From positions 1,426,001 to 1,490,000 of the forward strand of contig NZ_JAAQRC020000001.1 of NCBI RefSeq assembly GCF_019216885.1: 64,000 nucleotides of DNA, given 5' to 3'. The notes under the pieces are model-generated. The model saw only the letters and a list, made by a program, of their open reading frames with translations. It had not been told where the DNA came from and made no database searches. Position 1 is the first letter of the stretch. Each line of letters starts with the position of its first letter. The translations under genes were made by a program, and so were the position numbers. Positions 1 through 64,000 of the stretch are shown here, piece by piece. The DNA comes from Methylobacterium sp. SyP6R. GTDB taxonomy: Bacteria > Pseudomonadota > Alphaproteobacteria > Rhizobiales > Beijerinckiaceae.

Positions 1-70
1 CGAGATCGTGTTCGACCAGAACACGGGCCAGGCCGTCGGGCCCGTTGAGGCGAGCGAGGTGCAGTCGTGA
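1..70 (+). CDS. 3' end of an early prophage gene (partial)
   Basis: Only the last 22 codons are present, read in the frame starting at position 2 and ending at the TGA at 68-70. The frame shares a GTGA overlap with the next gene, as nearly all following early genes do, which supports it as coding. The visible tail is acidic and ends in EVQS. Its function cannot be told from so short a piece. By Mu order it would be an early accessory gene downstream of transposase A/B. Confidence 0.45.
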   Translation, partial: EIVFDQNTGQAVGPVEASEVQS

Positions 71-444
71 ACGGCCGCCCTCGCACCGACTTCCTCGCCC
101 GGGTGCGCGAGAGCTGGTCTGATCCGCCCGATTGGGTGGTCGCATTGGCGGAAGCCTGCACGAACAAGACACAGGGCGAGGTGGCCCGCCTGATCGGCTA
201 CTCGCCCTCCGCCGTCAGTGCCACGCTCGCCAACAAATATACCGGCGACGTCGCCGAGATCGCCGAGCGCACCCGCGGCGCCTTCCTCGGCCAGCACGTC
301 ATCTGCCCGCGCAAGGGTCGGATGCGCCGCGACGTCTGCATGGCGTGGCAGGCCAAGCCCTTCGCCCAGACCTCATCCGACCGCGTGGCGATGTTCCACG
401 CCTGCCGCTCCGGCTGCCCCCACTCCCGACTGAAAGGGGAATGA
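67..444 (+). CDS. Small HTH protein, putative phage transcriptional regulator
   Basis: This 125-residue protein carries a helix-turn-helix-like stretch at about residues 34-56 (QGEVARLIGYSPSAVSATL), typical of Cro/XRE-type or Ner-like folds. The second half has three cysteines (about 80, 91 and 113, plus C117) in a basic context, which might bind metal. The GTG start overlaps the previous stop by 4 bp, so it is part of the early operon. Similar small regulators sit after transposase genes in alphaproteobacterial Mu-like phages. The exact family is not certain, and the regulatory role is inferred from the HTH only. Confidence 0.6.
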   Translation: MNGRPRTDFLARVRESWSDPPDWVVALAEACTNKTQGEVARLIGYSPSAVSATLANKYTGDVAEIAERTRGAFLGQHVICPRKGRMRRDVCMAWQAKPFAQTSSDRVAMFHACRSGCPHSRLKGE

Positions 445-782
445 CCATGGACCTCGTCAACCCCGTGCCCGCGCTCGAAGGGCTTCTGGCCCTGTTCGAG
501 GACGGGGCTGCAAAGGGCGGCACATTCGTCGATCAGGTGGCGTGCATGACCGCCATGGACGGCATTGCCGACACCATCCTGGCGTTCGCGGAGCTGGGTG
601 CCCGCATGGAGGCCGCCGGCCTCCTGGAGCATCACGCGATCCCCCTGCCGGAGCCCGACGCTCCGGCAGGGCCACTGACCCCGGTTGAGCGCCGCCAGCT
701 CGCCCGCCTCGCCGTCCGGCTCGATCTGGAGGGGCGCGTGGTGCGCCTGCCGACGGCGCTCGCTCTTGGGGTGGCGCGATGA
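441..782 (+). CDS. Hypothetical early prophage protein
   Basis: A 113-residue acidic protein starting at an ATG that overlaps the upstream stop (ATGA at 441-444); a second in-frame ATG lies two codons on. No motif is recognised. The centre is Ala/Leu-rich and probably helical, and the C-terminal part (TPVERRQLARLAVRL) is basic and helical. It sits in a run of overlapping early genes, so it is probably translationally coupled to its neighbours. Function unknown. Confidence 0.6.
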   Translation: MTMDLVNPVPALEGLLALFEDGAAKGGTFVDQVACMTAMDGIADTILAFAELGARMEAAGLLEHHAIPLPEPDAPAGPLTPVERRQLARLAVRLDLEGRVVRLPTALALGVAR

Positions 783-1360
783 GCGACCAACCCCTCACCA
801 CCCGGCACCTTTCCATCCGACACATCGCCGTGATCGTCGCCGAGGATTACGGCTCGTCGCTGGCGGAGATGCGGGGCGCGCGCCGCAGGAACGAAGACGT
901 CAAGCCGCGTCAAGTCGCGATGTACTTGGCGCACCGCCTGATCGGACCGGGTCTCTCTGCAATCGGGCGGTATTTCAACCGGGACCACACGACGGTGCTG
1001 CACGCGGTCCGTGCCGTAACCGAGGACGCCGAACGGGATCACGTCCTGGCGTGCCGCCTGCTGGACCTCGAAGAGCGCATCAACATTGCCGAGACCCGCG
1101 CCATCGCGGGCCTCCGTGAAGTCGCGGACGCGCCTGTGACCGCACCCGTGACCGTGTCTGCGCCTCTCGTGCTGACGCGGGACGATCCGGGGACGCTCCG
1201 CGTGATCGATGCCGTCCGCAGCTACCTCGCGAGCCGGTCGGCGCTCGCGCTCGCGCGGCACACCAAGCTGGAGGCCGGAGCCCGCCGCCGGGCGGACGAC
1301 GACTTCGACGCCCTTGCCAGCATCTACCGCGAATACGCCGACGCCCGGGGGCAGCGATGA
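779..1360 (+). CDS. DnaA domain-IV-like HTH protein
   Basis: This 193-residue protein resembles the C-terminal DNA-binding domain of DnaA. Residues about 45-80 read as the helix pair with the signature DHTTVLHAVRAV (69-80), the loop that contacts the DnaA box in bona fide DnaA. There is no AAA+ ATPase domain: no Walker A or B is visible. The remaining C-terminal 110 residues match nothing I recognise and end in a basic helical segment. It overlaps both neighbours by 4 bp. It may bind DnaA-box-like sites on phage or host DNA, or compete with host DnaA; this role is inference. Confidence 0.75.
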   Translation: MSDQPLTTRHLSIRHIAVIVAEDYGSSLAEMRGARRRNEDVKPRQVAMYLAHRLIGPGLSAIGRYFNRDHTTVLHAVRAVTEDAERDHVLACRLLDLEERINIAETRAIAGLREVADAPVTAPVTVSAPLVLTRDDPGTLRVIDAVRSYLASRSALALARHTKLEAGARRRADDDFDALASIYREYADARGQR

Positions 1361-1629
1361 CCGCCCTCTCGCAGCTCGCCCCGCTTCCCCAGCAGCCCCC
1401 GAGGTCCCCGATGTTGATGGTCGACGCCATCACCCTGTCCGTCCTCGACCTGTCGGCCACCAGGCCGGTCCGGGTCGCTGCCGTCGACCCGAACGGTGGC
1501 GGCGACATCATCGGCATGGTCATCAAGGAGCTGTCTGAGACGCACGTACTCCTGGAGGCCGACGACGGCCCGTTGTTCATGGTGGAGAAGACATCGCTCC
1601 GCATCCTCTCGATCGACGAGGTGCTGTGA
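1357..1629 (+). CDS. Hypothetical early prophage protein
   Basis: A 90-residue protein starting at an ATG that overlaps the previous stop. After a Pro-rich N-terminus the sequence alternates hydrophobic and polar residues, suggesting a small beta-barrel or SH3-like fold (about residues 22-88), but no family is recognised. The context is the early operon between the DnaA-like gene and further small ORFs. Function unknown. Confidence 0.55.
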   Translation: MTALSQLAPLPQQPPRSPMLMVDAITLSVLDLSATRPVRVAAVDPNGGGDIIGMVIKELSETHVLLEADDGPLFMVEKTSLRILSIDEVL

Positions 1630-1910
1630 TGGCCGTCGTCTATTGCTCTCGCGGCGGCGTCATCGGGATCGGCCGCCGCGCCCCGCGCGGCACCCTGGCC
1701 CTGATCTCGGGCCCGGGTCGGCCTCTGCGCTCCATCGTCGAGGTGGTGGCGCGGCACGCCTACACGGGCGGTGACCTGCTCGTCCCGGGCATCCCGGAGG
1801 CGACGAGCGATGTGGAGGCGCTGGAGGCGGCGGGCTCGTTCCGCGACCAGGTCGCCCGCCGCCTCGCCGATCGCGTCGGCGCCACTGCGACGGGAGGGCT
1901 GCCGCTGTGA
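1629..1910 (+). CDS. Hypothetical early prophage protein
   Basis: A 93-residue protein. The ATG at 1629 overlaps the upstream TGA (TGATG); a GTG one codon earlier is also possible. It has a glycine/arginine-rich N-terminal part and an amphipathic C-terminal helix. No family or catalytic motif is recognised. It is coupled on both sides to overlapping genes of the early operon. Function unknown. Confidence 0.5.
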   Translation: MAVVYCSRGGVIGIGRRAPRGTLALISGPGRPLRSIVEVVARHAYTGGDLLVPGIPEATSDVEALEAAGSFRDQVARRLADRVGATATGGLPL

Positions 1911-2134
1911 TCGTCGCCTACGCTTTCCTGGAGTGGGCCGCTGCCGGGACGGCCGTCTGGTTTGCCGTCGAAGCCTCTGGCACGGGCTCGACCCTCTCCA
2001 TCCTGACCGTGGCCGTCAGCGCGATCGTCGCCGGCCTCGCCCGTCAGCTCGCGTTCCAGGCCATGCGAGCCCGGGACATGGATGCGCTCTACGACCGCCT
2101 CCGGCTGGCAGTGCCGCGGGGAGGTGCGCGATGA
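1907..2134 (+). CDS. Small membrane protein
   Basis: A 75-residue protein with two hydrophobic stretches (about 2-22 and 27-46) separated by a short polar turn, followed by a charged C-terminal tail (RARDMDALYDRLRLA). This suggests a two-pass inner-membrane hairpin with a cytoplasmic tail. The GTG start shares a GTGA overlap with the upstream gene. Early-region membrane proteins in Mu-like phages sometimes act in superinfection exclusion, but nothing here proves that role. Confidence 0.55.
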   Translation: MIVAYAFLEWAAAGTAVWFAVEASGTGSTLSILTVAVSAIVAGLARQLAFQAMRARDMDALYDRLRLAVPRGGAR

Positions 2135-2475
2135 GCCCCGTCACCCTGTCACCCGTCGAACGGCGAGTGCTCCAGCACATCCGCCGGGACATCCTGACCC
2201 ACGGGCGGGCACCGACCTACGACGAGCTGACCGCGGTCGCAGGTACCAAGGGCAGCGCTCACCGGGTCGTGCGCCAGCTGGCGCGCAAGGGGCTCGTGGT
2301 GCGCGAGCCGCAGCGGAACCGAGGGCTTCGGCTCCCGGCCGGCGCCGACACCTACACCATCCACCTCGAGCCGGAGGCCGATGCGCAACTCTTGGCCCTC
2401 GCCGCCGCCCGCGACGAGGTCCCGGAGGTCATCATCGCCCGGGCGCTCGCCGAATACCTTGGGAGAGCCGCATGA
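2131..2475 (+). CDS. LexA-type winged-helix DNA-binding protein
   Basis: This 114-residue protein has a LexA N-terminal-like winged helix at about residues 5-70: LSPVERRVLQHIRRDI, then GRAPTYDELTAVAG and SAHRVVRQLARKGLV, followed by a wing. LexA's protease domain (Ala-Gly cleavage site, Ser/Lys dyad) is missing; instead there is a short helical tail. It therefore probably binds DNA without self-cleavage. It overlaps both neighbours (ATGA). It may regulate early promoters or mimic LexA at host sites; that is inference. Confidence 0.72.
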   Translation: MSPVTLSPVERRVLQHIRRDILTHGRAPTYDELTAVAGTKGSAHRVVRQLARKGLVVREPQRNRGLRLPAGADTYTIHLEPEADAQLLALAAARDEVPEVIIARALAEYLGRAA

Positions 2476-3188
2476 CCGCCCGTCGCGCCGCCACGGCCGA
2501 GCGGCCGATCCAGGCCCACCAGCGCCGGACCATCCACGCGATCCGCAGGGCCACCAGCCTCGACGATGCGAGCTACCGCGGGTTGCTCGCCGGTGTCGGT
2601 GTCGCCTCGTCGAGTGACCTGACCGAGCCGCAGGCGAACGCCGTCATCGCTCGTTTAAGGGGGCTTCAAACGTCCTCGAATGACCGGGCCGAAGGGAAAT
2701 TCGCCCCCAAATTGCAGGCTCTCTGGATCGCCGGCTGGAACCTCGGCGTCATCCGCAACCGGTCCGACGCCGCGCTCCACGCCTGGATGGATGATCGGTT
2801 CGGCGCCCGCGGCATCACCCACACCCGGTTCCTGATCGACCTGGGCCAAGCCGAGATGGTGATCGAGGCTTTGAAGGGGTGGCTGGAGCGCGCTGCCGGC
2901 GTCGACTGGCCGACCGGAAAAGCCTCTGCCGGGCTGCCGCAGCTCCGCGCGGTGCTGGTAGCGCAGTGGCGGCGCGCCGTGGCCCTCAACGGGATTTCGG
3001 TGCTCGACGGCTTCCCGGTTCGTGACGACGGCCTGCGGGAATACGCGGGCGAGCTGCTGCACCGAGACCGCTCCAGGTTGGCGTCGATCACCGATCGCGA
3101 CCTGACCATGGCCGACCTCATCCGGGTTTCGAATGCCCTCGGCGTCGTCATCCGGGCCGCGCAGGCGGCGGGAGGCGACGATGAATGA
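2472..3188 (+). CDS. gemA: GemA-family protein (DUF1018, Mu gp16-like)
   Basis: The 238-residue protein carries the DUF1018 core at about residues 70-140, including GKFAPKLQALWIAGWNLGVI and the ITHTRFL segment. In Mu, GemA modulates host gene expression and DNA supercoiling in the early phase. The ATG at 2472 overlaps the upstream stop; a longer open frame exists upstream but would run through the LexA-like gene. The C-terminal 80 residues extend beyond the usual core. Family assignment rests on recognisable motifs and on its position just before the Mor-type activator. Confidence 0.82.
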   Translation: MTARRAATAERPIQAHQRRTIHAIRRATSLDDASYRGLLAGVGVASSSDLTEPQANAVIARLRGLQTSSNDRAEGKFAPKLQALWIAGWNLGVIRNRSDAALHAWMDDRFGARGITHTRFLIDLGQAEMVIEALKGWLERAAGVDWPTGKASAGLPQLRAVLVAQWRRAVALNGISVLDGFPVRDDGLREYAGELLHRDRSRLASITDRDLTMADLIRVSNALGVVIRAAQAAGGDDE

Positions 3189-3555
3189 GGCGCGGCTTCG
3201 GGATCGGATCGAGGAGCTGGAGGAGGAGGTTCGGCAGCTCCGCCAGCAGCTCGTGCCAGTCATTGCCCTGCCGAAGGCGTGGGGGCTGACCACGTTCGAG
3301 GCGCGGCTCCTCCTGGCGATCCGATCGGCGTCTCCGAACCTGGTCTCCCGAGATCGGGCCATGGTCGCCCTCTACGGCCTCAATGACGCCCCGGAGTACA
3401 ATGTCGTTGACACGCTCCTCAGCCGCATGCGTCAGCGGCTCGCGGCGATCGGCCTGTCTGACGTTATCGAGAACCGCCGGGGCCTCGGTTGGTGCATGTC
3501 CCGGGAAGGCGCCCGAGCCTTCGACGATGCCCTCTCGCAGCGCGAGGTGGCGTGA
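3181..3555 (+). CDS. Winged-helix protein with N-terminal coiled coil
   Basis: This 124-residue protein starts with a short coiled coil (residues 3-24, rich in E, L and R), then a domain resembling the OmpR/PhoB-type winged helix (about 33-110): FEARLLLAIRSASPNLVSRDRAM, then VVDTLLSRMRQRLAAIG and a turn RRGLGWCM like the wing of response-regulator output domains. No receiver domain is present. It overlaps gemA by 8 bp. A transcriptional role in the early-to-middle switch is plausible but unproved. Confidence 0.65.
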   Translation: MNEARLRDRIEELEEEVRQLRQQLVPVIALPKAWGLTTFEARLLLAIRSASPNLVSRDRAMVALYGLNDAPEYNVVDTLLSRMRQRLAAIGLSDVIENRRGLGWCMSREGARAFDDALSQREVA

Positions 3556-4016
3556 TGGTCGCCTATAACTTCCAAGGCCGCTTCGTCCCGGCGATCCGGG
3601 CCGGCAACAAGCGTCAGACCATCCGGGCGGAGCGCACCGGCCGCGTCCGCCATGCACGCCCGGGCGAGGCGGTGCAGCTCTACCAGGGCATGCGGACGAA
3701 GAAATGCCGCCTGATCGCGGCGCCGCTGTGCGAGGCGGTATGGCCCGTCCAGATCGACCTGGACGCGGGGATCGTGATCCTGCCCCAGGTCAAGCACGTC
3801 CTCCCGGCCGACCTCGACGCCTTTGCCTGGAGCGACGGGTTCTGCGACTGGGCCGCCATGACGATGTTCTGGCGCAGCCGGCACCCGGGCGTGCTGCTGT
3901 TCTCCGGCGTGCTGATCCGGTGGGAGCCGATCGCCGCGGAGGACCTGGCGCCCGAGGGCGCTCGCCGGGGGGGGCAAATGGACCTCTTCCCTGAACGGGC
4001 CGGACTGGCTCCCTGA
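3555..4016 (+). CDS. ASCH-domain-like protein
   Basis: A 153-residue protein whose first half matches the feel of ASCH/PUA-like domains: FVPAIRAGNKRQTIRAERTG, followed by PGEAVQLYQGMRTKKCRLI. ASCH proteins are RNA- or nucleotide-binding beta-barrels, and some are nucleases or act on modified nucleosides. The ATG shares its A with the upstream stop (TGATG). The C-terminal end (GGQMDLFPERAG) looks like a clamp-binding QxDLF motif, which might contact the host beta sliding clamp. Role in the phage unknown. Confidence 0.65.
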   Translation: MVAYNFQGRFVPAIRAGNKRQTIRAERTGRVRHARPGEAVQLYQGMRTKKCRLIAAPLCEAVWPVQIDLDAGIVILPQVKHVLPADLDAFAWSDGFCDWAAMTMFWRSRHPGVLLFSGVLIRWEPIAAEDLAPEGARRGGQMDLFPERAGLAP

Positions 4017-4420
4017 TGTCCAGATCCGTCAGCAAGCTCCGCTTGCCTCCGATCCTGCGCTCGATCGCCGACGCTGCCGGCCTCGCGGCGGCGCTCAAGC
4101 TCGCGCAGGCGAAGGGCGGCACGCGCATCTACGTGCCCCACCGGGTGACCGAGGGCCACTGGCTGGCCGAGCTGGTCGGCCTCGCGGCGGCGCAGGAGAT
4201 CGCCCGGCTCTACGCGGGCGAGAACATCGACATCCCACTGGGCCTCACAGGCTCGGCGCAGAATGCCCGCCGAGCCGTGCGCGAGGCCCTGGACGCGGGC
4301 GCCAGCGTCGCGCAGGCTGCGCGCGCCGCCGGGGTCACCGAGCGCACGGTGTACAACCTGCGCAGCCGCGAAGGCTGCCGCGCCCCTAACCCGGATCAGG
4401 GTAGCCTCTTCGACGAGTAG
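4016..4420 (+). CDS. Mor/C-family transcription activator
   Basis: The 134-residue protein fits the Mor transcription activator family of Mu (middle/late switch). Its first part forms the dimerisation region (about 35-75, GTRIYVPHRVTEGHWLAELVG and the following helix). The C-terminal HTH lies at about 95-123: SVAQAARAAGVTERTVYNLRSR. It is the last gene before a non-coding gap and the lysis genes, just as mor and C are in Mu. Only one such gene is visible, so it may drive the late operons directly; see the conserved motifs at 4431, 14592 and 24449. Confidence 0.87.
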   Translation: MSRSVSKLRLPPILRSIADAAGLAAALKLAQAKGGTRIYVPHRVTEGHWLAELVGLAAAQEIARLYAGENIDIPLGLTGSAQNARRAVREALDAGASVAQAARAAGVTERTVYNLRSREGCRAPNPDQGSLFDE

Positions 4421-4430
4421 CCGCTCCCAC

Positions 4431-4470
4431 TGAACTCCTTCAGCGGATCCTGTTGGCGCGCGCGCGCGCA
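4431..4470 (+). promoter_or_regulatory. Candidate late promoter/activator site (lysis operon)
   Basis: The motif TGAACTCCTTCAGCGGAT starts 77 bp before the endolysin ATG, in the gap after the Mor-like gene. It shares the TGxAC..CTTCAG core with sites before protease I (14592) and the sheath gene (24449). The position matches Mu's Plys. An alternating CG run follows. Of the three copies this is the weakest match. Confidence 0.4.
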
Positions 4471-4507
4471 GTGTCGCTCTCGAATTCCGGGATCGGGAGC
4501 CGAGGGG

Positions 4508-5293
4508 ATGCAGACATCGGACAACGGAGAGCTGTTCATCGCCTCCTTCGAGGCAGTGGTGCTCCGCGCCTATCCCGATCCCGCCACCGGCGGCGCGCCC
4601 TGGACCATCGGCATCGGCCACACCTCGGCGGCCGGCCATCCGAAGGTCACGCCGGGAATGGTCATCACCAGGACCAAGGCGTTCGAGATCCTGGCGAGTG
4701 ACCTCCGAGCGTTCGAGGCCTGGATCGTAAAGGCCGTGAAGCGACCCTTGAAGCAGCATCAGTTCGATGCGTGCTCATCGTTGATCTTCAACATCGGCCC
4801 CAAAAACTTCTCCAGCTCCAGCATCGTGCGCCACATCAACGCCGGCCGCTGGCTCGATGCCGGTGCCGCTTTCGCGCTCTGGAACAAGGCTGACGGCAAG
4901 GTCATGACGGGATTGGTGCGCCGCCGGGCGGCGGAGCGCACCCTGTTCGAGGCCGGCCAGTACGGCCTCACCCTCGCGAGCGACGGGGACGAGGTGGTCG
5001 GCGTCGTGCTCGTCCGCGGCTCGGTCCATCCAGAGGGCGTGCGCGCGCTCCAGGTCGACCTGATGCGCCTGGGCTTCCTCCCGGCCGGGAACGACGACGG
5101 CGACTTCGGCCCGAAGACGGAGGCGGCCGTGGAGCGCTTCCAGGCCGCCACGCCCGGCCTCACCGCGGACGGCCGCGTCGGCCCCGCGACCCGCGCCGCC
5201 ATCGCCGCGGCCCTCGTCCGCGCCGGCACCGCCCCGCAGGTCGCGATGTACCCGCTCGCCGGCCAGGCGCTCGATCTTCCCATCGCCGCCTGA
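4508..5293 (+). CDS. Endolysin: GH24 lysozyme plus peptidoglycan-binding domain
   Basis: This 261-residue protein hydrolyses peptidoglycan for host lysis. Residues 8-150 form a T4-lysozyme-type (GH24) domain with the E...D...T triad visible as FEAVV (E15), YPDP (D24) and WTIGIGHT (T33). Residues about 175-240 form a PG_binding_1 domain (VRALQVDLMRLGFL... DGDFGPKTEAAVERFQ... LTADGRVGPATRAAI). No signal peptide is seen, so export would need a holin. It is the first gene of the lysis cassette, followed by a two-helix membrane protein. Confidence 0.9.
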   Translation: MQTSDNGELFIASFEAVVLRAYPDPATGGAPWTIGIGHTSAAGHPKVTPGMVITRTKAFEILASDLRAFEAWIVKAVKRPLKQHQFDACSSLIFNIGPKNFSSSSIVRHINAGRWLDAGAAFALWNKADGKVMTGLVRRRAAERTLFEAGQYGLTLASDGDEVVGVVLVRGSVHPEGVRALQVDLMRLGFLPAGNDDGDFGPKTEAAVERFQAATPGLTADGRVGPATRAAIAAALVRAGTAPQVAMYPLAGQALDLPIAA

Positions 5294-5317
5294 CGCGGCA
5301 TCCCGCAGGAGCACGAC

Positions 5318-5569
5318 ATGGATCAGGACAACGCGTCCCTCGCCGGAGGCGACACGAAGCCGTGGTGGGCGAGCCGCACCATCATCGGCGCCGGCATCGG
5401 CCTCGCGGGCCTCGGCCTCGCCGCCGCCGGCTACCAGATCGACGCCGCCACTCAGTCGGTGCTGATCGACCAGACCACCGCGTGGGTGTCGGCGACCGCC
5501 GCGCTCGCCGGCACGGTCATGGTGATCATCGGCCGGATCGCGGCGACTAAGACCATCGGGAAGCGGTGA
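5318..5569 (+). CDS. Putative holin-like small membrane protein
   Basis: This 83-residue protein has a short polar N-terminus, a glycine-rich transmembrane helix at about residues 21-40, a second hydrophobic helix at about 55-73, and a basic tail (ATKTIGKR). Size, topology and position directly after the endolysin fit a class II holin or a pinholin-like protein. Sequence alone cannot separate a holin from an antiholin. A GGAG-like ribosome site (GCAGGAGCACGAC) precedes the ATG. Confidence 0.65.
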   Translation: MDQDNASLAGGDTKPWWASRTIIGAGIGLAGLGLAAAGYQIDAATQSVLIDQTTAWVSATAALAGTVMVIIGRIAATKTIGKR

Positions 5570-5573
5570 CGCC

Positions 5574-5885
5574 ATGGCGAACAAGGATCTGCCCCTCACG
5601 GCCGACATCGTCGGTGGCGTGGTCACCATCAGGATCGGCGTCTCGGCCCTGTGCCAGGTCGTAACGGAGACCCTGACCGGCTTGGCCGATGGCGACGCGC
5701 CGACCTTCACCGACGAATACGCCTTCGCTCGGGGGGTGCTGGTCGAGTTGCAACGAGTGCGGAACGAGGAAGGACGGACGCCGATCCATGCCTTCTTCGA
5801 GCACGCCGCCGTGAGTGCGGCGGAGGCCGGCAGCGACGGGGTCCGGTTCCCGGGCGAGTTCATCAAAGTGCGCAGAGCCGAGTGA
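5574..5885 (+). CDS. Hypothetical protein in lysis region
   Basis: A 103-residue soluble protein with no recognised motif, starting 4 bp after the holin-like gene and overlapped by the next GTG start. A beta-rich N-terminal half (TADIVGGVVTIRIGVSAL) precedes a helical, charged C-terminal half. Synteny suggests a role in lysis or tail assembly accessory functions, but nothing more specific is supported. Confidence 0.55.
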   Translation: MANKDLPLTADIVGGVVTIRIGVSALCQVVTETLTGLADGDAPTFTDEYAFARGVLVELQRVRNEEGRTPIHAFFEHAAVSAAEAGSDGVRFPGEFIKVRRAE

Positions 5886-6394
5886 CGGGGTCGGCCGCGA
5901 TCGGCCGTGCGGGGAGATTGGGCGTGGGCGCTGTTGTTCTGCGGGAAGACGAATTCACGGAGGGGCTGGTGAGGCGCACGGCGGCAGGGGCGGTGACCCC
6001 CCTCGTGAGGTTCGTGGAGTGGCTGTTCGGGCCGGCGGCGCCCGGGCTCGACGTGGGCTTGTGCCTGTTCGCGGCCGGCTGGGGCGGCATGATGATCGCC
6101 AAGCCGGAGATGTTCGACCGGGGACAGTTCGTCGGCATGCAGTGGCTGCGCGATGAGATCTGGATCGGGTTCTTCCTGCTCCTCACCCTGGCCCACGCAG
6201 CGGGCTGCCTGCGGCCCCACTGGCGCGCGCTCCGGGTCGGCGCCAGCCTGCTCTCGGCCTGGATCTGGATTTCGGTCTCGGGCAGCCTCTACCGGGTCGA
6301 GATGACCACGGGCGTGCTCGCCTACGCGATCGTCGGCTTCGGCGCCTTGTGCGGCAGCATCTTCATCGCCGGCCTGCCCCGGAAGGTGGTCTGA
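5882..6394 (+). CDS. Four-helix membrane protein
   Basis: Starting from the GTG that overlaps the preceding stop, this 170-residue protein has four hydrophobic segments at about 58-75, 92-112, 120-135 and 143-163. A later in-frame GTG at 5924 is an alternative start. Proteins of this layout sit in lysis cassettes of Mu-like phages of alphaproteobacteria, where they are annotated only as hypothetical. A holin/antiholin or spanin-accessory role is possible but unproved. Confidence 0.6.
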   Translation: MTGSAAIGRAGRLGVGAVVLREDEFTEGLVRRTAAGAVTPLVRFVEWLFGPAAPGLDVGLCLFAAGWGGMMIAKPEMFDRGQFVGMQWLRDEIWIGFFLLLTLAHAAGCLRPHWRALRVGASLLSAWIWISVSGSLYRVEMTTGVLAYAIVGFGALCGSIFIAGLPRKVV

Positions 6395-6395
6395 C

Positions 6396-6758
6396 GTGGA
6401 GGTGCTGATCGGCCCACTCGTTCGGATCGTCGAGGCGACGGGGCCGGTCGGTGCGTACATCGCTGCCGCGATCGTCGGTCTCGTCCTCGCCCTGATCGTC
6501 TTCGCCAAGACCCAGGGCCTGTTCACCAGCACAACGACCGCCCAGCAGCAGGTCGATTTCCAGAAACTCCTCCTGGAACATCTCGACCGGCTGTCGAAGC
6601 GGGAAGAGGCGCTGCGTGCTGAGATGGCCGAGGTGCAGGCCCATGTCGCCCTGATGCGCGTTCAGCTCCGCAAGGCGATCGACCTGCTGCGCCAGGTGCG
6701 CGAGGGGCATGTGCCCCCCGACGCGATCGACACCGACGCGATCGAGAGGGCGCCATGA
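6396..6758 (+). CDS. Single-pass membrane protein with coiled coil
   Basis: A 120-residue protein with one N-terminal transmembrane helix (about 14-38, containing IAAAIVGLVLALIVF) and a long charged coiled coil (about 45-110). This shape fits an i-spanin-like or tail-anchoring accessory protein; no lipobox partner is seen inside it. The GTG start lies 2 bp after the upstream stop, and its end overlaps the next ATG. Function not proved. Confidence 0.58.
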   Translation: MEVLIGPLVRIVEATGPVGAYIAAAIVGLVLALIVFAKTQGLFTSTTTAQQQVDFQKLLLEHLDRLSKREEALRAEMAEVQAHVALMRVQLRKAIDLLRQVREGHVPPDAIDTDAIERAP

Positions 6759-7153
6759 CCGGAGCAATCGAGGATATCTGGATCTCCGTCGCTGTCGGCC
6801 TTTTCGTCGTGGCGCTGTTCGCCCTGGCGCTGCTGGTGCCGCGCAGGGTCCAGCCGGCGCGCTCGGCGGACGTGAAGCTCGACGACGTCAAGACGCGCCT
6901 CGACGAGGTCGAGCGCCGACAGCGCCAAGCCGACCACGATCTGCGCAACGTGCGCATGACGGTCGCCGGCCTCGCCACGAAGGACAGCGTCAACGCGGTG
7001 GCCTTGTCGGTCGCCGAGATGCGGGGCGAGGTCAAAGGGCTCGTCAGCAACGTGGCGGCCACCGGCCGGGGCGTCGAGAGGATCGAGGACTTCCTGATGA
7101 AGTCCACGGCAGAGGCCATCGCGAGCGCGAAGGGCGCCGAGGGGAGATCATGA
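6755..7153 (+). CDS. DUF2730 family phage protein
   Basis: The 132-residue protein matches the DUF2730 pattern of Mu-like phages: an N-terminal membrane helix (about 8-30), then a coiled coil with LDEVERRQRQADHDLRNVRMTVAGLATK, ending in a short amphipathic helix (VERIEDFLMKS). In Mu-like genomes this family sits between the lysis genes and the terminase-like gp27/gp28, exactly as here. Biochemical role unknown; membrane anchoring is inferred. Confidence 0.75.
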   Translation: MTGAIEDIWISVAVGLFVVALFALALLVPRRVQPARSADVKLDDVKTRLDEVERRQRQADHDLRNVRMTVAGLATKDSVNAVALSVAEMRGEVKGLVSNVAATGRGVERIEDFLMKSTAEAIASAKGAEGRS

Positions 7154-7455
7154 GCAAGCCGGACTTCAATCGTCATCTGGAAGAGGACGCCCGCCTCGTC
7201 ATGCTCAAGGAGCTGGCAGCGCAGACGAACTACACTCTTAACGAAACAATCCTTCACCGCGTGATCGAAGCTTTCGGCCACAGCCGCTCGCGCGACTGGC
7301 TGCGCACGCAGCTGCGGGCAATGGAGGAGCTGGGCGCGGTGAGCCTGACGCAGGCCGGTTCAGTGCTGATCGCCGTGATCTCGCCGACCGGCATCGACCA
7401 TGTGCTGCGCCGCCGCGTGATCGAGGGCATCGCACGCCCGTCCGCGGGGGTGTGA
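7150..7455 (+). CDS. VpaChn25_0724-like phage protein
   Basis: A 101-residue protein with a compact helical, winged-helix-like layout: DARLVMLKELAAQTNYTLNE, SRDWLRTQLRAMEELGAV and a hydrophobic strand SVLIAVISPTGIDHVL. This pattern fits the small conserved protein found just upstream of gp27 in many Mu-like phages (VpaChn25_0724 family, from memory). It overlaps DUF2730 by 4 bp. A DNA-binding role in packaging is possible but not established. Confidence 0.65.
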   Translation: MSKPDFNRHLEEDARLVMLKELAAQTNYTLNETILHRVIEAFGHSRSRDWLRTQLRAMEELGAVSLTQAGSVLIAVISPTGIDHVLRRRVIEGIARPSAGV

Positions 7456-7456
7456 G

Positions 7457-7861
7457 ATGCGCCGTCGCCCCCCTCCGTCTTCCGCCGTCGCCGCTGCCGC
7501 CGATCGCGCCATGGCGCGGTCGCAGGGCCTCCCGGTCCCCGCCCGCGAAGCGCAGGGCTTGGATCCGGAGTTTCTGGCGGGGCTCCTGGTGGCGGCTGCG
7601 GCCCTGCCGGACCGGCGCGGCAATTCCGAGGTGCTGCTGGACGTCGCTGTCAGCGTGTTCGGCATGACCGCGACGCGGGCCGAAGTCGTGGCCGGGCTCG
7701 AATGCCTCGGCCTTCGGGGTGCGACCTCGAACACTGTCCCCTCGGTTCCGGGCTACTCCCCGGGGATCATCGTCTTCACGGTGACGCCGCTCGGCCTACG
7801 CGCCGTCGAGGCGCTGACCCGGGAAGGCACGGCCCCCGCCTGCGTCCCTGCGGAGGTCTGA
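7457..7861 (+). CDS. Hypothetical protein, possibly a VpaChn25_0724-type paralogue
   Basis: A 134-residue protein with a disordered Pro/Ala-rich N-terminus and a helical core (about 40-120) ending in a strand IIVFTVTPLGLRAVEALTREG. That tail echoes the tail of the gene before it (SVLIAVISPTGIDHVLRRRV), so the two may be distant copies. No motif is recognised. It starts 2 bp after the upstream stop and ends 2 bp before gp27. Confidence 0.55.
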   Translation: MRRRPPPSSAVAAAADRAMARSQGLPVPAREAQGLDPEFLAGLLVAAAALPDRRGNSEVLLDVAVSVFGMTATRAEVVAGLECLGLRGATSNTVPSVPGYSPGIIVFTVTPLGLRAVEALTREGTAPACVPAEV

Positions 7862-7862
7862 G

Positions 7863-8546
7863 ATGCGGCCGGAGATCCCCCATCACCGCGTGCTCGACGC
7901 GGCCGACCGGGCCGAGGCCCGGGCCGACCGCGGCCCGGAGCGCCGGCAGGGGCGCGGCCGTCTCTCCAGCATGGATCTGATCCCCGAGGAGGGTCAGGAC
8001 GACATCGTGTGGGCAGTCGCCGAGCTGAACAAGCGCGAGCGCACCGCCAACGACATCCTGGCCGAGCTGAACGATCGGCTCGCCGCCAAGGACATCGACC
8101 CGATTTCGAAGTCGGCATTCAACAGAAAGTCCGTGAAGCTCGCAGCCATGAGCAACAGGCTCAACGAGGCGCGGCACATCTTCACCGGCCTGGCGCCGCA
8201 ATTCACGGCCGAGAAGGTCGATGAGCACACTGTCGTCCTGGGCGAGTTCATCAAGTTGCTGATCTTCGAGATCGTGCAGAACGAAGGCGCCATCGATCCC
8301 AAGGGAGCGATGGAGTTGGCAAAGGCCCACCTCGCCGTGATCCAGGGCCAGAAGATCTCGGCGGACCGCCGCATCGTCCTCCAGCGCGAGTTTGCGAAGG
8401 GGGCGGAGAAAGCGATCGACACGGTGGCAAAGGAGAAGGGCCTGTCCGGCGAGACGGTGCGCGGGATCAAGGAGAAGATCCTGGGACTGAAGCTGCCGAC
8501 CGCGCCGACGCCCGGCCCCCCTGCTGTCCCGGGATCATCCACGTGA
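7863..8546 (+). CDS. DUF3486 family protein (Mu gp27-like, small terminase role)
   Basis: The 227-residue protein shows the gp27 (DUF3486) hallmark at about residues 29-55 (QGRGRLSSMDLIPEEGQDD) followed by long helices up to about 210. In Mu, gp27 sits directly before the gp28 terminase and is thought to act as the small terminase subunit. A 28-residue N-terminal extension precedes the conserved part; the ATG at 7971 is a possible later start but would cut the conserved GRGR motif. It overlaps the terminase GTG by 4 bp. Confidence 0.82.
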   Translation: MRPEIPHHRVLDAADRAEARADRGPERRQGRGRLSSMDLIPEEGQDDIVWAVAELNKRERTANDILAELNDRLAAKDIDPISKSAFNRKSVKLAAMSNRLNEARHIFTGLAPQFTAEKVDEHTVVLGEFIKLLIFEIVQNEGAIDPKGAMELAKAHLAVIQGQKISADRRIVLQREFAKGAEKAIDTVAKEKGLSGETVRGIKEKILGLKLPTAPTPGPPAVPGSST

Positions 8547-10201
8547 GCGCGCCCGTCCGCGACGCCGATCTCCGGACCGGCCGGGCGATCACCGAGGCCG
8601 AGTGGCGCAAGCTTCGCCGGGAGAGCCTGGCGAGCCTGCCGCCCGGCCTCGACGCCACCGATCCCAGCATCCTGCTCGGCTACCAGCGCCGTCTCCTGGA
8701 GACCACGGCGACCAACCAGGTCACCGTGCTCCCGAAGTCGCGGCGCACCGGCGTGACCTGGGCGGCCGGCGCCGATGGCGTGCTGACCTCGGCTGCCGCC
8801 CGCACGGCCGGCGGCATGGACACGCTCTACATTGGCTACAACCTCGACATGGCCCGGGAATTCATCGACGTCTGCGGCATGTGGGCGAAGGCGTTCTCCC
8901 AGGCCGCGGGCGAGGTCGGCGAGTTCCTGTTCGACGACGTCAACGAGGCCGACCCGTCCGACACCCGTCGCATCCAGGCGTTCCGCATCGCCTTCGCCAG
9001 CGGGTTCGAGATCGTCGCCCTGTCGTCCCGGCCGCGCTCGCTGCGCGGCAAGCAGGGCTACGTCATCGTCGACGAGGCGGCGTTCCATGACGACCTTCAA
9101 GGCCTGTTGAAGGCCGCTTTCGCGCTGCTGATCTGGGGCGGCAAGGTGCTGATCATCTCGTCGCACAACGGCGAGAACAACCCCTTCAACCGCCTGTGCC
9201 AGGACGTCTACGCCGGCCGGTTTCCTTATGCGATCTTCCAAGTCGACTTCGACGACGCGCTCCGCGACGGGCTTTATCACCGGGTCTGCCTGCGCACCGG
9301 CGAGGCCTGGACGCCCGAGGGCGAGGCGGCCTGGCGCGCCAAGATCATCGCGATCTACGGCGACGGCGCCGACGAGGAGCTGTTCTGCATCCCCAGCGAA
9401 GGGATGGGCTTCTGGCTGCTGCCGGCGGTGATCGAGGCGTGCATGCGCCGCGACATTCCAGTCCTGCGGTGGGAGATGCCGCCGAGCTTCGCGTTCCGGC
9501 CGGAGGCCGAGCGCGAGGCGATGGCCCGCACCTGGTGCGAGAGCGTGATCGGCCCGCACCTCGCCCGGCTCGACCCGCGCTACCCGAGCTTCTTCGGGCA
9601 GGATTTCGGGCGCGTGGCGGACCTCTCCGTGATCTGGCCGGTGCAGATCGTGGCAGCCCTCTACCGCGAGACGCCGTTCACGGTGGAGCTGCGCAACATC
9701 CCGTTCGCCCAGCAGAAGCAGATCCTGTTCTGGATCGTCGACCGCCTGCCGCGCTTCTGCGGCGGCGCGCTCGATGCCGGCGGCAACGGTGCCGCCCAGG
9801 CCGAGTATGCGGCGCAGCGCTACGGCGAGCACGTCATCGCCCAGGTGAAGTTCTCGATCGAGTGGTATCGCGAGAACATGCCGAAGCTGAAGGACACGCT
9901 GGAGAGCCGGGGCATGGCGCTGCCGGCCCATCCCGACGTGCTCGGCGACTTCCGGCTGATCAAGATGATCGACGGCATCGCCCGGGTGCCCAAGACGCGC
10001 ACGACCGAGAAGGGCGAGGGGGCTGCCGAGGGCAAGACGAAGCAGCGCCATGGAGACGCGGCGATTGCGGGCGCGCTGGCGCATTACGCCTCGCTGATGC
10101 CGGTTTCCGAGTACGGCTACACCCCGGCCAGCGCCGCTGCGCCGACCGGCTCGCTCTTCGCCGACCTCGACCGCGACGGCGGAGGGCGGGCGCTGTGGTA
10201 G
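8543..10201 (+). CDS. Large terminase subunit (Mu gp28-like)
   Basis: This 552-residue ATPase/nuclease drives DNA into the prohead. The ATPase part has a Walker-A-like SRRTGVTW at residues 66-73 and a Walker B YVIVDEAAFHD at 173-183 (D177, E178). The RNase-H-like nuclease part begins near FFGQDFGRVADLS (D354 a probable metal ligand) and continues with FCGGALDAGGNG. The C-terminal region has KTKQRHGDAAIA, typical of gp28. GTG start; it overlaps gp27 by 4 bp and the next small gene by 7 bp. Confidence 0.92.
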   Translation: MSAPVRDADLRTGRAITEAEWRKLRRESLASLPPGLDATDPSILLGYQRRLLETTATNQVTVLPKSRRTGVTWAAGADGVLTSAAARTAGGMDTLYIGYNLDMAREFIDVCGMWAKAFSQAAGEVGEFLFDDVNEADPSDTRRIQAFRIAFASGFEIVALSSRPRSLRGKQGYVIVDEAAFHDDLQGLLKAAFALLIWGGKVLIISSHNGENNPFNRLCQDVYAGRFPYAIFQVDFDDALRDGLYHRVCLRTGEAWTPEGEAAWRAKIIAIYGDGADEELFCIPSEGMGFWLLPAVIEACMRRDIPVLRWEMPPSFAFRPEAEREAMARTWCESVIGPHLARLDPRYPSFFGQDFGRVADLSVIWPVQIVAALYRETPFTVELRNIPFAQQKQILFWIVDRLPRFCGGALDAGGNGAAQAEYAAQRYGEHVIAQVKFSIEWYRENMPKLKDTLESRGMALPAHPDVLGDFRLIKMIDGIARVPKTRTTEKGEGAAEGKTKQRHGDAAIAGALAHYASLMPVSEYGYTPASAAAPTGSLFADLDRDGGGRALW

Positions 10202-10494
10202 GGAGGCACCGCCTCGCCTGCTGCGTCCCGTTCTGCCGCCGGTGGCGCCACGCGGACCGCCCCGGCCAGGACTGGATCTGCTGGGATCACTGGAAGCGCA
10301 TCCCGCTGAAGCGCCGCCAGGCGTATTTCCGCGCCGTCACCGAGCGGGCGCCGGAATGGCTGTCGGAGCGCGGGCGCACGCCGCGCTGGATGCTGCCCCG
10401 GCCGGTCCGGCGGCACGATCGCCCACGGACGATGACGGCACTGTTCCGGTTGTTCGACCGCCTGAAGCGGGACGCCATCACGAGGGCCTTGTAG
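10195..10494 (+). CDS. Small Cys/His-rich protein between terminase and portal
   Basis: This 99-residue basic protein starts at a GTG inside the end of the terminase gene. The N-terminal part has CCVPFC and, further on, WICWDHW, giving a C-x3-C ... C-x2-H arrangement that could bind zinc. It is followed by a basic helix (KRIPLKRRQAYFRAV). Similar small zinc-ribbon-like proteins occur near terminases in Rhizobiales prophages, from memory. Its role is unknown; a DNA-binding packaging accessory is a guess. Confidence 0.6.
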   Translation: MVGRHRLACCVPFCRRWRHADRPGQDWICWDHWKRIPLKRRQAYFRAVTERAPEWLSERGRTPRWMLPRPVRRHDRPRTMTALFRLFDRLKRDAITRAL

Positions 10495-10496
10495 TC

Positions 10497-12119
10497 ATGG
10501 CGCCGACCCGCCGCTCCACGATCCTCGGCCCCGACGGCCGCCCGGTCGAGATCCCGCTGCTCACCGAGGAATTCGCGCCCACCACCGCCTGGGGCGTGCG
10601 CAGCGTCCACGTCGAGGGCGTCGCCTCCGGCCTCACCCCGGAGCGCCTGGCTGCGATCATGCGCCAAGCCAATATCGGGCAGTCCCGCGCCTACCTCACC
10701 CTCGCGATGGAGATGGAGGAGCGGTACATGCACTACCGCTCGCAGCTCCAGGTGAGGCGGCTCGCCTTCGACACGGTCGATCCGCAGGTGACCACGCCCG
10801 AGGGCGTGGACGCGCGGATCGTCGACGCCGTCACCGAGCTGGTGAACGATCCGGGGTTTCGCGCCGGCTGCTCCGACCTCCAGGACGGCGTCGCCAAGGG
10901 CTACAGCGTCGTCGAGCCGATCTGGGACTATCACCGAGGCATGCTCCGGCCGGTGCGCTACAAGCACCGCGACCCCCGGTTCTTCCAGTTCGACCGGGTC
11001 ACGCTCGAAGACCTGCGGCTTGCCAGCGACACGAACTTCGACGGCGACCCGATCCCGCCGGGCGTGTTCGTCACCCACACGCCGTCGATCCTCTCGGGGT
11101 TGCCCCTGCGCGGCGGGCTGGCGCGCACGGTGGCGTGGGCCTTCATCGTCCAGTCGTTCACGCTCCAGGACTGGAGCGCCTTCGCGGAGATCTACGGCAT
11201 CCCGTTCCGGGTCGGCCGCTACGGGCCCGGGGCGTCGGAGGACGACAAGCGGACCCTGCTCTGGGCGGTGCGCTCGATCGCCAACGACGGCGCCGCGATC
11301 ATGCCCCAGGGCATGAACATGGAATTCCAGGCCGTGCAGGGCAACCACGGCGAGGCTGTGTTCGGGAACCTCTTGGCCTACCTCGACCGCCAGGTGTCGA
11401 AGGTGGTGCTCGGCCAGACCATGACGGCCGACGAGGGATCGAGCCTCGGCCAGGCCAAGATCCACAACGAGGTCCGCATCGACATCAAGCGGGCCGACGG
11501 CCAGCAGACCGCCGGCACGATCAACCGCGACCTGATCCCGTGGTTCGTGGCGATGAACTTCGGCCCGCAGGACGTCTACCCGCAGGTGGATTTCCCGGTC
11601 GCGGAGCCGGAGGACATCAAGGCGATCACCGAGGGGGTGGCGAAGCTGGTGCCGCTCGGCCTGCGCGTGTCGCAGCGCCAGATGCGCGAGAAGCTGGCCT
11701 TGTCCGAACCGGAGAAGGGTGAGGAGCTGCTGGCTGCGCCGCGCGCTGCTGCACCGACGGCCGAGCCGCCTGCCCCAGCGCCGGAACCTGCACCGGGACC
11801 CGCGCCGGCACCGGAAACCCTGTCGCTGCGGCCCGGGCATCCCGGCGGCTGCCGCTGCACGGGCTGCGCTACGGCCCGGCTCGCGGCCGGCGATCCGCAT
11901 CGCGACGCGATCGACGAACTCCAGGACGACCAGCTCCAGGATTGGGAGGCGATCACCGACCCGCTGCTGGAGGGCGTCTTCGCCCTGGCGGCCGGCGCCC
12001 GGAGCTTCGACGACGTGCTGCGCGGGCTCGATCGGCTGCGCATCGACAGCGGCCCCTTGCGCGAGCGCCTGGCGCGGGCGACCGCCATCGCCCGCGGCCT
12101 CGGCGACGTGACCGACTGA
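10497..12119 (+). CDS. Portal protein (Mu gp29-like, DUF935)
   Basis: This 540-residue protein forms the portal ring at the head vertex. Recognisable DUF935 segments include the N-terminal LTPERLAAIMRQANIG, the middle YGIPFRVGRYGPGASEDDKRTL, IMPQGMNMEFQ, and SKVVLGQTMTADEGSSLGQAKIHNEVR cut across about 300-325. The C-terminal 130 residues are Pro/Ala-rich and then helical, with a small CRCTGC motif that could bind metal. The ATG lies 2 bp after the preceding stop. Downstream, a hairpin-rich gap and a methylase separate it from gp30. Confidence 0.92.
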   Translation: MAPTRRSTILGPDGRPVEIPLLTEEFAPTTAWGVRSVHVEGVASGLTPERLAAIMRQANIGQSRAYLTLAMEMEERYMHYRSQLQVRRLAFDTVDPQVTTPEGVDARIVDAVTELVNDPGFRAGCSDLQDGVAKGYSVVEPIWDYHRGMLRPVRYKHRDPRFFQFDRVTLEDLRLASDTNFDGDPIPPGVFVTHTPSILSGLPLRGGLARTVAWAFIVQSFTLQDWSAFAEIYGIPFRVGRYGPGASEDDKRTLLWAVRSIANDGAAIMPQGMNMEFQAVQGNHGEAVFGNLLAYLDRQVSKVVLGQTMTADEGSSLGQAKIHNEVRIDIKRADGQQTAGTINRDLIPWFVAMNFGPQDVYPQVDFPVAEPEDIKAITEGVAKLVPLGLRVSQRQMREKLALSEPEKGEELLAAPRAAAPTAEPPAPAPEPAPGPAPAPETLSLRPGHPGGCRCTGCATARLAAGDPHRDAIDELQDDQLQDWEAITDPLLEGVFALAAGARSFDDVLRGLDRLRIDSGPLRERLARATAIARGLGDVTD

Positions 12120-12198
12120 GGAGCGGAGCGCCCATGGTTCTCCGCATACGCGCCGGCACGGTGCCGACCGTCACGGCAGTCTCGACACGGCTACAGCC

Positions 12199-12355
12199 CC
12201 ACCGGCCTCGCCGGTGGCATCGATCCCCCGGCCTGACAGGCGGGGGTCAGGGTGTTGGAAGCACCCTGAACCGCGAGGTCGCCCCTCGCACGACCGAAGC
12301 CGGCCGGTCATCCGGTCATCCCGCCACCGCTGCTGCGGCGGGGGTAAGGTCCCCC
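12199..12355 (+). other. Array of consecutive GC-rich hairpins before methylase gene
   Basis: At least six inverted repeats are packed in about 160 bp: CCACCGGC/GCCGGTGG (12199-12217, perfect), CCCCC..GGGGG with inner CCT/AGG (12222-12248), TCAGGGTG/TCACCCTGA-type arms (12247-12269, perfect 8 bp), GCGAGG/CCTCGC (12273-12289), CCCGCC/GGCGGG (12320-12342) and GGGGG/CCCCC (12340-12355). The last hides the purine-rich stretch before the ATG at 12362. The frame stays open here, but the peptide it would make (Arg/Pro/Ser-rich) does not look like protein. It may be a structured leader RNA. Confidence 0.6.
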
Positions 12356-12361
12356 CTAACG

Positions 12362-13111
12362 ATGGAAAAGTCTTTTGTGCCGGCCACTCAGGCCGGTGAT
12401 GTTTGGTTGCTTGGTAAACATCGTCTTGTGTGCGGCGACGCGACGAATGCGGAGGATGTTGCCTGTGCCCTCGGCGGCGCCCGCCCAAACCTCATGGTGG
12501 CCGACCCGCCCTATGGCGTGAACTACGAGCCGCAATGGCGCGCCGAGAAAATTGGAGGCGCCCGAGCGATCGGTGCGGTCCTGAACGACGACCGCGCCGA
12601 CTGGACCCAGGCATGGGCGCTCTTCCCGGGCGACGTCGCCTATGTGTGGCACGGCGCATTGTCGGGCTCGATCGTCGAGGGCGGCTTGAAGCGCGCCGGC
12701 TTCAGCATCCGCGGCCAGATCATCTGGGACAAGGGGCGGCTGATCATCAGCCGCGGGCACTATCACTGGCGGCATGAGCCCTGCTGGTATGCCGTGCGGC
12801 GCGGGCGCACCGCGAGCTGGGCTGGTGACCGGTGCCAGACGACCGTCTGGCAGGTGGTCCACCGGCGGTCGCAGAGCGGGCATGGCACCCAGAAGCCGAT
12901 CGAGATCATGCGGCGGCCGATCCTCAACCACACGCAACCGGGAGAGGGCGTGTACGATCCGTTCGTGGGTTCGGGCACGACGCTCATGGCGGCCGAGGAG
13001 ACCGGCCGGGTCTGCTACGCGATCGAGCTGAACCCGGCCTATTGCGATGTGGTGGTGAAGCGTTGGTCGGAGGCGACGGGCCAGCGAGCGCGGCGGGTGC
13101 GGGATGGCTGA
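12362..13111 (+). CDS. Site-specific DNA-methyltransferase (adenine, beta-type order)
   Basis: A 249-residue N6-adenine or N4-cytosine methylase. The catalytic motif IV DPPYG sits at about residue 47 and the SAM-binding motif I DPFVGSGTT near residue 200, so the order is IV before I, as in the beta class. The N-terminus (GDVWLLGKHRLVCGDAT) matches phage methylases that often carry a ParB-like domain in front; that domain is absent here. An upstream ATG at 12134 is in frame but would translate the hairpin array, so 12362 is preferred. It is a moron-like insertion between portal and gp30, and probably protects phage DNA. Confidence 0.85.
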   Translation: MEKSFVPATQAGDVWLLGKHRLVCGDATNAEDVACALGGARPNLMVADPPYGVNYEPQWRAEKIGGARAIGAVLNDDRADWTQAWALFPGDVAYVWHGALSGSIVEGGLKRAGFSIRGQIIWDKGRLIISRGHYHWRHEPCWYAVRRGRTASWAGDRCQTTVWQVVHRRSQSGHGTQKPIEIMRRPILNHTQPGEGVYDPFVGSGTTLMAAEETGRVCYAIELNPAYCDVVVKRWSEATGQRARRVRDG

Positions 13112-14321
13112 GCCCCGCCGCGGCTTCCGCGTCCCGCCCGAGGTCCCGACCTACTTCGCCGAGAAGGGCCTGAAACCGGGCTTCTCCTGGCTCGACGTGT
13201 GGGGCGAGGAGCACGCCTACGCCTTCACGGTCGCGAAGGCGGTCGACCTCGAGCTGCTGACCGCCTTCCGCGACAGCATCGCGAAGGCGATCGACGCGGG
13301 CCAGGGCTTCGAGACCTGGCGCGCCGGCCTCCTGCCCGAACTGGAGCGGTTGGGCTGGGCCCGGCCCCGCCGGGTCGCCGATCCGACCGGCGAGCGGCCC
13401 GACGCGATGGTGAACTTCACCGCGCCCGGCCGGCTTCAAACCATCTTCAACAGCAACATGCGCTCGGCTCGCGCCGCCGGGCAGTGGGAGCGCATCCAGC
13501 GCACCAAGGGGGCGCTGCCGTACCTGCTCTACGTGCGCTCCGCCTCGGCCGAGCCGCGGGTGCAGCACCTCGCTTGGGCGGGCATCATCCTGCCGGCGGA
13601 CGATCCGTGGTGGGTCACGCACTTCCCGCCGAACGGGTGGCACTGCAAATGCGCGGTGCGCCAGATCTCGCGGTTCGAGCGTGATCAGAAGCTCGGCCAG
13701 GACGGCTACAGCATCGAGCCGCCGACGCTGGAGATGAAGCCGTTCGTGAACAAGCGCACCGGCGAGGTGACGTGGGTGCCCGAGGGCATCGATCCGGGCT
13801 GGCAGACCAACCCGGGCCTGGCGCGGGCCCGCACCCTTGTCACCCGGATGAACCGGCGCCTGGCCGAGGTCGGGGAGGCGGAGGCCCGGCGCGTCATCAC
13901 GGAGAACGCCGCCTCGCCGACGCCGCGGGTGATCTCGGCCCTGCCCGAGCTGGTGTTCCTGCCGGTGGCGGTCGCGCCGCCCGCACTCGCGGCCGAGCTG
14001 GGCGGCGTGGCGCGGATCGTCGAGGTCTCGAACACGACGATGCGGGCAAAGACGGCCAAGCACGGAGGCAGCCGGGCGGTCGGCCCCGAGACCTTCGCGA
14101 AGGTACAGGCGGTGATCGACGCCGGAACCATGGTGGACGAGGGCCGGCCGGGCCCGGTGCATCGCTCGATCTTCGCTGAGCTGGGGGACGGCTGGTGGCA
14201 AGCCGTCGTGAAGGCGGCCGATGGCGGCCGGCACTACATCCTGTCGAGCCTCCACGCCGTGAAGCAGAGGGCGCTGGCCGATGCCCTCGCAAGGAGGGCG
14301 AAGAACAAAGGGGATGAGTAG
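13104..14321 (+). CDS. Minor head protein (Mu gp30/F-like)
   Basis: The 405-residue protein belongs to the phage Mu F / SPP1 gp7 head morphogenesis family. Visible hallmarks are the N-terminal KGLKPGFSWLDVWGEEHAY, the conserved IFNSNMRSARAAGQW (about 113-127) and the cysteine-bearing GWHCKCAVRQIS near residue 180. The C-terminal third resembles the phage-barnase-EndoU-like or toxin-type tails (HYILSSLHAVK) found on some gp30 homologues. It overlaps the methylase stop by 8 bp. In Mu it joins portal and capsid during prohead assembly. Confidence 0.88.
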   Translation: MAEPRRGFRVPPEVPTYFAEKGLKPGFSWLDVWGEEHAYAFTVAKAVDLELLTAFRDSIAKAIDAGQGFETWRAGLLPELERLGWARPRRVADPTGERPDAMVNFTAPGRLQTIFNSNMRSARAAGQWERIQRTKGALPYLLYVRSASAEPRVQHLAWAGIILPADDPWWVTHFPPNGWHCKCAVRQISRFERDQKLGQDGYSIEPPTLEMKPFVNKRTGEVTWVPEGIDPGWQTNPGLARARTLVTRMNRRLAEVGEAEARRVITENAASPTPRVISALPELVFLPVAVAPPALAAELGGVARIVEVSNTTMRAKTAKHGGSRAVGPETFAKVQAVIDAGTMVDEGRPGPVHRSIFAELGDGWWQAVVKAADGGRHYILSSLHAVKQRALADALARRAKNKGDE

Positions 14322-14426
14322 ATGGCCCCGGGGGCGCCACGTCCCCGCGCCGACGAGCGACGGTATGGCTGGCTGGGCCGAGGTGAAGATACGCGCCGAC
14401 CCGGCAGCCCGCAACCGGCCCCCGCG

Positions 14427-14482
14427 AAAATCGGCCCGTGGGCGGCCTCAGCGCCCCGGACGGCCATCCGGGCCCGATTTTT
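14427..14482 (+). terminator. Candidate bidirectional rho-independent terminator
   Basis: Left arm AAAATCGGCCCG (14427-14438) pairs with right arm CGGGCCCGATTTTT (14469-14482), with one bulged base; the T-run follows the stem on the plus strand and the A-run gives a T-run on the minus strand. The 30-nt loop contains a further GC-rich dyad. It would end the packaging/gp30 transcript. Confidence 0.6.
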
Positions 14483-14591
14483 ATTGAAGATGGAATTGAA
14501 GCTCCTGAAGCGATCTCAGGGGCATGCCAGCGCGGGGGTTGGCTGCTAGGCTGCATCCTGACCCGGCCGCACCGCCGCCCACCCCTCCCGC

Positions 14592-14630
14592 TGAACATCT
14601 TCAGGATGATGCCGGTCCCGGCTTGAGGCC
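14592..14630 (+). promoter_or_regulatory. Candidate late promoter/activator site (protease-capsid operon)
   Basis: The motif TGAACATCTTCAGGATGAT starts 50 bp before the protease ATG and matches 16 of 19 positions with the motif before the sheath gene at 24449. The core CATC-TTCAG-GATG is a perfect short dyad. The place corresponds to Mu's PI. A weaker related stretch (TGAAGCTCCTGAAGCGATC) lies at about 14496. Confidence 0.5.
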
Positions 14631-14641
14631 AGGGTGCGGGC

Positions 14642-15646
14642 ATGACGACGCCCGCCCTCCGATCCCCGCTCGAACTCGCCGAGGCCGCCGGCCTGGTGCT
14701 GTTCTCGACGGTCACCGCCCTGCCGACGGACGGGAGCGCGCCGGAATGGATCACGCTGTTTCCGAAGATCGGCCGGGTGCAGACCCGCGACGGGCGCACC
14801 TTCGAGGTCTCGGCCGCGACGCTGAAGGCCGCCTTCCAGGCGGACGGCATCGACCTGCCGGTGGACGTGAACCACGCCACCGACACCGCCGCGCTGATGG
14901 GCGGCCGGGCCGATGCCGTCGGCTGGGGCACCGAGCTGCGCGAGCATGACGGCGCGCTCCAGATCAAGGTCGACTGGCTGGAGGAGGGGCGCGCCCTGCT
15001 GGCGGCCCGCAAGTACCGCTACACCTCGCCGTCCTTCTTCCAGAACGGCGGCAGCGCGATCCGGCTCAAGGCCGTCGCGCTCGTGACCTCGCCCGCCTTG
15101 GGCGGGCAACCCGCGCTGGCCCATGCCGGCGGATCGCAGGAGCCCCACACCATGAAGACGATCGCCACCGCGCTCGGCCTCGCCGAGGGTGCGAGCGAGG
15201 CCGAGTGCCTGTCGACCCTCGCGGCCCTGAAGGCCGGGTCCGTGCCGAAGGCGGTGCATGACGAGACGCTGGCGCAGCTCCAGGCCAAGACCGGCGAGCT
15301 GGACAGCATCAGGAAGGCGGCGCGCGAGGCGCGCGTGACCGGGCTGATCGAAGGCGCCCTGAAGGCGAAGAAGATCGTGCCGGCGCTCAAGGACCACTAC
15401 GTCACGCTGTGCTCGACGGATGCCGGCCTCGACACGGTCGAGAAGCTGTTCGCCGGCATGACCCCGGCCCTGCCGGGCTCCGGCCTCGACGATCGTGCTC
15501 CGCCGCAAGGCGGCGACGCCCCGGCCGACCCGGTGCTGCTCGCCGCCGCGGCGCAGAAGATCCAGGACGAGGCGAAGGCGGCCGGCCGTCCGATCGGCTT
15601 CGGCGAGGCGATGACGCTCGCGACCCGCAAGGCCGCCTCGGCCTGA
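14642..15646 (+). CDS. Prohead protease with scaffold (Mu I-like)
   Basis: The 334-residue protein matches Mu gpI. The N-terminal protease (about 15-165) shows LFPKIGRVQTRDGRTFEV, LPVDVNHATD (about 79-88; Asp/His likely functional), the segment YRYTSPSFF (about 127-135) and KAVALVTSPAL. The C-terminal part (from about 170) is a helical, charged scaffold. A strong internal start at residue 171 allows the scaffold to be made alone, as Mu Z is. It follows a candidate late promoter and precedes the cement and capsid genes. Confidence 0.88.
   Translation: MTTPALRSPLELAEAAGLVLFSTVTALPTDGSAPEWITLFPKIGRVQTRDGRTFEVSAATLKAAFQADGIDLPVDVNHATDTAALMGGRADAVGWGTELREHDGALQIKVDWLEEGRALLAARKYRYTSPSFFQNGGSAIRLKAVALVTSPALGGQPALAHAGGSQEPHTMKTIATALGLAEGASEAECLSTLAALKAGSVPKAVHDETLAQLQAKTGELDSIRKAAREARVTGLIEGALKAKKIVPALKDHYVTLCSTDAGLDTVEKLFAGMTPALPGSGLDDRAPPQGGDAPADPVLLAAAAQKIQDEAKAAGRPIGFGEAMTLATRKAASA
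15152..15646 (+). CDS. Internal in-frame scaffold start (Mu Z-like)
   Basis: Inside the protease gene, the ATG at 15152 (MKTIATALGLAEGASEAE...) follows a good ribosome site, CAGGAG about 8 bp upstream, and opens a 164-residue product in the same frame. This product is the helical scaffold part of gpI without the protease. In Mu, gene Z is nested in gene I in exactly this way. The start is inferred from the ribosome site and position; no direct evidence of use exists. Confidence 0.72.
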   Translation: MKTIATALGLAEGASEAECLSTLAALKAGSVPKAVHDETLAQLQAKTGELDSIRKAAREARVTGLIEGALKAKKIVPALKDHYVTLCSTDAGLDTVEKLFAGMTPALPGSGLDDRAPPQGGDAPADPVLLAAAAQKIQDEAKAAGRPIGFGEAMTLATRKAASA

Positions 15647-15676
15647 CCCCTCTTCTCCGACGAAGGACCCTCACCC

Positions 15677-16048
15677 ATGCGGGACGGCTTCATCGACAGC
15701 CGCGCCACCCCGGCCGCGGTCGCGCCCTACAGCATCGTCGCGCATACCGGCACCCGCGGCCAGGTGCGCCAGGCCTCGGCCGACACCGACGCGCTCGCCG
15801 GCATCGTCGACAGCATGGGATCGGTCGCGGGCGGCATGGCCGACGTGCAGCTCACCCAGATCGCCGATGCCCGCGCAGGCGGCACGCTCGCGCCCGGCGA
15901 CCGCGTCACCGCGGATGCCAACGGCCGGGCGGTCAAGGCGGTCAAGCGGGCCGGCGTCGCCGTCTCCTACATCGGCTTCGCGCAGGAGCCGGCAGTGGCC
16001 GACGACATCGTCCCGGTGCTGGTCGCGCCCGGCGTGATCGACGGCTGA
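15677..16048 (+). CDS. Capsid cement/decoration protein (DUF2190-like)
   Basis: A 123-residue beta-rich protein with the DUF2190-type pattern: TPAAVAPYSIVAHTGTRGQVRQA, then a GVIDS-type strand, LAPGDRVTADANGRAVKA and SYIGFAQEPA. Such proteins coat phage heads near the major capsid gene. It lies directly after the protease/scaffold and before the major capsid gene, with good spacing (28 and 37 bp). Family call is by pattern only. Confidence 0.72.
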   Translation: MRDGFIDSRATPAAVAPYSIVAHTGTRGQVRQASADTDALAGIVDSMGSVAGGMADVQLTQIADARAGGTLAPGDRVTADANGRAVKAVKRAGVAVSYIGFAQEPAVADDIVPVLVAPGVIDG

Positions 16049-16085
16049 ACCCTCCTCTCACCGCCCTGCAAGAAGGCCCGCCACC

Positions 16086-17054
16086 ATGGTCCGCCCCTTT
16101 CCGGTCGATCCGGTCATCACCGCCATCGCGATCGGCTACCGCAACCAGACCGCCGACCTGATCGCCGACGCGGTGATGCCGCGCATCCCGGTGCTCGGCG
16201 AGAAGTACAAGTGGACCGAGTACCCGATCGCCGAGCGCTTCACCGTGCCGGACACCCGCGTCGGCCGGCGCGGCCGGGTCGAGCGGGTCGAGTTCTCCGG
16301 CGTGGAGCGAACAGGGGCGGTCGAGGATTACGGGCTGGAGGATGCGATCCCCAACTCGGACATCCGCGAGGCCGAGGCCCAGCGCAAGGCCAACCTCGGC
16401 ATCATCGACCCAGAGAACCTGGCGGCCGAGGGGCTGACCGACCTGATCGTGCTGGATCGGGAGGTGCGGGTCGCGACCGTGGTGCAGGACCCGAACAACT
16501 ACGCCGCCACCCGGCGCCGGGTGCTGTCGGGCACGGCGCAGTTCTCGGACTACGTCAACAGCGATCCGATCGGCGTGATCAAGGCGTGCTTCCAGGGCAC
16601 GCTGATCCACCGCCCCAACACCGTGTCGATGAGCCGGGACAGCTGGACCGTGCTGTCCTCGCACCCCCACCTCGTCAACGCGGTCAAGGGCAACACCACC
16701 GGCCGGGGCATCATCTCGCCGGACGACTTCGTCCGGCTGTTCTCGGGCGAGGGCTGCAAGCGCCTGCTGATCGGCGAGAGCTTCGTCAACACTGCCCGCC
16801 GCGGCCAGGTCGAGAACATCTCCCGCGTCTGGGGCAAGTCGATCCAGTTCCACTACACGAACCCGCAGGTTCGCCCCGAGCAAGGTGGCATCACCTGGGG
16901 CTTCACCGCGCAGTACGGCACCCGCATCGGCGGCAAGTGGGACGACAAGAATGTTGGCCTCGAAGGCGGCGTGGTCGTCCGGGTCGGCGAGCGCGTCCAA
17001 GAGCAGGTGGTGGCGAAGGACGTCGGCTACCTGCTCCAGAACGTCATCGCCTGA
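16086..17054 (+). CDS. Major capsid protein
   Basis: The 322-residue protein occupies the gpT (major head) position of Mu. Its sequence, with the N-terminus FPVDPVITAIAIGYRNQTAD and a run MPRIPVLGEKYKWTEYPIAERF, fits the HK97-fold capsid proteins of non-T Mu-like phages rather than Mu gpT itself. The middle holds the acidic E-loop-like stretch SDIREAEAQRKANLG, and the C-terminal part is beta-rich. It is preceded by GCAAGAAGG (ribosome site). The identity is supported by position and overall length. Confidence 0.8.
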   Translation: MVRPFPVDPVITAIAIGYRNQTADLIADAVMPRIPVLGEKYKWTEYPIAERFTVPDTRVGRRGRVERVEFSGVERTGAVEDYGLEDAIPNSDIREAEAQRKANLGIIDPENLAAEGLTDLIVLDREVRVATVVQDPNNYAATRRRVLSGTAQFSDYVNSDPIGVIKACFQGTLIHRPNTVSMSRDSWTVLSSHPHLVNAVKGNTTGRGIISPDDFVRLFSGEGCKRLLIGESFVNTARRGQVENISRVWGKSIQFHYTNPQVRPEQGGITWGFTAQYGTRIGGKWDDKNVGLEGGVVVRVGERVQEQVVAKDVGYLLQNVIA

Positions 17055-17097
17055 CCGGTCCGCCCGCCCGCTTCAACCCCGCTTGAAGGATCGTTCC

Positions 17098-17607
17098 ATG
17101 GCCCGTGACCGTGAGCCCAAGATCATCATCCCGCCGGCCGGCCGCGAGGCCGCCACGGTCGGCACCACCGCGCCGGCGGAGGAGCGCGTCATCCCGGCTG
17201 TCCCGGTCGAGGGCGCGGACGCCGCCGCCACTGTCGCCGGCAGCCTCGCCGGAGCCGCGGCGGCGCTCGGCGCCCCGGTGGTGCCGGTCGAGGTGCCCGG
17301 CCCGGGCGTCGGCGCCGAGCGTATCGCGCAGAGCGTCACGCGCGTCGAGGACCGGCCGCTCTCGCGCGACACCCTCGACGGCCGGGCCCTGCCGGTCGCG
17401 CCCGCACCCGTCATCGATCCCGCGACCGTGCCGGGCAACCGCCGGCTCACGGTCGCCACCCGCATCACCCACGACGGGGTGGATTACGACCCGGACCATT
17501 CCGATCCGGAGCGGCGCGGCTTCTACGCCGACTTCGCGACCTATTCCGAGATGGTGACGATCGGTGCCGTGCTGCCGCGGGCCTGGCCCGAGATCGGCGA
17601 CGCCTGA
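17098..17607 (+). CDS. Head-region hypothetical protein
   Basis: A 169-residue protein. The first 90 residues are Ala/Pro/Val-rich and probably disordered; the last 80 include VATRITHDGVDYDPDHSDPER, an acidic patch, and a short helical end. A good ribosome site (GAAGGATCG) precedes the ATG at 17098. It lies between capsid and tRNA, in the place of Mu gp35. Similar proteins carry a short Mu gp35-like domain, but I cannot confirm it here. Confidence 0.6.
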   Translation: MARDREPKIIIPPAGREAATVGTTAPAEERVIPAVPVEGADAAATVAGSLAGAAAALGAPVVPVEVPGPGVGAERIAQSVTRVEDRPLSRDTLDGRALPVAPAPVIDPATVPGNRRLTVATRITHDGVDYDPDHSDPERRGFYADFATYSEMVTIGAVLPRAWPEIGDA

Positions 17608-17617
17608 TCCGTCTCCT

Positions 17618-17694
17618 GGCGGGGTAGCTCAGCCGGGTAGAGCTTGGGCCTCATGAGCCCGTGGTCGCCGGTTCAAATCCGGCCCCCGCAACCA
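17618..17694 (+). tRNA. tRNA with CAT anticodon (Met, or Ile2) inside prophage
   Basis: A full cloverleaf of 77 nt including CCA can be folded: acceptor GGCGGGG/CCCCGCA, U8 A9, D-arm GCTC...GAGC, anticodon stem TGGGC/GCCCG with loop CTCATGA, T-arm GCCGG-TTCAAAT-CCGGC, then A and CCA. Six of seven acceptor pairs form; the first is a G:A mismatch. The 3' half is the same as that of E. coli initiator tRNA from the T-loop on. It lies in the head operon between coding genes, on the coding strand. Confidence 0.9.
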
Positions 17695-17859
17695 ATACGG
17701 GCGTTTGCCCGTCGGCCGGCAGAGGGCGTGTGGCGTCCGAACCCGGCCACCCGCGGAAACGGCGTGGTGCGCCGCCCGCGGGCATGAGGGCCGCACCACG
17801 GCCCGGGCCGGCGGGCAGAGTTTCCCCGCCGGCCTCCCCCTTTCTCCCGGAGCCCGCCC

Positions 17860-18333
17860 GTGTCCCGCGCCCCCTTCGTCACCCGCGCCGAAATCCAGGC
17901 CCGCCACCCGCGCGAGCTGGCGGTGCTGGCGGCCGACGAGAAGACCCGCGAGATCGACACGGTGCGGGTCGACAATGCCTGCCTCGACGCCTCGGTGGAG
18001 ATCCGCGGCATCCTCGCCTCGCGCTACACGCCCGACGACCTGGAGCGGGTCGACGCGGAGAGCGCGGCGGTGCTGCGCCTCTACGCCATCGACATCACGC
18101 TCTACCGCGTCTCCCTCTCCTTCGGCCGCTCCAGCGAGACCATCGAGAAGCGCTATGCCGCGGCCATCGCCCGCCTGCGCGACATGGCGGCCGGCAAGGG
18201 CGCGCTCACCGTCACGCCGGCCGGCGGCCCGGCGACCGCGGAGGGCCCGGCCACCTCCGGATCGCCGAACGAGGTGGTGATCGACGCCCCTGAGCGCCTG
18301 TTCACCCGCCGCCGCTTCGGGGGTGCGGCATGA
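17860..18333 (+). CDS. gp36-like head-tail protein (DUF1320)
   Basis: A 157-residue protein with the DUF1320 pattern: FVTRAEIQARHPREL, VDNACLDASVEIRGILASRY and LRLYAIDITLYRVS, then SETIEKRYAAAIARLRDMAAGKG. In Mu, gp36 links head genes to gpG and may help form the neck. A GTG start follows CCGGAGCCCGCCC. It overlaps gpG by 4 bp. The last 40 residues are low complexity followed by a basic tail. Confidence 0.85.
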   Translation: MSRAPFVTRAEIQARHPRELAVLAADEKTREIDTVRVDNACLDASVEIRGILASRYTPDDLERVDAESAAVLRLYAIDITLYRVSLSFGRSSETIEKRYAAAIARLRDMAAGKGALTVTPAGGPATAEGPATSGSPNEVVIDAPERLFTRRRFGGAA

Positions 18334-18812
18334 ACGGCGTCGGCCTCTCGATCACGGTCGGCGACCTCGCCGCCGCCAACGCGCTCATAGCCCGCTTCGC
18401 CGAGCTGGACGAGGCGGCTTTGCTGGAGACGGTCGGCACCATCGGCGAGAGCCAGACCCGCCGCCGGATCGAAGAGGAGAAGACCGGGCCGGACGGCGAG
18501 GCGTGGCCGCCGAACCTGGAAGGCAACCCGATCCTGCTGCGCAGCGGCCGGCACCTGCGCGACAGCATCGCCTTCGAGGTCGGGGCGGGCGAGGTCCAAT
18601 GGGGCTCAAGCTGGGAATTCGCCCACATCCACCAGGACGGCGCCGTCATCACGGTGAAGAAGGCCAAGTGGCTGCGCTTCGTGATCCGGGGCAAGGTCCA
18701 CTTCCGCAAATCGGTCAAGATCCCCGCTCGCCCCTTCGTCGGCCTCTCGGCCGAGAACGGCACTGAGATCGAACAGGTCACGATCGAGTGGCTGTCGGGG
18801 CTGGCGCGATGA
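18330..18812 (+). CDS. Virion morphogenesis protein (Mu gpG-like)
   Basis: The 160-residue protein fits the phage virion morphogenesis (gpG / tail completion) family: the helix ETVGTIGESQTRRRIEEEKTG at about 35-55 followed by PDGEAWPPN, LLRSGRHLRDSI, and the C-terminal PARPFVGLS. Homologues act in joining heads to tails. It overlaps gp36 and the next gene by 4 bp each, so the three are translationally coupled. Confidence 0.87.
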   Translation: MNGVGLSITVGDLAAANALIARFAELDEAALLETVGTIGESQTRRRIEEEKTGPDGEAWPPNLEGNPILLRSGRHLRDSIAFEVGAGEVQWGSSWEFAHIHQDGAVITVKKAKWLRFVIRGKVHFRKSVKIPARPFVGLSAENGTEIEQVTIEWLSGLAR

Positions 18813-19420
18813 CGGCGGCCACGCCCATGGGGCTCCCCGAGCTGCTGGCCGCCTCGCGCGCCTTCGCCTGCCGCGACGCGATCGTGGCGACGCTGGCGCG
18901 CCTGCTCCCGGCGGTCGAGGTGAAGAGCCTGCCCGGCCGGATCAGCATCGACGACCTCGACAACAAGGACATGTTCCGGCCGCCGTCGATCGGCGTCGCG
19001 GCGGTGCGCATCCGCCCGGCCGACGGGCGGATGAGCGGCCTGCGGGACGTGCCGGTCGAGATCGTCGCCTACGTGGTCACCGAGGACGGCCCCTACGGCG
19101 AGGGCGGCCGCCTCGTCTACCGCGACGAACTCGGCCTTGCGCTCTGCGACGGGCTGCTGGCGCTCACCGAGCTGCCGGAGGTCGCGCGCTGGGGGCTCAC
19201 CGACATCGGCATGCCGGAGGGCGCCGAGGCGCGCAGCCTGATCAGCGTCAGCACCGAGGAGCGTGCCACCGCCTACCATTCAGTCACCTGGTGGCAGATG
19301 CTCTACGGCCAGGGCGTGCCGTTCATGGACATGGACAGCCCGGTCCCGGCCGGTGCGACCGCCCGCGCGATCCTGCCCGGCGATCCGGACTGGACGCCGC
19401 CGCCGGTGCCGACGCCATGA
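18809..19420 (+). CDS. Tail terminator-like protein (Mu gp37/DUF1834-type position)
   Basis: This 203-residue protein follows gpG and precedes the baseplate spike, where Mu gp37 (DUF1834) lies. Segments such as IVAYVVTEDGPYGEG, LGLALCDGLLALTEL and VSTEERATAYHSVTWWQML fit the small alpha/beta tail-terminator fold. The family call is by position and general pattern, so it is tentative. The ATG overlaps the gpG stop. Confidence 0.65.
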   Translation: MTAATPMGLPELLAASRAFACRDAIVATLARLLPAVEVKSLPGRISIDDLDNKDMFRPPSIGVAAVRIRPADGRMSGLRDVPVEIVAYVVTEDGPYGEGGRLVYRDELGLALCDGLLALTELPEVARWGLTDIGMPEGAEARSLISVSTEERATAYHSVTWWQMLYGQGVPFMDMDSPVPAGATARAILPGDPDWTPPPVPTP

Positions 19421-19977
19421 GCTACATCGCCGACGAGCTGCGCGCGCTCCGCAAGGAGAACGTCCGCCTCAACCGCAAGATCGCGCTCGCGTCGCTGGAC
19501 GGCACGGTCGCCGAGCGGGACGAGAAGACCCGCAAGGTGCGCCTGGAGATCGGGCGCGACCCGGAGACGGATGAGAAGATCCTGAGCCCGTGGGTGCGGG
19601 TGCAGTCGAACTCGGCCGGCGCCTTCAAGGCGTTCGTCCTGCCTTCGGTCGGGGAGCAGATGTACCTCGACAGCGGGTCCGGCGTGGTCGGGGCCGACAG
19701 CGTCGCCCGTTTCGGCACCTTCAACGACAGCAACAAGCACCCGCAGCAGGAAGCCGACGAGAACGTGCTGTTCGAGGTCGGCTCCGCCCGGCTGTCGGCC
19801 ACGAAGGACAAGATCACGTTCAAGCTCGGCGAACAGGGCTTCGAGGTCACGTCAAGCGGCCTTCAAATGCTCGGCAAGTTCGTCGCAAAGGGCGGCAGTC
19901 GCCCGGCCCACTACAAGGGCGGCAAGGACAGCGACGGCGATACCGCCGTCGACGGCAACGACAACGTGCTGATCTGA
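19417..19977 (+). CDS. Baseplate assembly protein V (spike)
   Basis: The 186-residue protein has the gpV/gp45 layout: an N-terminal helix, then an OB-like domain (GTVAERDEKTRKVRLEIG, DEKILSPWVRVQS, FVLPSVGEQMYL) and a beta-helical tail (VGSARLSATKDKITFKLG) that forms the membrane-piercing needle. The tail is short, ending with an Asp-rich metal-binding-like stretch (GGKDSDGDTAVDGNDN). It overlaps the upstream gene by 4 bp and heads the baseplate block. Confidence 0.87.
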   Translation: MSYIADELRALRKENVRLNRKIALASLDGTVAERDEKTRKVRLEIGRDPETDEKILSPWVRVQSNSAGAFKAFVLPSVGEQMYLDSGSGVVGADSVARFGTFNDSNKHPQQEADENVLFEVGSARLSATKDKITFKLGEQGFEVTSSGLQMLGKFVAKGGSRPAHYKGGKDSDGDTAVDGNDNVLI

Positions 19978-19987
19978 GGAGCGGACC

Positions 19988-20401
19988 ATGGAGACCAGGG
20001 ATTACGAGGTCACGGAGCGCGCCGGCCGCCGGGTGGCGGGCCGCGTGGTGTCCGGCCCCGGCGCGAGGCTGACGCTGACCGAGGCGGAGGCTGAGCACGC
20101 CGTCCAGGCCGGCGAGCTGGTCCCGGCCGGCGAGACGCTGCCGGAAGCGTTCACCTCCGACAGCGAGGTGCTGGCGGGGATGCGCGCCGACGCCGAGCGG
20201 ATCGGCGGCCGGCCGCGCCCCGGGCCGCCCGTCGTCGAACCGGCGCCGGCTGCTAGCCCCGCGCCGGCCGGGGCAGTCGCGGCCGAGCCGGCCCCGCCGC
20301 AGGCCACGGCCGCGCCCGATGCCGGGACCGCGAGCCGCCGCGCCCGGGCCCAGCCGGCGGTCGAGCCGGCCGTGTCCGCCGCCACCCCGCCCGCCGCCTG
20401 A
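19988..20401 (+). CDS. Hypothetical protein with virion-linked N-terminal domain
   Basis: A 137-residue protein: residues 3-60 form a small domain (YEVTERAGRRVAGRVV... LTLTEAEAEHAVQAGELVP), and the rest is Ala/Pro-rich and probably disordered. The same N-terminal layout recurs at the start of the 33178 tail gene (AGPWVAGYRRDP... ALTPEEAELDLLAGTIV), so the two share a module. Position among baseplate genes suggests a virion part. No function known. Confidence 0.58.
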   Translation: METRDYEVTERAGRRVAGRVVSGPGARLTLTEAEAEHAVQAGELVPAGETLPEAFTSDSEVLAGMRADAERIGGRPRPGPPVVEPAPAASPAPAGAVAAEPAPPQATAAPDAGTASRRARAQPAVEPAVSAATPPAA

Positions 20402-20427
20402 CGGCCCGCACCGGGATCCTCCGCGTC

Positions 20428-20838
20428 ATGATCCGCTACCGCGCCGGCATCGACCGCGTCACCGGAAAGCCGCTCGTCGGCTTCGCCCATGTCTGCCAGT
20501 CGGTCGGGGTGATCCTGCGCACGGTGCCGACTGAGCGGGTCATGCTGCTGGATTTCGGGTTCGTCGGGGTGCGCCACATCGGCCGCAACATGGTGGCGCC
20601 GGTGGTGCTGGCGCTCTACCGCGACGCCCGCGCGGCGATCCGGGCCTGGGAGCCGGAATACGACATCACCCGCTTCACCCTCGGCCGGGCCGAGGCGACC
20701 GGCCTTCTCGCGCTCGGCACCTCCGGGATCTACTTCCCGGAGGGCCGGTTCGGGAATTTCGACATCCGCGAGCCGGTCACCGCCAGCTTCACCTTGAGCG
20801 GCGTCGCGACCGCGCCGGTTGTCGGAGCCGGCGCATGA
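20428..20838 (+). CDS. Baseplate wedge protein W (gp25-like)
   Basis: The 136-residue protein belongs to the GPW/gp25 family of baseplate wedges. Recognisable are HVCQSVGVILRTVPTERVML at about residues 20-39, VALYRDARAAIRAWEPEYDI in the middle (about 65-85), and ITRFTLGRAEATG. It is encoded between the spike and gpJ in P2 order, overlaps gpJ by 4 bp, and starts after a CCTCC-containing leader at an ATG at 20428. Confidence 0.82.
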   Translation: MIRYRAGIDRVTGKPLVGFAHVCQSVGVILRTVPTERVMLLDFGFVGVRHIGRNMVAPVVLALYRDARAAIRAWEPEYDITRFTLGRAEATGLLALGTSGIYFPEGRFGNFDIREPVTASFTLSGVATAPVVGAGA

Positions 20839-21824
20839 GCCGCTTCGACGACATCGACCTGTCGCAGCTCGGCCCCCTGCCGCTCGGCATCGACACCTAC
20901 GAGGGCCTGAAACAGGCGCGCCTCGGCCTCCTGGTCGAGCGGCTGGTCTTCCACGGCTTCTCCTACGACGTCGACATGCTGGAGACCGACCCCCTGGTGG
21001 TCGCCAACGCCGAGGCCGGCGCGGCGCGCGAGCTGCTGATGCTGTCGCGCCGGGACGACGCGATCCGGGCGGTACTGCTCACGGACGCGTGGGGCCCGTT
21101 CCTCGACGCGCTCGGCGCGACGCAGATCCCGCCGGTCAAGCGCAACACGCTGGTCCCGGCCGACCCAGTCGCCGGCACCGACGCGGTGATGGAGGAGGAC
21201 GACGATTACCGGCGCCGCATCCAGCTCGCGCCCGAGGCCTTGTCGACCTGCGGGCCGGAGGGCGCGTACCTGTTCTTCGCCACCGACCAGACCGGCGCGA
21301 AGGCAGCCCTGCCGATCGGCCCGATGTCGTTCGGCGGTGATTACGACACCCCGTTCATCCCCCACGGCTGCGTCCACATCCCGATCGTCTCCGCCACCGG
21401 CGACGGCACCGCCTCGCCCGGGCTGGTGGCCGAGGTGCAGGCGGCAGTGTCGGCGACGAACCGGCGGCCGATGGCCGACTTCGTCACCGTCATGCCGGCG
21501 ATCATCGTGCCCTACGCGATCAAGGCCATCATCTATGTCGGTCAGGGCCCCGACCGGGACGAGGTGAGGAAGCGTGCGCTCGCGAGGCTGTTCGTGCAGG
21601 CCCAGCGCCAGCACCGATCGGGCGCGGCCCAGCGCCTGCGGATGCTCTATGGCGCCGCCTCCGTGCCGGATGCCAACGGCAGGAACCTGACCGAGGACGT
21701 CGAGCTGATCTCGCCCGCGGCCGATGTCAACGGCGTGCCGATCACGGTGGCGACGCCGCAGGGCGCCTACCGGGCGCCGTACTGCACGGGGATCGAGGTC
21801 GAGGTGAGGCTGGCCGATGGCTGA
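20835..21824 (+). CDS. Baseplate assembly protein J
   Basis: The 329-residue protein fits the P2 gpJ / Mu gp47 family: the N-terminus ends in a helix-rich domain, then LVPADPVAGTDAVMEEDDDYRRRIQLAPEALSTCGPEGAYLF, quoted here in pieces, marks the core (about 110-150). The C-terminal half carries FIPHGCVHIPIVSATGDGT and RPMADFVTV, typical of gpJ. It forms the baseplate wedge with W and I. It overlaps W by 4 bp and I by 8 bp. Confidence 0.88.
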   Translation: MSRFDDIDLSQLGPLPLGIDTYEGLKQARLGLLVERLVFHGFSYDVDMLETDPLVVANAEAGAARELLMLSRRDDAIRAVLLTDAWGPFLDALGATQIPPVKRNTLVPADPVAGTDAVMEEDDDYRRRIQLAPEALSTCGPEGAYLFFATDQTGAKAALPIGPMSFGGDYDTPFIPHGCVHIPIVSATGDGTASPGLVAEVQAAVSATNRRPMADFVTVMPAIIVPYAIKAIIYVGQGPDRDEVRKRALARLFVQAQRQHRSGAAQRLRMLYGAASVPDANGRNLTEDVELISPAADVNGVPITVATPQGAYRAPYCTGIEVEVRLADG

Positions 21825-22560
21825 CTTCGACGACGTCCTGCCGGGCGACGCGACACCGCTGGAGCGCGCCATCGCCGATGCGGACGCCCGCCTCGACGCG
21901 ATCGACACCGACCTGGTGCGCCGCATCGGCGGACCGCGCATCGCCGAGGTGCCGGAGCCGTACCTGTCCCGCCGGGCCTGGGCGCGCTCGGTCGACGTCT
22001 ACGACCCGGCCTGGCCGGAGGCGATCCGCCGCGCCGTCATCGAGGTGGCGCCGGCAGTCCACATCATCAAGGGCGCCCTCGACGCCACCACGCTCGCGCT
22101 CGCGGCGCTGCGGGTCGAGACGGTGATCACCGAGTGGTTCGAGGCCAACCCGCCGGCCAAGCCCTACACGGTCGACATCCTGGCGCTGGCCCGCGCCAAG
22201 CTCTACGCCGACGGCCCGGTGCTCGACGATCGCCTGCTGAAGGCGGTGTTCGACACGGTGATGCGCACGAAGCCCCTGTCCCGGGGGTTCCGGCTGCGGG
22301 TCGGGGTCGCCCTGGAAACCGGGCTCGGCCTGGCGCCCGCCGCCGTTGCCGTCTCCCGGGTCGCCGTCTCCGCCGACGCGATCCTGCCGATGCCGCCGGC
22401 CGCCGCCAGCCTCGGCCTGGCGCCCGCCGCTGCCGCCGTCTCCCGGGTCGCCGTCTCCGCCGACGCGGCCCTGCCGATGCCGCCGATCGGCGCGGTCCTC
22501 GGCCTCGCCCCCGCCGCCGCGGCGCGGGTGCGCGTCACCTTCACCGCCCACGCTGGATGA
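21817..22560 (+). CDS. Tail protein I with C-terminal repeat extension
   Basis: The 247-residue protein starts as P2-type gpI (about 1-165; DVLPGDATPLERAIADADARL, IDTDLVRRIGGPR, SRRAWARSVDVYDPAWPEA). From residue about 170 it carries a three-copy 29-residue repeat (LGLAPAAVAVSRVAVSADAI ...), Ala/Val-rich and probably beta or exposed. gpI normally sits at the baseplate edge and binds the fibre, so the extension may present or contact fibres. It overlaps gpJ by 8 bp. Confidence 0.85.
   Translation: MADFDDVLPGDATPLERAIADADARLDAIDTDLVRRIGGPRIAEVPEPYLSRRAWARSVDVYDPAWPEAIRRAVIEVAPAVHIIKGALDATTLALAALRVETVITEWFEANPPAKPYTVDILALARAKLYADGPVLDDRLLKAVFDTVMRTKPLSRGFRLRVGVALETGLGLAPAAVAVSRVAVSADAILPMPPAAASLGLAPAAAAVSRVAVSADAALPMPPIGAVLGLAPAAAARVRVTFTAHAG
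22324..22557 (+). repeat. 87-bp coding tandem repeat in tail protein I (three copies)
   Basis: Copies start at 22324, 22411 and 22498 with exact 87-bp spacing (29 codons). The first two are close in sequence; the third is more diverged and is truncated by the stop. The unit keeps the reading frame, so copy number can change without killing the gene. Confidence 0.85.
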
Positions 22561-22563
22561 CCC

Positions 22564-23130
22564 ATGGCCGTCGATGTCCTCGCCCTCGTCCCCACCATCG
22601 TCGATGTCGGCCTCGCCGCGTGCCTGCGCGCGCAGGGCGACGGGATCGAGGCGCGGCTGTCGCACATGGCGGTCGGCCGCGGGATCGCCGACGGCGGCAC
22701 CTGGAAGGGCTACGTCCCGTCCCGGACGCAGACTGGCCTGGTGCGCGAGGACGTCCGGGCGCCGATCCTGTCGGGGACGAAGGTGCCGGATTTCGGGTTC
22801 CGGGTCCTCGCCCGCATCCCGCGCACCACCGACGGCAGCGAGCTGCCGATCCGTGAGGTCGGCTGGTACCTCGAGAGCGGCGAGATGCTGTGCGTGTGGA
22901 GCGAGGTGGCTGCCGCGCCGCTGGCCTACCGGACGCCGCGGGCCGAGGTCGACCTCGCCCACGAACTGTATCTTCGCCAGCTCCCGCTCTCCATCCTCAA
23001 CATCACCGTCCAGCAGCCGGACATCCCGGACCCCATGGCGGGGCTCTTCGGCCTGTTCTCGACCGAGTGCCGCCTTTTCATTGCCGCCCTGGAGGCGGAG
23101 CGCCGGTCAGTCGACCGCAAGATCTACTAG
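22564..23130 (+). CDS. Tail-collar fibre protein (P2 H-like N-terminal part)
   Basis: This 188-residue protein shows the tail-collar fibre pattern: LVPTIVDVGLAACLRAQGDG, then the conserved LSHMAVGRGIADGGTWKGY... IPRTTDGSELPIREVGWYLESG (in pieces; about 30-105). Such domains attach fibres to the baseplate. Full-length P2 gpH is much longer; here the distal fibre seems to be the separate gene at 23141. The ATG lies 3 bp after tail protein I. Confidence 0.78.
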   Translation: MAVDVLALVPTIVDVGLAACLRAQGDGIEARLSHMAVGRGIADGGTWKGYVPSRTQTGLVREDVRAPILSGTKVPDFGFRVLARIPRTTDGSELPIREVGWYLESGEMLCVWSEVAAAPLAYRTPRAEVDLAHELYLRQLPLSILNITVQQPDIPDPMAGLFGLFSTECRLFIAALEAERRSVDRKIY

Positions 23131-23140
23131 GAGCCCCGAC

Positions 23141-23911
23141 ATGCCGACCCTGATGGAGATGTTCACCCAAGCGACCAGCGACCTGCGGGCGGCGGTTGCC
23201 TCCGTCGTCGGGCTGGAGGCCCGGGTGCAGGCGAAGTTCGACGCCAACACCAACAACGTCACGACCATCATCAACAATTTCAACGCGCGTCCGTTGGCGG
23301 TGACCTTCTACGTCGACCCGATCAACGGCAACAACGCGAACGATGGTGCGAGCCTGGCTGCTCCGAAGCGCTCGACCGACAACGTCCTGGCGTCGCTCGG
23401 CTCGCAGGGGGTGAGCATCGTCCTCCTCGGGGACGACGTGATCCGTCTGCGCCACAACGCGGCGACGAACGTGTACATATACGGCGCGCAGCGTGCCGCC
23501 AACGCGCAGGGCTGGGTCAACTATCTGCGTACGGTGACCCTGCTCGGCATCGCCGAGAACTCGCCCTCGCTGACGGTCGGAACGATGTCGGCCGGCATCT
23601 TCTTCTCGGCAGGGCAGTTCTTCTCGGCGAACTGTAACTTCGTGCTCCCGGACGTCCCGGCGGGCTACAGCAATCGGGCCCATTTCTGCTCGGCCGCGTT
23701 CGTCAACATGCAGTTCACGGCCGGCACGCTGACGGCGAGCGGCCCGGGGGCGGCAGCGCTGGTCGGGTCGTTCAACGGGGGCCGCTCGGTCGTGACGCTG
23801 ACGGGGTTCACGCTCGGCACCAACGCGAGCGGCCATGTCTTCGACGGCATCGCCGCAGGCGCCGACCCGAACGGCAGTTGGAACTACTCCACCAATCTCA
23901 AGGCCGCGTAA
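23141..23911 (+). CDS. Putative distal tail fibre protein
   Basis: The 256-residue protein begins with a helical segment (about 1-40), then a Thr/Asn/Gly/Ser-rich beta region (YVDPINGNNANDGASLAAPK at about 65-84; later FTAGTLTASGPGAAALVGSF). This composition is typical of receptor-binding fibres. It uses ATG at 23141 after an AGGAG ribosome site, 10 bp after the collar gene. Codon use is less GC3-extreme than neighbours (more AAC, ACG), compatible with swapping of the host-range module. No homologue is named. Confidence 0.68.
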   Translation: MPTLMEMFTQATSDLRAAVASVVGLEARVQAKFDANTNNVTTIINNFNARPLAVTFYVDPINGNNANDGASLAAPKRSTDNVLASLGSQGVSIVLLGDDVIRLRHNAATNVYIYGAQRAANAQGWVNYLRTVTLLGIAENSPSLTVGTMSAGIFFSAGQFFSANCNFVLPDVPAGYSNRAHFCSAAFVNMQFTAGTLTASGPGAAALVGSFNGGRSVVTLTGFTLGTNASGHVFDGIAAGADPNGSWNYSTNLKAA

Positions 23912-23932
23912 TTCCCATTCCGGAGTGCTCAC

Positions 23933-24445
23933 GTGTTCTCTGCCATCTCTGCACCTCTCACGCTCAACCACGACGGTCGCACCTACCCGGACTTCACCGT
24001 CCCGATGCTGCGCGAGGCCGGCGTGCCGGACGATGTCGTTCTCGTCGGTGTCAAGGCTCGCCTGACGGTGGCGATCGACGAGCGCGCGGAGAGCTTGCGC
24101 CGTTCCGTCCTGTCTCCGGGGGTCGGTCAGGCGCTCGAATACCAGGAGGCCCAGACCCAGGCCGCAGCGGCCCTCGAGGGGGAGGCGTCGGCCGCGACGG
24201 CCGGGCGGTACCCGATGCTCGCCGCCACGGTGGGGATCGACATCGACCCGGAGACGGGGGCGCCGGCAACGGATATCCTCGGCGTCGCCCGCAGCGTCCA
24301 GGCGGCGCGCGACATCTGGCTGGCGATCGGTGCCGCGATCCGCGGGACGCGGCTCGGCGCCAAGGCGGCGGTCGAGGCCGCCTCTTCGATCGAGGGGGCC
24401 CAGGCCGCCTACGACGCCGTCGTCTGGCCGACCCTCCCGGACTGA
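23933..24445 (+). CDS. Putative tail fibre assembly or tip protein
   Basis: A 170-residue protein following the fibre gene. Its start is a GTG at 23933. It has a proline-rich beta start, then long Ala-rich helices (EYQEAQTQAAAALEGEASA, about 70-88; AKAAVEAASSIEGAQAAYDAV at the end). The layout resembles fibre chaperones (Tfa-type) or DUF4376-like fibre-linked proteins, but no diagnostic motif was found. Call rests on position. Confidence 0.55.
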   Translation: MFSAISAPLTLNHDGRTYPDFTVPMLREAGVPDDVVLVGVKARLTVAIDERAESLRRSVLSPGVGQALEYQEAQTQAAAALEGEASAATAGRYPMLAATVGIDIDPETGAPATDILGVARSVQAARDIWLAIGAAIRGTRLGAKAAVEAASSIEGAQAAYDAVVWPTLPD

Positions 24446-24448
24446 CCC

Positions 24449-24490
24449 TGCACGTCTTCAGGCTGATCTCGTTCCGGCCTGCCCCCTAGC
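24449..24490 (+). promoter_or_regulatory. Candidate late promoter/activator site (sheath operon)
   Basis: The motif TGCACGTCTTCAGGCTGAT begins 80 bp before the sheath ATG, in the gap after the fibre genes. It matches 16 of 19 bases with the 14592 motif. A CCTAGCGT element (24485-24492) lies downstream where a -10 box could be. Position marks the start of the sheath-tube-tape-measure block. Confidence 0.48.
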
Positions 24491-24528
24491 GTCCCCTCGA
24501 CCGTCGCGTCCGACCAAGGGGACCGCCC

Positions 24529-25809
24529 ATGCCCGCCACCACGCCCCATGTCGGCGTCAGAACGTTCCTCAACCGCACCGAGAAGGCGCCCTTCATCATC
24601 GCCGACATGGCGACGATCGGAGGGGCGTTCACGGCGACGGGCGTGAACCGCACCCTGTTCCCGCCCGACTATCCCGTCCTGTTCACCACCGACGACGCCG
24701 AGATGGTGGCGGGCGCCGGCACGTCGGGCACCCTGCGCAAGACCATCGACGCCTGCATCAATGCCGGCATCGTCGCGTCGATCCAGGCCGTGGTGCCGGA
24801 CATGACCGGGGCCACCACCCTCGAACAGCAGATGGCGAAGATCGTCGGCTCGCCATCCGCGCGCACCGGCCTCTACGCCCTGCTGTCGGGCCAGGGGGAG
24901 ACCGGCGTCGAGGCAGACCTGATCATCGCCCCAGACTACACGATGCAGCGGCTCGGCAGCGCCGCGAACCCGGCCGCCACCGCGATCGACGCGATCTGCG
25001 AGCGGCTGCCGACCGCCATGGGGGTGTGCCTCACGCCGTCCTCCACCAAGGAGGCAGCGGCCGAGTGGGCGGCCGACTTCGCCACCTCCCTCAACATCAT
25101 CGCTGTCGGCCAGGCGGCGCGCGAGAGCGTGAACGGCGTGCCGATCGTGCGCGACAGCGCCCCCCACGTCGCCGCCCTGATCTCGAAGACCGACAAGGCC
25201 CGCGGCGGGCCGTACTACAACCCGGGCAACCAGGCGCTCGGCGGCATCCTCGGTCCCGACCGGGCGGTGTCGTTCTCGATCTCCGACCCCGATTGCGAGG
25301 CCAACTACCTGATCCAGCGCGGCGTCAACTCGATCGTCCAGATCGAGAAGAACCGCACCTCGCGGGCGAGCAATAGCCCCCAGGGCAAGACCTTCTGGGG
25401 CTTCTTCAACACGTCCAACGACCCGCTGTGGCGGGCGATCAACGTGGTGCGCACCCGCAAGGCTGTGCGCGAGGTGATCCCGCGCACCCTGGTCAAGTAT
25501 GTCGGCCAGAACCTCGGCACGCATGTCGGCGTGATCCTGCTCCAGAGCCTCGACGACTTCCTGTCCGAGCTGAAAGGGCTCCCCGAGCCGGCGATCCTCG
25601 GCGGCGAGGTGCGTTGGGAACGCAACCTCAACACCAACGCCGTGCTCCGGACCGGTGGTTTCGCCGTGACCCTCAACTTCGAGGAAGCGCCGCCGATCAC
25701 CGACATCCAGGTCTACACGGGCCGCTACGAAGCCGCCTTCAACATCCTGGCCGACGAGATCCAGCAGGCGATGAGCCAGTACGGCGTGAGCGGCCAGCTC
25801 GCCGCCTGA
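24529..25809 (+). CDS. Contractile tail sheath protein (P2 FI-like)
   Basis: The 426-residue protein matches the P2-type sheath family: the N-terminal HVGVRTFLNRTEKAP, the middle DLIIAPDYTMQRLG and SAPHVAALISKTDKARGG, and the C-terminal GKTFWGFFNTSNDPLWRAIN, then the conserved NTNAVLRTGGFAV. Sheath subunits wrap the tube and contract on infection. It follows the third candidate late promoter and an AAGGGG ribosome site, and is followed by the tube gene. Confidence 0.92.
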   Translation: MPATTPHVGVRTFLNRTEKAPFIIADMATIGGAFTATGVNRTLFPPDYPVLFTTDDAEMVAGAGTSGTLRKTIDACINAGIVASIQAVVPDMTGATTLEQQMAKIVGSPSARTGLYALLSGQGETGVEADLIIAPDYTMQRLGSAANPAATAIDAICERLPTAMGVCLTPSSTKEAAAEWAADFATSLNIIAVGQAARESVNGVPIVRDSAPHVAALISKTDKARGGPYYNPGNQALGGILGPDRAVSFSISDPDCEANYLIQRGVNSIVQIEKNRTSRASNSPQGKTFWGFFNTSNDPLWRAINVVRTRKAVREVIPRTLVKYVGQNLGTHVGVILLQSLDDFLSELKGLPEPAILGGEVRWERNLNTNAVLRTGGFAVTLNFEEAPPITDIQVYTGRYEAAFNILADEIQQAMSQYGVSGQLAA

Positions 25810-25874
25810 AGGCGAGCAGGGATTGAGGGCCCGACTACCTGAGAGGTGCCGCAGGGCGGCGAAAGGAGCGTCCG

Positions 25875-26405
25875 ATGGACAACGTGGTCCGCGGTGGAAA
25901 CTGGTACTTCGACGTCATCAACACCTGGCGCGTCCTCGACGAGGTCGAGCTGCCCGAGATCGCGCATGCCGAAGACGACTTCACGCCCGGCGGGCACATG
26001 ATGGCGGTCAAGTGGCAGGAGGAGGTCAAGGCCCTGGAGGCCAAGATCAAGCTCAAGACCGCCGATCCGGAGGTGCAGGGGATGGTGGGCCGGCTGCCCG
26101 GCAACTACATCACCGCCACCTACTACGAGAACCTGCTGTCGTTCCGCACCGGCGCCAACCGCGGCCGGGTCATCACCCTGAAGGGGCTGATCCTCGTCTC
26201 GAAGCAGGCGGCGGTGAAGGGCCACAAGGCGGCCGGGCGCGAGTACACCTTCAGCGACATCGTCTATTACCAGGACATCGTCGACGGACGGGCGATCCAC
26301 CGCCTCGACTTCTTCGCCGGCCCGGGCGCGACGCTCATCAACGGGGTCAATCCCTACCAGCAGATGGCGACGAACCTCGCCATCTCCGGAGGGACGATGC
26401 TGTGA
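25875..26405 (+). CDS. Tail tube protein (P2 FII-like)
   Basis: The 176-residue protein fits the major tail tube family: an N-terminal strand then the stretch LPEIAHAEDDFTPGGHMMAVK, the repeated small-residue strand pattern and YYQDIVDGRAIHRLDFFAGP near 135-155. It is the next gene after the sheath, as in P2. A GAAAGGAGCG ribosome site precedes the ATG. Its stop overlaps the GTG of the tail chaperone gene. Confidence 0.9.
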   Translation: MDNVVRGGNWYFDVINTWRVLDEVELPEIAHAEDDFTPGGHMMAVKWQEEVKALEAKIKLKTADPEVQGMVGRLPGNYITATYYENLLSFRTGANRGRVITLKGLILVSKQAAVKGHKAAGREYTFSDIVYYQDIVDGRAIHRLDFFAGPGATLINGVNPYQQMATNLAISGGTML

Positions 26406-26902
26406 GCGAGCCGAACCACCGCCCCGACCGTCCCCTGGAGCTTTACCCGGAGGCCGAGATGCCGGCCCTGCCGCCGGAAGGCGCACCGGGCGAGGCGCCG
26501 GCCCCCGCCGCCCCGGCGCCGGTCGCCCCGCCGGCATCGCGCCCCGAGGCCGCCGTGCTCGACTTCCTCGACCCGGCGGCGATCCGGACCGACATTCCGC
26601 TGGACTATCCGTTCCGCCACGAGGGCCGCGAGGTCCGCAGCATCACGGTCCGGCGGCTCACCACGGCGGAAGTCGGCGCGGTGATCGAGGCGATCCCGGA
26701 GGGTGCGAACTACGACCTCTACGACTTCGTCGCGGCGATGTCCGGCCTGCCGGCTCCGGTCCTGCGCGGGCTGATCGACGACGACGGGGCGGAGGTTCTG
26801 GCGAAGGCGCGCCCTTTCTTGCCCCGCGCCGTCGCGGCGATCTTCTACAGCCCGACTTCCGGGAGTGGCGGGCGCTCGCCGTCGCCGCCGCCCGCGGCCT
26901 GA
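26402..26902 (+). CDS. Tail assembly chaperone (gpE-like, upstream frame)
   Basis: A 166-residue protein: 55 disordered Pro/Ala residues, then a chaperone core (about 60-140) with PLDYPFRHEGREV, ITVRRLTTAEVGAV and the downstream helix. In P2 and Mu this protein helps tape-measure folding. The GTG start overlaps the tube stop by 4 bp. A C_CCT_TTC slippery heptamer at 26812-26818 sits in frame near the end, and the -1 frame stays open to 27063. Confidence 0.78.
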   Translation: MSEPNHRPDRPLELYPEAEMPALPPEGAPGEAPAPAAPAPVAPPASRPEAAVLDFLDPAAIRTDIPLDYPFRHEGREVRSITVRRLTTAEVGAVIEAIPEGANYDLYDFVAAMSGLPAPVLRGLIDDDGAEVLAKARPFLPRAVAAIFYSPTSGSGGRSPSPPPAA

Positions 26903-27063
26903 ACGAGCCGTATTCCCGCATCCTGGCGATGCCCTGGGACGAAGTCGTGCTGGCGCACGCCGAGGCGCAGGCGATCGAGGCCGAGAGCGGTGTGGCACCC
27001 CAGCTCGCCATTCTGCTGGCCGACCATCTCGCCGCCATCCTGGGCGCCCTGACCGGGGAGTGA
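26812..27063 (+). CDS. -1 frameshift extension of tail chaperone (E' / gpGT-like)
   Basis: If ribosomes slip back one base at the heptamer C_CCT_TTC (26812-26818), translation goes into the frame that reads LAPRRRGDLLQPDFREWRAL and ends at the TGA at 27061, 1 bp before the tape-measure ATG. The extension (about 80 codons) is helical and acidic and has no start codon of its own with a ribosome site. The slip signal, length and position match E/E' of P2 and G/GT of lambda. Confidence 0.75.
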   Translation, partial: PFLAPRRRGDLLQPDFREWRALAVAAARGLNEPYSRILAMPWDEVVLAHAEAQAIEAESGVAPQLAILLADHLAAILGALTGE

Positions 27064-27064
27064 C

Positions 27065-30000
27065 ATGGCCAACCTCGACGTCGCCCTCCGGCTCCGGCTG
27101 ATCAACGGCCTCAAGGCGCCGGCCGGCGAGGCGAAGCGCGACCTCGACGCGCTCCGCGGCGCGGCCCAGCGCCTCAACGGCGTGCGGGCTGGCGGGCTTG
27201 CCGCCGATCTCGGCCGGGTGGCGACTTCGGCCGGCCGGGCCGACGACGCCCTGCGCCGGACCGCGGCGAGCCGCACCGGCCTGGCGGCCACCGGCACCGC
27301 CGCGGCCCGTCTCGGTGCCGACCTCGGCGCCGTCGCCGGCCGGGCCGGCCAGGCCGATGCCGCGATGAAGCGGCTCGGCGCCGAGCGCTCCGGCCTCGTG
27401 GCCGTGGGGGCCGCCTCCGCCCGCCTCGGGGCCAATCTGTCGGGCCTTGCCGGCAACGCCGTCCACACTGATGCGACACTGCGCCGGCTCGGCGCTGACC
27501 GCACCGGGCTTGCCGCGACCGGTTCCGCCGCCGCCCGCCTCGGCGCCGACCTGTCCCGCCTGAGCGGCGCGGCGAGCCGCACCGACGCCGCCCTGCGCCG
27601 CCTCGGCACCGAGCGGAACGGGCTCGCCGCCGGCAGCGCCGCAACCTCCCGCCTCGGCAACGACCTGCGCATGCTGGAGCGGGCCGCCTTGCGGGCCGAT
27701 GGTGCGCTCGATCGCATCGGCGCCGCCCGCACCGGTCTCACCGCCACCGGCAGCGCTACGGCGCGCCTGGGTGACCAGCTCGCGGGAGCGGCCCGCAATG
27801 CCGGCCGGCTCGCCGATAACCTGACCCGCGCGACCTCGGTGGTGCCCCGCATCCGCGCGCCGCAGGTCGAGGCCCCGGCGCCCGGGCCGTGGGGCCCGCG
27901 GCCGAGCGGCCCCGCTCCAGTCCGCCAGCGCCCGGTCCGGCCCGCGACGCGCCCGCATGCCCCGCTCGCCCCGGAGGATGAGCAGCGCGTCCGGGCTGCC
28001 ACTGGTGCCGAGGGCGGTACGATCCTGGCGCTGGGCAACAAGGCCGTCGCGGCGGCCGGTGGGATCTACGCCGCGCGCGCGGCGGTGCGCGCCACGGTGG
28101 GCGAAGCGATCAGCTTCGAGAAGGCGTGGGCGGAGGTCGTCAAGAAGGTCAACGACGCGCCGAACCCGGAGGCATTGCAGCAGCTCCAGCGCACGGTCGC
28201 GAAGACGGCGATCGATCTCGGCCTGCCGCGCAACGGGCTCGCCGAGATGACAGCGGAGGCAGGTGCGGCCGGCATCAAGTTCCAGGATCTGGAGCGCTAC
28301 GTGCGCCTGGCTGCGAAGGCCTCGGTCGGCTGGGACATGGCGCCTCGCGAAGCGGCGCAGAACCTGGCGGAGATCAAGTCGGCGGGTCAGCTCACGATCG
28401 CCGAGATGGAAACGCTCGGCGACAAGATCAACGCGCTCGGCGACAACTCGGCCGCCAAGGAACGCGACATCGTCGAGATGTTCCAGCGCGCGGCGGAGGG
28501 CGCGCGTCTGGCCGGCTCCAGCATGGACACGACGCTTGCGGCGCTGACGGCACTCAAGAGCGGCGGCATGCAGCCCGAGGTCGCGGCTCGGTTCTATCAG
28601 GCGTTCACATCGAAGCTGCGCACGGCCGGCGGCGAGGGCAAGGCGGCCGAGAAGGTTAATGACGCGCTCAAGGAACTCGGCCTGAACGGCAAGAAGATCG
28701 CGCAGGACATGGCGCGCGACGCCGACACGACCATCACCCAGATCTTGGAGCGCATCGGCAAGCATGCCGACCCCGTGAAGGTCGCCAAGGGCCTGATGGG
28801 CGAGGAATGGTGGGACGAACTGGCGAAGTTCACCGGCGGCTCCCTTGCTGAGTTCAAGAAGCAGCGCGACTTCCTGCGCGATCCGGCGAACTTCAAGGGC
28901 TCGCTGACCAAGAACCTCGACACGCAGCTTTCGACCACCGCGAACCATTTGGAGCGGCTGAAGGCCCTGACCGGCGACGTCGGTGATCGATTGGGGCGGT
29001 GGGCGCTGCCGGGGATCAATCGAGCGATCCAGGGCGCCATCCAGCAGATGGACGAGCTTGATCGACGGCGAGCGCTGGCGGACGCTGAAATGCGGGCTCG
29101 TGGCGAGGACCCGAAGCAGGGCGATCCCATCGGCCGAGCGACTACGGCCGCGATGAAGGCCGGTGCTTGGGCAAAGGACAAGTTCCTCGACCATCTCGTT
29201 GCCCCGTTGCCAACCCAGGATCCGTCTCGCGCACTCGTCCAGCGAAGGTTCCAGGAGGCGGAGGACGAAAAGGAGCTGGCCAAAAAGAACCGCGCGGAGG
29301 CCGACAAGCTTGAGGAGCGCGCCAAGGGCACGAAGGACAAGGTAGCCCGCAAGACCCTGCTGGAGCAGGCGCAGCGAGAGCGCGAGAGCGCCGCGCGCCG
29401 GGACGCGAAGGCCGCCGAGGGTATGCGCGGCGTCGGCCCGGCCGGCGCTCGCGATATGACCGACGTGGAGTTCGGCGAGGCCGCCGCCCGCGCGTCGATC
29501 GAAACCAAGCGGCGGATCGCGCTCCTGGAACGCGGCCTCGGCGCCGGCAACCAGCCCAACGTGCGCATCCCGGATACCGGCGTCATCATGAGCCGCCAGG
29601 CTGCGGAGGCCGAGCTGCTGGCCCTGCGCAAGCGGTTCGAGGCGCTGGGCGGACCGCCGGCCGAGCCGCAGGCTCCGGCCCAGGCTCCTGTCGCACCGGT
29701 GATGACCGTGCCGCTGCCGCCGGCCCGGCCGGGCCCGCCCGCCCCGGCGACGCCGCTCCCGCCCGCTCGCCCGGCCTCCCTGACGCCGCCGCCTGCGCCG
29801 GTGCGGCCCGACGCGACCGTGCAGCCGGCGCCGACGATCCAGCCGCAGCCCACGATCCAGCCGGCTCCGGTCGCGCCGCAGGAGCCGCAGGAGGCGCGGC
29901 CCGCCCCGGTGGTCGGGCCGGCCGGCGAGGTGGCGGGCACCGTCGCCGCGCTCCAGCAGCGCATCGGTATCCTGGAGCGCGCATTGGCGGGCGGCGGCCA

Positions 30001-31414
30001 GGCCAACGTGCGCATCCCCGACACCGGCATCATCACCGCCCGGCGCGGCGTCGAGGCCGAGATCGCCGACCTGCGCCGCCGCGTCGGGAGCCAGCGGCCG
30101 GCGCCGGCTGCGCCCGTCCCAGAGCAGCCTGCCGCCCCGGTCCCGGCGCCTCCTGCATCAGTGCCGCCGGCCCCAGCTCCAGCGCCCGCAGTCGCGCCGG
30201 TGCAGGCCCGGCCGGCCATGGCACCTGCACCCGGGGGCGAGGTGGCAGGCAGCGTCGCCGCGCTCCAGCAGCGCATCGGTGTCCTGGAGCGCGCATTGGC
30301 GGGCGGCGGCCAGGCCAACGTGCGCATCCCCGACACTGGCATCATTACCGCCCGGCGCGGCGTCGAGGCCGAGATCGCCGACCTGCGTCGCCGCGTCGAG
30401 AGCCCGCGGCCGGCGCCGGCTGCGCCCGTCCCAGAGCAGCCTGCCGCCCCGGTCCCGGCGCCTCCTGCATCAGTGCCGCCGGCCCCAGCTCCAGCGCCCG
30501 CAGTCGCGCCGGTGCAGGCCCGGCCGGCCATGGCACCTGCACCCGGGGGCGAGGCGGCAGGCACCGTCGCCGCGCTCCAGCAGCGCATCGGTGTCCTGGA
30601 ACGCGCATTGGCGGGCGGCGGCCAGGCCAACGTGCGCATCCCCGACACCGGCATCATCACCGCCCGGCGCGGCGTCGAGGCCGAGATCGCCGACCTGCGC
30701 CGCCGCGTCGAGAGCCAGCGGCCGGCGCCAGCCGCCCCGGTTCCGGAACGGCCGGCTGCGACGGCTCAGGCTCCAGCACCTGTGCCTCAACCGCCGCGCC
30801 CGGCCTCCGCTCCGCAGCCGGTGCCCCCCATTCCGGCCGTGCCGCCGATCGACATCAAGCTCAAGTTCGACCCGCAGCCGGCCCTGGACGGCATCCGCGC
30901 CGCCGAGGACGGCGCCAAGCGGCTCAAGACCACGATGGGCCAGGATCTCTCAGGGCCGGCCCGGGAGAGCATGCAGGGCTACACCGCCGCCATCCAGGCC
31001 GGCACCGACCAGGCCATCGCCGCCGCGATTGCCGCCGCGGCGCGGATCAGGGCCGCCCTGTCGTTCACCGCCACGCCGACGATCGCCCCGCGCCTCGTCA
31101 TGCCGCCCGGCGGCGCGGCGACGCCGGCCGCAGCGCGCGCCGGCCGCGCGCCGGGCCGGCCTGCGGCAACGACGCCGGTCCGCTCCGCGCCGGCCATCCC
31201 AGCAGCTCCGGCGGCCCCGGCCGGGAACGCGCCGCGCCTGCAATCCGCCTCCCTGCGCCGGGGCGGCGGAGGCGTGACCATCAACGGACCGATCCACGTC
31301 CACGGCGTGCAGAACGTGGCGAGCCTGCACCGCCAGATCTCCCGTGCCGCCGACCGGCGCGCCCGCGACGCCCGCGACGGCGCCCTGCACGATACCGGTG
31401 TCGAGAGCGCATGA
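27065..31414 (+). CDS. Tail tape measure protein
   Basis: This 1449-residue protein sets tail length. The N-terminal part (about 30-255) has five copies of an Ala-rich near-40-residue repeat (RTGLAATGTAAARLGADL-type). Next comes the usual tape-measure core at about 345-640 with AAEGARLAGSSMDTTLAALT and LKSGGMQPEVAARFYQAF. The C-terminal third is Pro/Ala-rich with three 104-residue repeats and closes with a beta end (GGGVTINGPIHVHGVQNV). Probable hydrophobic helix at about 315-345. It starts 1 bp after the frameshift stop. Confidence 0.93.
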   Translation: MANLDVALRLRLINGLKAPAGEAKRDLDALRGAAQRLNGVRAGGLAADLGRVATSAGRADDALRRTAASRTGLAATGTAAARLGADLGAVAGRAGQADAAMKRLGAERSGLVAVGAASARLGANLSGLAGNAVHTDATLRRLGADRTGLAATGSAAARLGADLSRLSGAASRTDAALRRLGTERNGLAAGSAATSRLGNDLRMLERAALRADGALDRIGAARTGLTATGSATARLGDQLAGAARNAGRLADNLTRATSVVPRIRAPQVEAPAPGPWGPRPSGPAPVRQRPVRPATRPHAPLAPEDEQRVRAATGAEGGTILALGNKAVAAAGGIYAARAAVRATVGEAISFEKAWAEVVKKVNDAPNPEALQQLQRTVAKTAIDLGLPRNGLAEMTAEAGAAGIKFQDLERYVRLAAKASVGWDMAPREAAQNLAEIKSAGQLTIAEMETLGDKINALGDNSAAKERDIVEMFQRAAEGARLAGSSMDTTLAALTALKSGGMQPEVAARFYQAFTSKLRTAGGEGKAAEKVNDALKELGLNGKKIAQDMARDADTTITQILERIGKHADPVKVAKGLMGEEWWDELAKFTGGSLAEFKKQRDFLRDPANFKGSLTKNLDTQLSTTANHLERLKALTGDVGDRLGRWALPGINRAIQGAIQQMDELDRRRALADAEMRARGEDPKQGDPIGRATTAAMKAGAWAKDKFLDHLVAPLPTQDPSRALVQRRFQEAEDEKELAKKNRAEADKLEERAKGTKDKVARKTLLEQAQRERESAARRDAKAAEGMRGVGPAGARDMTDVEFGEAAARASIETKRRIALLERGLGAGNQPNVRIPDTGVIMSRQAAEAELLALRKRFEALGGPPAEPQAPAQAPVAPVMTVPLPPARPGPPAPATPLPPARPASLTPPPAPVRPDATVQPAPTIQPQPTIQPAPVAPQEPQEARPAPVVGPAGEVAGTVAALQQRIGILERALAGGGQANVRIPDTGIITARRGVEAEIADLRRRVGSQRPAPAAPVPEQPAAPVPAPPASVPPAPAPAPAVAPVQARPAMAPAPGGEVAGSVAALQQRIGVLERALAGGGQANVRIPDTGIITARRGVEAEIADLRRRVESPRPAPAAPVPEQPAAPVPAPPASVPPAPAPAPAVAPVQARPAMAPAPGGEAAGTVAALQQRIGVLERALAGGGQANVRIPDTGIITARRGVEAEIADLRRRVESQRPAPAAPVPERPAATAQAPAPVPQPPRPASAPQPVPPIPAVPPIDIKLKFDPQPALDGIRAAEDGAKRLKTTMGQDLSGPARESMQGYTAAIQAGTDQAIAAAIAAAARIRAALSFTATPTIAPRLVMPPGGAATPAAARAGRAPGRPAATTPVRSAPAIPAAPAAPAGNAPRLQSASLRRGGGGVTINGPIHVHGVQNVASLHRQISRAADRRARDARDGALHDTGVESA
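29927..30726 (+). repeat. 312-bp coding tandem repeat in tape measure gene
   Basis: Copies begin at 29927, 30239 and 30551 with exact 312-bp spacing (104 codons). Copies two and three are almost identical over long stretches, including the Pro/Ala linker; copy three breaks off inside the linker, and a diverged precursor copy lies at about 29504-29640. Each unit holds AALQQRIGVLERALAGGG and RIPDTGIITARRGVEAEIA. Confidence 0.9.
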
Positions 31415-31424
31415 GGTCCGCCCC

Positions 31425-31838
31425 ATGAGCCATCCCCTCTGCTGCATCGGCAGCGCCGTGCTGGAGGTCATCGGCCTCAACCCGCGCCGCTTCGACTACC
31501 GGTCCGAGGCCCATTGGGCGGAGCAGGCGGTGTTCGACGACGAACCATTCTACCAGCCGACCGGCCTCGGCGCCCGGGTGCTGACCTTGCACCTCGCGGC
31601 CCGGCCGCACGTCATGGGGGGCTTGGGCGCCTACGCCGCCCTGAAACGCCACCACGAGGCGCAGGACGTGGTCCCGTACATCCGCCTCATGGCCGGCAAC
31701 ATCGGCGAGGTGGTGGGCGACGTCGCCGTTCGCCGCCTCGGCCATGGGGAAGAGAAGATCGCCCCGGACGGCGTCGGCTACCGGCACGAATTCGACGTCG
31801 AGCTCCTGGTGGTCGGCCGCCGGGCGGGAGGGTTTTGA
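31425..31838 (+). CDS. Tail protein U (P2 gpU-like)
   Basis: The 137-residue protein fits the phage P2 GpU family: the N-terminal IGSAVLEVIGLNPRRFDY, and the conserved QPTGLGARVLTLHLAARPHV at about 45-64. GpU caps or terminates the tail in P2. It uses the ATG at 31425 just after the tape-measure stop and is followed 2 bp later by gpX. Confidence 0.87.
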   Translation: MSHPLCCIGSAVLEVIGLNPRRFDYRSEAHWAEQAVFDDEPFYQPTGLGARVLTLHLAARPHVMGGLGAYAALKRHHEAQDVVPYIRLMAGNIGEVVGDVAVRRLGHGEEKIAPDGVGYRHEFDVELLVVGRRAGGF

Positions 31839-31840
31839 GG

Positions 31841-32059
31841 ATGGCGCGCGAGACGACGACCGCGGACGAGGACCGCATCGACGTGGTGGCGAAGGGGGTG
31901 GTCGGCCGGGAGCGCGACGGTGGCCTTGAAGCCCTGTTGAAGGCCAATCGCGGGCTCGCCGCCAAAGGCCTGTTCGTGCCGGCCGGCACGCGCCTGGTCG
32001 TGCCCGATCCCGTGTCGGCGAGCCCGGTTCTGCCCAGCATCAACCCGTGGGGTGATTGA
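31841..32059 (+). CDS. Tail protein X (P2 gpX-like, LysM-type)
   Basis: A 72-residue protein with the P2 gpX pattern: RIDVVAKGVVGRERDGGLEALLKANRGLA (quoted in part), then FVPAGTRLVVPDP. This is a small LysM-like fold thought to bind peptidoglycan or the tail end. It starts 2 bp after gpU and its stop overlaps a possible TTG start of gpD. Order U-X-D is as in P2. Confidence 0.85.
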   Translation: MARETTTADEDRIDVVAKGVVGRERDGGLEALLKANRGLAAKGLFVPAGTRLVVPDPVSASPVLPSINPWGD

Positions 32060-32061
32060 GC

Positions 32062-33081
32062 ATGTGGCGCCGTCCGCTCCTCGAGGTTCGCAACGGCCGC
32101 GGGTTCAACGTGCTGCCGGCGCTGTCGGGCCTGTGGCTGGAGGTCTCCGTCACCGACAAGGCCGGCAAGGAGAGCGACAGCGCCCGCATCAAGTGCGTCG
32201 GCCCGCCCGCCCGGGTCGCGCTGCCGAAGCGCGGCGACACCTACACCGTGCTGATGGGCTGGGCCGACGAAGGCCTGGTGGACCAGGGCCAGTACACGTT
32301 CCAGAAGGCCACCCTGTCGGGCGATCCCGAGCAGGGCGAGACGATGGACCTGACCTTCCGCTCGGCCGACTTCGTCGACAAGCTCAAGGCGTCGGGCCGC
32401 AAGCACTACGATGCCACCACCTACGGCGACCTGATGAAGAAGCTGGCGGGTGAAGCCGGCCTCGGCAGCCAGGTCGATCCGGATCTCGCCAAGATCAAGC
32501 TCGCCTACCGGCTGCGCTGGGATCAGTCGCTGATCGACTTCGCCACCGAGATCAGCGAGGAGATCGGCGCGACGGTGAAGCCGGCCGGCGGAAAGCTGGT
32601 GGCGATTAAGCGCGGCGGGGGCAAGAACGGCGCCGGCACCGCCTTCGCGCCGATCCTGATCCGTCGGCGACGGAACTTCGGCTACGAGATCGAGGTCGAG
32701 CCGCGCCCGGAGGTCGGCAGCGTCGCGGCGGCGTGGTACGACGAGAAGACTGGCAAGCGGAAGCTGACCAAGACCTCCGCCAACCGCCAGGGTCCGATCC
32801 GCATCCTGCCCCACCCCTACCGCAGCGAGGCCGATGCCAAGGCCGCAGCCGAAGCGGAAGTCTACGCCTCCGACAACCGCAGTGGCGGCGGCTACTTCGA
32901 GAGCCCGGGCCTGCCGCATGCCAGGGCCGAGGCCCCGGTGACCAGTTCGGGTTTCGGCCCGCTGATCGACGGGAGCTGGAAGGCCGAGAGCGTCGACAAG
33001 ACCGTGCGGGCGGACGGCGGGTTCCTCACCACCGTCCACGTCACGGCCGGCAACGACAAGAAGGGGGAGAAGGGCAAGTGA
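32062..33081 (+). CDS. Phage late control protein D (tail hub)
   Basis: The 339-residue protein belongs to the gpD / gp27-hub family. Visible segments are the N-terminal RRPLLEVRNGRGFNVLPALS, KCVGPPARVALPKRGDTYTV, and LMKKLAGEAGL, YRLRWDQSLIDFATEIS in the middle. In P2, gpD is a tail hub part. The ATG at 32062 is chosen; a TTG two codons upstream overlaps the gpX stop and is possible. Confidence 0.88.
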   Translation: MWRRPLLEVRNGRGFNVLPALSGLWLEVSVTDKAGKESDSARIKCVGPPARVALPKRGDTYTVLMGWADEGLVDQGQYTFQKATLSGDPEQGETMDLTFRSADFVDKLKASGRKHYDATTYGDLMKKLAGEAGLGSQVDPDLAKIKLAYRLRWDQSLIDFATEISEEIGATVKPAGGKLVAIKRGGGKNGAGTAFAPILIRRRRNFGYEIEVEPRPEVGSVAAAWYDEKTGKRKLTKTSANRQGPIRILPHPYRSEADAKAAAEAEVYASDNRSGGGYFESPGLPHARAEAPVTSSGFGPLIDGSWKAESVDKTVRADGGFLTTVHVTAGNDKKGEKGK

Positions 33082-33177
33082 CGCTGAATCGTTTCAGCGG
33101 CGCAGGCGATCCGTGCTCCGGCTATCCCGAGGCGGCCCTTCCGGGGCCGTCCGCGTTCTCCTGACCCGGGGGCTGTC

Positions 33178-33882
33178 GTGAGCACCAAGCAGCTCTACCG
33201 GTTCACCGCGCAGGCCGGGCCCTGGGTGGCGGGCTACCGTCGCGACCCGGCTGCCGCTACGATCGCGCTGACGCCGGAAGAGGCCGAGCTGGACCTGCTG
33301 GCCGGGACGATCGTGCGGGACGGCACGCCAACTGGACCGGTCGTGGTGCCCGGCGCCGTCGTGGCGACTGACCGCGTCACCGCCATTCGCGGCGCCCGGG
33401 AGCACGATTTCACGGTCGGCGAGCTGGTCGAGTTCCTCGGCGAAACGGACCTGGTCGACCTGTTCCATCGGGCCGTGCTGGGCGATGTCGGTCCCGACCG
33501 GAACACGCTGGCGAAGGTGTCGGCGGCGCTCGACGCGGCGGTGGTGCTGCTGCGGGCGGCGATCCAGACCCGTGCCGCCGCAGGCGAACTGGCCGGGAAG
33601 GCTGCGGCCGGGGACAACGCGGACATCACCCGCCTTTCGGGCCTCACCACGCCCCTATCGATCTCCCAAGGGGGAACGGGTGCGGGCACACCTACCGAGG
33701 TGCGGACCGCCCTCGGCCTGCCCCTGGTGCCGGGCGACCCCGAGTTCGCGCAGGCCATGGAGGCCGCGTGGCTCGCCTTTGTCGCCACCCTGCCGGTCTG
33801 GGACGGCGTCGGCCCCGCTCCCGTCCGCGCGGGCAGGGCGTTTCGCCAGAGCGTTGGCGGCCCCGTTCTTATCGCTCAGTGA
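33178..33882 (+). CDS. Putative tail fibre/attachment protein
   Basis: A 234-residue protein with a GTG start. The N-terminal domain (about 5-45) resembles the one in the 19988 gene. The middle is helical (about 80-145), and about 150-180 reads as the fibre linker DITRLSGLTTPLSISQGGTGAGT, a motif seen in many phage fibre and tip proteins. It is followed 8 bp later by the beta-helix gene, so the pair may form the receptor-binding unit. Confidence 0.65.
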   Translation: MSTKQLYRFTAQAGPWVAGYRRDPAAATIALTPEEAELDLLAGTIVRDGTPTGPVVVPGAVVATDRVTAIRGAREHDFTVGELVEFLGETDLVDLFHRAVLGDVGPDRNTLAKVSAALDAAVVLLRAAIQTRAAAGELAGKAAAGDNADITRLSGLTTPLSISQGGTGAGTPTEVRTALGLPLVPGDPEFAQAMEAAWLAFVATLPVWDGVGPAPVRAGRAFRQSVGGPVLIAQ

Positions 33883-33890
33883 GGTTTCCC

Positions 33891-35594
33891 GTGCGTCTCT
33901 TCCGCCTGATCATTGCTGCGAGCACGGCGCTGGTGCCAGCGATCGTGCTCGCTCAGGGTGTCGTGGCCCCGATGCCGCTGCCGCCCGGATCGACAGGTCA
34001 AGCCGACGGCCTGACCGTCGGCGGCACCGCGATCCGGACGATCCTCGACGCCAAGGCGCCGATAAAGGACCCGGTGTTCAGTGGCACTGCCACCGCGCCG
34101 GTCTTCGCAGGCGATGCGTCCGGCATGACGGCGACGCCGTCGGCGGCCGCCCCCGTGGGCAGCGTTTCCAGGCTCCTGGCTCCGAGCTACGGGCTGGGAC
34201 TGAGCACCGTCTACATGCCGCCGCCGAGCGGCGACGCGGCCACCGACGCGGGGCGCTTCGCGGCGGCCCAGGCGACCGGCGCCCGGATCGTCGTGTTCCA
34301 GGCCGGCGTGTACCAGGTGCCGCCAGCCGGCTACGCGACGCTCCGCTCGAACCAGTCCGTGGTCGGACAGGGCTCCGGCAGCACGATCCTCCGCATCACA
34401 GGCCAGGGGACCGGCGATGGCATGATGCGCGCCCTGGAGAGCGGCGACATCGAGTTGCGCGGCCTCACCCTCGACTATGCCGGCAACCGGGCGGCGAGCC
34501 TGAGCGGCGGCATCCTCGTGCTCCGCAACGCGAGGCAAATCCGTCTCACGGATGTCAATCTGATCGGCTGGCCGGTCGTCGGCCTCGACGTTAACGGCGG
34601 CAGCGACATCAGCTATCGCGGCGGCCGGAACGTGCGGGCGTCCACGCCTCTCAACGTCGCCGGGGCGGTCATCCCGCTCGGCCAGCGGGTGCAGTGCATG
34701 AACGCCTCGGCCACAGCAGGGCTGCCGGAGCGTTTCCTGTTTGAGGACGTGGCGTGTACCGGCGCCGGGTTCCTGGCCGACGGCGTCGATTTCACCTATG
34801 TGCGCACATCTGTCGTCGGCTGGTCGTTTGGTGCCGCCTACGTGAGCGCGCAGGGCGCGGGCACGACACGGCACCGATTTCTCGGCGTAAGGGCCACCGG
34901 CGGCCGAACGGCAGCGTCAGGCTATGATGCCGACGCCACCTCCGCCAGTTGCTTCGAGATGTGGGGGTCTGAGACGGTCATCGACGGCGCCCGGTGCGAT
35001 GACGCGGGAGGTGGCGGCGTTTCCGTCGGTGGTCAGAACTCGCGCGTGATCAACAGCCGGTTCAGCCGGCTGGGTATGCAGGTCCCATCGGATGGCATCA
35101 TCGCGATGTACGACTCCAGCATACACAACGCAGCCGGTTCTCTAATCGCCAACAACGTTGTCGTTTCGACAAGCGGCGACGGCTCGGCCCTGAAGCTGCC
35201 CTACACGCAGCAGAGCCTCGCGCCCGACCTGACCGTCTCCCTGACGGGCAACGATTTCGGGGCGATCCCGCTTCCCCGGAAGGGCGGCGGCGAGCGGTGG
35301 GGCTCGCCCGGCATGTTGATCTCGGGGACCTCGTCACCCTACACCCACGCCTCATGCAGTTCCCGCGGGCCGCTCGGGATCACGGTGGCCGGGGCCATGC
35401 GCCGGCGCGATACGGTGGTGGGGGTCACGTTCACCGGCGCCGACGGCAGCGCGCTCCCGTCCGGCCTGCGGGCGTCCGCCGAGGTCAGCGCGGACAATAA
35501 CATCGTGTTCACGACCGTGGATGTCGCGTGCAGCGGTTCGAACACCACCGTCCCGGCGGGCACGTTCACTGCGCGGCTCATCACCATACAATGA
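33891..35594 (+). CDS. Right-handed beta-helix (pectate-lyase-like) fibre or host-modifying protein
   Basis: The 567-residue protein begins with a clear signal-peptide-like segment (MRLFRLIIAASTALVPAIVLAQG), odd for a tail part. It then has an Asn/Gly/Ser-rich parallel beta-helix: VVGQGSGSTILRITGQGTGD, IELRGLTLDYAGNRA, SGGILVLRNARQIRLTDV, ISYRGGRNVRAS, and a C-terminal beta domain. It looks like a polysaccharide-degrading tailspike or a secreted cargo protein. GTG start at 33891. It is the last prophage gene, 126 bp before the right end, where Mu carries mom. Confidence 0.75.
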   Translation: MRLFRLIIAASTALVPAIVLAQGVVAPMPLPPGSTGQADGLTVGGTAIRTILDAKAPIKDPVFSGTATAPVFAGDASGMTATPSAAAPVGSVSRLLAPSYGLGLSTVYMPPPSGDAATDAGRFAAAQATGARIVVFQAGVYQVPPAGYATLRSNQSVVGQGSGSTILRITGQGTGDGMMRALESGDIELRGLTLDYAGNRAASLSGGILVLRNARQIRLTDVNLIGWPVVGLDVNGGSDISYRGGRNVRASTPLNVAGAVIPLGQRVQCMNASATAGLPERFLFEDVACTGAGFLADGVDFTYVRTSVVGWSFGAAYVSAQGAGTTRHRFLGVRATGGRTAASGYDADATSASCFEMWGSETVIDGARCDDAGGGGVSVGGQNSRVINSRFSRLGMQVPSDGIIAMYDSSIHNAAGSLIANNVVVSTSGDGSALKLPYTQQSLAPDLTVSLTGNDFGAIPLPRKGGGERWGSPGMLISGTSSPYTHASCSSRGPLGITVAGAMRRRDTVVGVTFTGADGSALPSGLRASAEVSADNNIVFTTVDVACSGSNTTVPAGTFTARLITIQ

Positions 35595-35678
35595 CCGCCG
35601 GCCGCCACGTGACCTTGCCGACAGGGAGGGGGCACGGCGCGCGTAGAGGCGGGTGGTCGACATCAGCAAACTGATGAC

Positions 35679-35720
35679 ATTCGAACCTGCGCGCCGTGCC
35701 ATTCGAATTTGCGCGCTACA
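35679..35720 (+). repeat. Prophage right end with two transposase-binding-type repeats
   Basis: ATTCGAACCTGCGCGC (35679-35694) and ATTCGAATTTGCGCGC (35701-35716) are direct repeats exactly 22 bp apart, 14 of 16 bases the same. The sequence then ends GCTACA, giving the 5'-TG...CA-3' terminus of Mu-type ends at 35720. Just inside lies CATCAGCAAACTGATG, a perfect hairpin (35661-35676). The five bases after the end (TGAGA) would be the target duplication. Confidence 0.72.
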
Positions 35721-35811
35721 TGAGAGCTTGCAGCTGCAACAACCCTGCAGACCGCCCCGTCTCATCTGTTCGTCGCACGAGCCAACCCCTTGACCGGGCA
35801 GCCCGCTTCGC

Positions 35812-35829
35812 TTGGAATGCCTCTTGCTT
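35812..35829 (+). promoter_or_regulatory. Candidate sigma-54 (RpoN) promoter of aapJQMP
   Basis: TTGGAATGCCTCTTGCTT has GG at 35814-35815 and GC at 35826-35827, spaced by exactly 10 bases, with the TTGC of the -12 element intact and TGG in place of the full TGGCAC. Transcription would start near 35838, leaving a leader of about 60 nt before the aapJ ATG. Aap-type transporters in rhizobia are nitrogen controlled, which fits. Confidence 0.62.
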
Positions 35830-35900
35830 AGGCAGGGTCCATGCTTGAGCAGACGGGCGGCGGCCGCGGGGTCGCAACCGGAACGGGAGACGCACACCGC

Positions 35901-36923
35901 ATGAAGAAAATCGTCGCCGCCCTGGCCTTCGGGCTCGGCGCCACCCTGCTGGCGGGCGCCGCCCAGGCCCAAGGGACGCTGAACAGCATCAAGCAGAAGG
36001 GCTACATCTCCTGCGGCTCCAACCCGGGCCTGGCCGGCTTCGGCGTGCCGGACGCGCAGGGCCGCTGGACCGGACTCGACGTCGATTTCTGCCGGGCCTT
36101 GTCCGCGGCGATCTTCAACGACGTCACGAAGGTCCGCTTCATCCCGCTCTCGGCCAAGGACCGCTTCACGGCGCTCCAGTCGGGCGAGGTCGACGTCCTG
36201 TCGCGCAACACCACCTGGTCGATGTCGCGCGATACGGCGCTCGGCCTCGACTTCCCGGCCGTCAACTTCTACGACGGCCAGGGCTTCATGGTGAAGAAGA
36301 AGCTCGGCGTCACCTCGGCCAAGCAGCTCGACGGCGCCTCGGTCTGCACCCAGCAGGGCACCACTACCGAGCTGAACCTGGCCGACTACTTCCGCGCCAA
36401 CAAGATGAAGTACGAGGTGGTGGCCTTCGCCAGCGCCGACGAGACCTTCAAGGCCTACGATTCCGGCCGCTGCGACGCCTTCACCACCGACGCCTCGGGC
36501 CTCTACGCCGAGCGCCTGCGCGCCTCGGCCCCCGACGACAACATCGTGCTTCCGGAGATCATCTCGAAGGAGCCGCTCGCCCCGGCGGTCCGCCAGGGCG
36601 ACGCCCAATGGGCCGACATCGTCCGCTGGACCCATTACGCCATGCTGAACGCCGAGGAGGCCGGCATCACGCAAGGCAACGTCGACCAGATGGCGAAGTC
36701 CACCGACAACCCGGACATCAAGCGCATCCTCGGCACCGAGGGCAAGTACGGCGCCGATCTCGGGCTGACCAACGACTGGGCCTACCGGATCATCAAGCTC
36801 GTCGGCAATTACGGCGAGGTGTTCGAGCGCAATGTCGGCCAGGGTTCGCCCTTGAAGATCCAGCGCGGCCTCAACGCCCTGTGGTCGAAGGGCGGCCTGC
36901 AATACGGCCCGCCGATCCGCTGA
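35901..36923 (+). CDS. aapJ: General L-amino acid ABC transporter, periplasmic binding protein
   Basis: The 340-residue protein has a signal peptide (1-24, ending AAQAQG) followed by a family-3 solute-binding fold: YISCGSNPGLAGFGVPDAQG, GLDVDFCRALSAAIF, LSAKDRFTALQSGEVDVLSR and later AYDSGRCDAFTTDASGLYAER. It binds amino acids (broad specificity in rhizobial Aap) in the periplasm and passes them to AapQM. An upstream in-frame ATG at 35841 would add a 20-residue non-signal tail, so 35901 (after GGGAG) is chosen. Prophage DNA starts 180 bp upstream. Confidence 0.92.
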   Translation: MKKIVAALAFGLGATLLAGAAQAQGTLNSIKQKGYISCGSNPGLAGFGVPDAQGRWTGLDVDFCRALSAAIFNDVTKVRFIPLSAKDRFTALQSGEVDVLSRNTTWSMSRDTALGLDFPAVNFYDGQGFMVKKKLGVTSAKQLDGASVCTQQGTTTELNLADYFRANKMKYEVVAFASADETFKAYDSGRCDAFTTDASGLYAERLRASAPDDNIVLPEIISKEPLAPAVRQGDAQWADIVRWTHYAMLNAEEAGITQGNVDQMAKSTDNPDIKRILGTEGKYGADLGLTNDWAYRIIKLVGNYGEVFERNVGQGSPLKIQRGLNALWSKGGLQYGPPIR

Positions 36924-36935
36924 CATCGTGACGTG

Positions 36936-36959
36936 CGGCGCCCGGGAGCCCGGGCGCCG
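36936..36959 (+). promoter_or_regulatory. Hairpin between aapJ and aapQ
   Basis: CGGCGCCCGGG and CCCGGGCGCCG are perfect 11-bp arms with two bases between them, in the 68-bp gap after aapJ. There is no T-run. Such hairpins after binding-protein genes protect the upstream mRNA or partly stop transcription, so that the binding protein is made in excess over the permeases. Confidence 0.6.
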
Positions 36960-36991
36960 TCCCCCGAAGCATAGACGCGAGCACAACGCCC

Positions 36992-38203
36992 TTGCCGACG
37001 CAGCTTCCGGCCGATGCGCCGTCCGCTCCACCCCGGGTCTCGCCCCTCTACGATCCGCGCGTCCGCGCGGCGGCCTACCAGATCCTGCTGCTCGTCGCGG
37101 TCGGGGGGGTGGCCTGGATCGCGATCGGCAACGCCGCCGAGAACCTGCGCAACGCCCGCGTCGCCTCGGGCTTCGGCTTCCTCAACAACACCGCCGGGTT
37201 CGACGTCAACCAGACGATGATCCCCTTCGCCGCCGCGACGTCCACCTACGGCACCGCGTTCCTGGTCGGACTCACCAACACCCTGATGGTGGCGGCGATC
37301 GGCATCGTGCTGGCGACGATCCTCGGCTTCACGGTCGGCGTGGCGCGGCTGTCGCCGAACTGGATCGTGCGGACGCTGGCGACCGTCTATGTCGAGATCC
37401 TGCGCAACATCCCGCTGCTGCTGCAATTGCTGTTCTGGTACGTCGCGGTGCTGGCAAGCCTGCCGGCTGCTCGCGATTCCTACGCGCTCGGCACCTCCAT
37501 CTTCCTCAACCAGCGCGGCCTGTTCCTGCCCAAGCCGTTGCTCGCGGCCGATGCCTGGGCGCTGCCGATCGCCCTCGTCGTCGGAATCGTCGGCACCCTG
37601 GTGTTCCGGGCCCGCGCCAAGCGCGAGCAGGCGCGGACCGGCCGGCGCCTGCCGGTGCTGGCGGTGGGCTCGGGGCTGATCCTCGGCCTGCCGCTCCTCA
37701 CCTACGGGGTGCTGGCGCTGATCGGCGTCGCGCCGGTGGCGCTCGATTTTCCGGTGAAGGGCACCTTCAACCTGCGCGGCGGGATGCAGCTCTATCCCGA
37801 ATTCGTCGCGCTCGTCCTCGGGCTCACGGTCTACACCGCCGCCTTCATCGCCGAGGTGGTGCGGGCCGGCATCCAGGCGGTCAACAAGGGCCAGACCGAG
37901 GCCGCCCGGGCGCTCGGCCTGCAGCCCGGCCCGACGATGCGGCTGGTGGTGATCCCGCAGGCGATGCGGGTGATCGTGCCGCCGCTGACCAGCCAGTACC
38001 TCAACCTCACCAAGAACTCGTCGCTGGCGGTGGCCATCGGCTATCCGGACCTCGTCCAGGTCTTCATGGGCACGGTGCTGAACCAGACCGGACAGGCAGT
38101 GGAAGTGGTGGCGATCACCATGGCGGTCTACCTGACGATCAGCCTCGTCACGGCCTTCGTGATGAACCTCTACAACCGGCGCGTCGCGCTGATCGAGCGG
38201 TGA
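36992..38203 (+). CDS. aapQ: General L-amino acid ABC transporter, permease
   Basis: A 403-residue inner-membrane protein with about eight hydrophobic helices and the His/Glu/Gln permease pattern. The transporter EAA loop reads as AEVVRAGIQAVNKGQTEAARALGL (about 286-310, quoted in part) with the following QAMRVIVPPL. A long loop between helices (about 160-240) is typical of AapQ. The start is probably the TTG at 36992, since no ATG fits; this start is uncertain. It pairs with AapM. Confidence 0.88.
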   Translation: MPTQLPADAPSAPPRVSPLYDPRVRAAAYQILLLVAVGGVAWIAIGNAAENLRNARVASGFGFLNNTAGFDVNQTMIPFAAATSTYGTAFLVGLTNTLMVAAIGIVLATILGFTVGVARLSPNWIVRTLATVYVEILRNIPLLLQLLFWYVAVLASLPAARDSYALGTSIFLNQRGLFLPKPLLAADAWALPIALVVGIVGTLVFRARAKREQARTGRRLPVLAVGSGLILGLPLLTYGVLALIGVAPVALDFPVKGTFNLRGGMQLYPEFVALVLGLTVYTAAFIAEVVRAGIQAVNKGQTEAARALGLQPGPTMRLVVIPQAMRVIVPPLTSQYLNLTKNSSLAVAIGYPDLVQVFMGTVLNQTGQAVEVVAITMAVYLTISLVTAFVMNLYNRRVALIER

Positions 38204-38210
38204 GCCCCCG

Positions 38211-39362
38211 ATGAGCGCCGGATCCCCAACCCTCACCTTCGTCCGCCGCGAGGCGATTCCTCCCTCCGCCCCGCCCGCCCTGGTCGCCGGGCCGCTCGCC
38301 TGGCTGCGCCAGAACCTTTTTTCGAGCCCGGCCAACGCCGTGATGACGCTGGCGGCTTTGGCCGTCATCGCGCTCGTGGTCCCGCCGCTCCTGCGCTTCC
38401 TCGTGATCGACGCGGTCTGGACCGGGGAGAACCGCGACGCCTGCCGGCCGGAGGTGCTGGGCCGCCCGGTCGGCGCCTGCTGGGCCTTCGTCGCGAGCAA
38501 GATCAACTACTTCATCTACGGCTCGTACCCGATCGAGGAGCGCTGGCGGCCCAACGTCTTCTTCGCCCTGATGGCGTTCGGCGTCGCGTGGATGCTGTGG
38601 CTCGACGCGCCCAAGCGGGCATGGGGGGCGCTCTACTTCTTCGTGATCTTCCCCGTAGTCTCCTACGCGCTCCTCGCCGGGGTGCCGAGCCTGGGGCTGG
38701 CGTCGGTGCCGACGGCCTTGTGGGGCGGCATGCTGGTGACCTTGATCGTGTCGCTCGTCGGCATCGTCGCCTCGCTGCCGCTCGGGATCCTGCTGGCGCT
38801 CGGGCGGCGCTCGCGGCTGCCGATCGTACGGCTGTTCTGCGTCGTCTTCATCGAGTTCTGGCGCGGCGTGCCGCTCATCACCGTGCTGTTCATGGCCAAC
38901 GTGATGCTGCCGCTGTTCCTGCCCGGCGACGTGACGGTGGACCGGCTGGTACGGCCGCTGGTCGGCATCGCGCTGTTCTCCGCCGCCTACATGGCCGAGA
39001 CGGTGCGCGGCGGCCTCCAGGCCATTCCCCGCGGCCAGACCGAGGGAGCGATGTCGCTGGGCTTGAGCCCCTGGCACCGGATGCGCCTGATCATCCTGCC
39101 CCAGGCCCTGCGCATCGTGATCCCGGGCATCGTCAACAGCTTCATCGCGCTGTTCAAGGACACGAGCCTCGTCTCGATCGTCGGCATCTTCGACTTCATC
39201 CGCACGATCGAATCGGCCCGGGTCGATCCCGCCTGGGCGGCGCCGACGGTGGTGATGACCGGCTACGCCTTCGCAGCCCTGTTCTACTTCGTCTTCTGCT
39301 TCGGCATGTCGCGCTACGCCCGCTTCATGGAACGGCGGCTCGCGGCCGGCCAGACACGGTGA
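38211..39362 (+). CDS. aapM: General L-amino acid ABC transporter, permease
   Basis: The 383-residue inner-membrane permease has a signature EAA loop ([20 protein letters not shown], about 262-281, then [16 protein letters not shown]). The N-terminal third contains an extra periplasmic loop with cysteines typical of AapM ([19 protein letters not shown], about 77-95). It starts 7 bp after the aapQ stop and 8 bp before aapP, so the four genes form one operon. Confidence 0.9.
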
Positions 39363-39370
39363 GATTTCCG

Positions 39371-40201
39371 ATGGCTTCCTCCCCCGTCCCGACAGCCCCC
39401 GTTTCCTTGCCCGGGACCGACCCGGATCTCAGCCCCCGCAACACCTCGGCGACGCGGCTGGCCAGCGCGCCGACCGCGGTGTCGCTGGAGCGGGTCAACA
39501 AATGGTACGGCGCCTTCCACGTCCTGCGCGACATCGACCTCAGCGTGCGCAAGGGCGAGCGGATCGTGATCTGCGGCCCCTCGGGCTCCGGCAAGTCGAC
39601 GATGATCCGCTGCATCAACCGCCTGGAGGAGCACCAGGCCGGCCGCATCGTCGTCGACGGGATCGAGCTGACCAACGACCTCAAGAAGATCGACGAGATC
39701 CGCCGCGAGGTCGGCATGGTGTTCCAGCACTTCAACCTGTTCCCGCACCTGACCGTGCTGGAGAACTGCACGCTGGCGCCGATCTGGGTGAAGAAGATGC
39801 CGAAGGCCGAGGCCGAGGCGGTCGCGATGAAGTACCTGACCCGGGTGAAGATCCCCAATCAGGCGCACAAATATCCGGGCCAGCTCTCCGGCGGCCAGCA
39901 GCAGCGGGTGGCGATCGCCCGCTCCTTGTGCATGGCGCCCAAGATCATGCTGTTCGACGAGCCGACCTCGGCGCTCGACCCCGAGATGGTCAAGGAGGTG
40001 CTCGACACGATGGTGGGCCTGGCCGACGAGGGCATGACGATGCTCTGCGTCACCCACGAGATGGGCTTTGCCCGCCAGGTCGCCGACCGGGTGATCTTCA
40101 TGGACGAGGGCCAGATCGTCGAATCGAACACCCCCGAGGCGTTCTTCCGCGCGCCCGAGCACGAGCGGACCCGGCTGTTCCTGAGCCAGATCCTGCATTG
40201 A
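39371..40201 (+). CDS. aapP: General L-amino acid ABC transporter, ATP-binding protein
   Basis: A 276-residue ABC ATPase with all motifs intact: Walker [10 protein letters not shown] (69-77), Q-loop [10 protein letters not shown], signature LSGGQQQ (172-178), Walker B IMLFDEP (D196, E197) and H-loop CVTHEMG (H229). The first 35 residues are a variable tail. It hydrolyses ATP to drive amino-acid uptake through AapQM. It is the last gene of the operon, followed by a hairpin and a convergent gene. Confidence 0.94.
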
Positions 40202-40207
40202 GCGTGC

Positions 40208-40229
40208 CGCCCGGCCTGCGGGCCGGGCG
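40208..40229 (+). terminator. Hairpin between aapP and sulfurtransferase
   Basis: CGCCCGGCC-TGCG-GGCCGGGCG is a perfect 9-bp stem with a 4-base loop, lying 7 bp after the aapP stop and 22 bp before the end of the convergent sulfurtransferase gene. A T-run is missing, so it may only partly stop transcription or may protect 3' ends on both strands. Confidence 0.45.
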
Positions 40230-40250
40230 AGAGCGGGATTGCCGCCGAGC

Positions 40251-41093
40251 CTACCGCCCGGTCGCGACCGGCAGATCCTCCCGCGCGCCCCATTCCGACC
40301 ACGATCCGTCGTAGAGGGCGCGGGGCGGGCGGCCGAGGCTCTCGAGGGCGATGCCGACGATCGCCGCGGTGACGCCGGAGCCGCAGGTGGTGACGACCGG
40401 GCGATCGAGGGCGATACCCGCCTGCGCCACCGCCTCGCGCAAACGCGCCTCGTCCTTGAGCCGGCCGTTCTCCTGGAGCGCGGCGTAATGCAGGTTCAGG
40501 GCGCCGGGCATGTGGCCGGGGCGCACGCCGGGGCGGGGCTCGGGCTCCTCGCCGGCAAAGCGGGCAGCGGAGCGCGCATCGACCACCTGGGCCTGGCCGG
40601 CGAGGGCCCGCTGCACGTCGCCCACGTTGGCGACCGCCGAGTGGTCGAGGCGGGCGGTGAAGTGGCGCCGGTCGCGCGGACGGGCCTCGCCCTCCTCGAC
40701 CGGATACCCGCCGGCGATCCAGGCCGGGTAGCCGCCTTCCAGGACCGCGACGTCGCGGGCGCCGAACGCCTTCAGGGTCCAGCGCACCCGCGGGGCCGAG
40801 AACAGGCCCATGCCGTCATAGACCACCACCGTCATGCCGTCGCCGATGCCCATCTGGCGCATCCGCGAGGCGAAGGCTTCCGGCGACGGCAGCATATGGG
40901 GCAGGGCGCTCGCCTCGTCGCGCACCCCGTCGATGTCGAAGCGCAAAGCCCCCGGAATGTGGCCGGCGCGGAACTCGGCCTCGGCGTCCCGGCCCATCGC
41001 CGGCAGGTACCAGGACCCGTCGACCACGACGATGTCGGGCGCCGCGAGCCGCTCTGCGAGCCAGTCCGTCGTCACGAAGGGGCCGATCGACAT
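40251..41093 (-). CDS. sseA: 3-mercaptopyruvate/thiosulfate sulfurtransferase
   Basis: The 280-residue cytosolic enzyme has two rhodanese domains. The N-terminal one is inactive in pattern; the C-terminal one has the active loop CGSGVT (C237), which points to 3-mercaptopyruvate rather than thiosulfate as the sulfur donor. Other family marks are the N-terminal VDGSWYLP, HIPGALRFDID and VRPGHMPGALN. The start is set at 41093; a longer open frame exists upstream but is not protein-like. It is convergent with aapP. Confidence 0.92.
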   Translation of the reverse strand: MSIGPFVTTDWLAERLAAPDIVVVDGSWYLPAMGRDAEAEFRAGHIPGALRFDIDGVRDEASALPHMLPSPEAFASRMRQMGIGDGMTVVVYDGMGLFSAPRVRWTLKAFGARDVAVLEGGYPAWIAGGYPVEEGEARPRDRRHFTARLDHSAVANVGDVQRALAGQAQVVDARSAARFAGEEPEPRPGVRPGHMPGALNLHYAALQENGRLKDEARLREAVAQAGIALDRPVVTTCGSGVTAAIVGIALESLGRPPRALYDGSWSEWGAREDLPVATGR

Positions 41094-41804
41094 GCCTGTC
41101 CGTCTCCGAAAAAAGGGGGCACGATGGCCCGTCGCGGGCATTGTGCCCGATTTCCGGGCGCCGCCGCCACCCGTCCGGCGGCGATTCTCGCCAGGGCGCG
41201 ATCCCCCGGGCCGACATGCGTTCCGGACGGTGCCATCCGGAACGCATGCCACGACCCCGCGCGGTGGAGCCGAGGGCTGCCCACGCCCGGGCACAAGCCG
41301 CCCTCCGCCTGGCGAACCACGTGGCGAAGCGATCGGTCGGATACCGGATGAGATGCCCATCCTTGAGCAGACTTGCGTTGGCAGGCCAACGCTTCGTCCG
41401 CTCAGATCCTTGTTTTATCGCAGATTTTTTCCGCAAAGCCGGCAGCCGCTTTTGCGAAATCTGCTTAGCAAATGCTATCGAGCCGGCGGCACGGCCTGCC
41501 TAGAACGAGGGCGTCTTGAACCTGGGAGAAGCCGGATCCCGATGCTCACCCGCGCATCCCGCCTCCTGCGACGCGTTCGCATCCGCTCTGGCACGGCGTT
41601 TGCAGGATATTCCTCACTGCACCCGCCGTGTCCACTCTCCCTTGCACGGCCGGGCGTGGTCGACGGGCCAGGCGGTGAGACTCCGAGGGCTGCCTGGCCC
41701 GCCCGCCCGCGGCGGGGGACCGATCGGGGCCGTGCGCGGACCCGTCCGGACGCCACGGGGCGGCCGCCTCGGCTGCGAGCACAAGCATGACAGGGAGGGT
41801 GTGC
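41094..41804. other. 711-bp intergenic region with an AT-rich dyad
   Basis: No convincing gene is seen. Open frames in this stretch are Arg/Pro-rich shadows. The AT-richer middle (41405-41475) holds an imperfect inverted repeat: GCAGATTT...CGCAAA (41420-41437) against TTTGCGAAATCTGC (41451-41464). It may carry the promoter of the minus-strand sulfurtransferase and/or the small plus-strand gene at 41805. Confidence 0.5.
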
Positions 41805-42041
41805 ATGACCGCCACGGCCCGCTTCGAATGGCCGATCCGTCCCGACAGGATCGAGGTGTCCTCGCTCGGCTATCTCGCCGCGGCGATCCTCCTCGCCGAT
41901 CTGCGCGCCGCCCGCGCGGCGGCCTCGCGCCCCGCGCCTGCCGCACCCCTGCCCTTGGCGACGGTGCACCGGCTGGTGCCGCGCCGGGCACGGATGGCCT
42001 CGGCGCCGTCCGAGGGGATGCGGCGCGCGGCCGAGGGCTGA
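41805..42041 (+). CDS. Small hypothetical protein
   Basis: A 78-residue protein starting at an ATG preceded by a good ribosome site (AGGGAGGG, 41791-41798). It reads RFEWPIRPDRIEVSSLGYLAA at the start, with a possible short hydrophobic helix (about 25-37), then an Ala/Arg/Pro-rich tail. An ATG six codons upstream is less well placed. No family is recognised. Coding is supported by the ribosome site only. Confidence 0.45.
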   Translation: MTATARFEWPIRPDRIEVSSLGYLAAAILLADLRAARAAASRPAPAAPLPLATVHRLVPRRARMASAPSEGMRRAAEG

Positions 42042-42103
42042 GCCCCGGGAGGTTCGCGGACGCGGGCCGGCAGACCATGCGCCCATGGAAAATCATGCGC
42101 CCA

Positions 42104-42132
42104 AGAAAAAAGGCGGCCCCCGCGGGGCCGCC
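42104..42132 (-). terminator. Rho-independent terminator (minus strand)
   Basis: GGCGGCCCC-CGC-GGGGCCGCC (42112-42132) is a perfect 9-bp stem. On the minus strand it is followed by TTTTTTCTT, making a strong intrinsic terminator 47 bp after the stop of the DUF1328 gene. Confidence 0.85.
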
Positions 42133-42178
42133 CTGGTCCGGGGAGGCGGGCCGAGGAGGCCCGCCTGACCGGCTCACG

Positions 42179-42355
42179 TCAGATTCGGGGCGAGCGGCCG
42201 CGCATCAGGCCGAAGATCGCCGAGACGGCGAACAGCACGATCGCCACGAAGAACACGATCTTGGCCGCCTCCATGGCGGTGCCGGCGATGCCGCCGAAGC
42301 CCAGCAGAGCCGCGACGAGGGCGACGACGAGGAAGGTGATAGCCCAGCCGATCAT
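42179..42355 (-). CDS. DUF1328 family small membrane protein
   Basis: A 58-residue protein with two hydrophobic helices (about 2-20 and 28-50) and a basic tail (MRGRSPRI); it opens [20 protein letters not shown]. This is the DUF1328/YtjA pattern, common in many proteobacteria and often stress-induced, with unknown biochemical role. Length is full for the family. A TACGGGAGTTTCC leader gives a GGGAG ribosome site. It is followed by a strong terminator, so probably monocistronic. Confidence 0.87.
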
Positions 42356-42571
42356 TGGAAACTCCCGTATCGAAGGCTGCTGGATTGCTTCACAGCGTCG
42401 TGCAGAGAAGCGTTGCAGCAAGTTGAACGAGAAACCATCGGACCGGGCGACAGGTTCCGTCGATTTTTTCGGATGAAAGACGGTGGCCAGCCGTGGGACC
42501 CACCAACGCGGAAGCCGCGCCGGCCCGGGACGGGCGGCGGGCGTGCGGGTGCAACGCTGTGCGGAAGGGAG

Positions 42572-42647
42572 TGGCTCCCCGAGCAGGACTCGAACCTGCG
42601 ACAAGGCGATTAACAGTCGCCTGCTCTACCAACTGAGCTATCGGGGA
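42572..42647 (-). tRNA. tRNA-Asn (GTT)
   Basis: On the minus strand the sequence starts TCCCCGATAGCTCAGTTGG, with anticodon loop TGTTAAT (anticodon GTT) and ends TCGGGGAGCCA. All stems pair and CCA is encoded. Confidence 0.97.
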
Positions 42648-42912
42648 TCGCGGCGGGACCTCTACCCAAGGCGGGGAGGGTGCGCAAGGGATTTTCGGTG
42701 GGATTTTCCGTGCGGGCGGGATTTTCGCGAGCCGGCTCATTTCACCCCCCTCGAGCGCGGTTTTGCCGTCCGAACCCTGTTGCGGAGCCGGGGCGGGCTC
42801 TGCTAATGACCCCCTCGTCCCCGGGTTGTCCGCCCGACGCCGGGGAGACGGCGCAGCCGGTGCTTTCCAGAAGCCCGGCCCGCCCGATCGCCGGCTGTGA
42901 GCCGGCCCGGAT

Positions 42913-42986
42913 GGCCTCGTGGCGGAGTGGTTACGCAGAGGACTGCAAATCCTTGCACCCCGGTTCGATTCCGGGCGAGGCCTCCA
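42913..42986 (+). tRNA. tRNA-Cys (GCA)
   Basis: The sequence starts GGCCTCGTGGCGGAGTGG, has anticodon loop CTGCAAA (GCA), the T-arm CCCGG-TTCGATT-CCGGG, and ends CGAGGCCTCCA. All stems pair and CCA is encoded. Confidence 0.97.
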
Positions 42987-43146
42987 CCCTTCTTCTCCTG
43001 ATTGCGATGCAGATCGGCCCGGCGCTCGCCTGCGAGACCGGGCTTTTTCGTATCCTTGCCTTTTGGCCGGCGATCCACCACAACCGCGTCGCCCGGCGGC
43101 TTGACCGTCGCGGCTTGGCCGTCGCTCAAGCTCTCCAGAGACGTTC

Positions 43147-43800
43147 ATGCTCGACTACGCGCAAGCGCGCCGCCTCATGGTCGATTGCCAGCTCCGGACG
43201 TTCGACGTGACCGACATCGCGCTCCTCGACGCGTTCGACGCCGTCCCGCGCGAGCGGTTCATGCCGGCGGACCGGGAAGCCTTCGCCTATATCGACCAGC
43301 CCCAGGCGGTCGGAACGGAGGAGGGCGAGACCCGCTTCATGCCGGCCCCGATGGTGCTGGCGCGCCTGATCCAGGCGCTCGCCCTCAAGCCCGGCCAGCG
43401 CGTCCTCGAGGTCGGCACCGGGCTGGGCTACGCCGCCGCCCTCCTGCGCCGCCTCGGCGTCGAGGTCGTCGCCCTCGAATCGCTCCCCGGCCTCGCCGCT
43501 TCGGCGCGCGAGCGGCTGGGCGACGGCGTGACCGTCGAGGTCGGCCCGCTCGACAAGGGCGCGCCCGGCCACGCCCCCTACGACGCGATCCTGGTCGAGG
43601 GCCAGGTCGAGCAGCGCCCGCAAGGCCTGCTGGACCAGCTCGCCGATGGCGGGCGCCTCGCCTGCGTCCAGGGCCAGGGCCGTCCGGCCAAGGCCACCCT
43701 ATGGGTGCGCTCCGGCGACGCCTTCGGCTCGCGCCCGCTCTTCGACGCCACCCTGCCGCCGCTCCGCGCCTTCGCGGCCGAGGCCGGCTTCGCGTTCTGA
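43147..43800 (+). CDS. Protein-L-isoaspartate O-methyltransferase family protein
   Basis: A 217-residue SAM-dependent methyltransferase of the Pcm family. The SAM site reads EVGTGLGY (88-95). The N-terminal part has the family layout (VPRERFMP at about 33-40, then the substrate-side loop FMPAP at 64-68, where classic Pcm has a TISQP-like motif), so catalytic activity on isoaspartate is uncertain. It lies upstream of tolC, an arrangement common in Rhizobiales. Confidence 0.85.
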   Translation: MLDYAQARRLMVDCQLRTFDVTDIALLDAFDAVPRERFMPADREAFAYIDQPQAVGTEEGETRFMPAPMVLARLIQALALKPGQRVLEVGTGLGYAAALLRRLGVEVVALESLPGLAASARERLGDGVTVEVGPLDKGAPGHAPYDAILVEGQVEQRPQGLLDQLADGGRLACVQGQGRPAKATLWVRSGDAFGSRPLFDATLPPLRAFAAEAGFAF

Positions 43801-44326
43801 GCACCCGGGCGCGGGCCGGTCCCGCGCCCGCCTCGCGATGCCACCGCCGGAAGAGGGTGGCGCATCCGCCGATCGGAGGCGCCCGCCGGCGGCTCCGGCC
43901 GGGGTCCCGGACGCGGATTTTTCTTGCTGCCCCATCCGGGCAGGCCGTCCCGTCCGCCCCGCCGACCCGGATCCTGCGCCCGATCCGCGGGTTAGGCCGG
44001 CTGGCCGAGGCACCGCCCGCGGGCCCGGCGGCGCGCGAAAGCACTTCGTTTACCAATCATTTGCAGGGTGCGCACGCACCGCCCCCGTCCCGCACGGGAA
44101 AGCCGCGAATCGCCGGCCCGCCGCCCGCGATTGCCCCTGCGACACCTGTCGCTTTTATGCGGCACCGCCGGTCAAACTCGGTGATCCACAGCGCGGGGGC
44201 CGTGCTCCCGGCGGAACCCTCGGCTAATGTCACGCTCGAGGTGGGCACAGCGATATGACGAGCCGGCTCCGCCGCCCGCGGTGAAGAACCGGTCGATTGT
44301 GAGCTAGCCGCACAGGGTAGACAGGC
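43801..44326 (+). other. 526-bp gap upstream of tolC-like gene
   Basis: No gene is supported here; the open frames are GC-rich shadows. An AT-richer island (44045-44070; CGTTTACCAATCATTTGCAG) stands out and could hold a promoter or a CtrA-type half site (TTTACC). It lies about 260 bp before the tolC-like start. Confidence 0.5.
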
Positions 44327-45739
44327 GTGACTGACACAGGAACTCGGGCGTTCCGCGGGCTTCGGCTGGGCGGCTTCGCCGCCATGGCCCTCGCCCTGGC
44401 GGGCCAGGGCGCGGCCGCGGAAACCCTGGATAGCGCGCTCGCGCGGGCCTATGCGGGCAACCCGACGCTCAACGCGCAGCGCGCCGGCCAGCGCGCCAAC
44501 GACGAGAACGTGCCGCGGGCGCTGGCGGGCTACCGCCCGACCGTGAGCGCGCAGGCCAGCGTCGGCGTCAGCAACGTCTCGGGGCGCCTCGGCGTCGCGC
44601 GCGGGGAACTCGGCGGCGGCGACGCCTCGCAGACCCTGATCCCGGGCTCGGCCGGCGTCTCCGTCACGCAGACGCTGTTCAACGGCTTTCGCACCGACAA
44701 CCAGACCCGGCAGGCCGAGTCGCAGGTGCTGGGCGGCCGCGAGACCCTGCGCAACACCGAGATGACGACGCTGTTCTCGGCGGCGCAGGCCTACATGAAC
44801 GTGCTGGCGGACACCGCCACGCTGGAGCTCAACCGCAACAATGTCGAGGTGCTGGAGGAGCAGCTCCGCCAGACCCGCGACCGCTTCAACGTCGGCGAGG
44901 TGACCCGCACCGACGTCGCCCAGGCCGAGGCGCGGCTCGCCGGCGCCCGGGCCCAGGTCAGCCTGGCCGAGGCCAACCTGCGCACCAGCATCGCGACCTA
45001 CCGGCAGGTGATCGGCGTCGAGCCGCGCCAGCTCGCCCCCGGCCGCCCGATCGACCGCTTCGTGCCCGGCACGCTGACGGCGGCGGTCGAGATCGGCCTG
45101 ATGGAGCACCCGGCGATCCTCTCCGCCCTCCACTCGGTCGACGCGGCCGAGGCGCAGGTCAAGATCGCCGAATCGTCCCTCTATCCGACGGTCAGCTTGA
45201 GCGGAAACGCCGCCCAGGTCTTCGACCAGCAGATTGCCAATACCCGCTACTTCCAGGGCTCGATCGTCGGCCAGCTCACGGTCCCGCTCTACCAGGGCGG
45301 CGCCGAATACGCGCAGATCCGCCAGGCCAAGGAGCAGGTCGGCCAGGCCCGGCTCCAGGCCGAGCTGACCCGCGACCAGGTCCGCGCCGGCATCGTCACC
45401 GCCTGGGGGGCGCTGGAGGCCGCCAAGGCCCGCGTCATCGCCTCGCAGGCCCAGGTCCAGGCCAACGAGGTGGCGCTGAACGGCGTGCGCGAGGAGGCCC
45501 GGGTCGGCCAGCGCACCACCCTCGACGTGCTGAACGCCCAGCAGGAGCTCCTGAGCGCCCGCGTCAGCCTGATCGCCGCCCAGCGCGACCGGGTGGTGGG
45601 TTCCTACCAGGTGGTGCAGACCGTCGGCCGCCTCACCACCCGCTTCATCGCCGTCCCGGTGGCGCAGTACAGCGCCAAGCAGCATTACGACCAGGTCAAG
45701 GATTTGTGGTACGGCGTGCGCACGCCGGACGGCCGCTGA
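44327..45739 (+). CDS. tolC: TolC-family outer-membrane efflux protein
   Basis: The 470-residue protein has a signal peptide (about 1-31, ending GQGAAAETL) and the two structural repeats of TolC: LDSALARAYAGNPTLNAQRA, YRPTVSAQASVGV, and in the second half YPTVSLSGNAAQVFDQ, LTVPLYQGGAEYAQIRQAKEQV. It forms the outer-membrane channel and periplasmic tunnel for type I secretion and RND/MFS efflux. The start is a GTG at 44327. Likely clients in this window are the RTX protein (50967) and the RND pump (55456). Confidence 0.9.
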   Translation: MTDTGTRAFRGLRLGGFAAMALALAGQGAAAETLDSALARAYAGNPTLNAQRAGQRANDENVPRALAGYRPTVSAQASVGVSNVSGRLGVARGELGGGDASQTLIPGSAGVSVTQTLFNGFRTDNQTRQAESQVLGGRETLRNTEMTTLFSAAQAYMNVLADTATLELNRNNVEVLEEQLRQTRDRFNVGEVTRTDVAQAEARLAGARAQVSLAEANLRTSIATYRQVIGVEPRQLAPGRPIDRFVPGTLTAAVEIGLMEHPAILSALHSVDAAEAQVKIAESSLYPTVSLSGNAAQVFDQQIANTRYFQGSIVGQLTVPLYQGGAEYAQIRQAKEQVGQARLQAELTRDQVRAGIVTAWGALEAAKARVIASQAQVQANEVALNGVREEARVGQRTTLDVLNAQQELLSARVSLIAAQRDRVVGSYQVVQTVGRLTTRFIAVPVAQYSAKQHYDQVKDLWYGVRTPDGR

Positions 45740-45870
45740 ATGCGGCGGGTGCGGGGAGACCCCGCGCCTTCCTGTGAGTTCGGCGGGCCGCGTCGCTTGT
45801 GCGTGGCCGGCCCTGTGGAATACTGCGTACCTCAAGACCCCCGATCCCCTGTACTCGAGCGTTGAGCCGG

Positions 45871-46518
45871 ATGAGCGCCGCGAGCCCCAAGACGCAGTCG
45901 CAGGAACCCTCGATGGAGGAGATCCTGGCCTCCATCCGCCGCATCATCGCCGACGACCAGAAGCCGGCCGAGCCGCCCGCCGCCGGGTCGCGGCCGATGG
46001 CGGTGCCGGACCTCGAGCCGGACGAGGACGACGTGCTCGACCTCGCGATGGTGGCCAAGCCCGCGCCCAAACCGCCCGAACCCAAACCGCCCGAACCCAA
46101 GCCGGCGCCGAAGCCGGAGCCGGTCGCCAAGGCGCCGCCGAAGCCCCCCGAGCCGAGCTTCGACGACATCGAGGAGATCGCGTTCCGCGACGAGCCGATG
46201 GATTTCGACGCGATCGAGATCGAGCCGGAGCCCGCGCCCCCGCCGCCGGAACCCCCGAAGGCCGTCGCGCCGCCGCCCGCGCCGGAGCCGGCCCCGGCGA
46301 TGGAGGACAGGCTCCTGTCCCAGGCGACCGACGCCACCGTCGGACACGCCTTCGATCTCCTCGCCAACACGGTGCTGACCCGCAACGCCCGCACCCTCGA
46401 GGACCTGGTGCAGGACATGCTGCGGCCGATGCTGAAGGCCTGGCTCGACGATAACCTGCCGGTGATGGTCGAGCGCCTGGTCCGTGCCGAGATCGAGCGC
46501 GTCGCGCGCGGGCGCTGA
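45871..46518 (+). CDS. popZ: PopZ-like polar organising protein (DUF2497)
   Basis: A 215-residue protein with the PopZ layout: a conserved N-terminal helix EPSMEEILASIRRIIADD (about 12-30), a long Pro/Glu/Lys-rich disordered middle, and a conserved C-terminal helical oligomerisation domain (LTRNARTLEDLVQDMLRPML..., about 165-213). In alphaproteobacteria PopZ forms a polar matrix that holds ParB/parS and recruits cell-cycle regulators. A PAKPPEPKPPEPKP-type short repeat is visible. It precedes valS, a known Rhizobiales arrangement. Confidence 0.9.
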   Translation: MSAASPKTQSQEPSMEEILASIRRIIADDQKPAEPPAAGSRPMAVPDLEPDEDDVLDLAMVAKPAPKPPEPKPPEPKPAPKPEPVAKAPPKPPEPSFDDIEEIAFRDEPMDFDAIEIEPEPAPPPPEPPKAVAPPPAPEPAPAMEDRLLSQATDATVGHAFDLLANTVLTRNARTLEDLVQDMLRPMLKAWLDDNLPVMVERLVRAEIERVARGR

Positions 46519-46578
46519 CGCCCGCCGGGGCGGGCCAGTTGACGGAACGGCGCGGGTCCGCTTGAAAGCGCTCTCGGG

Positions 46579-46607
46579 GGCCGGCCGCTCGCGCGGCTGG
46601 CCTTTTT
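46579..46607 (+). terminator. Rho-independent terminator after popZ
   Basis: GGCCGGCCGC-TCGC-GCGGCTGGCC forms a 10-bp stem with one G:T pair, followed by TTTTT. It lies 60 bp after the popZ stop and 80 bp before valS, so valS must have its own promoter or depend on read-through. Confidence 0.8.
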
Positions 46608-46688
46608 CGTTTCTGACGGCGCCCGCGGGGCGCGCGTCCCGCCGGACGGGACGCGCCTCGGGCGGCGTGCGAGTGGCTGCTTCCCGCG

Positions 46689-49400
46689 ATGATGGACAAG
46701 ACCTTCGATCCCGCCGCCGTCGAGGCGCGCATCGCCGCCGAGTGGGAGGAGGCGCAGGCCTTCCGGGCCGGGCGCCCGGACCGGGCCGGCGCCGAGCCCT
46801 ACAGCATCATGATCCCGCCGCCGAACGTGACGGGCTCGCTGCATATGGGCCACGCCCTCAACAACACGCTGCAGGACGTGCTCGCCCGCTTCGAGCGCCT
46901 GCGCGGCAAGGACGTGCTGTGGCAGCCCGGCACCGACCACGCCGGCATCGCCACCCAGATGGTGGTGGAGCGCCGCCTCGCCGAGCAGCAGCAGCCCGAC
47001 CGCCGCAGCTTGGGCCGGACGGAATTCGTCCGCCGGGTCTGGGAGTGGAAGGCGGAATCGGGCGGCACCATCGTCAACCAGCTCAAGCGCCTGGGCGCCT
47101 CCTGCGACTGGTCGCGGGAGCGCTTCACCATGGACGAGGGCCTGTCGAAGGCCGTCCTGAAGGTCTTCGTCGACCTGCACGCGCAGGGCCTGATCTACCG
47201 CGACAAGCGCCTGGTGAACTGGGACCCGAAGTTCCAGACCGCGATCTCCGACCTCGAGGTGCAGCAGGTCGAGGTGAAGGGCCATCTCTGGCACTTCGCC
47301 TATCCGGTGGTGGACGAAGCCGGCAACGAAACGGCCGAGACCATCACGGTGGCGACCACCCGGCCCGAGACCATGCTGGGCGACACCGCGGTCGCGGTGC
47401 ATCCGGAGGACGAGCGCTACCGGGCGCTCGTCGGCAAGCGGCTTCGCCTGCCGCTGGTCGGCCGGCTGATCCCGATCGTGGCCGACGCGTACTCGGACCC
47501 CGAGAAGGGCACCGGCGCGGTCAAGATCACCCCGGCGCACGACTTCAATGACTTCGAGGTCGGCCGCCGGCACGGGCTCGCCCAGATCAACGTCCTGGAT
47601 GAGGAAGCCCGCATAAGCTTAGAGGGCAACGCGGAATTCCTCGACGGATCGGCGCCCGAGCCCGAGGCCCTGGCGCTGCACGGCCTCGACCGCTTCAAGG
47701 CCCGCGAGACGGTCGTCGCGCTCATGGAGGAGCGCGGCCGCCTCGTCACGATCGAGCCCAACACCCATGCGGTCCCGCACGGCGACCGTTCGGGCGTGGT
47801 GATCGAGCCGTATCTCACCGACCAGTGGTACGTGAACGTCAAGCCGCTGGCCGAGCGGGCCCTGCAGGCGGTGCGCGACGGGCGCACCCGCTTCGTGCCC
47901 GAGACCTACGAGAAGACCTACTTCCAGTGGCTCGAGAACATCGAGCCGTGGTGCATCTCGCGTCAGCTCTGGTGGGGCCACCAGATCCCGGCCTGGTACG
48001 ACCCGGACGGCCACTGCTTCGTCGCCCACACCGAGGAAGAGGCCCTGGCCCAGGCCGCCGCGAAGCACGGCCGCCCGGTGACCTTGCGCCGCGACGAGGA
48101 CGTGCTCGACACCTGGTTCTCGTCCGGCCTGTGGCCGTTCTCGACGCTGGGCTGGCCGGAAGGCACGCCCGAGCTCGCCCGCTACTACCCGACCAGCGCG
48201 CTGGTGACGGGCTTCGACATCATTTTCTTCTGGGTTGCCAGGATGATGATGCTCGGCCTTCACGCACTGGACGAAGTGCCGTTCCGGACCGTCTACATCC
48301 ACGCCCTCGTCCGCGACGAGAAGGGCGCCAAGATGTCGAAGTCGAAGGGCAACGTGGTCGATCCCCTCGACCTCGTCGACCGCTACGGCGCCGATGCCCT
48401 GCGCTTCACCCTCGCGGCCATGGCGGCGCAGGGACGCGACATCAAGCTCTCCGTGCAACGCGTTGAAGGCTATCGGAACTTCGCCACGAAGCTCTGGAAC
48501 GCCGCCCGCTTCGCCGAGATGAACGGCTGCCGGCTCGATCCCGCCTTCGCGCCGGCCGGCGTGACCCAGACCCTCAACGCCTGGGCGCTCGGCGAGGCCG
48601 CGCGCGCGGTGGCCGAGGTGACGGCTTCCATCGAGGCCTACCGCTTCAACGACGCCGCCAATGCCGCCTACCGCTTCGTCTGGAACGTCTTCTGCGACTG
48701 GTACCTGGAACTGGCCAAGCCCGTGCTCCAGGGCGAGGACGGGCCGGCGAAGGAGGAGACGCAGCGGACGATCGCCTACCTCATCGACCAGATCTGCGTG
48801 CTGCTGCACCCGTTCATGCCGTTCCTCACCGAGGAATTGTGGGCGACGAAGGCGCGCGAGGCGGGCATCACGCGTCCGCTGCTCGCGCTCGCCGCCTGGC
48901 CGGATCTCGGCGCGCTGGCGCGTCCCGAGGCCGAGGCCGAGATCGGCTGGGTGGTCGACCTCGTGTCGGAGATCCGCTCGGCCCGCTCGGAGACCAGCGT
49001 GCCGGCCGGCGCCCAGATCCCCCTGGTGCTGGTGGCCCCGAGCGCGGCGGTGCGCGAGCGCCTTTCGCATTGGGGCGACACCGTGCGGCGGCTCGGCCGC
49101 ATCGCCTCGATCGAGATCGCGGAAGGCAGTCCGCGCAACGCCGTGCAGCTGATCGTGCGCGGCGAAGTCGCGGCCCTGCCGCTCGAAGGCGTGGTCGACC
49201 TCGCCGCCGAGGTGGCGCGGCTGAAAAAGGAGGATGCCAAGCTCGACGGCGAGATCGCCAAGATCGACGCCAAACTCGGCAATGCCGACTTCCTCGCCCG
49301 CGCCCCCGAGGAGGTGGTCGAGGAGCAGCGCGAGCGCCGCGACGCCGCCATCGCCCGCCGCGAGAAGGTGCGGGACGCGCTGGCGCGGCTCCAGGGCTGA
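46689..49400 (+). CDS. valS: Valyl-tRNA synthetase
   Basis: The 903-residue class I synthetase charges tRNA-Val. It has the HIGH-type motif (HMGH, 52-55, in [16 protein letters not shown]), an editing (CP1) domain with [19 protein letters not shown], the KMSKS motif at 548-552, and a C-terminal coiled coil (about 835-900) typical of ValS. The start ATGATG is preceded by poor ribosome sites; either Met is possible. Full length for the family. Confidence 0.96.
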
Positions 49401-49410
49401 CGCCGCGACG

Positions 49411-49456
49411 CGGCGGCTTTGCGGTGCGGGCAAGCCCCGGCACCGCAAAGCCGCCG
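49411..49456 (+). terminator. Long perfect hairpin after valS
   Basis: CGGCGGCTTTGCGGTGC (49411-49427) pairs perfectly with GCACCGCAAAGCCGCCG (49440-49456); the 12-base loop itself can pair GGGC/GCCC. It sits 10 bp after the valS stop. There is no T-run, so it is a non-classical terminator or an extragenic palindrome. Confidence 0.65.
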
Positions 49457-49588
49457 AACGAACGACAGGACATCGGACGACAACGAGACATGGGAGAAGC
49501 GCTCGTGCGGCCTCCTGGTCCCCCATGGGATCGGGAGGCCGCGGCGAAGAGGCGATCCGTCAACCTTTGCCCGGATATCCGCACAGGC

Positions 49589-49822
49589 ATGAGCCCCAAT
49601 CCCCCATCGTCCCGCGCCGTGACGGGCCGCTACGACACCGAGACCGACGTGCTCTCCGTCCGCTTCAGCGCGGCCGAGGCGGTGGAGAGCCGGGAGGTCC
49701 GGCCGGGCCTCGTCGCCGCCTATGACGCGGCCGGGGCCATCGTGGGCCTCGACATCCGCGACGCCTCCGCGGAGCGGCTGACGGCGGATCAGGACCTGCG
49801 GCGCCTCGCCGTGGCCGCCTGA
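49589..49822 (+). CDS. DUF2283 family protein
   Basis: A 77-residue protein with the DUF2283 signature: TGRYDTETDVLSVRFS (about 12-27) followed by EVRPGLVAAYDAAGAIVGLDI, a small beta-rich domain with a conserved YD...D pattern. The biological role of this family is not known; members are often small stand-alone proteins linked to toxin-antitoxin or regulatory genes. It starts 188 bp after valS and ends 5 bp before the DUF2459 gene, so these two may be co-transcribed. Confidence 0.82.
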   Translation: MSPNPPSSRAVTGRYDTETDVLSVRFSAAEAVESREVRPGLVAAYDAAGAIVGLDIRDASAERLTADQDLRRLAVAA

Positions 49823-49827
49823 CCGCC

Positions 49828-50667
49828 ATGCGCCGCCTCGCCCGGCAGGCGGCGTTCCTCGCCCTCACCGTCATCGTCGCCGTCACTTTCGCCCTCTCGG
49901 CGGCGGCCTGGCTCACCGCCCGGCCAGGCGACCCGCGCCTCTATCCGCCGGCCCCGGGCGAGGCGGCGGTGACGGTGCGGCTCGTCGCCCGGACCTGGCA
50001 TTCCGGCCTGCTGCTGCCGCGCGACGCCCTCGCCCGGGCGGCGGCGGAGGCCGGGGACGGGGTGCTCCTGGAGGTGACCGAGCGCTTTCGCGCCAGCCCG
50101 GCGCTGGAGATCGGCTGGGGCGATGCCGGCTTCTACCGCACCGTGCCGACGCTCCAGGCCCTCGACTGGCGCCTGGCGCTTCGGGCCCTGTTCACGCCGG
50201 GCGGCCGCCCGGCGGTCCTGCACGTGGTCGGGGTCGCGGCCGAGCCCGAGACCGCCTTTCCGGAGGCCGAGATCGTGACGCTCCGGCTGTCGCGGGCAGG
50301 CTTTCACCGGCTCGCGGCCGCGCTCGGCCGCGCCTTCGCGCGGCGCGGCGGCCACCCGGAGATCCTGGGGCCCGGCCTCTACGGCCCGAGCCTGTTCTAC
50401 GCGGCAGAAGGGCGCTTCAGCCTGCTGACCGTCTGCAACCACTGGAGCGCCGGCCTCCTCAACGACGCGGGCATCCCGGTGACGCCGCTCCTCGACACCC
50501 TGCCGCAGGGGCTCGTCCTCGACCTGGCATGGCGCGCGGCGACCGCGCAGGCGGGACCGTCGCGGGAGCCGGTCTCGCCGCGCGGCCTTTCGGCCGGTCC
50601 AAGATCGTCTTGTCCAGGATCGGCGCGGGTCGATACCATCGGCCCAGGATGCTGCGACGCATCGTAA
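49828..50667 (+). CDS. DUF2459 (TIGR02117) family protein
   Basis: The 279-residue protein has an N-terminal hydrophobic anchor or signal (about 5-30) and then the TIGR02117/DUF2459 marks: ARTWHSGLLLPRDA (about 54-67), LEIGWGDAGFYRT and LYGPSLFYAAEGRFSLLTVC, including a conserved His/Cys set (H56, and CNHWSA near 210). It is probably exported or membrane-anchored. The family resembles permuted papain-like (NlpC-like) enzymes, but activity is unknown. The last 40 residues are low complexity. Confidence 0.82.
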   Translation: MRRLARQAAFLALTVIVAVTFALSAAAWLTARPGDPRLYPPAPGEAAVTVRLVARTWHSGLLLPRDALARAAAEAGDGVLLEVTERFRASPALEIGWGDAGFYRTVPTLQALDWRLALRALFTPGGRPAVLHVVGVAAEPETAFPEAEIVTLRLSRAGFHRLAAALGRAFARRGGHPEILGPGLYGPSLFYAAEGRFSLLTVCNHWSAGLLNDAGIPVTPLLDTLPQGLVLDLAWRAATAQAGPSREPVSPRGLSAGPRSSCPGSARVDTIGPGCCDAS

Positions 50668-50966
50668 TCGCCCGGGACTCTGTCGACGGCCGGACCTGAC
50701 ATGCATCTGATGAGACGATCGTCCCATCTCCCTGTCGCAGAACGGGCCGACCCTGCGCAAGGTCAAGGCGACCTTACCGTCTTCGGCATGACGCAATCCT
50801 CCCATCGGATCGTCTTGTCCGCATCCGCTGCCGACCCGCGGAAACGAAGCCGTTACAATTCTCGGTTCGTCGTCTAAGATCGCCGGGTGCGATCATCCGC
50901 GTTCGAGCGTGGGTCATCAGCCGCGGCCGGGAATCCTGCCGACGAACGACGAGGGAGTAGGGCGCC

Positions 50967-53213
50967 ATGGCGGTCATCATGCCGAGCAACACGGTCGAGC
51001 AGAGCTTCGGTACGAGCCGCGACGATACCCTGATCGGGTCCAATGGCACCGACATCATCGACGCGCTCGCCGGCAACGACGTGATCGACGGACGCGGTGG
51101 CGACGACATCCTGTACGGCAACGACGGCGACGATACGATCCGGGGCGGCACCGGCGACGATCTGATCATCGGCGGCCCCGGCAACGATTTCGTCCCGTTC
51201 GATCCCAGGATCGACGGCGCCGACCGCGCCCAGCTCGGTACCGGCGCCGACCGGGTCGACGTCTCGGCCGATGCTCCCGGCCGGGTCCGCCTGAGCTTCG
51301 CCTTGTCGGGGGTCGGCAACGGCAACCCCAACGATCCCGGCGAACTCCCCAACAATATCGGCACTCTCGCCGTGAGCCTGCAGGCGGCGGGCTCCGGCGA
51401 CGTTCTGACCGGTCCGGTCGGCCGCTTCGACGATGAGGGCATCGCCTTCGTCGCGGCGGTGGACGGCCTCACCTTCGACGTGCGCGATCTCGGCTTCGGC
51501 ACGTCGCGCGGTGACCAGTTCCGGGCGGTCGTCCTCGGTACCGCCTTCAACGACGTCCTCGGGCCGGTCCCGGGGCGCGAATCGCAACCGCACTACATCA
51601 ATGGCGGCGAGAGCAACGACACGATCACCGGCGGCAGCGGTCACGATGTCCTGATCGGCGCCTTGGGCAACGACGTGATCCGGGGCGGCACCGGCGATGA
51701 CGCGATCTTCGGCGGCAGCGGCAACGACGTTGCGCTGTTCAACGTCACCACCGACGGCGCCGACCGCACCGATCTCGAAAGCGGCCTCGACCGGGTCGAC
51801 GTCTCGGCCGACGCCCCCGGCCAGATCCGCCTGACCTTCACGTCCTCGGAGGTCGGCGACGGCCGCCCGGTGGACCTCGGCGGCTCTGCCAACCAGGATG
51901 GCGGCCTCGCCGTGCGCCTGCAGGCGGAAGGGCCCGGCGACACCCTGACCGGCCCGGTCAGCCGCTTCGACGACGAGGGCATCACCTTCGCGGCGGCGAT
52001 GGACGGCCTCACCTTCGACGTGCGCGACCTCGTCTCCGGCACCCCGCGCGGCGACCGGTTCGGGGTGGTCGTCCTCGGCAGCAGCCTCAACGACGTGCTC
52101 GGGCCGGTCCAGGGCCGCACGTCGCAGCCGCACTACATCAATGGCGGCCAGGGCAACGACACGATCACCGGCGGCAGCGGCGACGACGTCCTGGTCGGCG
52201 GCAGCGGCGATGATCTCGTCGGCGGCGGCGACGGCGACGACACCTTCATCGACGGCCCGGGCAACGACACCTACCTGGGCGGCAGAGGCACCGACACCCT
52301 GGTGCTCACCTCGCCGCTCACCGACGCGACCGTCCGGCGCAGCGGCTCCTCCATGGTGCTCAACGTCCGGGACACCTACACCGGCATCGAGCGTTTCCAG
52401 TTCACCGACGCGACGGTGGTGACCGGCGACGGCCAGCCCCTGGTCGACGACCTGTTCTACCTGACCAACTACCGGGACGTGTTCCAGGCCGGCCAGGACG
52501 CCGACACCCACTACGCCGCCTATGGCTGGAAGGAGGGCCGCGACCCGAACGCGCTGTTCTCCACCACCGGCTACCTCGCCGCCAATCCGGGCGTGCGCGC
52601 CTCGGGCCAGAACCCGCTCGAGCATTACGACCAGACCGGCTGGAAGGAAGGCCGCGACCCCTCCGCCGGGTTCGACAACGAGGCCTATCTCGCCCGCAAC
52701 CCGGACGTGAAGGCGGCCGGCATCGACCCGCTCAAGCACTTCCTCGAATACGGCCAGGCCGAGGGCCGGCAGATCACCGACGCGGTCGGCCGCACCGCCG
52801 ATCTCGCGGGCGGCGCCTTCGACGCCGAGTACTATCTCCTCGCGAATCCCGACGTGGCCCGCGCCGCGACCGCCGCGGGCGGGGACAGCTTCGCCTACGC
52901 GGCGCAGCATTTCGAGCAGTATGGCTGGCGCGAGCGGCGCAACCCGAACGCGGTGTTCAACACCGCCGAGTACCTGATCGCCTATCGGGACGTGCAGGCG
53001 GCAAACATCAACCCGCTCACGCACTACGATCAGTACGGCTGGAAGGAGGGCCGCGACCCGTCGCGGGGCTTCGACACGTCGAACTACCTCGCGGCCTATG
53101 GCGACGTGGCGCAGGCGGGCCTGAACCCGATGCAGCACTACCTGCAATACGGGCTCTACGAGGGCCGCGGCACCTTCGCGGATCTCACCCTCGGCTACGG
53201 CAACCAGGGCTGA
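50967..53213 (+). CDS. RTX (hemolysin-type calcium-binding) secreted protein
   Basis: A 748-residue protein without an N-terminal signal peptide, as for type I substrates. RTX nonapeptide blocks (GGDDILYGNDGDDTIRGG-type) lie at about 35-75, 210-255 and 395-430. Between them a beta domain of roughly 150 residues is duplicated (DGADR...DRVDVSADAPG...RFDDEGI...QPHYINGG). The last 250 residues hold about six repeats of HYxxYGWKEGRDPN-type motifs. It would bind calcium outside the cell after TolC-linked export. No secretion ATPase gene is next to it. Confidence 0.88.
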   Translation: MAVIMPSNTVEQSFGTSRDDTLIGSNGTDIIDALAGNDVIDGRGGDDILYGNDGDDTIRGGTGDDLIIGGPGNDFVPFDPRIDGADRAQLGTGADRVDVSADAPGRVRLSFALSGVGNGNPNDPGELPNNIGTLAVSLQAAGSGDVLTGPVGRFDDEGIAFVAAVDGLTFDVRDLGFGTSRGDQFRAVVLGTAFNDVLGPVPGRESQPHYINGGESNDTITGGSGHDVLIGALGNDVIRGGTGDDAIFGGSGNDVALFNVTTDGADRTDLESGLDRVDVSADAPGQIRLTFTSSEVGDGRPVDLGGSANQDGGLAVRLQAEGPGDTLTGPVSRFDDEGITFAAAMDGLTFDVRDLVSGTPRGDRFGVVVLGSSLNDVLGPVQGRTSQPHYINGGQGNDTITGGSGDDVLVGGSGDDLVGGGDGDDTFIDGPGNDTYLGGRGTDTLVLTSPLTDATVRRSGSSMVLNVRDTYTGIERFQFTDATVVTGDGQPLVDDLFYLTNYRDVFQAGQDADTHYAAYGWKEGRDPNALFSTTGYLAANPGVRASGQNPLEHYDQTGWKEGRDPSAGFDNEAYLARNPDVKAAGIDPLKHFLEYGQAEGRQITDAVGRTADLAGGAFDAEYYLLANPDVARAATAAGGDSFAYAAQHFEQYGWRERRNPNAVFNTAEYLIAYRDVQAANINPLTHYDQYGWKEGRDPSRGFDTSNYLAAYGDVAQAGLNPMQHYLQYGLYEGRGTFADLTLGYGNQG

Positions 53214-53214
53214 G

Positions 53215-53242
53215 CCGGCCCGCGCGGTCGCGTTCGGGCCGG
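53215..53242. terminator. Hairpin between convergent genes
   Basis: CCGGCCCG (53215-53222) pairs with CGGGCCGG (53235-53242) over a 12-base loop, right after the RTX gene stop and 30 bp before the end of the minus-strand gene. No T-run follows, so it is a weak terminator candidate. Confidence 0.35.
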
Positions 53243-53272
53243 TGACGCGGCGGGTCCGCGCCTCGCGCGTCC

Positions 53273-53842
53273 TCAGGGCCGGAGCCCGGCCCCGGTCGGG
53301 CGCCGTCGGAAGACGCGCCGGAGGCGTTCCCGCCACGGCACCCGGCCGCTGCGGGCGAGGTCGCGGCCGCAGGCCCGGGCGGCGGCGCGGTCGAACTGGA
53401 CGGCGATCTCGGTGCCCTCGGCGAGCCGCAGGGCGAGGGCCGGCACCCCGGGGCCGACCTCGCCGGCCGTCCAGCCGAGGACCGGGAAGAAGCAATTCTC
53501 CACCCGCGTGCCCGCCGGCACGTCCTGCGCCGCATCCGCCGCCACCGAGGCGGTGGCCAGCAGCGCCACGCCGAGCTCGGCGGCCTCTGCAGGCGAGAGA
53601 CGCACCGCGTAGTCCCGCGGCCCGAACGCCACCACGAGCTCGACCTCGTCCGGCCCGGCGGTCATGACCGAGAAGCGCGGGGTGGCGGCGGGCGGGGACG
53701 CCGCGGTCGCGGCAAGGGAAACATCGTCCCGAGAGGTCTCGGGAACAGAGGGGTCGGGACTTGCGGTCTCGGGACTTGCGGTCTCGGGACTTGCGGTCTC
53801 GGGACTTGCGGTCTCGGGACTTGCGGTCTCGGAAGAGGTCAT
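53273..53842 (-). CDS. Hypothetical protein with N-terminal ETASP repeat
   Basis: A 189-residue protein. After MTSS it has five in-frame copies of the pentapeptide ETASP, then a Ser/Pro/Ala linker, a small folded part (about 58-165; DEVELVVAFGPRDYAVRLSPAEAAEL and PVLGWTAGEVGPGVPALALRLAEG, in pieces), and a basic C-terminal tail (RRVFRRRPTGAG). No family is recognised. It lies 89 bp downstream of the RND adaptor gene on the same strand, so the two may share a transcript. Confidence 0.65.
   Translation of the reverse strand: MTSSETASPETASPETASPETASPETASPDPSVPETSRDDVSLAATAASPPAATPRFSVMTAGPDEVELVVAFGPRDYAVRLSPAEAAELGVALLATASVAADAAQDVPAGTRVENCFFPVLGWTAGEVGPGVPALALRLAEGTEIAVQFDRAAARACGRDLARSGRVPWRERLRRVFRRRPTGAGLRP
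53756..53830 (-). repeat. 15-bp coding minisatellite, five copies
   Basis: The unit GGGACTTGCGGTCTC (plus strand) is repeated five times head to tail with no mismatch, 75 bp in all, coding for SPETA-type pentapeptides on the minus strand. As 15 bp is a multiple of three, copy-number change keeps the frame. Confidence 0.93.
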
Positions 53843-53931
53843 GCGGGGCCGGTCACTCGCGGGCCGTGGCGGGGACGTCCCACCAACCGTAGCGTCCGGA
53901 CTTTCGCGGGGGCAAGCGCTGACGCTGTGCG

Positions 53932-55161
53932 TCAGCGCACCGTGCCGCCTTGGGTGTCGGTCGGCTCGTTGGCCGCCTGCCGCGCCGCCTCGGCCTCCTG
54001 CTCGACCCCGACCCGCTGGTCCTGGCGCAGGAGCTGGAGGTGGTCGGTGGCGATCCGCTCGCCGGCCTTGAGACCCTTGAGGATCGCCGTCCGGTCGCCG
54101 AATTCCGCGCCGGTCTCGACCGGGACCATCGCCACCGTGCCGTCGTCGCCGACCCGCCAGACGATGCGCTGGTCGAGCTGGGCCGAGAGCGCGACGGTCG
54201 GCACCAGCAGGCGCTCCTCGGTCCCCACCTGTACCTGCGTGCGCACGAACTCGCCCGGCAGGTAGCGCTCGTCGGCATTGGGCAGCCAGGCCCGGATCAG
54301 GCGGCGGGCGGTGCGGGGGTCGAAGCGGTTGTCGAGCTTGGAGATGGTGGCCTTGCGCTCCGGCCTGCCCTGAGCATCGAGGGTCCGGATGAAGGCACGG
54401 CTCTCCCTCAGGGCCGCGCGCACCGCCTCCGAATCCTCGGCCGAGAGCGCCACCTGCACCTCGATCGGGTCGACCTGGACCACGCTGACGAGCTGGGTCG
54501 CATTCGCGTTGACGTGGTCGCCGACATTGACGTCCGAGAGGCTGGAGCGCCCGTCGAAGGGGGCGCGGATCACCGCGTAGTCGAGGTTGAGCTTTTCACG
54601 CGCGATGGCGGCCTCGGCCTCCTGCACCCGGCTGCGGGCGACCTGGCGGTTGCTCTCGAGCTGCTGGAAGCGCTGCTCGGAGGCGTAGCCCTTGTCGGCC
54701 AGCGGCTGGGTGCGGTCGACCTCGGCATCCGCGAAGGCGAGTTGCGCCGCCGCCTGCGCGCGCTGGGCCTCCGCCGTGCGCAACGCCACCTCGAAGGGCC
54801 GCGGATCGATGCGGAACAGGACCTGGCCCTGCTTGACGTGGCCGCCCGGCTCGAAGGGCCGCTCCACCACCACGCCGGTGACCCGGGGCTGGAGCGCGGC
54901 GTCCTTCGGCGAGATCACCGTGCCGGTATACGAGAAGGCGACCGGCACGGTCTCGGAGGCGGCCCGCGCCACCGCGACATCGAATTCGGGCGCCTCGGGC
55001 TCCGTCTTCGGGACGGGCGGAGGCGCCAGGAGTCGCGCCATCGGGCCGGGCAGGAGACGGGCGGCGCCCGGCGGCAGCGGATGGCCGACGCCCCACCAGA
55101 GGCCGCCCCCGGCCGCGAGCGCGGCGAGACCGACGAGGCCGTAGCGAATCCTTCCGCGCAC
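53932..55161 (-). CDS. RND efflux periplasmic adaptor (membrane fusion protein)
   Basis: The 409-residue adaptor has an N-terminal membrane anchor (about 5-25), a lipoyl-type half motif (GTVISPKDAALQPRVTGVV), FRIDPRPFEVALRTAEA, an alpha-helical hairpin (about 125-205; LADKGYASEQRFQQLES) and the second lipoyl half (DYAVIRAPFDGRSSLSDVNVGDHVN, in part). It links an RND pump to TolC. The GTG at 55161 follows AGGAGG and is preferred; an ATG at 55215 is possible. It is divergent from its pump, which is unusual. Confidence 0.88.
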   Translation of the reverse strand: MRGRIRYGLVGLAALAAGGGLWWGVGHPLPPGAARLLPGPMARLLAPPPVPKTEPEAPEFDVAVARAASETVPVAFSYTGTVISPKDAALQPRVTGVVVERPFEPGGHVKQGQVLFRIDPRPFEVALRTAEAQRAQAAAQLAFADAEVDRTQPLADKGYASEQRFQQLESNRQVARSRVQEAEAAIAREKLNLDYAVIRAPFDGRSSLSDVNVGDHVNANATQLVSVVQVDPIEVQVALSAEDSEAVRAALRESRAFIRTLDAQGRPERKATISKLDNRFDPRTARRLIRAWLPNADERYLPGEFVRTQVQVGTEERLLVPTVALSAQLDQRIVWRVGDDGTVAMVPVETGAEFGDRTAILKGLKAGERIATDHLQLLRQDQRVGVEQEAEAARQAANEPTDTQGGTVR

Positions 55162-55455
55162 GATGCCGATCTCCTCCTGGCGGGTGCCCGCGCTCTCGGC
55201 GGGCGGACCCCGCATCGCGACGGGGGCGTCCGTGCCGGAAGCGGCGACCCACCGCCGCAGTTCCGGACCGGGACGACGGGACGCGCCCCGAACGACACGC
55301 TCCGGTTGCCCGGTCCCGCAAAGGAACTCCCTCGGGCGCGATCACGTTGCACGAGAGCCATCACCATACCGTCGCAGGACCCGCGGCCCGTCCCGAAGGC
55401 CTCCGGCCCGCGGTGGGCGCAACGGCGTCTCGCGGGCGGCTCACCGGGACGCCGG

Positions 55456-58400
55456 ATGTTCGCCACCTTCGTCGACCGGCCCGTCCTGGCGGGCGTGATC
55501 TCGGTGCTCGTCACGCTGATCGGGGCGGTGGCGGGGTTCTCCCTGCCGATCGCCCAGTTCCCCGAGATCGCGCCGCCGATCATCAACATCCAGGCGACCT
55601 ATCCGGGCGCCACGGCGCAGCAGGCCTACGAGGCGATCGCGATCCCGCTCGAGCAGGAGATCAACGGCGCGCAGGACCTCATCTACATCAGTTCGACCAG
55701 CAACGCCGACGGCAGCGTCAACCTGGACGCCACCTTCGAGGTCGGCTCCGACCTCAACGCGGCCGCCGCCGACGTGCTGACCCGGGCCCAGCGCGCCGAA
55801 TCGCGCCTGCCGCAGGCGGTGCGCGACCAGGGCCTCGAGATCGTGAAGTCCTCGCGCCAGCGCCTCGGCAACGTGGTGCTCTACAGCGACGACAACCGCT
55901 ACGACGAGCTGTTCCTGTCGAACTGGGCCGAGACCCAGGTGATCAAGCCCCTGCGCCGGGTCGCCGGCATGGGCCGCATCGTCAACTTCTCCAACCAGCG
56001 CTACGCGATGCGGATCTGGCTCGATCCGGCCCGGATGGAATCGCTCGGCATCGGGCCGAGCCAGATCGTCCAGGCGGTCGAGCAGCAGAACGCCCAGATC
56101 ACGGTCGGCTCGCTCGGCAAGGAGCCTGTGCGCGACGCCACCGCCTTCGAGCTCCAGATCGTCACCAAGGGCCGCCTGACCGAGCCGACAGAATTCGCCG
56201 ACATCGTGATCCGGGCCAATCCCGACGGCTCGGTGGTGCGCATCCGCGATGTCGGCCGGGTCGAGCTCGGCGCGGAGCAGTATGGCAGCCGCTCGACCTA
56301 CGACAACAAGCCCGCCGCCTCGCTCGGGCTGTTCCAGAACCCGGAGGCCAACGCCGTCGAGGTGATGAAGGGCGTGCGCGCCACCATGGCGGATCTGGGA
56401 AAACGCTTCCCGCCGGGCTTGCAATACAGGATCGCCCTCGACCGCACCGAGTTCGTCACCGCCTCGATCCACGAGGTCATCAAGACCCTGATCGAGGCGA
56501 TCGTGCTGGTCGTCGTCATCACCTATCTGTTCCTCCAGAGCTGGCGCGCGACCCTGATCCCGGCCATCGCCGTGCCGGTGGCCTTGATTGGCACCTTCGG
56601 GCCGATGGCGGCGCTCGGCTTCTCGTTCAACACCTTGAGCCTGCTCGGCCTCGTCCTGGCGGTGGGGCTGGTCGTCGACGACGCGATCATCGTGGTCGAG
56701 AACACCGAGCGGCTGATGGAGGAGGGGCAGGAACCCCGCCAAGCCGCGGCCGAGGCGGTGAACGAGGTCGCCGGGCCGGTCATCGCCACCACCCTGGTGC
56801 TCGCCGCCCTGTTCGTGCCGGTCGCCTTCATCCCGGGGCTGACAGGCCAGCTCTACAACCAGTTCGCCCTCACCATCGCGATCTCGGTGCTGATCTCGGC
56901 TTTGGTCTCGCTCACCCTGACCCCGGCGCTCTGCGCCCTGCTCCTGAGGCCCCACGACAAGGCGGCGCATCGGAGCCGCTGGCGGGCGCCCCTGCGCTGG
57001 TTCAATGCCGGCCTCGACCGGGCGACCGGTGTCGCGGTCGGCTCGGCGGGACGGCTGTCGCGCCACCTCGTCGCCACGGGCCTCGTCTTCGTCGTCTTCG
57101 GCGGCCTGACCGCCTGGATGGTCGCGAGCCGCCCGAGCGCCTTCGTGCCGCAGGAGGACCAGGGCTACTTCTTCGCCGACATCGCGATGCCGAAGGGCGC
57201 CGCGGTCGGCCGCACCGCCGCGATGGTGGAGGAGGTGGGGCGCGCGGTCCTCGACCAGCCCTCCGCCGCCGGCACGATCGGGGTCGCCGGGCGCGGCATC
57301 CTGGCCGACGTCACGGCGCCGTTCTACGGCTTCCAGATCCCGACCCTCAAAGCCTGGGACGAGCGCGAGGAGACGGTCACCGAGGTGATCGGGCGATTGA
57401 GGACACGGTTCAAGAACCACCCGGACGGGATCTTGCGCATCGTCGACCCGTCGCCGCTGCCGGGGCTGGGCTCCCGCGGCGGCCTGACGCTCGAATTGCA
57501 GGACCGCAGCGGCGAGGGCGGGCTGAAGCTCGCCCGGACCGCCGAGGGCTTCATCGCGCAACTCAAGAAACTGCCGGAGATCGGCGGCGCCACCGCCACC
57601 ACGAGCTACGGCGTGCCGCAGCTGCGCCTCGACATCGACCGGGCCAAGGCCGAGCAGCTGGGCGTCAGCCTGCAATCCTTGTTCGATGCGCTCGGCACCT
57701 ATGTCGGCTCGTCCTTCGTCAACCTCTTCAACAAGTTCGGCTTCGTCTACCAGGTCTACGTCCAGAGCGAATCGCAAGGGCGGCGGACGTATCAAGACCT
57801 GGCGCGTCTCACCGTCCCGAACAACCGCGGCGAGCCGGTGCAGATCGGCGCGCTCGTGACGCCGCATTTCGTCAGCGGGCCGACCGCGGTGTTGTCCTAC
57901 AACACCTATCCGGCGATCGAGATCGCGCTCGACACCGCCGAGACCGCGAGTTCGGGCGCGGCCATCGCGGCGGTGGAGCGCCTGGCCGGCACGGCGCTCC
58001 CGACCGACACCGCCGTGGAATGGACCGAGGTCGCCTACCAGGAAAAGATCGCCGGCGGCTGGGCGCCGCTGATCTTCGGGCTCGGCGTGGTGATGATCGT
58101 GCTGTTGCTCGCCGGCCAGTACGAGAGCCTGCTTCTGCCCTTCGTGGTGATCCTTGCGACGCCGCTCGCCCTGTTCGGGGCCGTCGGCGCCCTGGCGCTG
58201 CGCGACCTGCCGCTCGACATCTTCGGGCAGATCGGACTCCTGCTGCTCGTCGGTCTCGCGGCCAAGAACGCGATCCTGCTCGTCTCCTTCGCCCGCGACC
58301 TGCGGGCGAAGGGCGAGGATCCGGTCACGGCCGCGAAAGGCGCGGTGCGCCTGCGGATGCGGCCGATCCTGATGACCTCGTTCGCCTTCATCCTCGGCTC

Positions 58401-58617
58401 GCTGCCGCTCGCCATCGCCAGCGGAGCGAGCGCCAATGCCCGGATCTCGATGGGCACGGTGGTGATCGGGGGACTTCTCGTCGCGACCCTGCTCACCCTG
58501 TTCGTCACCCCGGTCTTCTACGTCGCGGCGGAGCGGCTGGTGGAGGGGCGGGGACGGAAGGGGGAGCCGGGCCGGAACGACCGGGAGCCCGGCCCCGCGC
58601 CGCAGCCGGCCGAATAG
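55456..58617 (+). CDS. RND multidrug efflux pump (AcrB family)
   Basis: The 1053-residue inner-membrane pump has the HAE1/AcrB layout of 12 helices and two large periplasmic loops. The proton-relay motif GLVVDDAIIVVENTERLM is intact (D408, D409), as is the second-half LLLVGLAAKNAILLVSFA (with the conserved Lys-Asn). The N-terminal FVDRPVLAGVISVLV and FPEIAPPIINIQATYPGA are classic. It exports small hydrophobic compounds using protons, with the divergent adaptor (53932) and a TolC such as 44327. Confidence 0.93.
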   Translation: MFATFVDRPVLAGVISVLVTLIGAVAGFSLPIAQFPEIAPPIINIQATYPGATAQQAYEAIAIPLEQEINGAQDLIYISSTSNADGSVNLDATFEVGSDLNAAAADVLTRAQRAESRLPQAVRDQGLEIVKSSRQRLGNVVLYSDDNRYDELFLSNWAETQVIKPLRRVAGMGRIVNFSNQRYAMRIWLDPARMESLGIGPSQIVQAVEQQNAQITVGSLGKEPVRDATAFELQIVTKGRLTEPTEFADIVIRANPDGSVVRIRDVGRVELGAEQYGSRSTYDNKPAASLGLFQNPEANAVEVMKGVRATMADLGKRFPPGLQYRIALDRTEFVTASIHEVIKTLIEAIVLVVVITYLFLQSWRATLIPAIAVPVALIGTFGPMAALGFSFNTLSLLGLVLAVGLVVDDAIIVVENTERLMEEGQEPRQAAAEAVNEVAGPVIATTLVLAALFVPVAFIPGLTGQLYNQFALTIAISVLISALVSLTLTPALCALLLRPHDKAAHRSRWRAPLRWFNAGLDRATGVAVGSAGRLSRHLVATGLVFVVFGGLTAWMVASRPSAFVPQEDQGYFFADIAMPKGAAVGRTAAMVEEVGRAVLDQPSAAGTIGVAGRGILADVTAPFYGFQIPTLKAWDEREETVTEVIGRLRTRFKNHPDGILRIVDPSPLPGLGSRGGLTLELQDRSGEGGLKLARTAEGFIAQLKKLPEIGGATATTSYGVPQLRLDIDRAKAEQLGVSLQSLFDALGTYVGSSFVNLFNKFGFVYQVYVQSESQGRRTYQDLARLTVPNNRGEPVQIGALVTPHFVSGPTAVLSYNTYPAIEIALDTAETASSGAAIAAVERLAGTALPTDTAVEWTEVAYQEKIAGGWAPLIFGLGVVMIVLLLAGQYESLLLPFVVILATPLALFGAVGALALRDLPLDIFGQIGLLLLVGLAAKNAILLVSFARDLRAKGEDPVTAAKGAVRLRMRPILMTSFAFILGSLPLAIASGASANARISMGTVVIGGLLVATLLTLFVTPVFYVAAERLVEGRGRKGEPGRNDREPGPAPQPAE

Positions 58618-58658
58618 GGGCGCCCATCGCCCTGCCGGTCGGGGCGGCCCGGCTCCCG

Positions 58659-58727
58659 GATCCGGTCCCCGTGATCCGGTCCCAAGGATCGGTCCCCATG
58701 ATCCGGTCCCCATGATCCGGTCCCGAG
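58659..58727 (+). repeat. 14-bp degenerate tandem repeat, five units
   Basis: GATCCGGTCCCCNN is repeated five times (starts 58659, 58673, 58687, 58700, 58714; the third unit lacks one base). It lies in the gap between the RND pump and the convergent chemoreceptor gene. No coding or known regulatory function is apparent. Confidence 0.85.
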
Positions 58728-58755
58728 AATCCGTTCATGGCGGCGCCCGCCCGCG

Positions 58756-60237
58756 TCACGCGATGGCCCGGGAGACCTCCCGCACCTGCCGGGTCGCGCG
58801 GTCGACCTGCGCGACGGCCCCGGCGATCGCGCCGACGCCCGCGGCGATCTGCCCGGCGCCCTGGGAGGCGGCCTGCATCGAGCCCGACATCTCGCGCGTC
58901 ACCACGGCCTGCTCCTCGACCGCGGCGGCGATCGCGCCCGAGACCGCGTCCAGGTCCCGGATCGTCGCCTGGATCGTGCCGATGGCGGCAACGGCCTCGT
59001 GGGTGGCGGCGCGCGTCGCGTCGATCCGGGCCCGGATCTCGTCGATGGCCCGGGCCGTCTGGCCGGCCAGCGCCTTCACCTCGGCGGCGACGACGGAGAA
59101 GCCGCGGCCCGCCGCGCCCGCCCGGGCCGCCTCGATGGTCGCGTTGAGCGCCAGCAGGTTGGTCTGCTCGGCGATGGACTGGATCAGGCCGACCACCGCG
59201 CCGATCCGCTCGGCCTGCCCGCTCAACCCGGCCACGATCGTGCCGGTCCCCTGCGCCTGCGCCACCGCCGCCCGGGAGATCGTGGAGGCGTGCGCGACCT
59301 GCTGGCCGATCTCGGCCACGGAGGCGGCGAGCTCTTCCGCTCCCGCCGCCACGGCCTGGATGTCGCCCGAGACCCGCTCGACCGCCCTGGCCGCCTGGCC
59401 GCTCCGGTCGGTGACGTCGCTCACCGCGTCGCCGATGACCGCGAGGTCGCCGGCGATCATGCGGCCCGCCTCGGCCCGGCGTTGCCGGTCGCGCACCTGC
59501 GCGGTGACGTCGGTGGCGAACTTCACCACGCGCAGGACCCGTCCCCGCGCGTCGAGGATCGGGTTGTAGGTTCCCTGGATCCAGACCTCGCGCCCGTCCT
59601 TGCCGAGGCGCCTGTACTCCGCCGCCTGGAACTCGCCGGCCTGCAGGGACGGCCAGAACGCCCGATAGGCCTCCGTGTCCCGCTCGGCGGGATCGACGAA
59701 CAGGGAGTGGTGACGGCCGCGGATCTCGTGGAGCCGGTAGCCGAGGGCGTCGAGGAAGTTCTCGTTGGCCTCCTCGATCGTGCCGTCGGGCGTGAAGGTG
59801 ACCACCGCCTGCGAGCGGTCGAGGGCGGTCAGCCGTCCCTCGGCATCGAGGCCGCGCCGCTTGGCGTCGGTGATGTCGGCCGCGACCGTGACGATCCGGA
59901 CGATGCGCCCGTCGCGCCCGGGCACGGGATTGTAGCTCGCCCAGAGCCAGACCTCGCGGCCGCCCTTCGCGAGCCGCAGGCCCTCGCCCTCGCGCGGCGT
60001 GCCGCGCACAAGGTCGTCCCAGAAGGCCCGGCCGGCATCGCCGTCCCGCTCGGCGACGGGCAGGAGCATGCGGTGATGCCGGCCCTGCAGGTCGGAGGAC
60101 GCGTAGCCCATCATGGCGAGGAAGGTCTCGTTCGCCGACAGGATGGTTCCGTCCGGGCCGAAGGTGATCATGGCGTGCGATCGATCGAGCGCGCGCAGCG
60201 TGGAACGCGCCATGAAGCCGTCGAACTTGAACATCAT
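58756..60237 (-). CDS. Soluble methyl-accepting chemotaxis protein with two PAS domains
   Basis: The 493-residue protein has two PAS domains with PAC tails (about 12-125 and 135-247; [17 protein letters not shown] and [17 protein letters not shown]), then a receptor signalling domain (about 290-490) with the hairpin tip [10 protein letters not shown] (357-366) and flanking [17 protein letters not shown]. No transmembrane helix is present, so it senses in the cytoplasm, perhaps via heme or FAD in PAS (the same layout occurs in Aer2-like and BdlA-like proteins). Start ATG at 60237 follows GGGAG. Confidence 0.9.
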
Positions 60238-60408
60238 ACCATCTCCCATCCTCATCGATCGGCGCAGAAGGCTCTGGGACCTTGGCACGAGAGGACGAGA
60301 CACAGAAATCGGCTCGAATGTTATCGAATTGATTGAAGATTCATCGTCGCAAAGATGACAGCGCCATGCGCGATCGTGATACGCCCATGAGCGTTCACCG
60401 CTTCGGCA

Positions 60409-61416
60409 TCACCGGGCCTGCCGACGCGTCTCGGTCGGCGTGCAGCCGAAGCGCCGGCGGTAGCGCTGCGCGAAGTCGCTCATGTGCACGAAGCCCCAGC
60501 GGCGCGCCACGTCGGCGACCGATCGGTCCGCGTTGTCCGGGGAGGCGAGATCCGCGTGGACCCGCTGCATGCGCCGCTCGACGATGAAGCCCAGGGGCGT
60601 CGTGCCCAGCTCGCGCTTGAAGGCCTGCTGGAGCGTGCGCACGCCGACGCCCGCGGCGGCCGCGACGTCGACGAGCCTCAGGGCCTCGCCGAGATGCGCA
60701 TCGATGTAGTCCATCGCCGCGCGCAGGCCCGGCGAGGAGACCGCCGCACGGTCACGCCTGGGCGCGCCCGGACGGCGCGGCCAGCAGGAGAGGAGCTGGT
60801 AGCTGACGATCTCCTCGAACAGGGGGAAGAACAGGTCCTGCGCCGGGTCGACCTGCCGCAGGCGCCGATGGAGCCGCTGGAAGCACGACAGGAACGCGCG
60901 CATCGGCAGCGTCTCGACCGGCGTGACCGGCTCGAATTCGGGACAGGACCCGTCGTCCGCGTCGTCGAGCGCCCGGTGGCTGGCCAGCAGGGCGGCCCGG
61001 GTGATCGTTCCGCTGATCGCGGCGAAACGGGCCGAGGCCTCCTCGCTGCGCATGTCCTCGAAGGCCACGAACATCGCGTAACCCGGATGGCCGAGATGCT
61101 CGCCGGTCCGGTTGCGGCGCATCATCCAGCCGCGGGTCACGAAGCGGATCGTGAACAGGTCCGCCTCGAGTTTCGGCACGGTCAGGAAGCCCGTGGTCGA
61201 CTGCGTGAGCCAGAGGCTCATCGTCCGGCTCTGGCCGCCCTCGACCGACAGATGCGGACCGGTCCTGCGCAGTGCATGGAAATCGACCGCGATGCCGCCA
61301 TGCTCGTTCAGCAGATCGAAGGCCCGCTCGCTGTGGAGTTGATGGGAGAAGAAGGATTGCGGACGCCAGGGAATGGACCTTCTTCCCGTTTCCGACATTC
61401 GGAGACATCCAGTCAT
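60409..61416 (-). CDS. AraC-family transcriptional regulator
   Basis: The protein has a sensor part (about 20-200 in the 335-residue form; EADLFTIRFVTRGWMMRRNRTGEH, in part) of the AraC_binding_2 type and a C-terminal double HTH (about 225-335) with LRLVDVAAAAGVGVRTLQQAFK and DRSVADVARRWGFVHMSDFAQRYRRRFG, quoted partly. The start is uncertain: ATG 61416 or 61398; the open frame upstream is not protein-like. It is divergent from rlpA, with a perfect 18-bp palindrome between them. Confidence 0.85.
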   Translation of the reverse strand: MTGCLRMSETGRRSIPWRPQSFFSHQLHSERAFDLLNEHGGIAVDFHALRRTGPHLSVEGGQSRTMSLWLTQSTTGFLTVPKLEADLFTIRFVTRGWMMRRNRTGEHLGHPGYAMFVAFEDMRSEEASARFAAISGTITRAALLASHRALDDADDGSCPEFEPVTPVETLPMRAFLSCFQRLHRRLRQVDPAQDLFFPLFEEIVSYQLLSCWPRRPGAPRRDRAAVSSPGLRAAMDYIDAHLGEALRLVDVAAAAGVGVRTLQQAFKRELGTTPLGFIVERRMQRVHADLASPDNADRSVADVARRWGFVHMSDFAQRYRRRFGCTPTETRRQAR

Positions 61417-61932
61417 ACGATTTCCGGCTGATCGCTTCGCGATGCGGAAATCGGCTTCGCTCAGGCGTGTGAAGCGAAGCTTCACCGTCGCGGGCTCGTG
61501 ACACGAAATCCGGAAGTGCTCTTCCGGATTTCGTGTCAGCGGACGACGACTTGAGCCGTGAGGCAACAGCAGAAGGCGACCTGCGTCAAGGGATCGGGCA
61601 GGGCCGGACTGAGTGCCCGGCGGGCTCCCCCCTCGATGCCGGGTGCCGGTCCTGCATCGACGACCGGGCCGGACCGCGGCGCGAGGGTCGATCGTCGACG
61701 GTGAGCGGCCTGGAAGGATGTCGGTCCACGCCCCCTGTCCCCGGCCGGACCGACGGCCTGTGGATGACGGTGGACGGGACTCGCGCGAAAACCACCGTTG
61801 AGCTTTCATTTACGCAGGCCCGTCAGGGTCCTCGACAAGTGCAGCGTAACCCTGTTGCAGTCTCGAGCGCCCGCCTCTCCAGCCCTTTCGGCGGGGGCGG
61901 CGCTCGGGGCGGCACGGGGATCCGAGGGGTCG
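61417..61932. other. 516-bp gap between AraC regulator and rlpA
   Basis: No gene is supported. The open frame that continues upstream of rlpA (from a TTG at 61798) gives a Pro/Arg/Ser-rich peptide and lacks a good ribosome site. The gap holds a perfect palindrome (61499-61538) and must contain the promoters of both divergent genes. Confidence 0.55.
61499..61538. repeat. Perfect 18-bp inverted repeat
   Basis: TGACACGAAATCCGGAAG (61499-61516) and CTTCCGGATTTCGTGTCA (61521-61538) pair without mismatch over the 4-base loop TGCT. It lies 83 bp upstream of the AraC start. There is no T-run. It may be an extragenic palindrome or an operator. Confidence 0.9.
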
Positions 61933-63225
61933 ATGGCGGGATCTTCGAAGAGCGGTTCTCCGCGTCCGGAGACGGAACGGGGGGCCCTCCGGCCTGTGCC
62001 GGTCGTCAAGTGGGCCGCGGTGGCGGGGATCGCGCTCGCGGCGGCCAATTGCGCCGGGCCGACGCCCAAGAACCTGGCGGTGCGCAGCGGCGGCCGCGAG
62101 ATCGATCCGAAATACGGGGTCGCCGCGAGCCCGCGCCTCTACGGCGAGAACGACAAGATCCCCAAGGGCGGCGGCCGGCAGATGACCGGCAAGCCCTACG
62201 TCGTCGGCGGCCGCACCTACGTGCCGCGCCAGGATGCCCGCGGCTACGTGCGCGAAGGCCTGGCCTCCTGGTACGGCACCGCCTTTCACGGCCGCCAGAC
62301 CGCCAACGGCGAGATCTTCGACCGATTCTCGGTCGCGGCGGCGCATCCGACCCTGCCGCTGCCGAGCTACGCCCGGGTCACCAACCTCCAGAACGGCCAC
62401 TCGATGGTGGTGCGGGTCAACGACCGCGGGCCCTACCACGCCGACCGGCTGATGGACGTGTCCCAGGCGGTGGCCGAGGCCCTCGATTTCCGCCGCCGCG
62501 GCACCACCAAGGTCCGGGTCGAGTATGTCGGCAAGGCCTCTGTCGGCGGCAGCGACGACCGCAAGCTGATGGCCACCTTGCGCACCGACGGGACGCCGGC
62601 CGGCTCGCCCTTCGGCGCCAACATCATGGTGGCGGATGCGGGCGACGACGCAAAGCCGTTCGCGTTCCGCCAGCCCGAGCCGGAGCCGGTGCCGCCGATC
62701 GTCGAGAAGCCGCGGGTCGTCGCGCCCGTGCAGGTCGCCGAGGCCGAGCCGGAGATCCGCCGGCCGGTGCGCCAGCCTGCGCCGGTCCGGGTGGCCGAGG
62801 CGCCGGCCAGGGCTCTTGCGGCGCCGGTCAAACCCCATGCGGCCCCCGCCGCGGCGCCCCTGCGCATGGCCGCCATCGAAGGCCTGAATCCCGGCCTCGC
62901 CGCGCCCCGTGCCGCCAAGCCCGCCGCCGCGGCGCAGGCCCCCGCCACCCTGTCCCGCCGGCCGGCCCCGCCGAGCCAGGTCCTGGCCTATGCGGGCCAT
63001 CCGGCTCCGGACCGCGCCTCGCTCGCCCAGGCGATGCACGCCGCCGCTGCGCCGACGACCAAGGGCAGGCCTGCACAGACGACCGTCATCGCGAAGAGCG
63101 GCCCGCTGCCGATCGCACCGCCTTTGCGCCTCGCCGGCGCCCAGAAGGGCGACAGGGAGGACGCCAAGTCGACCGGCCACAAGCCCGGCGCACCGCCGCG
63201 GTCGAAGGTGGCGGGCATGTATTGA
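61933..63225 (+). CDS. rlpA: RlpA-type septal ring lytic transglycosylase
   Basis: The 430-residue protein has an N-terminal hydrophobic segment (about 24-40, AAVAGIALAAANC), near-lipobox with Asn before Cys. The RlpA double-psi barrel lies at about 107-200: EGLASWYGTAFHGRQTANGE (SWYG at 112-115), the catalytic-type segment VRVNDRGPYHADR (about 160-172), and later RRRGTTKVRVEYVG. The C-terminal 220 residues are Pro/Ala-rich, without the SPOR domain most RlpA proteins have. It cleaves naked glycan at the septum. The ATG at 61933 follows GAGGGG. Confidence 0.88.
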   Translation: MAGSSKSGSPRPETERGALRPVPVVKWAAVAGIALAAANCAGPTPKNLAVRSGGREIDPKYGVAASPRLYGENDKIPKGGGRQMTGKPYVVGGRTYVPRQDARGYVREGLASWYGTAFHGRQTANGEIFDRFSVAAAHPTLPLPSYARVTNLQNGHSMVVRVNDRGPYHADRLMDVSQAVAEALDFRRRGTTKVRVEYVGKASVGGSDDRKLMATLRTDGTPAGSPFGANIMVADAGDDAKPFAFRQPEPEPVPPIVEKPRVVAPVQVAEAEPEIRRPVRQPAPVRVAEAPARALAAPVKPHAAPAAAPLRMAAIEGLNPGLAAPRAAKPAAAAQAPATLSRRPAPPSQVLAYAGHPAPDRASLAQAMHAAAAPTTKGRPAQTTVIAKSGPLPIAPPLRLAGAQKGDREDAKSTGHKPGAPPRSKVAGMY

Positions 63226-63271
63226 GGGCCGGGGCGGCCTTCGGCCGTGGGATGGCGGAGGTCACCGGTAT

Positions 63272-63422
63272 CCCACCCACAGCCTCATCCTGAGATGTCA
63301 GTCCATCCTTGATGGACTGACCTCGAAGGAGGGCTCCAGGGATCTCGGAGACTTCCGGATCTCTCCTTCGAGGTCGGTCGATCGTCAATCGACCGACACC
63401 TCGGGATGAGGTCGTGGGTGGG
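63272..63422. repeat. RIME-like composite palindromic element
   Basis: The 151-bp element is an inverted repeat of arms about 70 bp long: CCCACCCAC..CCTCATCCTGAG on the left against the complement CCCACCCAC..CCTCATCCCGAG on the right. Inside each arm lies its own hairpin: TCAGTCCATC/GATGGACTGA (63298-63320) and GTCGGTCGAT/ATCGACCGAC, and the arms share CCTCGAAGGAG. The CCTCATCCTGAG...TCGAAGGA pattern resembles the intergenic mosaic repeats of Rhizobiales. Confidence 0.8.
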
Positions 63423-63652
63423 ATGGATCGATGGAGATGGTCGGACGGCTCGATTTTGCCAGTCTCGGCGACGTCGCGACATCACATGGTCGTCTCACCG
63501 GAGTCCACATCCGAAACGGTTCCCCATCCCGCACTGCGGCACAGGCGCGGTTGCGCGTGCCCGAGCGGAACGGCACAGTGCGGCAAATGTCCCGGTCGGC
63601 GGATGGCCCGATCGGCCTGGGTTTCGAGCGGTAGCGGCAAGGCGGCAGGTTC

Positions 63653-64000
63653 ATGCGTGTGACAGCGACCACCGGAGCGGGCAGGGCGCTTACGCGCCGT
63701 GCCGCCGCCTTGGCCCTGGCGGCCCTCCTTGGGGCCTCGCTGGCGGTCTCCGACGCGCGGGCGCAAGCCACCCAGACTCCCGCCTTCCAGACGCTGGCGC
63801 CGCACGCGATCCTGATCGACGCCGATACCGGTGCGGTCCTGTTCGAGAAGGGCGCCGACGAGCCGTTCTCGCCCGCCAGCATGGCCAAGCTGATGACCGT
63901 CGAGGTGCTGTTCGACGAGATGCGCAAGGGCAAGCTCGGCCCCGACACCGAGTTCACCATCAGCGAGAATGCCTGGCGCCGCGGCGGCGCAGGCGGCGGC
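63653..64000 (+). CDS. dacA: D-alanyl-D-alanine carboxypeptidase (partial, 5' end)
   Basis: The first 116 codons are present; the window edge cuts the rest. A signal peptide (about 1-37, ending DARAQATQ) is followed by the PBP5-type start PHAILIDADTGAVLFEKGADEPFSPASMAK (quoted in part), with the SxxK active-site motif SMAK visible (nucleophile Ser near residue 77). The enzyme trims the terminal D-Ala from peptidoglycan stems in the periplasm. Pairing with rlpA is common in alphaproteobacteria. Confidence 0.9.
   Translation, partial: MRVTATTGAGRALTRRAAALALAALLGASLAVSDARAQATQTPAFQTLAPHAILIDADTGAVLFEKGADEPFSPASMAKLMTVEVLFDEMRKGKLGPDTEFTISENAWRRGGAGGG

Follow-up and report, generated by a model that had tools for sequence, protein, structure and literature searches.

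A conserved structured RNA, a probable leader, found upstream of unrelated phage DNA-modification genes

The hairpin chain between the portal and methylase genes

What is the role of a dense chain of hairpins lying between a phage portal gene and a DNA methylase gene? In the window (the whole stretch of DNA that was analyzed, 64,000 nucleotides), the frame of a Mu-type portal gene (PF06074) ends at 12119, and a chain of GC-rich inverted repeats fills the gap from there to the methylase ATG at 12362. An earlier note had described this chain and its excess of structure over the flanking DNA and had offered three meanings for it: an RNA leader controlling methylase translation, an element for the processing or stability of the head operon mRNA, or the scar of an insertion. 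The chain is real, as seen in the sequence itself and in its folding, and the hairpin cluster is well above chance and above the adjoining DNA in fold stability. The region 12120-12380 folds at -129.5 kcal/mol, compared with -116.1 kcal/mol (SD, 5.3) for dinucleotide shuffles (z = -2.55; 1 of 200 shuffles is equally low). A scan of the plus strand of the whole 64 kb (1,065 segments of 120 nt, step 60, 40 shuffles each) places the segments at 12241 (z = -3.96) and 12181 (z = -3.61) at ranks 10 and 15, in contrast to ranks 867, 919, and 853 for the neighboring segments at 11941, 12001, and 12421. The excess over the flanking DNA is thus borne out, with nine segments elsewhere in the 64 kb having a lower z than that at 12241.

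The conserved portion of the chain spans 12225-12342. The perfect hairpin at 12199-12217 is absent, by eye, from the matching place in three other loci (L032 to L034), and the GGGGG of the GGGGG/CCCCC hairpin preceding the ATG overlaps the 3' arm of P4 in the window copy. The comparisons described below indicate that the chain is one copy of a widely conserved structured RNA, with hairpins P1 to P3, the linkers GAACC and AYGACC, a possible closing stem P0, and hairpin P4. In the window copy its parts are as follows.

12225..12246, + strand: 5' hairpin P-1, CCCCC 12225-12229 with GGGGG 12242-12246, inner GCCT/AGGC; from the sequence
12239..12325, + strand: conserved core; match to covariance model R1 at 12239-12327, 93.4 bits
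12239..12244, + strand: 5' strand of P0, GGCGGG, which can pair with CCCGCC 12320-12325 and close a multi-branch
12248..12268, + strand: hairpin P1, 12248-12254 with 12262-12268; from covariation
12269..12272, + strand: P1-P2 linker AACC (within GAACC), invariant in the 22-sequence alignment A2
12273..12289, + strand: hairpin P2, 12273-12278 with 12284-12289; from covariation
12290..12296, + strand: linker ACGACCG, AYGACC in most relatives; alignments A2 and A5
12302..12317, + strand: hairpin P3, 12302-12307 with 12312-12317; from covariation
12320..12342, + strand: hairpin P4, CCCG 12320-12323 with CGGG 12339-12342, bulge CCA 12324-12326
12327-12330 with 12335-12338, + strand: inner stem of P4
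12362..13111, + strand: N6/N4 DNA methyltransferase, 249 aa (PF01555, 2.2e-20), no ParB domain

The 3' arm of P-1 is the 5' strand of P0, and P4 excludes P0 because both use the strand CCCG. The methylase start codon is 34 nt past the core end and 19 nt past P4. The core is the sole match in its own genome, both by DNA search and by the R1 model, and sits in a Mu-type prophage. We note that a tRNA gene (17618-17691, + strand) lies among the prophage genes of the window.

Distribution and covariation of the element

The closest same-genus relatives of the methylase (L003 and L004) have a different gene context and the same hairpin chain just before the ATG; L003 lies beside a small-terminase-like gene (by eye). 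A linker pattern, GAACC...CGCAYGACCG, matched 92 stretches in viral contigs, among which stem checks sorted true copies from chance; its matches in bacterial contigs, partly inspected, were mostly chance-like and were kept out of the counts. Covariance model R1, built from 17 copies (covariation 0.262 against 0.112 shuffled, reached by 0 of 500 shuffles), was searched against bacterial genomes with stricter filters and with E-values from a short calibration. It matches 8 of 199 relatives (the genome itself and 7 congeners), 13 of the 385 genomes from the class, and 19 of the 349 from the phylum, of which 15 lie outside the class; the three sets share this genome and a few others. Overall, covariance-model searches of bacterial genomes and viral contigs yielded at least 91 matches with 82 distinct cores. 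These derive from 97 rows, from which a weak reverse-strand match in the window (23.5 bits) and five repeats were dropped (L115, L132, L327, and one row each of L337 and L343, whose sites are present under another locus), and identical cores were then merged; 16 later genome loci stand outside the 82. A partly independent scan used the P4 and start region (TCCCGCCACC...CGGG...ATGGAGTC), a pattern that includes the last ten core bases and excludes P1 to P3, and all 24 viral contigs matched carry the core upstream, the weakest (L460) at 28.5 bits.

The element is not restricted to a single type of phage. A search for the Mu portal family detected that family in 12 of 41 element records and not in the other 29, some of the records being fragments. 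The head operon reading of the earlier note is therefore less likely, since the element occurs in other gene contexts and in these records without a Mu portal. BLAST of two element copies and one Com protein against annotated phages gave no match, so that the element could be assigned to no named, isolated phage; one element copy searched against plasmids likewise gave none. One locus (L337) has two copies about 670 bp apart (1501-1586 and 2170-2254, - strand), each followed by TTGGAGTCCATACG, which after one of the copies is the start of a com-like open reading frame (ORF).

The hairpins P1, P2, and P3 are secure from the alignment A5, in which 76 matches form 74 distinct rows. Overall, 94.4% of cells are paired and 19 of 24 pairs have compensatory (two-sided) changes, with a covariation score of 0.337, compared with 0.106 for shuffles (0 of 500 reach it) and 0.035 to 0.064 for slid structures. 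Every modeled pair of the three hairpins has compensatory changes (P1, 7 of 7, with 97.6% of cells paired; P2, 6 of 6, with 89.9%; P3, 5 of 5, with 91.8%), and the P1-P2 linker is mostly AACC or AGCC. As A5 was fitted to the model structure, these counts are biased towards it, and unaided folds and shuffles serve as the safeguard: RNAalifold recovers the inner P0, P1, P2, and part of P3 from A5, and P0, P1, and P2 from 22 copies, with double changes in 11 of 21 predicted pairs.

The closing stem P0 is plausible and not proven. Its inner four pairs are kept in 79 of 82 copies with little variation. Pair 2 is an uncompensated A-C in 9 of 82 copies and an A-U in L179, and pair 5 is an A-U in L340. 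P4 of the expected form is present in 64 of 82 copies, compared with 3.1% when the 3' flanks are mononucleotide shuffled, and was not found in 18; the 82 copies contain 59 distinct 14-nt P4 inner segments. Upstream of the 5' strand of P0, a complement to it of at least 6 (P-1) occurs in 62 of 82 copies, a modest excess over the 48% in shuffles. Fold energies favor P-1 and P4, with mean pairing probabilities of 0.66 for P-1, 0.74 for P4, and 0.09 for P0. The L340 copy (1501-1584, - strand) has joint changes in the P0 and P4 strands (GAG/CTC/GAG) and may help to test a P0/P4 switch; the short ORF that it precedes belongs to no known family.

Neither of the two outcomes that the earlier note had named as refuting its reading, a lack of covariation or ordinary coding sequence, was seen: the structure covaries strongly, and the region is noncoding in relatives. 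In the window copy no stop interrupts the frame of the ATG at 12134 before the methylase, which could suggest a coding extension; among the 77 copies with an assigned start, however, 55 have an in-frame stop between the core start and the start codon, and leader length modulo 3 is distributed 31/20/26. The insertion scar is unsupported as stated, because a scar would not covary; the element does appear, though, as a constant cassette before exchangeable genes.

Genes behind the element

For 77 of the 82 copies a start codon was assignable within an imposed range of 28 to 45 nt from the core, and in 70 of the 77 it is at 32 to 40 nt, a count that precedes the placement by hand of four starts (L036, L197, L429, and L477) at 34 to 39 nt. 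Two of the five copies with no assigned start (L453 and L463) are near locus ends. By Pfam, the 77 first ORFs include 33 D12 adenine methylases, 22 N6_N4 methylases, 13 Com proteins, and 6 ParB_N proteins, although these families may overlap. Ten first ORFs were checked singly: ParB_N is the sole match in three (in L396 below the Pfam cut-off), Com is matched in two, and five (L446, L340, L405, L334, and L461) have no Pfam family. The start distance is similar whether a D12, N6/N4, Com, or ParB gene follows, and unrelated modification enzymes thus share one leader.

Where com comes first, the gene behind it also varies. It is Mom (PF25680) in L336 and a Mom-like ORF in L479 and L491 (by eye), a D12 methylase in nine loci (L397, L464, L481 to L483, L485, L488, L489, and L493; tblastn), and a cytosine-type methylase, by motif only, in four (L116, L337, L477, and L484); tblastn with a small protein query set found no modification gene in L328, L340, L344, L453, L486, and L487. 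At least three kinds of modification enzyme as judged by Pfam, and a fourth by motif, thus use the leader. A protein that begins like a P-loop ATPase also lies behind the element in L388 (12773-13906, with GPSGSGKSS) and, with a similar beginning, in L446 (8245-8868); it comes after com or after an 81-aa ORF of no family, and it may be part of a novel phage DNA-modification module.

Among the 80 listed loci of close relatives of the window methylase, all of one family and with 6 contig-edge loci left out, the element is present in 5 of 5 with a short N terminus and in 1 of 69 with a long (ParB-type) one; this single exception, L032, looks like chance read-through. We also note that nonhomologous methylases (L003, L177, and relatives) share their first residues (MPEHHSEA-like, by eye) behind the leader, a sign that enzymes were exchanged while the start stayed the same.

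In the window, 19 nt lie between the last of the conserved pairs and the start codon, and in other copies the pairs likewise stop short of it (by eye). Shine-Dalgarno pairing of the start regions is not significantly poorer than in control ORFs (P = 0.07). As for a possible promoter of its own just 5' of the element, 13 of 81 copies, most of them from one related group, have TANNNT 24 nt ahead of the core. No clear T run follows P4 in the 82 copies (by eye), so the element does not have the form of an intrinsic terminator. GANTC sites cluster at the start codon, often as ATGGAGTC (e.g., L388 at 12452, L459 at 8892, and L338 at 1463, - strand). At loci not chosen by the ATGGAGTC pattern, 23 of 58 have GANTC 24 to 62 nt past the core, compared with 3.7% of random downstream 38-mers, an enrichment among related loci to which conserved first com codons may contribute. 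GANTC is the CcrM methylation site in Alphaproteobacteria, and Dam methylation at GATC controls mom of phage Mu; if the hosts are Alphaproteobacteria, as is presumed, GANTC at the starts would parallel that control.

Covarying structure, a consistent gene class, and a consistent distance, which together generally mark a structured cis-regulatory leader, are all present here, and the leader is the best supported of the three options in the earlier note. What stands of it is the structure, the narrow start distance, and the modification or com genes that follow; control of translation is what we infer from these.

Relationship to Com and other explanations

A structured leader is a known kind of element; what appears new is the RNA family itself, together with its use for phage DNA-modification genes that are unrelated. 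No Rfam 15 family reaches its gathering score in the window or in 19 element-carrying loci, and at relaxed thresholds the matches at the element are far below gathering (Flavi_ISFV_repeat_Ra_Rb at 22 of 50 bits and anti-hemB at 18.4 of 49.5); in 11 further loci nothing matched at the element. Searches of the literature gave no description of it, within a reach that excludes a 2017 survey of 224 candidate RNAs. Rfam leaders and riboswitches such as the D12-methyl motif, the SAM types, and the radC motif (RF01754; named in PMC2864571) resemble the element as structured 5' leaders before a gene class, but differ in that none matches it at gathering score.

In 349 genomes the element is directly upstream of com in 13 of 27 com loci (11 at E below 1e-6; two of the 27 are below the Pfam cut-off), and in 10 of the 16 further genome loci the first ORF behind it is com-like (by eye). 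The com and upstream sequence of two of these loci (L485 and L489) is also seen as L505 and L518, and L492 was not placed. Of the 14 com loci that lack the element, seven or eight are preceded by another hairpin-rich leader, similar in layout (by eye; L500, L504, L508 to L510, L520, and L522). This second type, seen also in L523 to L526 from IMG/VR, is marked by a GGTGCNGTAACACC-like hairpin and CCAAC, TGCAAG, and GGCCAAG-like stretches. It too is a hairpin chain directly before com, but its sequence is different and neither R1 nor R2 matches at its place (L523 to L526 were outside the scan). For a candidate closing stem analogous to P0, own pairings average 5.3 bp and crossed ones 4.4 bp. The Mu portal was found in 3 of 3 records with this leader type, some of the records being fragments.

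The element could accordingly be a binding site through which Com autoregulates com or the operon. According to PMC6483171, Mu Com binds an RNA hairpin in the mom mRNA and activates mom translation, and the translation-inhibition structure lies near the mom start. Com as first gene in 13 of 77 copies and the com-like ORFs above are consistent with such a site, but among the 50 viral records with the element Com (PF10122) was found in the 4 that have it directly behind the element and in 0 of the 46 others (some 30 to 125 kb, many fragments), and no PF10122 match was found in the genome of the window by a search that finds com elsewhere. The Mu com region also lacks such a leader (R1 at best 4.4 bits, R2 no listed match); gin and com are only 94 bases apart there, the end of the annotated late promoter is 8 bases from com, and com has a good Shine-Dalgarno site (by eye). 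We therefore regard a Com site as unlikely, and Com as a necessary partner is made less probable by the same absences. The new element and the Mu system are alike in RNA structure and in translation control of a phage DNA-modification gene (for the new element a predicted control), and com, in L336 also mom, stands behind the element. They differ in that the Mu structure is near the mom start, whereas the new element is 5' of the first gene and leaves the start codon uncovered, and in that com is part of the Mu phage but was not found in this genome or in 46 of the 50 element records, many of them fragments.

A riboswitch for S-adenosylmethionine (SAM) or its product would suit the 33 D12 and 22 N6_N4 methylases among the 77 first genes, which are SAM dependent, and the strand shared by P0 and P4 resembles riboswitch design. 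Mom, however, is not known to use SAM, and as the main reading a SAM riboswitch is made less likely by the com-mom unit of L336, which also carries the element, as do the loci with com and Mom-like ORFs; moreover, no SAM riboswitch family is listed in any Rfam scan of the window or the element loci, relaxed scans included. We consider it improbable. Action as DNA, in a recombination or integration site for exchange of modification genes, has comparably little to commend it: unrelated enzymes with shared first codons behind a similar leader, and records with and without the Mu portal, would agree with it, but the arms vary freely yet stay complementary while the linkers are kept, which is the signature of a folded strand, and this genome has no second copy. 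That the element, being stable, compact, and modular, is processed into a trans-acting small RNA is very improbable, as the narrow start distance and the constant downstream gene class favor action in cis.

We favor, with a probability of roughly 0.6, a 5' leader RNA that acts in cis to control how phage DNA-modification genes are translated, perhaps by way of a P0/P4 switch. The narrow start distances and the constant class of downstream genes argue for translation control in cis, and the strand common to P0 and P4 suggests a two-state RNA; the switch is not proven, because P0 shows little variation and carries an uncompensated mismatch in 9 of 82 copies. In the mechanism that we propose, the mRNA would fold into P1, P2, and P3 joined by conserved single-stranded linkers, and the CCCG strand would pair either back to the 5' side (P0, a closed multi-branch) or forward (P4, about 20 nt before the start). 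A factor of one infection stage would set the choice between P0 and P4, and this would control initiation at the start codon about 37 nt downstream, giving the modification enzyme its proper timing and amount. Among ligands SAM is the first to suggest itself, but it does not suit com-mom units. A host or late phage factor, or the timing of cotranscriptional folding, would fit all of the units as the trigger.

Phages must time DNA modification: if it comes too early, the wrong DNA is marked, and if it comes too late, progeny are exposed to restriction. To our knowledge, Com of phage Mu is the only RNA-level control of phage DNA modification. It is possible, though doubtful, that the element represents a new class of RNA switch that stands before DNA-modification genes whatever their chemistry (adenine or cytosine methylation, or the Mom type), acts without a cognate phage protein, and is older than, or ancestral to, the Com control of Mu. 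The leader probably controls when phages disguise their DNA from host defenses. Shared by nonhomologous modification enzymes, a conserved leader would give phage anti-restriction a general control point at the RNA level, and it offers a ready route to new modification genes, since any gene that follows it is a candidate.
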